NCBI GenBank assembly: GCA_016931995.1
Contig: JAFGDS010000124.1
Coordinates: 1 to 33,756, forward strand
Direction: 5' to 3'
Source of the DNA: Pirellulales bacterium
GTDB lineage: Bacteria > Planctomycetota > Planctomycetia > Pirellulales > Thermoguttaceae
Length of the DNA: 33,756 nucleotides
Position numbers and translations under genes: made by a program. Each line of letters opens with the position of its first letter. Position 1 is the stretch's first letter. Shown here in pieces: positions 1 to 33,756 of the stretch. The notes below the pieces were generated by a model. The model ran no database searches. It was not told where the DNA came from and saw nothing but the letters and a program-made list of their open reading frames with translations.

Positions 1-586
1 ACAAGGCTCAAATAACTAAACCATCACCGATAATTCCTTCACGGCCTCTCGGATATCTGGGCTACCCTACGAAGCCCCTTCGGGGCAGGATCTCTCGGAT
101 GCCGTACTACCCAACAGTCGAACCCCATGACACAGCCACGACATGGTTAACGGCGTGGAGTGGCACCCAGCCCGCTTCATCCGCCGCCCGGATGAACCCG
201 ACTACTTCTTCTTGGCGTCGCGGAAACAAGGCGATTCGGCCAGGGTGAAGACAACGACTTCCTCGCCGGTCGTCGTGCTGATGTCGTGGCGCGGGTCTTC
301 ACGACCGGCACGATGGCGCAGGTGTTTCTGCTCGCGCGGGGTGTGCCCGCGGACAGTTGGAGCGGGAACGGATCGGCCAAATGCATGGTTGAACTGGCCC
401 AGAAAGATCGGCTGTTTGACAAGCCCGGGGATGTGGCGGACAGCGCCGCCACCGAGGTCGTTGGAGGATCCGTTCGTGATCCCACGACATCCGCGGACAC
501 ACTGCAGATCGTCGGCGCGGGCGTGCTCCATTCAACCTGACTGGTTTGCGAAACCCCACGAAAGACTCTCGCGACCTCGACCCACC
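1..586. other. Left-edge region without a supported gene
   Basis: I see no convincing gene here. Two overlapping frames are open: minus 202-531 (109 codons, ending ...DAKKK) and plus roughly 196-540 (contains VFTTGTMAQVFLLARGVPAD). Both have about 73-75% G or C in third codon positions, lower than I would expect of the clear genes here, neither has a good ribosome-binding site, and I recognise neither product. A short perfect hairpin (GCCCC-TTC-GGGGC) lies at 74-86. The right end, 566-590, is a half-copy of a repeat that recurs in the window. The stretch could be decayed coding sequence or the unrecognised end of a neighbouring gene. Confidence 0.4.
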
Positions 587-590
587 CTAC
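568..590. repeat. Family A repeat, half copy overlapping a stop codon
   Basis: This stretch ends in CTCGACCCACCCTAC and matches 2677-2700 almost base for base. On the minus strand it reads GTAGGGTGGGTCGAG, the same word that opens the full element at 27361-27393. The TAG inside it (587-589) is the stop codon of the glycosidase gene. The inverted partner arm is missing or decayed. Confidence 0.7.
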
Positions 591-2467
591 TTCTCCACCG
601 GGCCGTGCCGGAGCTCGACGCGGGCGAGCTCGACGCGGGACGCGGGCTCGATGCGGAGATAGCGGGCGTCCGGGGGAAGTTTCGCCAGGCGATACCGGAC
701 GGGCTTGTAGTAGCCGTATTCGCCTGCGCCGCCGTAGTACGCGTCGCGCTCGGGGGTGACGACCGCGAATCGCTCGCCGTCGGACGAGACCAAGAGCCGC
801 ACATCCCGCACGTCGCGGGGGTAGAAGGCCCAAACGGTCGCGCCGACCAGGGGGCCGTCGGTCTTGTAGTCGACCGCGTCGCCGGGACGCATGGCCAGGC
901 GGTGCACGTCTTCCTTCGCCTTGCGGGCGTCGGCCGAGACGAACGACGGCGAGCCTTGCTTGGAGTGCAAGAGCGCCCCGTCGCAAAGCTCATCGACGAT
1001 CGACCGGTGGGCAACCTTGACCGGGCCGAAGGCTTCCGAGGGCGGCGAGGAGCCGGCGGAATTGGTGGCGATAACGCGATAATAATACGGTCCGGGCGGC
1101 GCGGCGGCAACGTCGGCGAAAAGCGGCCGGTACTGCACGGCCGCGTCGGAGACGTTCTCGCCCACGACGGTCCACGGCCCGTCGCGCGACGCGGCCCGCT
1201 CGACGTTGTACGCGGTTGCGCCTGCCGAACCCTGCCACGCGATCGCGGCCACGTCGTCGATGGGGAGCAGCCGCGGGGCCTCGGGCGGCGCGAGCGGCGG
1301 CGCGGCGAGTCCGCGGATGGCGAAGGCCTTGCGGCGCATCAGGTCGAGCACGGCCGGCTCGTCGTGGGCGGCGCCTTCGGCGAAGCCGGGCCAATGGTAG
1401 GCCTTGTACTTTCCATGGCCCAACGGCTCGCTGTGCCAGTAGAACCCGCCGTCGCGATTGTGGCAGCGGAGGCTCCAGATCAGGGCCCCGCACGTGCCGT
1501 TTTCGATCACTCGGTCGAGGATGGCCTCCATGGCCGGGGTCTCGATGAACCCGAACTCGCCGACGAAGTACGGCTTCTTGCCGCGGCACATCGCCCGATT
1601 GGCGGTCACCTCGGCCAGCGTCGCGCGGCCGTCCAGGGCGTAGTGGTGCGTGGTGACCACGTCGGTGTTTGGCTCGTCGATCGACTCCTTAAAGAGCCTC
1701 GGCGCGTGCCGGCCGTCGATCACCAGGTGGTTGGGATCGACCCGTTTCAGATAACCAGCGATCTGGCGTGTCCACGCTTGGGGGCATTCCAGCTCGTTGC
1801 CGGTCTCCCAGGCGAGGATGGCCTTGTCGTCCTTGTACCGCACGCCGGTGAAGGCGTTTCGGCGGTTCGCGACGTAGTCGATCGTCCGCCGGAAGTCGGC
1901 GATGAGTTGCGGATCGGTCCAGAAGGCGTCCTTGGGCTTGCCGCGGAAGGCGGCGTACTCGGCGCGTCCGCCCCACCAGACCCAATTATCCACCAGCGGG
2001 ATGATGACGCGCACTCCCAGCCGGTTGGCCTGTTGGAGGACGCGATCGAGGGCGCGGAAAGCGTCTTCGTTGAACTCGCCGGGGGCGAGGACGTGGACGG
2101 GCACGTCGTCGCCCGCCGCGGCCTGGCGGACCGAGAGCGTGTACAACCGCGCGACGCCGCCGCCCATCTGATGGATCGACTTCAGCGCGTCGGCGATCTC
2201 GAACTCGTCGGGCAGCCGCCAGGGACTCGTTTCGGTGAAGGCCATGTTGTCTTCGACGTAGTGCAGGTTCGGGATGTTGAACGACACGAACCGCAGTTCC
2301 ACCGGCCCATCCATCAGTTTGTCGCCCTGGCGCGTGACGAACCGCTCGAGGACGGAAGGGCCCTGGTCGACCGCGTCCTGGGCGACGGCCGGAAGGACGG
2401 ATGCCAAGCCCGCGGCAAAGGCAATCGCTACCACACACGAAGCATACATCAAGCAGATTCTACGCAT
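587..2467 (-). CDS. Secreted GH5-type glycoside hydrolase (mannanase/cellulase-like) with FN3 and C-terminal beta domain
   Basis: 626 residues. Seen: an N-terminal signal peptide (about 1-30, ending PAVAQ), then a (beta/alpha)8-type catalytic domain to about residue 385. The pattern W-E-T-G-N-E at 220-225 gives Glu225 as the likely acid/base, and F-V-G-E-F-G at 301-306 gives Glu304 as the likely nucleophile. This Asn-Glu plus Glu arrangement is that of clan GH-A, and the surroundings fit endo-beta-mannanase-like GH5. A fibronectin type III domain follows (about 393-487), then roughly 125 residues resembling a discoidin-type beta-sandwich. The start is supported by AAGGAGGG nine bases upstream. 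It probably cuts a beta-linked plant or algal polysaccharide outside the cytoplasm; the substrate is inferred, not visible. The stop codon lies in a dispersed repeat, so the C terminus may have been trimmed. The gene stands alone, facing away from the left edge. Confidence 0.85.
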   Translation of the reverse strand: MRRICLMYASCVVAIAFAAGLASVLPAVAQDAVDQGPSVLERFVTRQGDKLMDGPVELRFVSFNIPNLHYVEDNMAFTETSPWRLPDEFEIADALKSIHQMGGGVARLYTLSVRQAAAGDDVPVHVLAPGEFNEDAFRALDRVLQQANRLGVRVIIPLVDNWVWWGGRAEYAAFRGKPKDAFWTDPQLIADFRRTIDYVANRRNAFTGVRYKDDKAILAWETGNELECPQAWTRQIAGYLKRVDPNHLVIDGRHAPRLFKESIDEPNTDVVTTHHYALDGRATLAEVTANRAMCRGKKPYFVGEFGFIETPAMEAILDRVIENGTCGALIWSLRCHNRDGGFYWHSEPLGHGKYKAYHWPGFAEGAAHDEPAVLDLMRRKAFAIRGLAAPPLAPPEAPRLLPIDDVAAIAWQGSAGATAYNVERAASRDGPWTVVGENVSDAAVQYRPLFADVAAAPPGPYYYRVIATNSAGSSPPSEAFGPVKVAHRSIVDELCDGALLHSKQGSPSFVSADARKAKEDVHRLAMRPGDAVDYKTDGPLVGATVWAFYPRDVRDVRLLVSSDGERFAVVTPERDAYYGGAGEYGYYKPVRYRLAKLPPDARYLRIEPASRVELARVELRHGPVEK

Positions 2468-2741
2468 TGCACCACGCCCTCCTTATCTCGTTTTCGCGCC
2501 TTCGTCCTTTCGCGTTTTCGTGATCGCGTGGCCAGAAAACGTCATTCGCAACTGGGGCCAAGACGTGCCCGTTTTGGTTCGTCGAGATCCGCCTTTTGGC
2601 AACGGTGGTTGGCATATATATCACGAAAGCACGAAAGGAAGAAAAAAACGCCGAAACGACGAGTTGTTTGGTGGGGCTCGCCGCGCTCGACCCACCCTAC
2701 GGTTGTTTTCGTGTATTTCGCGTCTTTCGTGGTTCCCCCCG
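2468..2741. repeat. Intergenic composite: family E arms around a family A copy
   Basis: This gap between two minus-strand genes is made of short words. CACGAAAGCACGAAAG at about 2623-2638 is answered by the inverted TTTCGTGTATTTCGCG...CTTTCGTGG at about 2706-2731. Between these arms lies a family A element (2671-2700, GTGGGGCTCG...CTCGACCCACCCTAC). A third, looser string of TTTCG words is at 2490-2530. The arms are imperfect. No promoter could be picked out with confidence. Confidence 0.55.
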
Positions 2742-4196
2742 TCAAAAGCCATCGTCGCCGACCGGTTCGCCGGGCTCGAATTGCTCGAATTCGGTGTAGG
2801 GCTGCTGGGCGAGATTCTCGAAACGGGTGAACTTGTGCAGCCAGGCGAGTTTCACGTCGCCCGTGGGGCCGTTGCGCTGCTTGGCCACGAAGATGTCGCC
2901 CTGGCCGGCGATGCCGTCGCGCTGGGCGTCCTCGCGGGTGTGGTAGTACTCCTCGCGGTGGACGAACATGACGACGTCGGCGTCCTGCTCGATCGCGCCC
3001 GACTCGCGCAGGTGACTCAGCCGCGGGCGGTGCGCCTCGCGGCCCGTGCCCGCCTCGACCTGCCGGTTGAGCTGCGCAAGGCACAACACGGGCACCTTCA
3101 GTTCGCGGGCAAGGCCCTTCAGACGCCGGGCGATCTTGGCCACCTGCTCTTGGCGGGGATCGTTGGCGCTTTCCGGCTGGACGAGCTGCAGGTAGTCGAT
3201 CACCAGGAGCCCCAGTCCGTGACGCCGCTTGATCCGCCGAGCGCAGGCCGCGATCTCCGACATGCTCCGCGAGGGGCTGTCGTCGATGAACAGCGGCGAC
3301 TTGCTCAATCGGGCGGACGCCTCCATCAACTTCGCGCGGTCTTCCTTCGACATCACGCCGCTGCGGAACCGGATGCCGTCGATCTTGCCCTGCGAGGCGA
3401 GCATCCGCTGGGCCAGCTCGTGCCGGGTCATTTCGAGGCTGACGAACAGCACGGGCACGTTCGATTCGATGGCCACGTTCTCGGCGATGTTCGTGGCGAA
3501 GGCGGTTTTGCCCATGCTGGGGCGGGCCGCCAAAATCGTCAGCTCCGCGTCGTGCAGCCCGCCGGTCAGGGCGTCCAGGTCGTTGAAGCCGGTGGGCGTG
3601 CCGGTGGCTCCGCCGTGCTCCATCCGATGGTCGATCAAATCGAACGTTTCCATCAGGATGTCGTGGATGCTGGTGAGCTGGTTCTGGCTCCGCTGGTCGT
3701 GCACGGCGAAGACTTTTTGCTCGGCCTGGCCTACCAACTCGTCCAGGTCGAGCGTCGCGCTGTAGGCGTCGCGGATGATCTCCGTGCCGGCGTGGATGAG
3801 GTGGCGCAGGGTCGCGCGGTCGCGGACGATCTCGGCGTACTTCACCGCGTGGGCGGCCACGGCCACGGAGTTGGCCATTTCAATGAGGTACGCCTCGCCG
3901 CCGATCGCCTCGAGCTGGCCGGCCGCGCGGAGCCGCTCGCACAAGAGCATCGCGTCGAGCCGGATGCCCTCGTTGTGCATTGCCGCCATTTGGGCGAAGA
4001 GCTTCTGGTGCGCGTCGAGGAAGAAGTCGTCCGACCGCACGACCAGGAGCACGTCGTCAAACAAGAGCGGGTCGAGGAGCAGGCTGCCGAGGACGCCCCG
4101 TTCCGCCTCGAGGCTTTGCGGCGGGCGCCGGTCGGGCATACCCCCGGAAGATGCGTCCGAGCCGTGCGAGGTGTCCATGCGAGGCGAAGTGGCCAT
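2742..4196 (-). CDS. dnaB: Replicative DNA helicase DnaB
   Basis: 484 residues, normal for the hexameric 5'-3' helicase that unwinds DNA at the replication fork. The N-terminal helical domain starts at about residue 25 (P-P-Q-S-L-E-A-E-R-G-V-L-G), followed by a linker and the RecA-like motor. Seen: Walker A ARPSMGKT at 224-231 (Ala for the common first Gly), Walker B LLVIDYLQL at about 330-338, and the arginine-finger segment KQRNGPTG at about 439-446. The first 22 residues are poorly conserved and Ser/Gly-rich. No strong Shine-Dalgarno precedes the ATG at 4196, and Met7 (4178) is an alternative start. rplI, a common neighbour of dnaB, is not here. The gene is divergent from the acyltransferase-like gene to its right. 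Confidence 0.97.
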   Translation of the reverse strand: MATSPRMDTSHGSDASSGGMPDRRPPQSLEAERGVLGSLLLDPLLFDDVLLVVRSDDFFLDAHQKLFAQMAAMHNEGIRLDAMLLCERLRAAGQLEAIGGEAYLIEMANSVAVAAHAVKYAEIVRDRATLRHLIHAGTEIIRDAYSATLDLDELVGQAEQKVFAVHDQRSQNQLTSIHDILMETFDLIDHRMEHGGATGTPTGFNDLDALTGGLHDAELTILAARPSMGKTAFATNIAENVAIESNVPVLFVSLEMTRHELAQRMLASQGKIDGIRFRSGVMSKEDRAKLMEASARLSKSPLFIDDSPSRSMSEIAACARRIKRRHGLGLLVIDYLQLVQPESANDPRQEQVAKIARRLKGLARELKVPVLCLAQLNRQVEAGTGREAHRPRLSHLRESGAIEQDADVVMFVHREEYYHTREDAQRDGIAGQGDIFVAKQRNGPTGDVKLAWLHKFTRFENLAQQPYTEFEQFEPGEPVGDDGF

Positions 4197-4581
4197 GGTC
4201 GAGCGTCCGTGATGCCGCGGGAGGAGTCGAGGTCGTGGAGCGCTTCGGAGTGAACGTCCGCAAGCATGGTACCGCCCCGGGCGCGGCGATCCTAGCCGGG
4301 GACCGCGGGGGAGGGTCCCGGCTGGACCCGATGGGGGTGAGGTGATTGAAACCGCATGGGACTTGGTTCACCATGAACGGCGTCGGCCCGGCGGGTTGCC
4401 ACGACGCAACACTCTCCCGAGGGACGTGGTGAAATGGGGAGCGGGCACCGTGACGTATCTTCATGCGCAGAAAGTAGTTGGGACACGCCAATCACCCCGG
4501 GGCGGCGGTCCGGGGGCCTGGCACGCCGGTTGCTCCCTGGGTGGGACGGATTCACCCACGCCGCCCCGAGAACGCACCGCC
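4197..4581. other. Divergent intergenic region, dnaB / acyltransferase
   Basis: The 385 bp between dnaB and the gene starting at 4582 must carry both upstream regions. I see no convincing -35/-10 pair. A GC-rich imperfect hairpin (GGACC...GGGTCC) lies at about 4299-4319. Frames open across this stretch look like extensions of the flanking genes or antisense shadows. Confidence 0.4.
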
Positions 4582-5718
4582 ATGTTGCACGTTCGGCAGA
4601 TTGAGACGATCGACGAGCTCGCGCACTACCGGATGGCGTGGAATGCCCTGTTGGGCGAGACCCGGCAGGCGACGTTTTTCCAGACGTTCGACTGGTTTGA
4701 AGTCTACTGGAAGCACTTTGGCCACGGCCAGCGGATGCGGGTGTTGGTGGTGCTCGACGGCGACCGGCCGATCGGGATTGTGCCGCTGGTAATTCGCACC
4801 GAGTCGACCCGGGCGGGCGAGGTGCGGTTGCTGACCTACCCGCTGGACAACTGGGGCTCGTTCTACGGTCCCATCGGCCCGAATCCGACCGTGACGCTCC
4901 GGTTGGCCATGCGCCACGTCCGCCAGACGCCGCGGGACTGGGACATCGTGGACCTGCGTTGGGTGGATCGGACGGGGTGCGACCACGGGCGAACCGAGGG
5001 CGCGATGGAGGCCGCGGGCATGGCCGCCGACGAGCAGCCCTGGGACGAAACGGCCGTGGTGGACCTGGGGGGCACGTGGGACGCGTATTGGCGGGGGCGG
5101 TCGAAGAAATGGCGCAAGAACCTGCGGGCGAGCCTTCGGCGGCTGGAGACGTTGGGCCGCGTGACGTATGTCCGTTATCGGCCCGAGGGCGCCGCCCGGG
5201 GTGACGGCGACCCGCGATGGGACGTTTGGGAGGCGTGCCTCACGGTGGCGCGGAAGAGCTGGCAGGGTTCGTCCGAGACGGGCACGACGCTTTGCCATCC
5301 CCAGGTCGAGCCTTTCTTGCGCGACGCGCACGCGGCGGCGGCCCGGTGCGGCGCGCTGGACGTGAATCTCCTGCTCGTGGACGGCCAGCCGGTGGCGTTC
5401 GTGTATAACTACCATTTCCACGGCCGATCGTTCGGGCTGCGGATGGGATTCGATCCGTCGCTGGCGGGGGCGGGCTCGGTGCTCGCGTGGCGGATGCTCG
5501 AGGACGCCTTCGCCCGGGGCGACGACGAGTTCGATCTGGGCACGGGGTCGCTTGAGTGCAAGGAGCCGTGGTACACGTCGCTGGCGACGAGCTACCGGTA
5601 CACGCATTTTCCGATGTCGCTTAGGGCCCAGACGCTTCGGGCGAAGCGGTGGTATCAGCGGCGGCGGTTCGGGCGGGGCTACCTGGCCGGGAGCAAGACG
5701 CAACCCCACGTGGCGTGA
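4582..5718 (+). CDS. GNAT-fold acyltransferase, CelD/FemAB-like (PF13480 type)
   Basis: 378 residues from the ATG at 4582. The frame is open from 4342, but similarity to this family begins at MLHVRQIETIDEL, so I chose the internal start although its ribosome site is weak. The family is the 'cellulose biosynthesis protein CelD' group: two GNAT-like lobes that probably move an acyl or aminoacyl group to an envelope or polysaccharide substrate. Seen: an N-terminal lobe with FFQTFDWFEVYWKHFG, a basic segment RSKKWRKNLRASLRRLE (about 173-189), and a C-terminal lobe with VDGQPVAFVYNYHFHGRSF and the typical LGTGSLECKEPWYTS near 313-327. No signal peptide is seen, so it is probably cytoplasmic. The substrate is unknown. 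It ends 7 bp from the convergent gene at 5726. Confidence 0.8.
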   Translation: MLHVRQIETIDELAHYRMAWNALLGETRQATFFQTFDWFEVYWKHFGHGQRMRVLVVLDGDRPIGIVPLVIRTESTRAGEVRLLTYPLDNWGSFYGPIGPNPTVTLRLAMRHVRQTPRDWDIVDLRWVDRTGCDHGRTEGAMEAAGMAADEQPWDETAVVDLGGTWDAYWRGRSKKWRKNLRASLRRLETLGRVTYVRYRPEGAARGDGDPRWDVWEACLTVARKSWQGSSETGTTLCHPQVEPFLRDAHAAAARCGALDVNLLLVDGQPVAFVYNYHFHGRSFGLRMGFDPSLAGAGSVLAWRMLEDAFARGDDEFDLGTGSLECKEPWYTSLATSYRYTHFPMSLRAQTLRAKRWYQRRRFGRGYLAGSKTQPHVA

Positions 5719-5725
5719 CGGGCGG

Positions 5726-6091
5726 TCACTTTTCGGCCGGCTTTTCGTCGGGCTTCTTGTCGATCTCGACGCACGCCACCAGGATGCGGTAGGCCAGCAG
5801 CAGGGCGAACGCGCCGGCCGTGGCCGCCAGGAGACCCACCGGGCTGATGGGGTTCGGGGGCGTTTCGACCGCGCTGCCCGCCAGACGCGTCATCACGAAC
5901 AGCCCCAGCGTGCTGCCGGCGATGCCGATGACGATCGTGGTCACGGTGCCGATCGGGGCGCGGCCGGGCAGAACGGTCCGGGCCAACAGGCCGGCCAAGG
6001 TGCCGAACCCGATCCAGATCAACACGACATTCACCCACTGTTGGGCGGCTGGCGAGAATTGGAGTTGGGCCACGGTCGTCTGGCTCCCCAA
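5726..6091 (-). CDS. GlsB/YeaQ/YmgE-type small membrane protein
   Basis: Up to 121 residues with three likely membrane helices: about 19-41, 50-73 and 83-107. The Gly-rich middle (GFGTLAGLLARTVLPGRAP, then TIVIGIAGSTLGLFV) fits the GlsB/YeaQ/YmgE family, once called transglycosylase-associated proteins and often linked to envelope or general stress; the biochemical role is not established. The tail is charged (DKKPDEKPAEK) and probably cytoplasmic. The outermost start is a TTG at 6091; a GTG at 6073 preceded by GGGGAG at a good distance is equally likely and would give 115 residues. A long palindrome at 6107-6159 lies just upstream and could shape expression. Confidence 0.75.
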   Translation of the reverse strand: MGSQTTVAQLQFSPAAQQWVNVVLIWIGFGTLAGLLARTVLPGRAPIGTVTTIVIGIAGSTLGLFVMTRLAGSAVETPPNPISPVGLLAATAGAFALLLAYRILVACVEIDKKPDEKPAEK

Positions 6092-6106
6092 AACAAATCA
6101 AGGGCC

Positions 6107-6159
6107 GCCGACGTCCGGGAGGAACCTCCTCGAGGAGGAGACCCATCCCAGACGTCGGC
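6107..6159 (-). terminator. Nested 53-bp palindrome, candidate terminator or attenuator
   Basis: The outer arms GCCGACGTC (6107-6115) and GACGTCGGC (6151-6159) are perfect inverted repeats. Inside them GGGA pairs with TCCC, and the centre is the perfect 14-bp palindrome CCTCCTCGAGGAGG (6125-6138). On the minus strand it follows the lipoprotein gene and is trailed by a moderately T-rich GATTTGTTTTGG. It may end the upstream transcript or act in the leader of the GlsB-type gene. Confidence 0.5.
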
Positions 6160-6240
6160 GACCCCACGCGCCGTCCCCCCGGTTCGCTGCCGTTTGGTGC
6201 CACCCGTTTTTCCGCTCCCGAAGCCCGACGCGGCGAGCGT

Positions 6241-6525
6241 CTAAGGCTGGACGGGCGGGGGTACGGGTAGCTGTGGTTGCACGGGCTGCTGGGGCCGCGC
6301 CGGCTGCGCAAGCTCCTGCTGTTGGGCCTTCATGGCCGCTGCTTCGCGGGCCAGCTTGAACGGGGGCCCCGGGGCGTAGTATTGGACATCGTCGGTGAGG
6401 TAGTACGGGCTGGGTAGCGTTTGGCCGCCCACCTCGACCTGGCAGCCGGTCGCGCCCAGGCACACAAGCAGGGCCAAGCCCGCCATCACTCTTGCCATCG
6501 GACGCCGTTTGCGCGAGCCGATCAT
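6241..6525 (-). CDS. Small planctomycete-type lipoprotein, unknown function
   Basis: 94 residues. The start at 6525 is set by GGAGGTGGCGG directly before the ATG; the frame is open to 6570 but has no site there. Seen: a basic N terminus, a hydrophobic stretch (about 11-24) and a lipobox-like A-T-G-C with Cys28 as the likely lipidated residue. The mature protein starts CQVEVGGQTLPSPYYL, continues with DDVQYYAPGPPFKLAREAAAMKAQQ and ends in a Pro/Gln-rich tail. I recognise this pattern as a short conserved lipoprotein of planctomycetes; no function is known to me. It faces the repeat-filled region shared with the CHAT gene. Confidence 0.75.
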   Translation of the reverse strand: MIGSRKRRPMARVMAGLALLVCLGATGCQVEVGGQTLPSPYYLTDDVQYYAPGPPFKLAREAAAMKAQQQELAQPARPQQPVQPQLPVPPPVQP

Positions 6526-6745
6526 CCGCCACCTCCGTGTTTTCGTTGAGTTCGCCTGATAGACTTGCACTATCCGACACAGTCGTTACCCGCGTTATCG
6601 TCCACCGCGACCGTCAAACTTTAACACCTCCCCGCGTGGTCCTTCGCGTGGGGGGAATCCTCGCAACAGCTCCCACCGTCGTCGCGACAAGGCGTACAAT
6701 GGTGGGAACGGCCGGCGACGGAATAGAGTCGTATTTTTGCGTCGC

Positions 6746-6830
6746 TCGTGTGCCACTGGCTTTGCTCGTGTGCCACTGGCTTTGTCAGTGCCGCGCGGGG
6801 ATTCATGCACTGGCGGAGCCAGTGGCACAC
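6746..6830. repeat. Family C palindromic repeat, minus polarity, with an extra half copy
   Basis: Arms at 6768-6790 and 6808-6830 are inverted copies of GTGTGCCACTGGCT...CAGTG (20 of 23 positions agree) around a 17-bp spacer. Each arm is itself palindromic (CACTGGC...GCCAGTG). Read on the minus strand the spacer begins CATGAATCCC, matching the spacers of the copies at 12975 and 25567. A tandem extra half copy (GTGTGCCACTGGCTTTGCT) lies at 6748-6766. Confidence 0.8.
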
Positions 6831-6835
6831 GGGCG

Positions 6836-6909
6836 CGTCATCCTGAGCGAAGCGAAGGATCTCGTTTGTGCCGAAGGGTTTGAGGTCCTTCGCTTCGCTC
6901 AGGATGACG
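6836..6909. repeat. Family B palindromic repeat, perfect 24-bp arms
   Basis: The arm at 6836-6859 (contains CCTGAGCGAAGCGAAGGA) is matched perfectly by its inverted copy at 6886-6909, with a 26-bp spacer. With one mismatch the pairing extends three more base pairs into the spacer. A second complete copy is at 32110-32183. The element lies between divergent genes, 79 bp before the CHAT gene start. Confidence 0.85.
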
Positions 6910-6987
6910 TGTCACGGTGAGGGTCTTGTGATTCGAATCATCGAAGGAATATCGAAGGGGACAGCCCCCTCTACGGAGGAGCCCATC

Positions 6988-9900
6988 ATGAACGGTGTCT
7001 TCCCGATCTCGAAAGCTTGGCGGTCGACGGCGCGGCGCGGCCTTTTGGCCGCCGGGGCGATCCTGGCGCTGGTGGCGTCCGCCGCGCGGGCACCGGCGCA
7101 ATTCGACCAGCAGGACGTGCCCACCTTGCGTTATCGCGCCGCCTTCGGCGCCTACCACGACGGCGAGTACCGCGACGCGCTAAAGATCTTTCAATCCGAG
7201 GGTCGCGGCGCGATCAAAACCGCGCAAGCCCGCTGGATCGACTCCATCTGCTACCATGCCATGTGCGGCGAGTGCTATTACCAGATGGGCCAACTGCCCG
7301 AAGCCATGGAGCATTACATCTCGGCCATCAATCTGTACATCGCCTATTCCGACTGGATCATCCGCGTGAAGTTCCAGCCGCTGCGGCCGGGGTCCGCGCC
7401 GGGCGTGCGCGACCGGCCCACCTGGGGTCGGAGTCAGCGTCAGTCCGTGCCGGGCCATTTCCCCGACTCGATGCTCATTAGCCAAGGCCGGCTCGACGCG
7501 AACGAGGCCTTCCGCCGCGGCGGCGTCGTGCAGCCGCCCATCATGTTCGGCATCAACGTCGTCGAGATCGTGCGATGCACCGCGCTGGCCATCCGCCGAC
7601 GCAACGAACTTTTGGGACCGGTCTCGCCGCACGATCCCCTCTCCGACCGTCTGCTGACCGCCTTGAGCCAGCGGCCGGGACTGCCCAACCACTGGTCGGA
7701 ATGTTGGATCGACCTACAGCTTGGCCTGGCGCAGCGGGCGGCCGGCAAGGACGTGCAAGCGCTGGCCACGCTGCAGCGCGCCGTGACGGCCTCGGGCCAG
7801 TTCGACCACCCGATGACGTGCGCCGCCCTGCTGGAACTCGGCAAAATGGCCCTGGCCCAGGGCGATCTGGGCGGCGCAGCCACATCGTTCCTCGAAGCGA
7901 CCTACTCGGCCGCCTATTTCCAGGACCTGGGCGTGTTGGAGGAAGCGTTTCGCTTGGGCGCGGTTGTCCATCTCATCTCCAATCAGAAGACCGTCTATCC
8001 GCCCCTGCCCGAGGCGATCCGCTGGGCCGGGCGCAACCGCTACCGGCAACTCCAATGTTCGCTTCTCCTATCGTTGGCCGAGAACCACGCCGCGCTGGGC
8101 CATGCGAAAGAGGCCGCGGCCGCGCTGGAGGAGGCCGCCGGCCTGATGGTCCGGCGCGAGATGGGCGCGGGACGGCTGGGAGGGCGGCACGCGTACCTGT
8201 CGGCCCTCGTCCGCTACCAGGGCGGCGATCTGGCGGGCGGCGACCGGTCGTTGGCCACGGCCATGACGTTCCTCCGGCTAAGCTCCCATTGGCTCTATCA
8301 GACGCGGCTTGCCGACGGCCTGTACACGGAAGGCACGATCACGCCGCGCACCGCGGTGGACGTGTTCACCGAGGTGCTCCGCGATCCCCGCGCGGCCGAT
8401 TGGTCGCGGGATCCGGCCGAGTGTCTTGCCTCGCTCGCCGTCCCCCACCCCGCGCCGCTGGAGCATTGGTTCGAGGCCGCCTTGGACCTGGGCAAAATGG
8501 ACGCCGCGCTCGAGATCGGCGACCGGATCCGACGCCACCGATTCTTCAGCTCGCTGGCGTTGGGCGGGCGGCTCGAGTCGCTGCGGTGGCTCCTGGAAGG
8601 GCCGGAGGAACTGCTCGACAACGAGGCCAAGCTGCACCGCCGCGATCTGCTGGTCCAACTGCCCGACTACGCCAAGCTCCGCCAGCGGGCCGCGGACGTG
8701 CGGGCGGCGCTTGCCCGCGGACCGCTGGTTCCTCCGGACGCCGAGGGCGCCGCCGCGCAGCAGAAGCTCCTGGGCGAACTGGGGCTTTTGGCCCAACGCC
8801 GCGAGGTCATCCTGCGCGAGGTCGCCCTGCGCCGCCAGCCGGCCGCGATGGTGTTTCCGCCCTTGCGCGGCACCGAACAGATCCAAAAGGCCCTGCCCGA
8901 CGGCAGCGCGGTGTTGGTCTTCCTCGCCACGCGGACGCAGCTCCACGCGTTCCTGTTGAACAACAAGACGTACTCGCACTGGCGCGTGATTGCCGCAGCG
9001 CCGTTGGGCAAGGCCATCGCGGGAATGCTCCACGAGTTGGGCCACCACGACGGCAACCGCGAGCTGCCGCTTAAGGACCTCGACGACGCGGCCTGGCCCA
9101 AGGCGGCCGAGGCCCTGCTGGCCATGATCCTGCAAGACTCCAAGGCCGATTTCGCCACGGAGTTCAAACAGCTCATCGTCGTGCCCGACGGAATGCTCTG
9201 GTACGTCCCCTTTGAAATGCTTCAGGTTTCGCGCAACGGGAAGTCGGAGTCGCTCATTTCGCGGTTGCGGATCCGCTACGCGCCGACCGTCGGTCTGGCG
9301 GTATCGGATGGGCGGGGGCGCCGCCAGTCGGCCCGGACGGGCGTCGTGGTGGGCCGGCTCTTCCCGCGCGACGATCCGGCGGTGGCGCGCGCGGCGTGCG
9401 ACTCCTTGGCGGTCGCCCTGCCCGGCACGGTGGCTCTTCCCGACCCGCTGCCGGCCCCCTCGTCGCTTTGCCGCACGCTCGTGGACCGGCTCGTCGTGCT
9501 CGACGACCTGCCCGCGACCGGCGCCAGCGCCTACGATTGGCCTCCCATGGGCCAACGCAGCGCGGCGGGCGGCACGCTGGCCGACTGGATGCGGCTTCCC
9601 TGGGGCGGCCCGGAAACGGTCGTCCTGCCCGGCTACCACACGGCGGCCGAAAACGGCCTGAAGCAGACCGGCTCGGGCGAGGAGATGTTCCTGTCCCTCT
9701 GCGGACTCATGGCCAGCGGCACGCGGACCGTTTTGATGAGTCGCTGGCGGACCGGCGGCCAAAGCAGCTTCCAGCTCGTCAACGAATTCGCCCAGGAGTT
9801 GCCCCACCTGTCGCCCGCCGAGGCGTGGCAACGGGCGGTGCTCGTGGTTCAGGAGTCGCGCGTGAACCTCGACGCCGAACCGCGGATCAAGCGAACCCCC

Positions 9901-10116
9901 AGCGACGATCCACCCAAGGCAACCCATCCGTTTTTCTGGGCCGGCTATCTTCTCGTCGACTCCGGCGACCCCCTACCCAAGCCCAACGACCTTGGCCCGC
10001 CCGTCCTCAAGCCTCCCGTCCCGGCGGTAAAAGAAGAGAACGAGGTAGCGCCGGAGCCCGACAAGGGCGCGGCCGAGGAGCCAAAGAAGGAAGCCGAGTT
10101 GGAGCCAGAGAAGTAG
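6988..10116 (+). CDS. Exported TPR protein with a degenerate CHAT domain
   Basis: 1042 residues from the ATG at 6988, chosen because GGAGG lies just upstream and a signal peptide follows (hydrophobic 14-30, ending APAQ). Residues about 40-560 are Ala/Leu-rich helical repeats of TPR type. The CHAT-type (caspase-like, HetF-associated) domain covers about 620-985: LPDGSAVLVFLATRTQLHAF, then LIVVPDGMLWYVPFEML near 729, and SRWRTGG near 917, where active relatives have a SLWxV-type motif. The stretch expected to carry the catalytic Cys (LSACETG in classical members) reads LPGYHTAAENG at about 880, and no HxxxHG-type His motif is seen. It is therefore probably a non-proteolytic scaffold or receptor. 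The last 45 residues are Pro/Glu/Lys-rich. The gene stands alone, 303 bp before the next. Confidence 0.85.
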   Translation: MNGVFPISKAWRSTARRGLLAAGAILALVASAARAPAQFDQQDVPTLRYRAAFGAYHDGEYRDALKIFQSEGRGAIKTAQARWIDSICYHAMCGECYYQMGQLPEAMEHYISAINLYIAYSDWIIRVKFQPLRPGSAPGVRDRPTWGRSQRQSVPGHFPDSMLISQGRLDANEAFRRGGVVQPPIMFGINVVEIVRCTALAIRRRNELLGPVSPHDPLSDRLLTALSQRPGLPNHWSECWIDLQLGLAQRAAGKDVQALATLQRAVTASGQFDHPMTCAALLELGKMALAQGDLGGAATSFLEATYSAAYFQDLGVLEEAFRLGAVVHLISNQKTVYPPLPEAIRWAGRNRYRQLQCSLLLSLAENHAALGHAKEAAAALEEAAGLMVRREMGAGRLGGRHAYLSALVRYQGGDLAGGDRSLATAMTFLRLSSHWLYQTRLADGLYTEGTITPRTAVDVFTEVLRDPRAADWSRDPAECLASLAVPHPAPLEHWFEAALDLGKMDAALEIGDRIRRHRFFSSLALGGRLESLRWLLEGPEELLDNEAKLHRRDLLVQLPDYAKLRQRAADVRAALARGPLVPPDAEGAAAQQKLLGELGLLAQRREVILREVALRRQPAAMVFPPLRGTEQIQKALPDGSAVLVFLATRTQLHAFLLNNKTYSHWRVIAAAPLGKAIAGMLHELGHHDGNRELPLKDLDDAAWPKAAEALLAMILQDSKADFATEFKQLIVVPDGMLWYVPFEMLQVSRNGKSESLISRLRIRYAPTVGLAVSDGRGRRQSARTGVVVGRLFPRDDPAVARAACDSLAVALPGTVALPDPLPAPSSLCRTLVDRLVVLDDLPATGASAYDWPPMGQRSAAGGTLADWMRLPWGGPETVVLPGYHTAAENGLKQTGSGEEMFLSLCGLMASGTRTVLMSRWRTGGQSSFQLVNEFAQELPHLSPAEAWQRAVLVVQESRVNLDAEPRIKRTPSDDPPKATHPFFWAGYLLVDSGDPLPKPNDLGPPVLKPPVPAVKEENEVAPEPDKGAAEEPKKEAELEPEK

Positions 10117-10419
10117 CTGGCTCAACCGAGCCTCCTCTCCCGCCCGGGCGCATTGGTATCCCTTCGCGTCGCACGAGTACCCTCGGCTTCGCCAGTGTGC
10201 GTTGGCAGAGCCGGGGATGAACGACGATTACGCTTCATGCCCCAGGGCGCCCTTTTCTCTTGCTTTACCAAATCATCGCTAGCTCTTCATATTACGTAGT
10301 CGCACTTCTCGCGTGATCCGGCAAACTTCACTAAACCAGCAAGATCGTTTCAACCGATAGGGCATGACGAGATACCGGATCACACCGTGCCGTCTGGTTA
10401 CCGAATTTGGGATACTGAC
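10117..10419. other. Intergenic region with a decayed family C repeat
   Basis: Between two plus-strand genes. GGCTTCGCCAGTG...GGCAGAGCC at about 10186-10213 resembles the inner arms of family C with most of the element lost. The rest (10217-10419) is less GC-rich than its surroundings and may hold the promoter of the following gene, but I could not fix a -35/-10 pair. Confidence 0.45.
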
Positions 10420-12933
10420 ATGTTTCGCCCATTTGCCTTGTCCGTGGCCCTCGGCGTTGCCGCCGTATGGTCGGCGACCTCCGCCCTCGCCCAAACGACC
10501 GAATCGGAGGCGCCCAACCCCTCGTTGGGTACCCGGTTGGACAACTTCGGGCGGAACCTGATGGGCGGTATTTTTTCGAGCAAGCCGAAGACGCCGCAGC
10601 GCGAGCAATTCGACCCGTCGGCCACGGCCCAGGAAGACCCGACTCCCTACCCGTCCTACCGGCCCGCCAATGCATCGCAAGCGCCTGGCGTGGAGGGAGT
10701 TCCGTACGCGTCTGGTTCGACGGCCCCCAGCACGCGGCCGATGCGCGTTGTTCAACCAACGGTCGAAAGCACCCGGACGTGGTCGAACAGGCCGCTTCCG
10801 GAGCGGACGACCCCATCAACCAATCAGCGAGGCGTGGCGAGCGCCCCCGCGCCCTACACCGTGACCAATCCCATGGTGGCAGCCACTCCGGCGGTGTCGC
10901 AACCGCTGCACCGCCGATTGGCGGGCATCCGCGAGTCGGCCTTCGAGCCGGCCCCCAGCCCGACCGGCTCGATGCCCGGCGAGGCACGCGTGTCGTCCAA
11001 CGCGCCCTCGGCGGATCTCGACCCGCCGACCGCCGCCGAGCCGACTCCGGCGCCGCGCGAGCCGCAATTGGCCAACCGTCCGACGCCCTACACGAACTCG
11101 CTCCGCAGTGGGCCGGCCGGGGGGGCGCTGGGCGCGACGCAACCCGCGGAAGAGTCGCTCGGCCCGACGCGTTCCGCGGAGCATCGTCCGGCGACTCCCT
11201 ATTCGCTGGCCCAGCAGCCGCCGGCGGCCGGACCGGCCGCGTCGTCGAGCCGGGACTCGGGCGACGACGTCTTGTTCGCCAACGAGAGCCCGATCTTGAA
11301 CGTTCGCACGTTGGGCCCGCGGCGGATCACCGTGGGCAAGGAATCGGCCTACGAGGTGACCGTGGAGAATCTCGGCCAGGTGGCCGCCGACAACGTCGTG
11401 GTGACTATCGACCTGCCCGACTGGGCCGACGTGCTGGGCGCCGAGGCGAGCACCGGCGCGACGCTCTCCGATCGTGGTCCCACGGGGGCCAAGCAGTTCC
11501 GCTGGAAAGTCGGGCCGCTGGCCGCCCGGGAACGCCAAAAAATCGTCCTCCGCATTGTTCCGCGCGAGAGTCGCCCGATCGACTTGGCCGTGCGATGGGA
11601 CTTCACGCCGTCCGCGTCGCAAACGATCATCGAGGTTCAGGAGCCGCGGTTGGGCATGCAGTTGCACGGCCCGCGCGAAGTGCTCTTCGGAAAAAAGGAG
11701 TCGTTCCAGCTTGAGATTGCCAACAGCGGCAACGGCCCGGCCGAGAACGTCGTGCTGACGCTTCTGCCGATCGTGCCCGGCGAGGGCGCCCCCATCGACC
11801 ACGTCCTGGGCGAGTTGCCGGCGGGTCAGAAGAAGGTGGTCGAGATCGAGCTTACCGCCCGCGAAAAGGGCCAACTCGCCGTGTGCGTCGATCTCCGCTG
11901 CGACGGCGAGGTCCACGCCCGCCTGGACGAAAAAATCCTCGTCCGCAAACCCGATCTCGAATTGGCCGCCGAAGCGCCGCGGATGCAATACATGGGCACC
12001 GTAGCGACGTATCAGTTCCGCGTCCGCAACCCGGGCAACGCCCCCGCCCAGAACGTTACCCTGACGGCGAAGCTGCCGGTCGAGGTGAAGTTTCTCGCGG
12101 CCAGCCACAACGCGCAGCTCGGCGGCGACCGCGGCCAAGTGGTGTGGACGATTCCGCAACTCGACGAGGGCGCCGAGCAGATCGTCCAGATGACCTGCCA
12201 GTTGACGCAGGACGGTTTCGCGCGGATCGACGCGGAGGCCGCCGGCGAAGGCGAGCTTCTGTGCGCGGCCACGGCCACCACCAAGGTCGAGGCCATGGCC
12301 GACCTAGCCCTCGAAGTGAGCGATCCGTCGGGCCCCGTGCCCGTCGGCGCCGAGGCGACGTACGAAATCCGCATTCACAACCGAGGCACGAAGCGAGCCG
12401 CCGGCATCGAGGTCGTGGCCTACTTCTCGCGCGGGATCGAGCCCGTGGCCGTCGAAGGCAGTCCCTACAGCATTGGCCCTGGCCAGGTCGTTTTCGACGC
12501 GATCGGCGGTCTTCCGGCGGGTAAGGAAGTCGTGCTCAAGATCAAAGCCCGCGCCGAGGTCGCCGGCAACCACATGTTCCGCACCGAGGTCTACTGCAAG
12601 CCGTTGGGCACGAAGCTGGTGGGCGAAGAAACCACGCACTTTTACAACGGCGGGCCTGCCGGGGCCTCGGCGGGGCCGTTCGTCGCGCAGCCGGCGGGAC
12701 CGGCCGGCGGCCCGCCGGTCCAAACGGCCGATCATCGCAACGCGCCAACGGTGCGTCCAACGGTTCCGTCCGCGGCGTCCCCCGCCGTCGCTCCGGCGCC
12801 GGCGCGTTCCGTCGTTGCGCCCGCGGCCGTGCCCCCTGCCGCCCCGCCGACGGTCACCCCGATCCAGTCCGTTACTTACCCGACCAATCCCGCCCCCACC
12901 GGCCAGCCCACGTTGGCGCCGCGGAGAAGGTGA
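10420..12933 (+). CDS. Exported DUF11-repeat protein
   Basis: 837 residues from the ATG at 10420, where a clean signal peptide begins (MFRPFALSVALGVAAVWS, cleavage after SALAQ). An in-frame GTG at 10387 is less likely. Residues about 30-285 are a low-complexity Pro/Ala/Ser/Thr linker. Four DUF11 / immunoglobulin-like beta modules follow, starting near 287, 409, 512 and 627. Each has the family signature, for example YEVTVENLGQVAADNVVVTIDLP and YQFRVRNPGNAPAQNVTLTAKLP. The tail from about 745 is again Pro/Ala-rich. Modules of this type usually build surface or cell-wall proteins. No catalytic motif or membrane anchor is visible, so it is probably periplasmic or surface-bound. Domain assignment is secure; the role is unknown. 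Confidence 0.85.
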   Translation: MFRPFALSVALGVAAVWSATSALAQTTESEAPNPSLGTRLDNFGRNLMGGIFSSKPKTPQREQFDPSATAQEDPTPYPSYRPANASQAPGVEGVPYASGSTAPSTRPMRVVQPTVESTRTWSNRPLPERTTPSTNQRGVASAPAPYTVTNPMVAATPAVSQPLHRRLAGIRESAFEPAPSPTGSMPGEARVSSNAPSADLDPPTAAEPTPAPREPQLANRPTPYTNSLRSGPAGGALGATQPAEESLGPTRSAEHRPATPYSLAQQPPAAGPAASSSRDSGDDVLFANESPILNVRTLGPRRITVGKESAYEVTVENLGQVAADNVVVTIDLPDWADVLGAEASTGATLSDRGPTGAKQFRWKVGPLAARERQKIVLRIVPRESRPIDLAVRWDFTPSASQTIIEVQEPRLGMQLHGPREVLFGKKESFQLEIANSGNGPAENVVLTLLPIVPGEGAPIDHVLGELPAGQKKVVEIELTAREKGQLAVCVDLRCDGEVHARLDEKILVRKPDLELAAEAPRMQYMGTVATYQFRVRNPGNAPAQNVTLTAKLPVEVKFLAASHNAQLGGDRGQVVWTIPQLDEGAEQIVQMTCQLTQDGFARIDAEAAGEGELLCAATATTKVEAMADLALEVSDPSGPVPVGAEATYEIRIHNRGTKRAAGIEVVAYFSRGIEPVAVEGSPYSIGPGQVVFDAIGGLPAGKEVVLKIKARAEVAGNHMFRTEVYCKPLGTKLVGEETTHFYNGGPAGASAGPFVAQPAGPAGGPPVQTADHRNAPTVRPTVPSAASPAVAPAPARSVVAPAAVPPAAPPTVTPIQSVTYPTNPAPTGQPTLAPRRR

Positions 12934-12974
12934 GCTGATGGTGTCCGGAGAATTGGGAGGGCGATGCTCCCGCC

Positions 12975-13039
12975 GTGTGCCACTGGCTCTGCCAGTGCAC
13001 GAATCCCGCATTTCACGGCACGGGCAAAGCCCGCGGCAC
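12975..13039 (+). repeat. Family C palindromic repeat, plus polarity
   Basis: The left arm at 12975-12997 contains GCCACTGGCTCTGCCAGTG. A 21-bp spacer starting CACGAATCCCG follows, then a partly decayed inverted arm at 13019-13039 (CACGGGCAAAGCCCGCGGCA...). It sits between convergent genes and ends 16 bp before the stop of the minus-strand PEP-CTERM gene, where it may also help end transcription. Confidence 0.75.
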
Positions 13040-13055
13040 TCACGCGAGAACGCGA

Positions 13056-14936
13056 TTACCTCCGTCTTCTCAGGCCGAGCAGGCTGAGCACCCCAACAAG
13101 GATCAGCGCCCACGCGCTCGGCTCGGGCACGGCCGCCCCGCCGGCGGGCACGCCGGTACCCCAGTTCGCCGCGAGGATGGCCAGATCCAAGTCGTCCACG
13201 GCGTGGTCGTTGTTGAAATCGCCCTCGTCCCAGACCGCGCCGCTCGATTTCAACCAGTTAGCGGCCAAGAGCGCGGCGTCGGCGGCGTCCACTTTGCCGT
13301 CGCGGGTGGCGTCGCCCGGGGGCACGACAATCGTCAACTGCGTGATGACCAGATCGTCCAGCGAGAACGCGCGGACGTCGCTGGTGTCGCTGCTTCGGCC
13401 GGAAAAAGTCAGGTAGCCGCCGACGGACGTCGCGTCGGTTCGCCAACCCAATCCGGAACTGGTGAACGACGTCGTGCCGTCGGACACGGTGGCGTCGTAA
13501 CTTTGCGTGTTCGGATGGACGACAATGGTGAAGTCGTAGACGCCGCCGGTCGCGAGCGATACGTCCGTGTCCACGTTCAACTCGGCCGACATCCCGCCGG
13601 CGTCGCGCCCGCCGTCGTAGAAGCTCCATTGTTTGACGATCTCGCCGCCGGCGTATTCGCCGGAGTTCCCATACGCGGAGATCATCCACGAACAGTCGGC
13701 GCCCGTGCCGCTGTGCATGTCGCGTGCGTCGAAAAAAGTGTAGCGGTCGTCGAAGTCGGTGAACTGGAGCGGATCGCTCACGTTCTCGTCGATGCGCACG
13801 GTGAATTCGATTTTGTGGTCCTTCGTCCAGTCGATTCCGGGCGCGGTGTTGGCGCGGTAGCTTCGGACGACGCCTCCGTGGCTCGCGCCCTCGACCGTGT
13901 TGGCCACGGAGACGCCAAGGTACTCGCCGCGGCCCGGCTTCACCTCGGACGCGGTCGTCACGGACGCGGCGACCGCGCCGCCGTTGTTCGTCGGGGTCAA
14001 CCACGCCGATTTCCACCCGTCGCCGGCCATGCCGGCGTAACCGTCGACCACCAGGTCGGAGTTGCCCCCGGCGAACCGCGCGGCGACGGTTTCCATCCCG
14101 CCGACCGGCCCCGTGCCCGTGCCGGTGATCTTGATTGCGTCGAGCGAAAACGCCCGGGTGTCGTCCAGGGTGTCGCCGATGCAGCCGAACTGCGCGCGGC
14201 CGCCCACGGTCGCGGCGGCGGTGCGCCAGCCGAGCCCGCTTTGCGAGAAGGTGTTCGTCCCGTCGCTTATCCAGGCGTCGTACTTTTTATTGACCGGATC
14301 GATCGTGATTTTGAAGTCGTAGGTCACGCCCGGTTGGGCCAGGATGTACGTGTTGACTTGTCTGTCGGCGACGAACGCGGTGTTGTTGTTGTCGCCGTTG
14401 TAGAAGAGCCAATAGCCGATCTGCTCCGGGTAGATCCAGCCGGCGTCGTTCGAGCCGTAGACGCCCGCCACCCACGAACAGTCGGCGTTGGCGGTCGTGC
14501 GGTTGGCCGGCGAGTCAAAGAACTGATAACGATCGTTGGAAGTGGTGAACGATCCGAGAGGGTCGAGGATGTTCTCGTCGATGCGGTACTTGAACTCGAT
14601 AACGTGCGGTTCGGCCAGATCGATGCCGTCGTAATAGCGTCGGCTCACGGAACCCGATCCGGTCTTCGACGCGACGTTCGGCGTCAATGCGACGTCGAGA
14701 TAGTTTCCGGCGCCCAAATCGCCGCCCGACTCCACCACGGTCGCCGCCAGATCGCTGCGGGTGGCGATCGGAGTCCAGGCGTCGGCCCAGCCGTCGCCGG
14801 CCATGCCGGGGTAGCCGTCGATGACGGTGTCCGAATTGCCGCCGTTGAAATGGGCCGCGACCTCGACCGCCCGCGACGGCGCGGCCCCCGCCGCCGCCAC
14901 GGAAAATGCCAGAAGAATTCCGAACGAAGCTCTCAT
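13056..14936 (-). CDS. PEP-CTERM protein with two tandem modules and dockerin-like repeats
   Basis: 626 residues from the ATG at 14936, fixed by AAGGAG seven bases upstream and a signal peptide directly after. Two related modules of about 250 residues follow, near 22-270 and 280-530. They share words such as DGYPGMAGDGWADAW / DGYAGMAGDGWKSAW, IEFKYRIDEN / IEFTVRIDEN and FSQSGLGWRT / FTSSGLGWRT. Near 538-595 are two dockerin-type, calcium-loop-like repeats (GDATRDGKVDAADAALLAANW and GDFNNDHAVDDLDLAILAANW). The C terminus is a PEP-CTERM sorting signal: VPEP, a hydrophobic helix, then RRRR. Such proteins are exported and processed by an exosortase, which is not in this window. Module function is unknown; they look like beta-rich surface domains. 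The next gene upstream is a one-module relative. Confidence 0.85.
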   Translation of the reverse strand: MRASFGILLAFSVAAAGAAPSRAVEVAAHFNGGNSDTVIDGYPGMAGDGWADAWTPIATRSDLAATVVESGGDLGAGNYLDVALTPNVASKTGSGSVSRRYYDGIDLAEPHVIEFKYRIDENILDPLGSFTTSNDRYQFFDSPANRTTANADCSWVAGVYGSNDAGWIYPEQIGYWLFYNGDNNNTAFVADRQVNTYILAQPGVTYDFKITIDPVNKKYDAWISDGTNTFSQSGLGWRTAAATVGGRAQFGCIGDTLDDTRAFSLDAIKITGTGTGPVGGMETVAARFAGGNSDLVVDGYAGMAGDGWKSAWLTPTNNGGAVAASVTTASEVKPGRGEYLGVSVANTVEGASHGGVVRSYRANTAPGIDWTKDHKIEFTVRIDENVSDPLQFTDFDDRYTFFDARDMHSGTGADCSWMISAYGNSGEYAGGEIVKQWSFYDGGRDAGGMSAELNVDTDVSLATGGVYDFTIVVHPNTQSYDATVSDGTTSFTSSGLGWRTDATSVGGYLTFSGRSSDTSDVRAFSLDDLVITQLTIVVPPGDATRDGKVDAADAALLAANWLKSSGAVWDEGDFNNDHAVDDLDLAILAANWGTGVPAGGAAVPEPSAWALILVGVLSLLGLRRRR

Positions 14937-15007
14937 GGTTTGGCTCCTTTTCGCGGCCGGTTTTCCGCCGCACCCGGGAATTCGTCCCCTCGAACGCTTT
15001 CCGCGTT

Positions 15008-15024
15008 GCGAAGCCGCAAGCGGC
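15008..15024. repeat. Family G short palindromic repeat
   Basis: The 17-bp word GCGAAGCCGCAAGCGGC, with core GCCGC-AA-GCGGC, is found here between the two PEP-CTERM genes and again without change at 25640-25656. Confidence 0.6.
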
Positions 15025-15066
15025 CTACTCGCATTGACCTTCCTCCGTGCCGGCCCCGCCACGCGA

Positions 15067-15951
15067 TTACCCCTTCTTCCCCGTCGCCAGCGCGCCCGCG
15101 GCGCCCAGGGCCGCCAGGAGCGCCAGCATCGACGGCTCGGGTACCTGCGTGATCTTGATGGCGTCCATGGACCACGCCCTCGTGTCGGCCAGCGTGTCGC
15201 CGATGCAGCCGAATTGGACGCGGCCGGCCACGCTCGCGGCGGTCGTCCGCCAGCCGAGGCCGCCTTGCGAAAACGTCGCCGTCCCGTCGCTTATCCACGC
15301 GCTGTACGTCCGCGAATCGGGATCGATCGTGATCTTGAAGTCGTAGACCACGCCCGGCTGGGCGACGAGGGTCGTGTCCACCTGATTCGCGGCAACGAAG
15401 TCGGAGCCGTTCGTGCCGTCGAAAACGACCCAATGTCCGATCATGGCTTCCGAGATGTAGCCGGCGTCTTTGGCTCCCGTGGCGTACACGCCGACGATCC
15501 ACGAGCACGTGGCGTTGGCCGTCGTGCGATCCGACGCCGTGTCGAAAAGCTGGTAACGGTCGTTCGACGTGGCGAACGTCGAACCGGAGCCCGTGATGTC
15601 CTCGTCGATGCGGTATTTGAACTCGATCGCGTGCGGTTGGGCCAGTTCGATCCCGTCGTAATACCGCCGGCTCACGGAAGCCGCGCCGGTCTGCGTCGCG
15701 CTGGTCGGCGTTAACGCGATGTCGAGATAGTTCCCCGAGCCCAAATCGTCGCCCGACTCCACCACGGCCGCCGTCAGGTTGCCCCGGGTGACGACCGGAG
15801 TCCAGGCGTCGGCCCAGCCGTCGCCGGCCATGCCCGGATAACTGTCCACCTCCGTCCCGGTGAACTCGGCAATGACCTCGGCCGCCACGATGCCGGGCGC
15901 CGTCGCGACCATCAGAAAGGAAACCGCCATTGCGAACCATCGAGATTTCAT
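15067..15951 (-). CDS. PEP-CTERM protein, single module
   Basis: 294 residues. The start at 15951 has GGGAGG seven bases upstream; an ATG five codons earlier has none. Seen: a signal peptide (1 to about 24), then one module closely matching the first module of the 626-residue neighbour (VDSYPGMAGDGWADAWTP, VSRRYYDGIELAQPHAIEFKYRID, FSQGGLGWRTTAASVAGRVQFGCIGDTL). It ends in VPEPSMLALLAALGAAGALA plus a basic tail, a typical PEP-CTERM anchor. The dockerin-like repeats of its neighbour are absent. The pair looks like a tandem duplication followed by module gain or loss. It is probably exported and processed by an exosortase; its binding partner is unknown. Confidence 0.85.
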   Translation of the reverse strand: MKSRWFAMAVSFLMVATAPGIVAAEVIAEFTGTEVDSYPGMAGDGWADAWTPVVTRGNLTAAVVESGDDLGSGNYLDIALTPTSATQTGAASVSRRYYDGIELAQPHAIEFKYRIDEDITGSGSTFATSNDRYQLFDTASDRTTANATCSWIVGVYATGAKDAGYISEAMIGHWVVFDGTNGSDFVAANQVDTTLVAQPGVVYDFKITIDPDSRTYSAWISDGTATFSQGGLGWRTTAASVAGRVQFGCIGDTLADTRAWSMDAIKITQVPEPSMLALLAALGAAGALATGKKG

Positions 15952-16254
15952 TCCTGGCCCTCCCATGATGCGAAAACAGTGATAAGAACCGGGCGACCAA
16001 TGCCATAAATACGAACCGACCGGAGGCGCCTTCTTCCCAGCTTCCCTCTAGCGTCCCCAAAACCTCCCAACGATCCAATCCAATTTTTCGCAAAACTACT
16101 CCGGCATTGCGTCAGACCGGCTGGCCACACGGGAGGGACCGCGCGCAGACCGTCCTCGTCGGAAGTCCGTGGCTTCGCCAACGGGCGCGGTCGTGCTCTC
16201 GCGTCAACGATTGGGGGAAACCATTCCCTTGGACGCGAATGAAGAACCCCGCCC
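15952..16254. other. Intergenic region between PEP-CTERM and P-II genes
   Basis: Both flanking genes are on the minus strand, so this holds the leader of the 294-residue gene. The stretch 15970-16100 is AT-richer than the genes around it and is the likely promoter zone, but I could not settle on one -35/-10 pair. No open frame looks real. Confidence 0.4.
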
Positions 16255-16276
16255 AAAAACGTCCGGAAGACGTTTT
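16255..16276 (-). terminator. Candidate Rho-independent terminator of the P-II gene
   Basis: On the minus strand AAAACGTC-TTCCG-GACGTTTT forms an 8-bp perfect stem closed by a five-base loop and followed by one more T. The stem begins inside the TAA stop codon (16275-16277) of the P-II gene. The GC content of the stem is modest. Confidence 0.55.
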
Positions 16277-16622
16277 AGATCGCCTCGCCCCCGCGTTCGC
16301 CGGTGCGGATGCGAATGCAATCCTCCAGGGGGAGGACCATGATCTTGCCGTCGCCGATCTCGCCCGTTGGGCCAGTGCGGCCGCCCTTGAGGATGGCATC
16401 GATGGTGGGCTGGAGAAAGGCGTCGTTTACGGCGATGGTCAACTGCACCTTGCGGACCAGACTGACCGTGAGCTCGTGTCCGCGGTAGACCTCGGTGTGG
16501 CCCCGCTGACGCCCAAAACCCTGCACGTCCATCACGGTGAGTCGGAAGACCTCGACCTCGGCCAATGCCGCCTTGACCGCTTCGAGCCGGTTGGGCTGAA
16601 TGATTGCGATGATGAGCTTCAT
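16275..16622 (-). CDS. Nitrogen regulatory protein P-II (GlnB/GlnK family), lacking Tyr51
   Basis: 115 residues. The start at 16622 is set by GAGGAGG eight bases upstream. The family is a cytoplasmic trimer that senses 2-oxoglutarate and ATP/ADP and controls nitrogen enzymes or ammonium channels. Seen: the T-loop region GFGRQRGHTEVYRGHELTV (35-53), the B-loop region ending GEIGDGKI, and the C-terminal CIRIRTGERGGEAI. Two departures: the residue at the uridylylation site (Tyr51 in E. coli GlnB) is Leu51, codon CTC, while Tyr46 is kept; and the B-loop is three residues longer (RTGPTGEIGDGK against a shorter TGKIGDGK). So it is probably not uridylylated at the usual site. No amtB, glnA or glnD is nearby. 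Whether it is GlnB or GlnK cannot be told. Confidence 0.93.
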   Translation of the reverse strand: MKLIIAIIQPNRLEAVKAALAEVEVFRLTVMDVQGFGRQRGHTEVYRGHELTVSLVRKVQLTIAVNDAFLQPTIDAILKGGRTGPTGEIGDGKIMVLPLEDCIRIRTGERGGEAI

Positions 16623-17013
16623 GGTCGACGCCTCCTCACCCGCGGCAAAAAAACCGAAAACCGCCCCCGCGGAGGGAAACCCCTCGTCCTTCCGCGACTC
16701 GATGGATTCTCGTCCGCCCAAAGCTTGAGGCCCAGCCTACCACGTCCCGAACGGCCCGTCCATTGCGCGTGTGCCACTGGGCTTAGCCAAATCATAGAGG
16801 GCACAACACCCATATTGGTTATATCTTGATACCCCGGTCACGGCCACTTCTTGTTCGACCTTGCCGGTTTTGACGATTCTCTCGATTTTGCGGGTTTTGC
16901 GGCCGATGAATAGAAGACGAACGCCGGTTTCCCGGTTCGCGGGCTGTCCGTGGACAGCCCGGCAAGCGGGATGCACGCGCCGGCGACGGCTCGTGTTCGA
17001 GGGTAAAGATACC
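16623..17013. other. Divergent region, P-II / Cys-rich lipoprotein
   Basis: This 391-bp gap contains a half copy of family C (GTGTGCCACTGGGCTTAGCC, 16769-16788) and the perfect palindrome GGGCTGTCC-GT-GGACAGCCC at 16941-16960. An AT-rich patch (ATTGGTTATATCTTGATACC, about 16814-16833) is a plausible promoter location for the plus-strand gene, but the hexamers are not clear. Confidence 0.45.
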
Positions 17014-17658
17014 ATGAGACGCACATTATTTTTGGGACTGGCGGCCGCGACGCTCGTCATGGGCAGCGGCTGCTGCCATTCGTTCCGCTCTTTCGTTTAC
17101 AGCCCCTTTGGACCCGGCACGCTCTGCGATCCGCGGTATTGCGGCGGATGCGGCGAATGCGACCCGTGCGGCGAGCCTGCCGCGTGTGACGAGGGCTGCG
17201 GCTGCGGAACCATCGGCCGACGACACGCGGTCGCGATCGAATCGGACTGCGGGCCGACGTGCGATGGATGCGCCGGCCACGGGTGCGATCACTACGGCTA
17301 TCCCACTGGGCCGCTCACCTGGGTGTTCGAGATCTTCAACCCCCGATGCTGGGACGGCGGATGCGGCGAGCGCTACTGGGGCGATTTCCACGGCGATCCG
17401 CCCGACTGCCGCGATCCATGCGATCGGTCCGGCAACTGGACCGGCGGACCGTGCGCCGGCTGCGGGATAACGAGCGAGTCGTGCGCCGACTGCGGGACAA
17501 CAGGCGGATCCGGGAGCTACGGACGGGTGATTCCCCTGGAAACGAGCGACCGGGCTCTCGGCCCGACCAGGGACGATTCGGGCGGCGCGCCGGCCTCGCC
17601 GGAGCCCATCGAGGACCCCTACGCCTCGCGCCGCGTGCCCACGCGGGCTCGCCGCTAG
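17014..17658 (+). CDS. Cysteine-rich lipoprotein, unknown function
   Basis: 214 residues from the ATG at 17014, where the signal sequence begins; the frame is open from 16861 but that part looks non-coding. Seen: a lipoprotein signal (MRRTLFLGLAAATLVMGSGC), Cys20 being the probable lipid site, then a region rich in Cys, Gly and Asp (22 Cys in all), for example YCGGCGECDPCGEP and EGCGCGTIG. Tryptophans cluster around RCWDGGCGERYWGDF. The last 45 residues are Pro/Asp/Arg-rich without Cys. Proteins of this kind are common in planctomycetes. The Cys pattern could form disulfides or bind metal; neither is shown. The stop codon overlaps a strong hairpin shared with the convergent gltA. Confidence 0.7.
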   Translation: MRRTLFLGLAAATLVMGSGCCHSFRSFVYSPFGPGTLCDPRYCGGCGECDPCGEPAACDEGCGCGTIGRRHAVAIESDCGPTCDGCAGHGCDHYGYPTGPLTWVFEIFNPRCWDGGCGERYWGDFHGDPPDCRDPCDRSGNWTGGPCAGCGITSESCADCGTTGGSGSYGRVIPLETSDRALGPTRDDSGGAPASPEPIEDPYASRRVPTRARR

Positions 17659-17683
17659 TGTAGTGATTTCGGAATCACTACAC
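17658..17683. terminator. Bidirectional hairpin between convergent genes
   Basis: A perfect 11-bp inverted repeat (GTGTAGTGATT / AATCACTACAC) is closed by a TCGG loop. Its first base is the last base of the lipoprotein stop codon, and it ends 5 bp before the gltA stop. Position and symmetry fit a terminator used from both sides, although no long T run follows on either strand. Confidence 0.65.
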
Positions 17684-17688
17684 GGCGC

Positions 17689-18975
17689 CTACCGTTGGTC
17701 GATCGGCACGTAACGGCTCTCTGGCGGACCCGCGTAGACCTGTCGCGGCCGCAGGATCCGGCTCGTCGGGTCGATGTGTTGCTCTTTCCACTGCGCGATC
17801 CAGCCGGGCAGCCGCCCGATCGCGAAACACACCGTGAACATGTTCGTCGGGATGCCGATGGCTCGAAGCAGAATCCCGCTGTAGAAATCCACGTTGGGAT
17901 AAAGCTGTCGCTCGACGAAATACGGATCGGCCAGGGCCAATTCCTCCAGCTTTCGGGCGATGTCCAATAGGGGGTCGTTGCGGTTCATCTGGGCAAACAC
18001 CCGCTCGCACGCGGCCTTGAGGATGGTGGCCCTGGGGTCGAAGTTGCGATACACGCGATGCCCAAAACCGTAGAGTCGGAAGGGATTATCCTTGTCCTTG
18101 GCGTGGCGGAGGCAGTCCTCCGCCGAGAGGCCGCCGTCGCGGATCCGTTCGAGCATCTGGATCACCTCGACGTTGGCCCCGCCGTGCAACGGCCCCCACA
18201 GCGCGCACACGCCCGCCGCGCACGAGGCGAACAGGTTCGCCCGCGCCGAGCCGACCAGCCGTACCGTCGACGTGCTGCAATTCTGCTCGTGGTCGGCGTG
18301 CAGGATGAAGAGCAAATTCAACGCGTCCTCGACCTCGGGCGTGATCTCGTATTGCCGGTACGGAATCGAGAACATCATGTGCAGGAAGTTCGCGCAGTAG
18401 CGCAGCTTCGGATCGGGATAGATAAACGGCAATCCCTGCGAACGCCGGCACGCGAACGCGGCGATCGTGCGCACCTTGCTGATCAAACGCGCCGCCGCCT
18501 GCACGATCGACTCGCGGTCCTCCACCGCCAGAAACTGCTGATGATAGAACGCCAGGCTCGTCACGATCGCCGAGAGAATGGCCATCGGCGGCGCGTCGAC
18601 CGGGATCCGCTGGAATTGGTATTTGATGCCCTCGTGCACCAGCTCGTTCTCGGTTAACAGCTCGCTGAACTCGGCCAGCTCCTCCTTGTTGGGCAACCGC
18701 CCGAAAATCAGAAGCCAAACGACCTCGACGAAGTTGGGCTTCGCGGTAAACTGCTCGATCGGGATGCCCCGGTACCGCAGGATCCCGCGTTCCCCGTCGA
18801 TGAACGTGATCTGGCTCTGGCATATGCCCGTATTGGCCAGCGACGGATCGTACGTGATCATGCCCGTCCGCGCCCGCAGTTGCGAGACGTCGATCGCCGG
18901 ATCGCCCTCGGTGCCTCGCAGGACGGGCAGTTCGATTTGCTTGTCGCCGTAGATCAACGTCACCGTGTCCACCAT
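17689..18975 (-). CDS. gltA: Citrate synthase (type II)
   Basis: 428 residues, the length of E. coli GltA, and it aligns with it almost without offset. It condenses oxaloacetate and acetyl-CoA to citrate at the entry of the TCA cycle, in the cytoplasm. Seen: LHADHEQNCSTSTVR (His226/His229), GPLHGGAN (catalytic His264), GFGHRVYRN (His306) and YPNVDFYSG (catalytic Asp363). The N-terminal beta-rich extension (LIYGDKQIELPVLRGTEG) is typical of the hexameric, Gram-negative type that NADH can inhibit; whether it does so here is not visible. GGGAG lies eight bases before the ATG. The gene is convergent with the lipoprotein gene and follows tRNA-Arg on the same strand, 226 bp away. Confidence 0.97.
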   Translation of the reverse strand: MVDTVTLIYGDKQIELPVLRGTEGDPAIDVSQLRARTGMITYDPSLANTGICQSQITFIDGERGILRYRGIPIEQFTAKPNFVEVVWLLIFGRLPNKEELAEFSELLTENELVHEGIKYQFQRIPVDAPPMAILSAIVTSLAFYHQQFLAVEDRESIVQAAARLISKVRTIAAFACRRSQGLPFIYPDPKLRYCANFLHMMFSIPYRQYEITPEVEDALNLLFILHADHEQNCSTSTVRLVGSARANLFASCAAGVCALWGPLHGGANVEVIQMLERIRDGGLSAEDCLRHAKDKDNPFRLYGFGHRVYRNFDPRATILKAACERVFAQMNRNDPLLDIARKLEELALADPYFVERQLYPNVDFYSGILLRAIGIPTNMFTVCFAIGRLPGWIAQWKEQHIDPTSRILRPRQVYAGPPESRYVPIDQR

Positions 18976-19201
18976 GTTTTTTCTCCCAACAACCGCCTGC
19001 CCCGAGTCCCACGAACCGATCCCCGCGCATCGACGCCGCGGCGGCCAAAAGGTTCTCGGCCCCCCAAAGGGCCTCCTTCCACTGTAGCACCAGCCGACGT
19101 ACGCTCGACCGCGCCGGCGGCGGGATCCTTTGCGCGACGCGACAAGAACCCGCCACTACCGAACGGGCTGGACCAGCTTCTCCCCCGGCGATGGGGCACA
19201 G

Positions 19202-19275
<74 letters not shown>

Positions 19276-19533
19276 AAAGCGTTTATTGACAAGCGGTTAC
19301 AACGGTTCTCGTTGGCGCCGAGGCCGGGAGATGTCCCACCGTGTCCACCGATTGTATCCCCCACCCGCCTCAGGGTAAACGGCCGGGGCTGAGTAAACGC
19401 CTGGGGCCCAATGAAGGCGGCCAGACATCCCTGCGGTTTGTGAGGAGCAGGCGGGGCCCAAACCGGAGTCCCGCGACAGTCACCGCGTCGCCTACGGCGG
19501 CACGGTGGCCATGGGCCGCATCACCAAGCCGTT

Positions 19534-20478
19534 TCAGGGGGCGAACAGCTCCCACCAGATGAGCAGGGCTTCCTGGGCCGTGCTGGCCGAAGCGGGATTG
19601 ACGATGAGGCGGGCAATGTCGGGCTGAGCTTGAAGGTCCATGTCGTCGAGAAACAACTGCAACTCCTTCATCGACGGCTTGTCGCCCTTTTGGCTCTTCG
19701 CGAACAGCTCCTTGTACTTCTTGTGGTAGGCCGCCCGATGGTCGAGCAGGTGGCGCTTCAGCAAAGCCGCGGCCTTCCGGGGATCCTTCTCCGCTCGGAC
19801 CAACGCGACCAGCCGCGGGCGGATCGATGAGAGCTCGCCGGTCCCTTCGACGCCCTCGAGCGGGCCTTCCTCGGCCGCCGGTTTCCCACCGGGCGCCGTG
19901 TACTTTCCGCCGGTGACCACGTCGAAAGGCTCGTCCTCGCCCGACTTGAAAAGGATTGGCACGGAGACGTACTGGCCACCCTGGGGCACGTCAACCATGA
20001 AGTGCAGGTGCGGCGTGGCCGAGAAGCCGGTGTTGCCCGACATCGCAATCCGTTGGCCCTCCTGGACTCTCTGCCCGACCTTCACCTTCGCGCCGCGATG
20101 TGCGATATGGTGGTAGACGGCGCGGCTGCCGTCGTCGTGCCGGATGCGAACGGAGTTGCCCTTCTGTTTCATATCTTCGGTCAAACCCGACTTGGAGAAG
20201 GAATCCACGACCTCGATGACGACACCGGCCCGGGCGGCGAGGATGGGCGTTTCTTCCGGCATGAGCCAGTCGATGGCGTAGATGTTCTCGTGCGTCGGGT
20301 ATTCCAGGTAGCCCTGGGTCACCTCGAAGGTCGCCCCCGGCTCGTAGGGGAGCGAGTAGAGCGGCCCAACCGGCTCGACGTCCGGCGGCCTCATCCCGTT
20401 TTGCGCCGCAAGCGGCGCGGCGGAGAGCGCGAACAGAACGCCGAAAAACGTCGCGGCCGCAAGGAATCGCCCATGCAT
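19534..20478 (-). CDS. M23-family (LytM-like) peptidase, exported
   Basis: 314 residues from the ATG at 20478, chosen for GGAGGT eight bases upstream and the signal peptide that follows (hydrophobic 5-24, ending AAPLAAQ). The M23 fold covers about 45-195. Zinc ligands are visible: His63 and Asp70 in HENIYAIDW and His159 in PHLHF, with VYHHIAH (about 121-127) and the usual GQRVQEGQRIAMSGNTGFS turn before it. Such enzymes cut peptide cross-links of peptidoglycan or related substrates in the periplasm. The C-terminal 110 residues are helical and charged (KDPRKAAALLKRHLLDHRAAY) and unfamiliar. All ligands are kept, so activity is likely. The gene is divergent from the RND operon. Confidence 0.9.
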   Translation of the reverse strand: MHGRFLAAATFFGVLFALSAAPLAAQNGMRPPDVEPVGPLYSLPYEPGATFEVTQGYLEYPTHENIYAIDWLMPEETPILAARAGVVIEVVDSFSKSGLTEDMKQKGNSVRIRHDDGSRAVYHHIAHRGAKVKVGQRVQEGQRIAMSGNTGFSATPHLHFMVDVPQGGQYVSVPILFKSGEDEPFDVVTGGKYTAPGGKPAAEEGPLEGVEGTGELSSIRPRLVALVRAEKDPRKAAALLKRHLLDHRAAYHKKYKELFAKSQKGDKPSMKELQLFLDDMDLQAQPDIARLIVNPASASTAQEALLIWWELFAP

Positions 20479-20591
20479 CGGTGTGAACCTCCGAAGGTCC
20501 CGAAACACCGCCTGCCGACGGCGGGCGGCTGCCCCGCTCAAGTCTAGCCCGCCCATTCCGTGCCCCGCGCATGGCTTCCGGGACTTGGTGA

Positions 20592-20615
20592 ATACCTCGA
20601 CCGGGGGATACCTCG
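20592..20615. promoter_or_regulatory. Direct repeat in the peptidase / efflux divergent region
   Basis: ATACCTCG occurs at 20592-20599 and again at 20608-20615, 16 bp start to start, about 90 bp before the efflux adaptor gene. Paired direct repeats at this spacing could bind a regulator of the pump. A TATATT at 20645-20650 could be its -10 box, but no good -35 stands at the right distance. Confidence 0.25.
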
Positions 20616-20704
20616 CGTCGCCCCGTTGTTGTCGGGTGGAGACCTATATTTCAACAGCGCCAATATGGCCTTGCTTTGTTCTGACGATGTGAACGGGTGT
20701 GAGT

Positions 20705-22000
20705 ATGACAAGCCGTGTAGGGCAACGGGCGGCGGGAGCGGCGGCGCTCCTGACTGGTGTTCTGGGGCTGGGCGGCTGCGGGAGGGATTCCGGGACAACG
20801 CCCGAGGGAGTCAAGCCGACCGTCAAGGTCGTCCGGCCGGTGGTCCGCGAGGTGACCGACTACGCCTTCTTCACCGGGCGCACGGAGGCGATCGAATCGG
20901 TCGACGTGCAGTCGCGCGTGACGGGCTATCTCGACTCGATCGACTTCAAGCCGGGCAGCGAAGTGAAAGCCGGCCAGCGGCTCTTCAAGATCGATCCCCG
21001 TCCCTACCAGGCCGCGCTGGACGAGGCCGCGGGCCAGGTGAAGCTTGCCGAAGCGCGGCAAAAGCTGGCCATCGCCGACTATGAGCGGGCCCTCGAAGTG
21101 GCCAAGACGCCGGGGGCCATCAGCCAGCAGGACATCGACAAGTACGCCGCGGCCAAGAGCGAAACGCTGGCCGCGGTGGACGCCGCCAAGGCCAGTTGCG
21201 AATCGGCCCGGCTGAACGTCGAGTTCACCGACATCCTCTCGCCGATTGACGGCTTGGCGGGCCGCAATCTGCTCACCGTCGGCAACCTGGTCAAGCAGGA
21301 TCAGACGCTCCTGACCACCGTCGTCTCGGAAGACCCGATGTACGCCTACTTCGACGTCGACGAGCACACGATGCTGCGGATCCAACGCCTGATTCTCGAA
21401 GGCAAGATCCAGGCGTCGCATGCGGGCGGACACGTGGCGGTGCAGATGGGCCTGGCCGACGAGGGCGACGACTACCCGCACGAGGGGCAAATCGACTTCG
21501 TCAATAACCGCGTGGATCCCTCGACGGGCACGCTGCAGATCCGCGGCGCGTTTCCCAATCCGGCCAAGGGGGCCAGCGCGCTAAGGATGCTTTCGCCGGG
21601 CATGTTCGTCCGGGTGCGTCTGCCCATCGGCGCCGCGCATTCCGCCCTACTCGTGCCCGAGGCCGCCATCGGAACCGATCAGGGCCGCAAGTACCTTCTG
21701 GTGGTGAACGCCCAGGGCTTGGTCGAGTATCGGCCCGTCATGCTCGGGGCACAGCAGCCCGGCGGGCTCCAGGTCGTCGTGCCCGTGAAACTCGCGCGGA
21801 CCGACGCGGGATGGTCGGAGGCGGACGCTTCGACCCCGGCCGGCGGGGCCATCGTGGACAGCATCGCGCCGGACGACCAAGTGATCGTCGGCGGCTTGCA
21901 ACGGGTGCGGCCGGGCACGGCGGTCGCCGTGGCGCCGATCGAGCCGGCGCATGTGCCAGCCGGCCCGGTGGCCGTTCACGTGAATCCCCCAACGCCCTGA
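20705..22000 (+). CDS. RND efflux periplasmic adaptor lipoprotein (AcrA/MexA type)
   Basis: 431 residues from the ATG at 20705; a GTG two codons earlier is possible and neither has a strong ribosome site. Seen: a lipoprotein signal with lipobox L-G-G-C (Cys25), then the membrane-fusion layout. The lipoyl half is VDVQSRVTGYLDSIDFKPGSEVKAGQRLFKIDPRPYQAALDEA, split into short words here only by domain order; next come a helical hairpin (about 95-155), the second lipoyl half (FTDILSPIDGLAGR), a beta barrel and a membrane-proximal end. It bridges the inner-membrane pump and an outer-membrane channel. The permease gene follows after 32 bp, so the two are surely one operon. No TetR- or MarR-like regulator is adjacent. 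Confidence 0.93.
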   Translation: MTSRVGQRAAGAAALLTGVLGLGGCGRDSGTTPEGVKPTVKVVRPVVREVTDYAFFTGRTEAIESVDVQSRVTGYLDSIDFKPGSEVKAGQRLFKIDPRPYQAALDEAAGQVKLAEARQKLAIADYERALEVAKTPGAISQQDIDKYAAAKSETLAAVDAAKASCESARLNVEFTDILSPIDGLAGRNLLTVGNLVKQDQTLLTTVVSEDPMYAYFDVDEHTMLRIQRLILEGKIQASHAGGHVAVQMGLADEGDDYPHEGQIDFVNNRVDPSTGTLQIRGAFPNPAKGASALRMLSPGMFVRVRLPIGAAHSALLVPEAAIGTDQGRKYLLVVNAQGLVEYRPVMLGAQQPGGLQVVVPVKLARTDAGWSEADASTPAGGAIVDSIAPDDQVIVGGLQRVRPGTAVAVAPIEPAHVPAGPVAVHVNPPTP

Positions 22001-22032
22001 CGGACGTCCCAGCCCCGCGAGGTGCGCGCCAC

Positions 22033-25000
22033 ATGTTCGCCCGATTCTTCATCGAACGCCCGATCTTCGCCTGGGTCGTCTCGATCGTTATCCTTCTGGT
22101 CGGTTCGGTGGCGGTCTTCCTGCTGCCGATCGCCCAGTATCCGGACATCACGCCGCCCACCGTCGAGGTAATGGCCAGCTATCCCGGCGCGAGCGCGCAG
22201 GTCGTGGCCGACAGCGTCGCGGCGCCGATCGAGCAGCAGGTCAACGGCGTCGAGCGGATGCTCTACATGTCGTCGCAATGCACCAACGACGGCAGCTACG
22301 TCCTGACGGTCACGTTCGAGCTGGGCACCGACTTGAACATGGCCCAGGTGCTGGTGCAAAACCGCGTCGCCCTGGCCATGCCGCTTTTGCCCTCGCAGGT
22401 GCAGGTGCAGGGCGTCACCACGAAGAAGAAATCGCCGAGCATCCTGCTGGCCGTGAACCTGATCTCGCCGGACGGGCGCTACGACGACCTGTATTTGTCC
22501 AACTACGCGACGATCCAGCTCAAGGACGAGATCGCGCGGATCAATGGCGTGGGCGACGTGACGTTTCTGGGCCAGCGCGACTACAGCATGAGGGTGTGGC
22601 TCGACCCGCAGAAGATGGCCTCGCGCAACCTGGCCGCCATCGACGTGGTTCGCGCCCTGCAAACGCAAAACGTCCAGGTGGCCGCCGGCCAGGTGGGCCG
22701 CGAGCCCGTGCCCAGCGGACAGCAGTTTCAGTTCACGATGAGCACGCTCGGGCGTCTGGCCGACGCGGAGCAGTTCGCCGACGTCATCATTAAGACCGGC
22801 CAGGGCGACGAGGCGGAGGGCCGCGCGTCGAGCCAGGTGGTGCGGCTGCGCGACGTGGGCCGCGTGGAGTTGGGCGCGCAGATCTACGACCAGATTTGCC
22901 ACCTGGACGGGGCGCCCTCGGTCGGCATGGCCGTCTTCCAGCTGCCCGGCTCGAACGCCCTGGACGTGGCCAACAAGGTCAAAGCCAAGATGAGCGATTT
23001 GGCCGAGCGGTTTCCCGACGGCCTCGAATACCGCATCGGCTATGACACGACGCCCTTCATCGAGGAGTCGGTCGACGAGGTCTTCAAGACCCTGCGCGAC
23101 GCGATCGTCCTGGTGGCCATTGTCGTGCTGTTCTTCCTGCAAGACTGGCGGGCGATGATCCTGCCGATGATCGACGTGCCCGTCTCACTGGTGGGCACGT
23201 TCGCCGTCATGGCCGTCATGGGTTTCAGCCTCAACAACCTGACGCTCTTCGGCATGGTTCTGGCCATCGGCATCGTCGTGGACGACGCGATCGTCGTCTT
23301 GGAAAACGTCGAACGCCAGATGACGCTCGGCCTGGACGCGAAATCCGCCACGATCAAGGCGATGGGCGAAATCACCGGGCCCATCATCGCCATCACGCTC
23401 GTGTTGAGTTCCGTGTTTCTGCCGAGCGTGTTCGTGCCGGGCGTCACCGGCCAGTTCTTCCGCCAGTTCGCCCTGGTTATCTCCTCGGCCATGATTATCT
23501 CGGCCATCAACGCGATGACGCTCACGCCGTCGCGGGCGGTGGCCATCTTCCAAAAGGAGCAGCTCGACGAGCACGGCCATCCGCGCCACGAAGCCCTGCC
23601 GTGGTGGATCTTCATCGCCCTGGGAGGGCTGGCCTCCGTGTGGCTCGGCAAGACGCTCCTGGCCGGGCACGCGGGACTGCCCGCGGCCGACGAGATGGAA
23701 GGCCACGGCCTCGGCTGGCCGGCGCTGGCCGGCCTCTTCGCGCCCGGGGCGCTGGTCGGCGGCGCGGTGGGCTGGTTCGCCATCGGGCGGGTGAACGCCG
23801 CGCTGGCGCGGTTGTTCGGCGCGTTCAACCGCCTGTTCGACCGGCTGACCGACGCCTACGGCCGCACGGTGGCCCGTCTCGTGCGGGTAAGCTTCGTCGT
23901 GCTGTTCGTCTACGGCGGGCTGTTGGGGCTGACCGTCTGGTCGATGGGCGCCGCCCCCAAGGCGTTCATCCCCGAGCAAGACCAGGGCTACCTGCTGGTC
24001 AACGTCCAACTGCCCGACTCCGCCTCCGTCGAACGCACCCAGGCCGTGATCGACAAGATCCACCGCATCGCGATGGGCGACCCCGCCGCGCCGGGCAAGC
24101 CGAAGGGCATTCCCGGCGTCAACCACACGCTCTCCGTCGCCGGCCAGTCGCTCATGCTCAGCGCCAACGGCTCGAACTTCGGCTCGTGTTTCGTCATTCT
24201 CGATCCCTTCGATCGCCGACACGAGCCGGACCGCTACGACGTGGCGATCGCCAAGACGCTCCGCGAGCGGTTCGCCGCGGAGATCGACGAGGCGGAGATC
24301 CAGATCTTCCGCGCGCCGCCCATCCAGGGGCTCGGCAGCGGCGGCGGGTTCAAGCTCCAGGTCGAGCAGCGCGGCTACGTCGATCTCGACGAGCTGCAAA
24401 CGCAGACCGACGAACTCGTGGCGGCCGCGAACGCCAATCCGCGCCTGCTGGGCGTCTTCACCATGTTCCGCGCCGACACGCCGCAGTACTACCTCGACAT
24501 CGACCGGACCAAGTGCGAATCGCTCGGCGTGCCCGTGCAGGACGTGTTCGACACGCTCCAGGTGTACATGGGCGGGTACTTCGTGAACCTGTTCAACGCC
24601 TTCGGGCGCACCTGGCAGGTGAACGTCCTGGCCGAGCCCGAATACCGCACCCGCGTGGCCGACCTCCGCCAGCTCGAGGTCCGCAACCAGCTCGGCCGGA
24701 TGGTCCCCCTGGCCACGCTCTTCAACGTGAAGGATCAGGGCGGGCCGGTCATGGTGATGCGGTACAACATGTACGCTTCGGCGCCCGTGGTGGGCAATCC
24801 CGCCCCGGGTACGAGCTCCGGCGACGTCATCCGCATCGTGCAGAACCTGGCGGACAAGAATGGCGTCGCCAGCGAGTGGACGGAGATCATGTATCTCCAG
24901 ATCCTCGCCGGCAACGCGACCATCTACATCTTCGCCATCGGCACGGCGCTGATCTTCCTCGTGCTGGCGGCCAAGTACGAAAGCTGGAAGCTGCCGCTGG

Positions 25001-25545
25001 CCGTGATCCTGGTCGTGCCCATGTGCCTTCTGTGCGCGGTGGCCGGCATGTTGGTTGCCTCGCTGCCGGTGGATATCTTCGTGCAGATCGGCTTTCTGGT
25101 CCTGGTGGGCCTGGCGGCGAAGAACGCCATCCTCATCGTCGAGTTCGCCCAGCAGTTGCAGGACCAGGGTCGCTCGCCGGGCGACGCGGCGGTCGAGGCC
25201 GCGCGGCTGCGGCTGCGGCCTATCGTGATGACCTCGTTCGCCTTCATCTTGGGCGTCGTGCCGCTGCTGTTGGGCACGGGCGCCGGCGCGGAGATGCGCC
25301 GCTCGCTGGGCACGGCCGTGTTCGCCGGCATGATCGGCGTCACGGGCTTCGGAATCCTCCTAACGCCCGTCTTCTACTATGTGCTCATGCGCCTGCACCG
25401 CCGCGCGACGCCCGAGCCGGCCGCCCCGACCGGCGACGCTTGGCTGGATCGCTACGACTTCACCGCCGCGCCTTCCATCCCGGACGCCGCGCCCGCGCCC
25501 GAAACCCCCGCGCCCTCCGCCAGCGGCCAAGGTGGCACGGTCTGA
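22033..25545 (+). CDS. RND efflux permease, HAE1 family (AcrB/MexB type), with extra helices
   Basis: 1170 residues from the ATG at 22033 (GAGGTG upstream), against about 1050 for AcrB. It is a proton-driven inner-membrane pump expelling hydrophobic compounds, solvents or drugs. Seen: FFIERPIFAWVVSIVI at the start, the TM4 proton relay GIVVDDAIVVLENVER (Asp417, Asp418) and GLAAKNAILIVEF with the partner Lys1030. Relative to AcrB the Asp pair is shifted by 10 residues but the Lys by 90, so about 80 residues are inserted between them. The extra part, near 512-595, holds two hydrophobic stretches (LPWWIFIALGGLASVWLG and GWPALAGLFAPGALVGGAVG). LTPSRAVAIF stands where AcrB has LTPALCATLL. The C terminus is Ala/Pro-rich and its TGA lies in a family B repeat remnant. 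The substrate is unknown. Confidence 0.95.
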   Translation: MFARFFIERPIFAWVVSIVILLVGSVAVFLLPIAQYPDITPPTVEVMASYPGASAQVVADSVAAPIEQQVNGVERMLYMSSQCTNDGSYVLTVTFELGTDLNMAQVLVQNRVALAMPLLPSQVQVQGVTTKKKSPSILLAVNLISPDGRYDDLYLSNYATIQLKDEIARINGVGDVTFLGQRDYSMRVWLDPQKMASRNLAAIDVVRALQTQNVQVAAGQVGREPVPSGQQFQFTMSTLGRLADAEQFADVIIKTGQGDEAEGRASSQVVRLRDVGRVELGAQIYDQICHLDGAPSVGMAVFQLPGSNALDVANKVKAKMSDLAERFPDGLEYRIGYDTTPFIEESVDEVFKTLRDAIVLVAIVVLFFLQDWRAMILPMIDVPVSLVGTFAVMAVMGFSLNNLTLFGMVLAIGIVVDDAIVVLENVERQMTLGLDAKSATIKAMGEITGPIIAITLVLSSVFLPSVFVPGVTGQFFRQFALVISSAMIISAINAMTLTPSRAVAIFQKEQLDEHGHPRHEALPWWIFIALGGLASVWLGKTLLAGHAGLPAADEMEGHGLGWPALAGLFAPGALVGGAVGWFAIGRVNAALARLFGAFNRLFDRLTDAYGRTVARLVRVSFVVLFVYGGLLGLTVWSMGAAPKAFIPEQDQGYLLVNVQLPDSASVERTQAVIDKIHRIAMGDPAAPGKPKGIPGVNHTLSVAGQSLMLSANGSNFGSCFVILDPFDRRHEPDRYDVAIAKTLRERFAAEIDEAEIQIFRAPPIQGLGSGGGFKLQVEQRGYVDLDELQTQTDELVAAANANPRLLGVFTMFRADTPQYYLDIDRTKCESLGVPVQDVFDTLQVYMGGYFVNLFNAFGRTWQVNVLAEPEYRTRVADLRQLEVRNQLGRMVPLATLFNVKDQGGPVMVMRYNMYASAPVVGNPAPGTSSGDVIRIVQNLADKNGVASEWTEIMYLQILAGNATIYIFAIGTALIFLVLAAKYESWKLPLAVILVVPMCLLCAVAGMLVASLPVDIFVQIGFLVLVGLAAKNAILIVEFAQQLQDQGRSPGDAAVEAARLRLRPIVMTSFAFILGVVPLLLGTGAGAEMRRSLGTAVFAGMIGVTGFGILLTPVFYYVLMRLHRRATPEPAAPTGDAWLDRYDFTAAPSIPDAAPAPETPAPSASGQGGTV

Positions 25546-25631
25546 GCGCAGCGAAGGTCGTGACTGGTGTGCCACTGGCTCCGCCAGTGCGCGAATCCCG
25601 TGAGATCCAGCACGGGCGAAGCCAGTGGCAC
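25541..25631 (+). repeat. Family B remnant followed by a family C repeat
   Basis: TCTGAGCGCAGCGAAGG (25541-25557) is half of a family B arm and includes the permease stop codon (25543-25545). Directly after comes a full family C copy: an arm at 25567-25589, a 21-bp spacer starting CGCGAATCCCG, and an inverted arm at 25611-25631. It lies between convergent genes. Confidence 0.75.
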
Positions 25632-25639
25632 GCAGCGTC

Positions 25640-25656
25640 GCGAAGCCGCAAGCGGC
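25640..25656. repeat. Family G short palindromic repeat, second copy
   Basis: Identical over 17 bp to 15008-15024 (GCGAAGCCGCAAGCGGC). It lies next to the family C element and 27 bp from the xylulokinase stop codon. Confidence 0.6.
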
Positions 25657-25682
25657 TCCGTGGTGGACACAACGCCCTCGCG

Positions 25683-27212
25683 TTACCCCTCCGCCGCGAT
25701 CCGCTTGAAGTCCGCGGCCAGCGACCGGTAAAGCTGCTGGTACACCGGAAACGCGCGATCGTGGCGGCGGCGGGCGGCGCGGTCGGGCGTGGTCTGGCGG
25801 ACGACGCGGACCGCGGCCTTGCAGGCTTCCTCAATGTTGGCGTACGCCCCCGCGCCCACCGCGGCCAAAAGAGCCACGCCGTAGGCTGGGCCCTCCTCTG
25901 TGTTCACGGTGACCACCTTCCGGCCGAACACGTCCGCCTGGATCTGACGCCAAAGCGGACTGCGACTGCCCCCGCCCGAGGCGCGGATCTCGCGCACGGG
26001 CACGCCCAACTCCTCGAAAATCGCCAGACTCTCCCGCAGCGAATACGTCACGCCCTCCAGGATCGACCGGACCAGATGCCCGCGACCGTGGGCAAGCGTG
26101 AGCCCCACGAAACAGCCTCGGGCGTCGGGGTCGGCGTGCGGGGTGCGTTCGCCGGAGAGATAGGGGAGGAAGAAGAGGCCCTCGCTGCCGGCCGGCGCGG
26201 CGGCGGCTTCGGCGGTGAGAAGATCGTAGACTTCTCGGCCGGCCTTCTTGGCCCGCTCCACGTCGGCCTGGCACAGGGCATTGCGGAACCACTGCAGCGA
26301 CCCACCAGCAGCGAGTGTCACGCCCATCATGTGCCACTTACCGCGGACGGCGTGGCAGAAGGTGTGGACGCGCCCAAGCGGATCGACCTTCACTTCGTTG
26401 CTGTGGACGAACACGACGCCCGAGGTGCCGATCGACGTGCTGAGCACGCCCTGGCGGACGATGCCGTTGCCGACGGCCCCGGCCGCGCAGTCGCCCGCCC
26501 CGGCCACGACCGCGCAATCGGTCGAAAGTCCCAACAAGCCGGCCGCCTCGCGGGTGAGCGTGCCGGTGACCTCCTCCGATTCGTGGCACCGCGCCAAGAG
26601 CGACTCGTCCAGCTCGAGCGCGGCGAGGAGCCTCTTCGACCATCGCCGCCGGGCGACGTCCAAAAGGAGCATGCCACTGGCGTCGCTCACGTCCGTGGCG
26701 AACTCGCCGGTCAAGCGGCGGCGGATCTCGTCCTTGGGCAGGAGCACCCGCCGGGTTTTGTCGAAGTTGCGGGGCTCGTGGTTGCGAAGCCAAAGGATCT
26801 TGGGCGCGGTGAATCCGGCCAAGGCGGGATTGGCGACCATGCGGATCAATTTGGCCCGGCCGCCCGCCCGCCGCTCGATCTCGGCGCATTCGGCGGCCGT
26901 CCGCTGGTCGTTCCACAGGATGGCGGGGCGGACGACCTTGTTGTTTCGGTCCAGGAAGACGCTCCCGTGCATCTGGCCGGACAGGCCGATGGCCTTCACG
27001 TCGGCCGGCTTGAGCTTCGCCCGGGCGACCACCCGGCGAACCGACCCGACGGTGGCTTTCCACCAGTCCTCCGGATTTTGCTCGCTCCAGAGCGGCCGCG
27101 GGGCGCGGCAAGGGTAGATCTCCGTGGCGTCGGCCAGGATTTTGCCGGAGGCGTCCATCGCCAGCGTCTTGGTGCCCGACGTGCCGATATCGATCCCGAG
27201 AAAAACGCCCAT
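25683..27212 (-). CDS. xylB: Xylulokinase (FGGY family)
   Basis: 509 residues, close to the usual length. It phosphorylates D-xylulose to xylulose 5-phosphate, feeding the pentose phosphate pathway. Seen: the N-terminal ATPase motif [17 protein letters not shown] (4-20), [13 protein letters not shown] (76-88, typical of xylulose kinases), WNDQRT (100-105), catalytic Asp241 in [13 protein letters not shown], and [19 protein letters not shown] near the C-terminal nucleotide site. AAGGA precedes the ATG at 27212 by seven bases. No xylose isomerase (xylA) is next to it. It is divergent from a solute-binding lipoprotein gene, which could serve sugar uptake. Another FGGY sugar kinase is the alternative, less likely given the motifs. 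Confidence 0.92.
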
Positions 27213-27325
27213 GGTGTGTTCCTTTCCGACAAACGAATCCCAAGAGGCTCCGCGGCGGCCGGTCCTCGCCGCGTGCCCATTCTACCAGAACCGCCCGGCC
27301 CACAAGAGAGGCCCGCCACGCCGCG

Positions 27326-27354
27326 TTGACCTCGCACGGGGTTTGGCGTACAAC
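27326..27354 (+). promoter_or_regulatory. Sigma70-like promoter of the solute-binding protein gene
   Basis: TTGACC (27326-27331) and TACAAC (27349-27354) are separated by exactly 17 bp: five and four matches to the consensus hexamers. Transcription would begin near 27361, the first base of a hairpin-forming repeat, about 55 bp before the start codon. Confidence 0.55.
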
Positions 27355-27360
27355 GAACTA

Positions 27361-27393
27361 TAGGGTGGGTCGAGCGTAGCGAGCCCCACCCTA
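27361..27393. repeat. Family A repeat, full copy, probable 5' leader hairpin
   Basis: TAGGGTGGG (27361-27369) and CCCACCCTA (27385-27393) are perfect 9-bp inverted arms, and GCTCG-type words inside pair further (TCGAGCGTAGCGAGC). Other copies lie at 2671-2700 and, as halves, at 568-590 and about 32461-32471. Here it ends 22 bp before the start codon of the solute-binding gene. Confidence 0.75.
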
Positions 27394-27415
27394 CAATTCT
27401 CAGCGTAGGAATCCC

Positions 27416-28864
27416 ATGGCCCGCATGTTTTCGCGAATTGCCCTGTCGGTTGTCGGCCTCGCCGTGCTGGCCGGGTGTCCTTCTTCCGATCCAACCGGCA
27501 AAGAGGTGTCCAAGAGCCCGCCGCTTGCCGGCATTACGCTGCGGCTGGCCGTGGTGGACGATCCCGCGTTGGCCGCGGCGGTGGAAAAGGTCTGCGGCGA
27601 GTGGAAAACGCAGACCGGCGCGGAACTGAGCGTCGAGCCGCTCGCCCTGGCCGATCTGGCCAAAATGGACGCCCTCGAGGCGGACGCCGTGGTCTGTCCG
27701 TCGCATCTGTTGGCGCCTTTGGCCGAGCGCGGGTTGTTGGCGCCCGTTCCCACGGCATTGGTGGAATCGCCGTCTGGCGGCTGGATGGACTTTTTCGAGT
27801 TGGCGCGGTCGCACGAAGCCGCCTGGGCCGGTCGCCCCATGGCCTTCCCGCTAGGGTCGCCCGTGCTCGTGTGTTACTACCGCGCCGATCTTTTCGACAA
27901 GCACGGCCTCCGCCCGCCCACGACCTGGAAGGAATACCACGAGGCGGCCAAACTGTTGGCCGCGCGGGAGCGGACCGGCCAGACGCCGGACGGGGACGCG
28001 CCCTGGTCGGGCACGCTCGAGCCGCTCGCGCCCGGGTGGGCCGGCCTGACGCTTTTGGCCCGGGCCGCGGCGGCCGCCAAACACCCCGACAACTACTCCA
28101 CCCTCTTCCGCATCCAAACCATGGAGCCGCTCATCGACAGTCCGCCGATGATCCGCGCGCTGATGTACCTCGTGGCCGACGCGAAATTCGGGCCGGCCGA
28201 CGCGACGACGCTCTCGCCCGACGCCGTGCGCGAGCGCTTCTGGCGGGGGCAGGCGGCCATGGCTCTCACGTGGCCCACTGGCGCCGCCAGCCTCCCGGAG
28301 GACGTCCCATCGGACCTGCCCGTGGCCGTGACCGAATTACCCGGCTCGGCCGACGTGTTCAACATCGATGAAGGCAAGTGGGACTCGCGCCGAGACGGTC
28401 CAAACCGCGTGCCCCTGCTGGGCGTCTCGGGCAGGCTCGGCGTGCTGAGCCGCGATTCGGAGCACGTCGACGCCGCGGCCGATCTTCTGATGTGGCTCAG
28501 CGGAACCGACCTGTCCGCGGCGCCCAGCGCCCAGAGTCCCGCGACGACGCTTTTCCGCCGCTCCCAGGTCCGCCAAGCCCGCATGTGGACCGAGGCCCCC
28601 ATGGCCCCCGCCGCGTCCGCCGCTTACGCGGAACTGACCGAGTCCACGTTCCAACGGGAACAGTGGCTCTTCGCCCTGCGGATCCCCGGACGGGGCGAAT
28701 ACCTGGCCGCATTGGACGAGGCGGTCGGGCGCGCGATCGAAGGCAAGGCCACGCCCACGGAAGCCCTCCGCGACGCCGCCGGCCACTGGCGCGACATCAC
28801 CCGCCGCCTAGGGTTGGAAAAACAACACGCTGCTTATCTCCGTAGCCTCGGCCTGGAACCCTAG
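27416..28864 (+). CDS. Extracellular solute-binding lipoprotein (ABC family 1 type)
   Basis: 482 residues, start at 27416 with AGGA five bases upstream. Seen: a lipoprotein signal with the lipobox L-A-G-C (Cys21), then a periplasmic-binding-protein fold. Telling segments are LRLAVVDDPALAAAVEKVCGEW near 42-63, the hinge-region pattern PVLVCYYRADLFDKHGLRPPTTW (about 149-171, split by a conserved YYR), and a later GVSGRLGVLSR. These fit family 1 binding proteins, which mostly carry oligosaccharides. No ABC permease or ATPase gene is adjacent, so either the transporter is encoded elsewhere or the protein has another role, such as sensing. The ligand cannot be read from sequence. It is probably anchored in the cytoplasmic or outer membrane. 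Confidence 0.8.
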   Translation: MARMFSRIALSVVGLAVLAGCPSSDPTGKEVSKSPPLAGITLRLAVVDDPALAAAVEKVCGEWKTQTGAELSVEPLALADLAKMDALEADAVVCPSHLLAPLAERGLLAPVPTALVESPSGGWMDFFELARSHEAAWAGRPMAFPLGSPVLVCYYRADLFDKHGLRPPTTWKEYHEAAKLLAARERTGQTPDGDAPWSGTLEPLAPGWAGLTLLARAAAAAKHPDNYSTLFRIQTMEPLIDSPPMIRALMYLVADAKFGPADATTLSPDAVRERFWRGQAAMALTWPTGAASLPEDVPSDLPVAVTELPGSADVFNIDEGKWDSRRDGPNRVPLLGVSGRLGVLSRDSEHVDAAADLLMWLSGTDLSAAPSAQSPATTLFRRSQVRQARMWTEAPMAPAASAAYAELTESTFQREQWLFALRIPGRGEYLAALDEAVGRAIEGKATPTEALRDAAGHWRDITRRLGLEKQHAAYLRSLGLEP

Positions 28865-28868
28865 GACC

Positions 28869-28888
28869 GCCGGCGCGGCGCTGCCGGC
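28869..28888. terminator. GC-rich hairpin between convergent genes
   Basis: GCCGGC (28869-28874) can pair with GCCGGC (28883-28888) around an 8-base loop, followed by AAAAAA on the plus strand. It lies in the 32-bp gap between two stop codons. Short stem and no downstream T run, so only a weak candidate. Confidence 0.35.
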
Positions 28889-28896
28889 AAAAAACA

Positions 28897-31143
28897 TCAG
28901 CGCAACTGAAACCTCCGCCGCAAGATCCATTCCGCAGCCAGAATACCGACGAATAGGGCCCAGAACACCGGCGGCCAGTAGAGCCGGCGCTCCATGAGAA
29001 TCCGCTCGCGGCGCTGCGTGCGGTCCAGCTCGTCGATCAGCCGGTCGGCGGTCGTGACGTGCGCGTAGCGCCCGCCCGAGGCGGCCGCGATCCGCCCGAG
29101 CAGGGTCTCGTCCAGGTCGAGCTTCTCGAATTCCAAGCTGGGCCGGCCGACTTCAACGACGAGCTTTTCGGCCGCGAGCTTCGTCTCGCCCAGCGCGGCC
29201 TCGATGTCGATCTGGTACGTTCCCGGCGCGGCGGGCTCGAACCTCGCGCCGTAGTGGCCGGCCGGGCCGGACTCGGCCGCCAGCGCGACCGACTGCGGTT
29301 TTGCCATTGTGCCCGCGATCTTGGCCGTGACCTTCGCCCCCGCGGCGCCTTGCCCCTGATTGTCGCGGACCACGGCGGAGATCCGCACGGGCTCGTCCGG
29401 TTCGTAATACGCCTTATCGGTGCGGCCGGTCACGCCCGCCGTGGTCTGGACGCCCTCTTGCCGCCCGGCCAGCCAGCGGACCATCTGCCCCCAGAATTGC
29501 AGAAACGGCGACTTTTGATCCAGGGCCTGGGGCCCTTGCTGCCACACCCGCGTCGTGTCGCCGGTGAACACGGCCGCGCGGCCCGCGTCCACCGGTTGCA
29601 CGGCCAGCACGACCGGCCGATCCACCTCGGCGGGGCAATAGGCCAACACCGTGGCGGTCGGCCGCGGGCCTTCCACCCGCGTGCAGCCTTCCAGCGGCGG
29701 CAAGCCCGGCGTCTCGGGCGGGCCGGCCTCCGTGGCAAAGAAGCCGGCAATGTTCGCGAAGATCGGATGCCGCGCGCCCTCGGGCGACAGGGCGGGCAAG
29801 AAAGCACCATCGATTTGCCCGATCTCGCGCGAGCCCAGCCGCGCGGGCAAGATGACCCCCAGCGGCGTCTCGGCGTACCCGCCCGGCCCCAGGCTGTGGT
29901 ATCCACCCAACATCACCAACCCCGCCCCGGCACGAATCCGGCGGACGAGCAATTCCTGCACCTCGGGCCGCAGGTAGCTCGCGTCCAGGTCGCCCAGGAT
30001 GAACACGTCGAACGTGTCGAGCGTCTCGGCGTCGGTGGGAATCGACGTAAGCGCAAGACCCTCGATATTCGTGCGCGAGAGGAACACGTTCGGCCGCGTT
30101 TGCACCAGCGCGGCGAACTCCAGGTCCGGGTCCTTGGCCAGAAACCGGTCCACGATCGCGCCGTATTCGGCGCGGAGCGTTCCCTCGAGATACAAAACCC
30201 GAATGCCCGCCTCGACCACCAGCGCCACCGCCCGGCGATCGTTGTTCTCTTGGATCTTTTCCTCGGCAGCCGGCAACGCGCGGACCGTGTAGGTGTGGCG
30301 GCCCTTGGCCTCCGGGCGGAACTGGAATTCGACGCGCTGCGCGCCCTCCACGCCGTCCAGGGTCAGCTCGGCTTGCTCGATCTGACGATCATCTTCTTCC
30401 AGAACGACTTGCGCGACGTGGCCGGCCAGTCCGACGCCCTCGACTGATGCGACGATCTTCGCCTTGTTGCCCACCAGAAGTCGGTCGGGACAGTCGATTC
30501 CGGTCACCTGGAGGTCGCGATAGGTTGCGTCGCTGCGGAGGCTGGAGCCCACGCCCACCGTGTGGACCACCACGCCCCGCGAGCCGGCCACCTGGACGGG
30601 ATCGCCGGCGGCGTTGTGCAGGCCGTCGGACAGAAGAACGATTGCCTCGATCCGCCGCGGCGGGGCCTGCCGCGCGCCCGACTGAATTGCCCTCGATAGC
30701 GACGTCGCCCGACCGTCGGCCGAGAGCGTGGCCAGCCGCCGCACGTCGCCCAACACCCGCGGCCCTTCCGAGAACGCCACCAGATGCAGGTCGAACCCGT
30801 CGGCAAGCTTGGGCCACCACTTGGCGATCTGATCCCGCGCGCGGGCCAGCCGCGACTGGTCCGACGCCGAGTCGGCGATCCGCATCGACGCCGACGTGTC
30901 GAGCAGGAAAACCAGCGCCGGCCGCTGCGTTTCGTGCTTCTCGTAGCTCACCACCGGCCGGAAGATGAGGAGAACCACGAGCACAACCGCCGTGATCCGC
31001 AGCGCCAGGAGTGCCCGCGCGTGCAACTTGCGCATCCCCCCGAACGCCCGGCGATAGCCCAGCCAAATCAACAGCACCGCCACCGTAGCGACTGCCGCCA
31101 TCGTGGTCAGACTGTAGCCGCGTTCGAGGGTGAGGTGAAACAT
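28897..31143 (-). CDS. VWA-domain membrane protein with glutamine-amidotransferase-like domain
   Basis: 748 residues. Two N-terminal membrane helices (about 15-30 and 45-62) are followed by a von Willebrand A domain with a MIDAS motif D-T-S-A-S at 82-86 and IVLLSDGLHN further on. A middle beta-rich part leads to a class I glutamine-amidotransferase-like region (VFILGDLDASYLRPEV, then AGLVMLGGYHSLGPGGY, where the Cys nucleophile is absent). A carbohydrate-type beta domain and a C-terminal helix (VFWALFVGILAAEWIL) follow. This layout is known from planctomycete clusters with MoxR, DUF58 and BatA-like genes; the role is thought to be metal-dependent protein assembly, but that is inference. The start at 31143 lacks a clear ribosome site; Met15 (31101) is possible. 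The next gene upstream is on the same strand. Confidence 0.82.
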   Translation of the reverse strand: MFHLTLERGYSLTTMAAVATVAVLLIWLGYRRAFGGMRKLHARALLALRITAVVLVVLLIFRPVVSYEKHETQRPALVFLLDTSASMRIADSASDQSRLARARDQIAKWWPKLADGFDLHLVAFSEGPRVLGDVRRLATLSADGRATSLSRAIQSGARQAPPRRIEAIVLLSDGLHNAAGDPVQVAGSRGVVVHTVGVGSSLRSDATYRDLQVTGIDCPDRLLVGNKAKIVASVEGVGLAGHVAQVVLEEDDRQIEQAELTLDGVEGAQRVEFQFRPEAKGRHTYTVRALPAAEEKIQENNDRRAVALVVEAGIRVLYLEGTLRAEYGAIVDRFLAKDPDLEFAALVQTRPNVFLSRTNIEGLALTSIPTDAETLDTFDVFILGDLDASYLRPEVQELLVRRIRAGAGLVMLGGYHSLGPGGYAETPLGVILPARLGSREIGQIDGAFLPALSPEGARHPIFANIAGFFATEAGPPETPGLPPLEGCTRVEGPRPTATVLAYCPAEVDRPVVLAVQPVDAGRAAVFTGDTTRVWQQGPQALDQKSPFLQFWGQMVRWLAGRQEGVQTTAGVTGRTDKAYYEPDEPVRISAVVRDNQGQGAAGAKVTAKIAGTMAKPQSVALAAESGPAGHYGARFEPAAPGTYQIDIEAALGETKLAAEKLVVEVGRPSLEFEKLDLDETLLGRIAAASGGRYAHVTTADRLIDELDRTQRRERILMERRLYWPPVFWALFVGILAAEWILRRRFQLR

Positions 31144-31201
31144 GAAGAACTGGATTGTCGATCGGAAGTTACACGGCGAAAGGACGCCATGTCCATAACC
31201 T

Positions 31202-31299
31202 CATCTTGTCGATCTTGTCAATCCTGTCGATTATCGTCTCCCTGAGGTCAAGAAATGCGATTCGACGGTTTGGACAGGATTAACACGATTCACAGGATG
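31202..31299. repeat. Family F imperfect 27-bp inverted repeat
   Basis: The arm at 31202-31228 (contains TTGTCAATCCTGTC) and the inverted arm at 31273-31299 (contains GACAGGATTAACACG) agree at 22 of 27 positions, with a 44-bp spacer. Each arm is a chain of TTGTCAATC-like 9-mers. It sits between two minus-strand genes. Confidence 0.7.
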
Positions 31300-31342
31300 A
31301 CGAGAGAGTCTGATCGCGTCCCTTTGCGCGTTTTTTGTTGGT

Positions 31343-31999
31343 CTAATTGCCGTCGTCCTTCTTGTCCGCCGCCCCCTTCATCTTCTCCCTTCCTTCCACC
31401 ATCACCTCCTCGCCCAGCTTCACGCGTTTCACGTAGACGAGCGACTTGAGATCCGTTCCCACTTCGCCCTTGTCGCGCTTGCGGAGGAAGAACCGTTGCG
31501 CCTCGCCGGCGCCGCCGGCGCCGCCGGCGCTGGCCGAGGCGTCGGCCCCGTCCGGCTCGACGTACACGATCGCCGCCAGCGGGCCGGTGATCGTCCGGCC
31601 GTCGCGAAGGGTGATCGTGTGCGCGTACTCGCGTGCCGGGTAGCTCTTGCCGGTGTACACCTTCTCGTCGGCGGCCGTCTCCTTGAATCGCCACTCGCGC
31701 TCCATCCACTCCCGCTTGACGGCGCACTCGATTTGTCGGACCGCCCGCAAGGGCACCTCGCGTTGGCGTTTAAACGACGCGTCGTGGATCTTCAGTCGCG
31801 CGTCGCGGGTGAGGTAGACCTTGCCCGGCGAGATGGTCCCGTCGGACAGCTCGACGTAGCCCGGCACGGAGTCGTCCCGCTCCTGGGTGGGTGAGGCCCC
31901 GAAGGGATTCAATGCCGGCGGTTCGTCAGCCCGCGCCGCCAGGCCAGCCACGACCGCGACCCATCCCACCGCCCAGGCACATCGGACCATTGTCTTCAT
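31343..31999 (-). CDS. Small exported protein, unknown function
   Basis: 218 residues. The start at 31999 has AAGGAGG seven bases upstream; the frame is open to 32269, but that part runs through repeats and encodes the spurious peptide SEAKHL...EILRCAQDD that such repeats give. Seen: a signal peptide (1-24, ending AARADEPP), then a beta-rich domain with GYVELSDGTISPGKVYLTRDARLKIHD and ITLRDGRTITGPLAAIVYVE, split here by many charged residues. A run of Gly/Ala (ASASAGGAGGAGE) comes from a 9-bp tandem repeat. The C terminus is Lys/Asp-rich. I recognise no domain. It probably sits in the periplasm, and its position between the VWA and DUF4159 genes hints at a shared role. Confidence 0.7.
   Translation of the reverse strand: MKTMVRCAWAVGWVAVVAGLAARADEPPALNPFGASPTQERDDSVPGYVELSDGTISPGKVYLTRDARLKIHDASFKRQREVPLRAVRQIECAVKREWMEREWRFKETAADEKVYTGKSYPAREYAHTITLRDGRTITGPLAAIVYVEPDGADASASAGGAGGAGEAQRFFLRKRDKGEVGTDLKSLVYVKRVKLGEEVMVEGREKMKGAADKKDDGN
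31505..31531. repeat. Three tandem 9-bp units inside a gene
   Basis: GCCGGCGCC is repeated three times (last unit ends in T). On the coding strand it adds Ala-Gly-Gly repeats, so changes in copy number keep the frame. This makes it a possible site of length variation. Confidence 0.7.
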
Positions 32000-32046
32000 C
32001 ACATACCCTCCTTCGCCCACCCCAAGTGTATCCTCCTGTCCGCCTT

Positions 32047-32318
32047 CTTTGGAGTGCGGCGACGTGTCGCCGCTTTGGCATTTGCCGCGGAGCCGGCGCC
32101 GGCCCAGCGCGTCATCCTGAGCGCAGCGAAGGATCTCGTTGCCGTCCGACGAGTTGAGGTGCTTCGCTTCGCTCAGCATGACGGGGAGGTTCGGGTCCGG
32201 GAATGGGCTCTGGGCACGCTCGGCGGCGCACTGCCGGGCAAGCCAGCAGTGGCGCCCCTGGCAGTCCACGCTCCAACGTCACGGCCAGAAAGCGGCGACC
32301 AGTCGCCGCACTCCAAGG
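32047..32318. repeat. Nested composite: family D arms around a family B copy
   Basis: CTTTGGAGTGCGGCGAC... (32047-32078) and its inverted copy ...GTCGCCGCACTCCAAGG (32289-32318) flank a complete family B element (32110-32183: 24-bp arms with 3 mismatches, spacer 26 bp). Each D arm is itself palindromic (GCGGCGAC/GTCGCCGC). A decayed family C piece lies at about 32229-32256. The whole fills most of the 495-bp divergent gap 32000-32494. Confidence 0.75.
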
Positions 32319-32426
32319 GATTTGAATAGTCGGCGTCCGGTTGAACGAATTCTCTTGTGGCGGACTGCGCCCCGGCATGGCCACGCGGTCAAAGCGATAC
32401 ACCACGCGGGGGGTATGCCAACCAAC

Positions 32427-32471
32427 TTGACCCGAGATTTCCAGCCCGGACACGATACAATATAGGGTGGG
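32427..32471 (+). promoter_or_regulatory. Promoter-like block joined to a family A half copy
   Basis: TTGACC at 32427-32432 and TACAAT at 32456-32461 resemble promoter hexamers, but 23 bp apart, too far for a normal sigma70 promoter. TATAGGGTGGG (32461-32471) is the opening word of family A. The same order, TTGACC then TATAGGGTGGG, occurs at 27326-27369 with almost the same total distance. Confidence 0.35.
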
Positions 32472-32494
32472 CGATCACCGCCGGAGGACAACCG

Positions 32495-33756
32495 ATGAGC
32501 GATTCCCAACAGCAATCGGGTGAAGACCTTTCTCGCCGGCGATTTCTCGAGCGGCTGGGCATCACCGCTGCGGTGGGGAGCACTATCGGCGGATTAGTTA
32601 ATACCTCTTTGGTATGGGCGGAAGAAGAGAACACCGGTCCGGTGGACTGCGGACCGCCACCGAAGGCCGCCCCCCAACACCGCAAGGGCGCCGAAGGCTT
32701 CCCGCCACTGCCCCTGCCGGTCACGCCCATGCGGCGGACCGAGAAGAAGCGGCCCCCGGCCCCGCCGGCCCTGGTGGGCAAGATGTCCATGGGCCCGATC
32801 CGCTGGGTTACCCGCGAGGGCCAGCGAGTCAAATACCGCGACTGGATGACCGATCCGGCCGACGTGAATACTCTGCTGGACTGGACCAACCAGAAACTCG
32901 GCATCCACTACCGTTCGATCGAAGCCGACTTCGCCCATTTCTCGTTCGATCCCCGCGAGTTGCCGGCCATTCTCCTGGCCGGGCACAACGCTTTCTCGCT
33001 CGACGACAACGTCCGCGGCCAGCTCGCGCGGTACGTCATGGACGGAGGGCTGGTCCTCGGCGACGCCTGTTGTGGATGGAACGACTTCGCCGAATCGTTC
33101 CGCCGCGAGATGGAATTGATTTTCCCGGGCCGTCCCCTGCGCAAGATGCTGCCCGACGAGCCGGTCTTCTCGTCTTACTACAAGCTGGGCGATTTAACCT
33201 ATAAGAAGGGCGACGGCACGGAGTACACCGAGGCGCCGTGCCTGGAGTCGATCGACTTTGGCTGCCGCAGCGGCGTCATTTTCTCGCCGCGCGACATGAC
33301 CTGCGGCTGGGACGGCCACGAGCATCCCCGCGGCACGCGGATCGTCATAGACCAGGCCCGCCAGATCGGCGCGAATCTGATTACCTATCTCTTGGGCACG
33401 TACCAGCTTGGCCGATTCCTTAGCTCGACCAAGGTGTATCACGAAGCGACCGCGCCCAGCCGCGACGACTTCGTCTTCGCCCAACTGAAGCACGAGGGCG
33501 ACTGGGACCCCGACCCCTCGGCCGTACACAACCTGCTGCGCTTCGCCCGGGATAACTCGACGCTCGAAGTGAAGTTCCGCCGCGAGGACGTCCGGCTGAC
33601 CGACCCCGGCGCGGTGACGTATCCCTTGCTCTACATGACGGGGCATCGCGAGTTCCACTGGAGTGAGGACGAGGTGGCCCGGCTGCGGAGCTTCTTGACC
33701 GCCGGCGGGCTCTTGCTGGCCGACGCGTGTTGCGGGCGGATGAACTTCGACATGGG
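32495..33756 (+). CDS. Tat-exported protein with duplicated DUF4159-type domain (3' end outside window)
   Basis: At least 420 residues; it runs off the right edge. GGAGG lies before the ATG at 32495. Seen: a twin-arginine signal S-R-R-R-F-L-E at 13-19 followed by a short hydrophobic stretch ending SLVWAEEE, so export of a folded protein by the Tat route is likely. A Pro-rich linker (about 50-100) leads to a DUF4159-like domain (DWMTDPADVNTLLDW, LPAILLAGHNAF, GGLVLGDACCGWNDF). After a spacer with KVYHEATAPSRDDFVFAQL a second, similar unit begins (LKHEGDWDPDPSAVHNLL, PLLYMTGH, GGLLLADACCGRMNF). DUF4159 proteins often accompany MoxR/BatA/VWA clusters; their biochemical role is not known to me. 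The paired Cys in both DACCG motifs is notable. It is divergent from the small exported protein gene. Confidence 0.82.
   Translation, partial: MSDSQQQSGEDLSRRRFLERLGITAAVGSTIGGLVNTSLVWAEEENTGPVDCGPPPKAAPQHRKGAEGFPPLPLPVTPMRRTEKKRPPAPPALVGKMSMGPIRWVTREGQRVKYRDWMTDPADVNTLLDWTNQKLGIHYRSIEADFAHFSFDPRELPAILLAGHNAFSLDDNVRGQLARYVMDGGLVLGDACCGWNDFAESFRREMELIFPGRPLRKMLPDEPVFSSYYKLGDLTYKKGDGTEYTEAPCLESIDFGCRSGVIFSPRDMTCGWDGHEHPRGTRIVIDQARQIGANLITYLLGTYQLGRFLSSTKVYHEATAPSRDDFVFAQLKHEGDWDPDPSAVHNLLRFARDNSTLEVKFRREDVRLTDPGAVTYPLLYMTGHREFHWSEDEVARLRSFLTAGGLLLADACCGRMNFDM

Follow-up and report, generated by a model that had tools for sequence, protein, structure and literature searches.

Few nitrogen sensors are as widespread as the P-II proteins, and it has long been argued whether they need covalent modification to function or carry it as an addition. 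The P-II groups are reportedly described by Sant'Anna in 2009. Uridylylation and adenylylation appear relatively restricted within the family, according to sections of one review that also report adenylylation of P-II Tyr51 or phosphorylation of Ser49 elsewhere (PMC4285133). The abstract of a study of E. coli (PMC4274968) states that GlnK-Tyr51Ala continues to associate with AmtB and to dissociate from it according to nitrogen status, and that AmtB control is independent of uridylylation, though its dynamics are affected by it. GlnK1 of M. mazei is described, in passages of PMC10651883, as docking on glutamine synthetase through T-loop contacts, and the PII-NG group as linked to CzcABC-type metal efflux genes (in the excerpted text of PMC7726332). 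The anammox bacterium K. stuttgartiensis has four GlnK proteins, and the term "uridylyl" is absent from the portion of the text at hand (PMC7438415). A literature search covering papers outside subscription returned none on planctomycete P-II modification or on a B-loop insertion such as that described below.

The P-II gene studied here comes from a Pirellulales bacterium and lies in what we call the window, the whole stretch of 33,756 nucleotides that was analysed (Table 1). A preliminary description of this DNA had recognized a P-II protein, and this identity is borne out by a Pfam PF00543 match of 87.8 bits (cut-off 25) that pairs protein residues 1–109 with profile positions 1–102. The strand, absent from that description, is minus: read in this direction the gene encodes a P-II of 115 aa, and the plus-strand reading gives a different peptide. 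An AlphaFold model (pLDDT 87.7) has the ferredoxin-like β-α-β-β-α-β arrangement with T-, B-, and C-loops, and matches P-II structures at Z up to 16.2. Against seven relatives the gene gives dN/dS values, by division of the computed values, of 0.05–0.07 in six pairs and 0.09 in the seventh. Judged from its sequence, the protein is a genuine P-II of a planctomycete branch, a variant of a well-known protein and not new in kind. It falls below the curated cut-offs of the NCBIfam equivalogs PRK10858 (108.4 vs 202 bits) and PRK10665 (107.7 vs 181 bits); some of the window frames used in the profile searches are mechanical ORFs, possibly not genes.

No sigma-70-like promoter was found within 16150–17050, and the best sigma-54 candidate for the window gene matches only 7/11 positions. 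The type-A P-II gene of the same genome (see below) has a sigma-54-like upstream site matching 10/11 positions; in the scan as a whole, 14/214 upstream regions reached at least 10, where simple shuffling, which is a weak control, predicts 2.2. The search for RNA families in the window found a tRNA at 19202–19275 only. Elsewhere in the window lie a large CHAT-domain protein with weak TPR matches (6868–10116), an M23 peptidase gene (19534–20556) and, on the strand opposite to the latter, genes for an RND efflux adaptor, which matches MexE models best, and an AcrB-family pump (20699–25545).

Table 1. Coordinates in the window of the type-B P-II gene, its features, and its upstream neighbour
Feature	Position	Strand	Basis
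P-II family gene (type B), 115 codons + stop	16275..16622	-	translation, Pfam PF00543, orthologues
Likely Shine-Dalgarno, GAGGAGG	16631..16637	-	8 nt before ATG; read from sequence
T-loop, residues 37–55 GRQRGHTEVYRGHELTVSL, Tyr46 and Arg47 kept	16458..16514	-	sequence; lowest-pLDDT blocks at residues 31–60
Codon 51, CTC (Leu); Tyr in GlnD-modified P-IIs	16470..16472	-	alignments, orthologue counts, codon reading
Extended B-loop, residues 82–93 RTGPTGEIGDGK, three longer than ordinary P-II	16344..16379	-	alignments and orthologues
C-loop Arg104-Ile-Arg106, kept	16305..16313	-	orthologue comparison; R[IV]R itself a type-B selection criterion
Neighbour citrate synthase gene (gltA), context only	17689..18975	-	upstream, 1066 bp away; NCBIfam PRK05614

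The name and limits of the T-loop (residues 37–55) follow general usage for the family; residues 31–60 form the lowest-pLDDT blocks of the predicted model (79, 50, 77). Within this loop, the leucine and the retained tyrosine noted earlier are confirmed by the codons themselves, CTC at position 51 and TAC at position 46. In phmmer alignments Leu51 faces Tyr in the solved P-IIs of M. tuberculosis, H. seropedicae, and Aquifex; the window protein carries leucine where GlnD-modified GlnB and GlnK have tyrosine. The same alignments uphold the longer B-loop, which has three residues more than these three proteins, located within the loop ending in GDGK or immediately ahead of it; by match-table coordinates, which carry no alignment letters, E. 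coli GlnB is also three residues shorter over this span. The exact insertion site is ambiguous, the aligner's gap shifting between targets. Residues 81–90 of the model, which hold the extra residues, have a mean pLDDT of 80 (moderate), and by analogy with the family these residues would adjoin the nucleotide site. All the residues presumed to serve ATP and 2-oxoglutarate binding in P-II (Q39, K58, the B-loop GDGK, and the C-loop RxR) are present, including Arg104 and Arg106, which we take to be the phosphate-contacting pair.

We defined type B by an R[IV]R C-loop together with a B-loop segment 14 residues long or longer; because both served as selection criteria, B-loop length and R[IV]R are not independent evidence within the 136 distinct type-B proteins. 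A scan of genome contigs for relatives kept the best 80 of 549. Among these 80, L006–L060 encode 115 aa (117 in L056 and L060) and are titled as planctomycetes, except L021, titled "bacterium"; the other 25 encode 112 aa, and 22 come from other phyla. In 148 sampled genomes of the class, which give a count independent of the selection criteria, 115 matches at E 7.1e-47 or better are spread over 109 genomes, and span 345 nt in 114 cases and 330 nt, with a shortened B-loop, in one (G043:C359, L218). That locus (G043:C359:5799-6128) encodes a type-B-like P-II of 110 aa whose B-loop is 5 residues shorter, through either a true deletion or an assembly error. At the same threshold and in the same sample, no match was found in the 38 genomes of family f12 or in one of f16. 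Of these 115 matches we took in 110 (30 loci, then 80 more) and left out five (G137:C620, G065:C64, G043:C461, G102:C299, and G006:C152). Further rows at ~55–66% identity, which include many second copies from family f13, lie outside the type-B count, and 27 further loci from the window's own family were kept separate from the 136. Both the class and the family scans (148 and 61 genomes) are samples from larger groups.

A tree of 94 P-IIs separates type B from the rest at a branch with support 90/75, and unites types B and C with two more proteins, all having the longer B-loop, in a supported set (96/80). The deep forks of this tree are weak because the alignment is short. The longer B-loop is a clade trait, common to nearly all type-B orthologues, which the preliminary description did not mention, and is also found in a second paralogue group, type C.

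The comparison of planctomycete orthologues proposed in that description places tyrosine at residue 51 in just 10 of the 136 type-B proteins; the remainder carry Phe (48), Leu (34), Val (22), Ile (16), Thr (3), Met (1), Ser (1), or Gln (1). The 27 family loci carry Phe (21), Leu (3), Val (2), or Ile (1). This variation goes unmentioned in the preliminary description, as do the amtB and, in a side branch, glnA neighbours of close relatives. Leucine is therefore the second commonest state in the clade, and because it recurs in 34/136 orthologues and the longer loop is common to nearly all, we reject a sequencing error at codon 51 as very unlikely. Such a leucine could change the choice of target. 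Conservation is strong elsewhere: K58, G87, G90, D91, and G92 are invariant among the 136, and Q39 and K93 are each found in 133.

We found four P-IIs in the genome, designated type A (contig C95), B (the window), C (C57), and D (C39). The search for a second P-II with Tyr51, suggested at the outset, found two among the three others, types A and D. Type A, of 112 aa, lies between glnE and amtB, the three genes standing in a row at 1657–7150 of C95 (L240, G000:C95). Type C has the longer B-loop and His at residue 51. Its gene (L003, G000:C57:7625-7942) encodes a decayed T-loop (FDPARGQAQTHPGREHRPRLLRK) and has lost the arginines of the C-loop RxR pair; the five type-C relatives examined also lack this pair, yet have a normal T-loop with Tyr51.

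A parallel search for glnD gave no TIGR01693 match in this genome at E 0.001, and the same search does find GlnD in sister genera. The missing gene may reflect a gap in the assembly (99% complete, 153 contigs). GlnE is kept, with two domains in a 1050-residue frame, and because GlnD was not found the cascade of glutamine synthetase adenylylation seems to be without its top enzyme. Across the sampled class, GlnD is full or nearly so in 75/148 genomes ("GlnD-bearing" meaning best E <1e-50, with 72 above the curated cut-off and the list copied by hand). In the window's own family it was found in 24/61 sampled genomes (E <1e-130; 21 above the cut-off), where absences are soft because several genomes are incomplete. 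The GlnD gene often lies directly after a P-II gene in both samples, and Tyr51 is present in 15/15 glnD-neighbouring P-IIs, a non-exhaustive set picked by eye in which 14 were read by script and G211 (RTGEY) by eye.

Type-B copies behave differently from this set: 35/36 in GlnD-bearing genomes and 72/73 elsewhere are without Tyr51. Since the residue is missing from 35/36 copies despite GlnD, and is equally rare with the enzyme (1/36) and without it (1/73), we reject the idea that Tyr51 was lost because GlnD went. The closest type-B relative found in this comparison (G188, 94%) has no full GlnD, and the next (G176, 93%) has GlnD. On these sequence comparisons, type B seems to stand outside the GlnD circuit. 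The earlier proposal, a metabolite sensor that GlnD does not modify at the usual site, is the reading that we infer as the best one from the conserved ligand residues, the GlnD not found, the 35/36 copies lacking Tyr51, and its presence in the 15/15 glnD-neighbouring P-IIs.

A single amtB was found in the genome, on C95, and a single glutamine synthetase gene, on C68. The statement that the window gene stands apart from amtB and glnA therefore holds for this genome; however, it is not a mark of the protein, as several near relatives have amtB directly upstream. An upstream amtB on the same strand accompanies 28/136 distinct type-B proteins, 124 of the 136 having at least 1.4 kb of upstream sequence; none was found in this position for the other 108, the window's included, with less than 1.4 kb available for 12 of the 136. 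Counting either side or strand gives 30, but the upstream, same-strand figure is used throughout. All 28 linked proteins have Arg47, and L006, 90% identical to the window protein, is one of them. Among the 27 family loci, five have amtB upstream, including L242 (94%), the closest relative found, outside the 136. In a sister group that lacks the insertion, represented by 14 rows of the tree, amtB lies 27–238 bp upstream in 13, and none has Tyr51.

The genome's own AmtB is 78% identical to the AmtB beside a type-A P-II of G042, and 32–55% identical (48% for L006) to those that precede type-B genes at 33 loci, which suggests that the amtB proper to the window gene has been lost. With amtB upstream in 28/136 type-B proteins and in the closest relative found (L242, 94%), the separation looks derived. 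AmtB subtype does not strictly track P-II type, however, because in G011 a type-A P-II comes after an AmtB 63% like that of L006, and the genome's own AmtB is 64% like the one beside the insertion-less P-II of L061.

Seven of the 136 type-B P-IIs (L051, L053, L054, L057, L058, L059, and L098) lack Arg47 and have an eroded T-loop, and no amtB was found within reach before any of them. Set against 28/129 for the other type-B proteins, 0/7 is too small a number to claim that losing Arg47 goes with losing the amtB neighbour. L053, L054, L057, and L058 come after a BBP2-like porin gene; a BBP2-family porin gene precedes the P-II gene in 10 type-B proteins. A side branch in which glnA follows the P-II gene (L036, L037, L038, L043, L044, and L045) carries Tyr51 throughout, and amtB precedes the P-II gene in 4/6 of these loci (L037, L038, L043, and L044).

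Considered together, these comparisons point to a model that we regard as probable, in which the window protein is a GlnK-branch P-II switched by ATP, ADP, and 2-oxoglutarate only, and orphaned here from its amtB. A homotrimer would bind ATP, or ADP, and 2-oxoglutarate in clefts formed by the B-loop, the C-loop, and the base of the T-loop. The shape of the T-loop would then be set by ligand state alone and would decide docking on the target, the GlnD tyrosine switch playing no part and modification of any kind presumably being absent. The ancestral target would most likely be the AmtB ammonium channel, plugged by T-loop Arg47; although the window gene has lost its neighbouring amtB, its product may still work on the single AmtB left in the genome or on a different target. 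The behaviour of E. coli GlnK-Tyr51Ala (PMC4274968) speaks for this model. Against it count the 108/136 type-B proteins for which no upstream amtB was found, the resemblance of the genome's AmtB to a type-A-linked one, the mixed AmtB subtypes, the possible effect of Leu51 on target choice, and the chance that GlnD is missing only through an assembly gap. A broader proposal, which we offer only tentatively, is that planctomycete cells have two P-II channels: a Tyr51 P-II beside GlnD that would combine covalent and ligand control, and a type B that would sense energy and 2-oxoglutarate by ligands only, its re-engineered nucleotide loop altering ATP/ADP affinity. If this is true, P-II would read the ATP/ADP ratio differently across the lineage through the extended B-loop.

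Several other readings can be set against the ligand-switched GlnK model. GlnD was not found in the window genome and the T-loop is eroded in some relatives (Arg47 lost in 7/136), as would be expected if the protein were decaying and its T-loop being lost because GlnD is gone; yet the dN/dS of 0.05–0.09, the T-loop core kept in the window protein, and the equal rarity of Tyr51 in GlnD-bearing genomes (1/36 copies) and in others (1/73) make this extremely improbable. Regulation of carbon flow near 2-oxoglutarate, for example through the citrate synthase encoded upstream, is suggested by gltA lying upstream on the same strand both in the window (1066 bp) and in the sister genus G042 (L236 10430–11707, gap ~140 bp). 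We consider it very improbable, as gltA was not found beside type B in the 27 other family loci (flanks 1.5 kb at most), in 3/4 relatives with ~20 kb of sequence, or in the best 80 of 549 relatives, and the two cases may be coincidental or inherited from a common ancestor; a conserved gltA partnership is accordingly weak, being limited to two genera.

That another enzyme exerts covalent control on the T-loop, at Tyr46 or at a different position, is in our judgement quite unlikely: residue 46 is Tyr in 122/136 type-B proteins, but it is Phe in 11, and we know of no P-II that is modified there. Precedent for other enzymes comes from the Tyr51 adenylylation and Ser49 phosphorylation of other organisms, as given in sections of PMC4285133. 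There is a somewhat better case for a protein whose target is glutamine synthetase and not AmtB, the enzyme being bound and tuned as by M. mazei GlnK1. Its best solved match is GlnK1 in complex with that enzyme, a docking made through the T-loop according to passages of PMC10651883, and glnA directly follows the P-II gene in 5 distinct type-B proteins (6 loci, with glnA confirmed by Pfam in L036). Even so we hold it unlikely, since the glnA linkage is limited to these six loci, all with Tyr51, and the window genome has its glutamine synthetase on another contig and keeps GlnE as regulator of that enzyme.

The occurrence in one genome of a glnD-neighbouring P-II with Tyr51 and a member of a Tyr51-poor orthologue group amounts to a natural experiment on the question of modification, of which the window genome, with GlnE kept and GlnD not found, is a part. 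The B-loop extension near the nucleotide site is likewise a testable change in energy sensing. As uridylylation is known to be missing from many P-IIs, type B is an informative variant and not a surprise.

Among described systems, PII-NG resembles the window protein in belonging to the P-II family and in context, with an RND efflux operon ~4 kb from the window gene. We reject this assignment on context, since the operon is on the other strand and its adaptor fits MexE (multidrug) models best; RND genes are not regular neighbours either, any RND match occurring in 3/80 loci (best 80 of 549 relatives). The genome's own type-A P-II (C95) shares the family and the AmtB linkage, but planctomycete type-A proteins differ in being 112 aa long, in having Tyr51, in lying beside glnD in relatives, and in a sigma-54-like site upstream of four of those scanned. 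By sequence, M. mazei GlnK1 (PDB 8tge; E 2.8e-34, 121 bits vs 110 for the next) is the solved protein that matches best, with a similar run around NLL-K and IAVND-FLEPTI-AI. It falls short of the query by one residue, so that its B-loop exceeds the ordinary length by two, a partial precedent for the longer loop; it differs in being archaeal, in having Tyr at 51, and in a B-loop GSG where the window protein has GDG. With E. coli GlnK and GlnB the window protein shares the P-II fold, the T-loop core HTEVYRG with Arg47, and the ligand residues, and the amtB neighbour of 28/136 type-B orthologues recalls the E. coli GlnK-AmtB pair. In contrast to that pair, no GlnD was found in the window genome and no amtB lies beside its type-B gene, and unlike either E. 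coli protein the window P-II has Leu51 and three extra residues in the B-loop.
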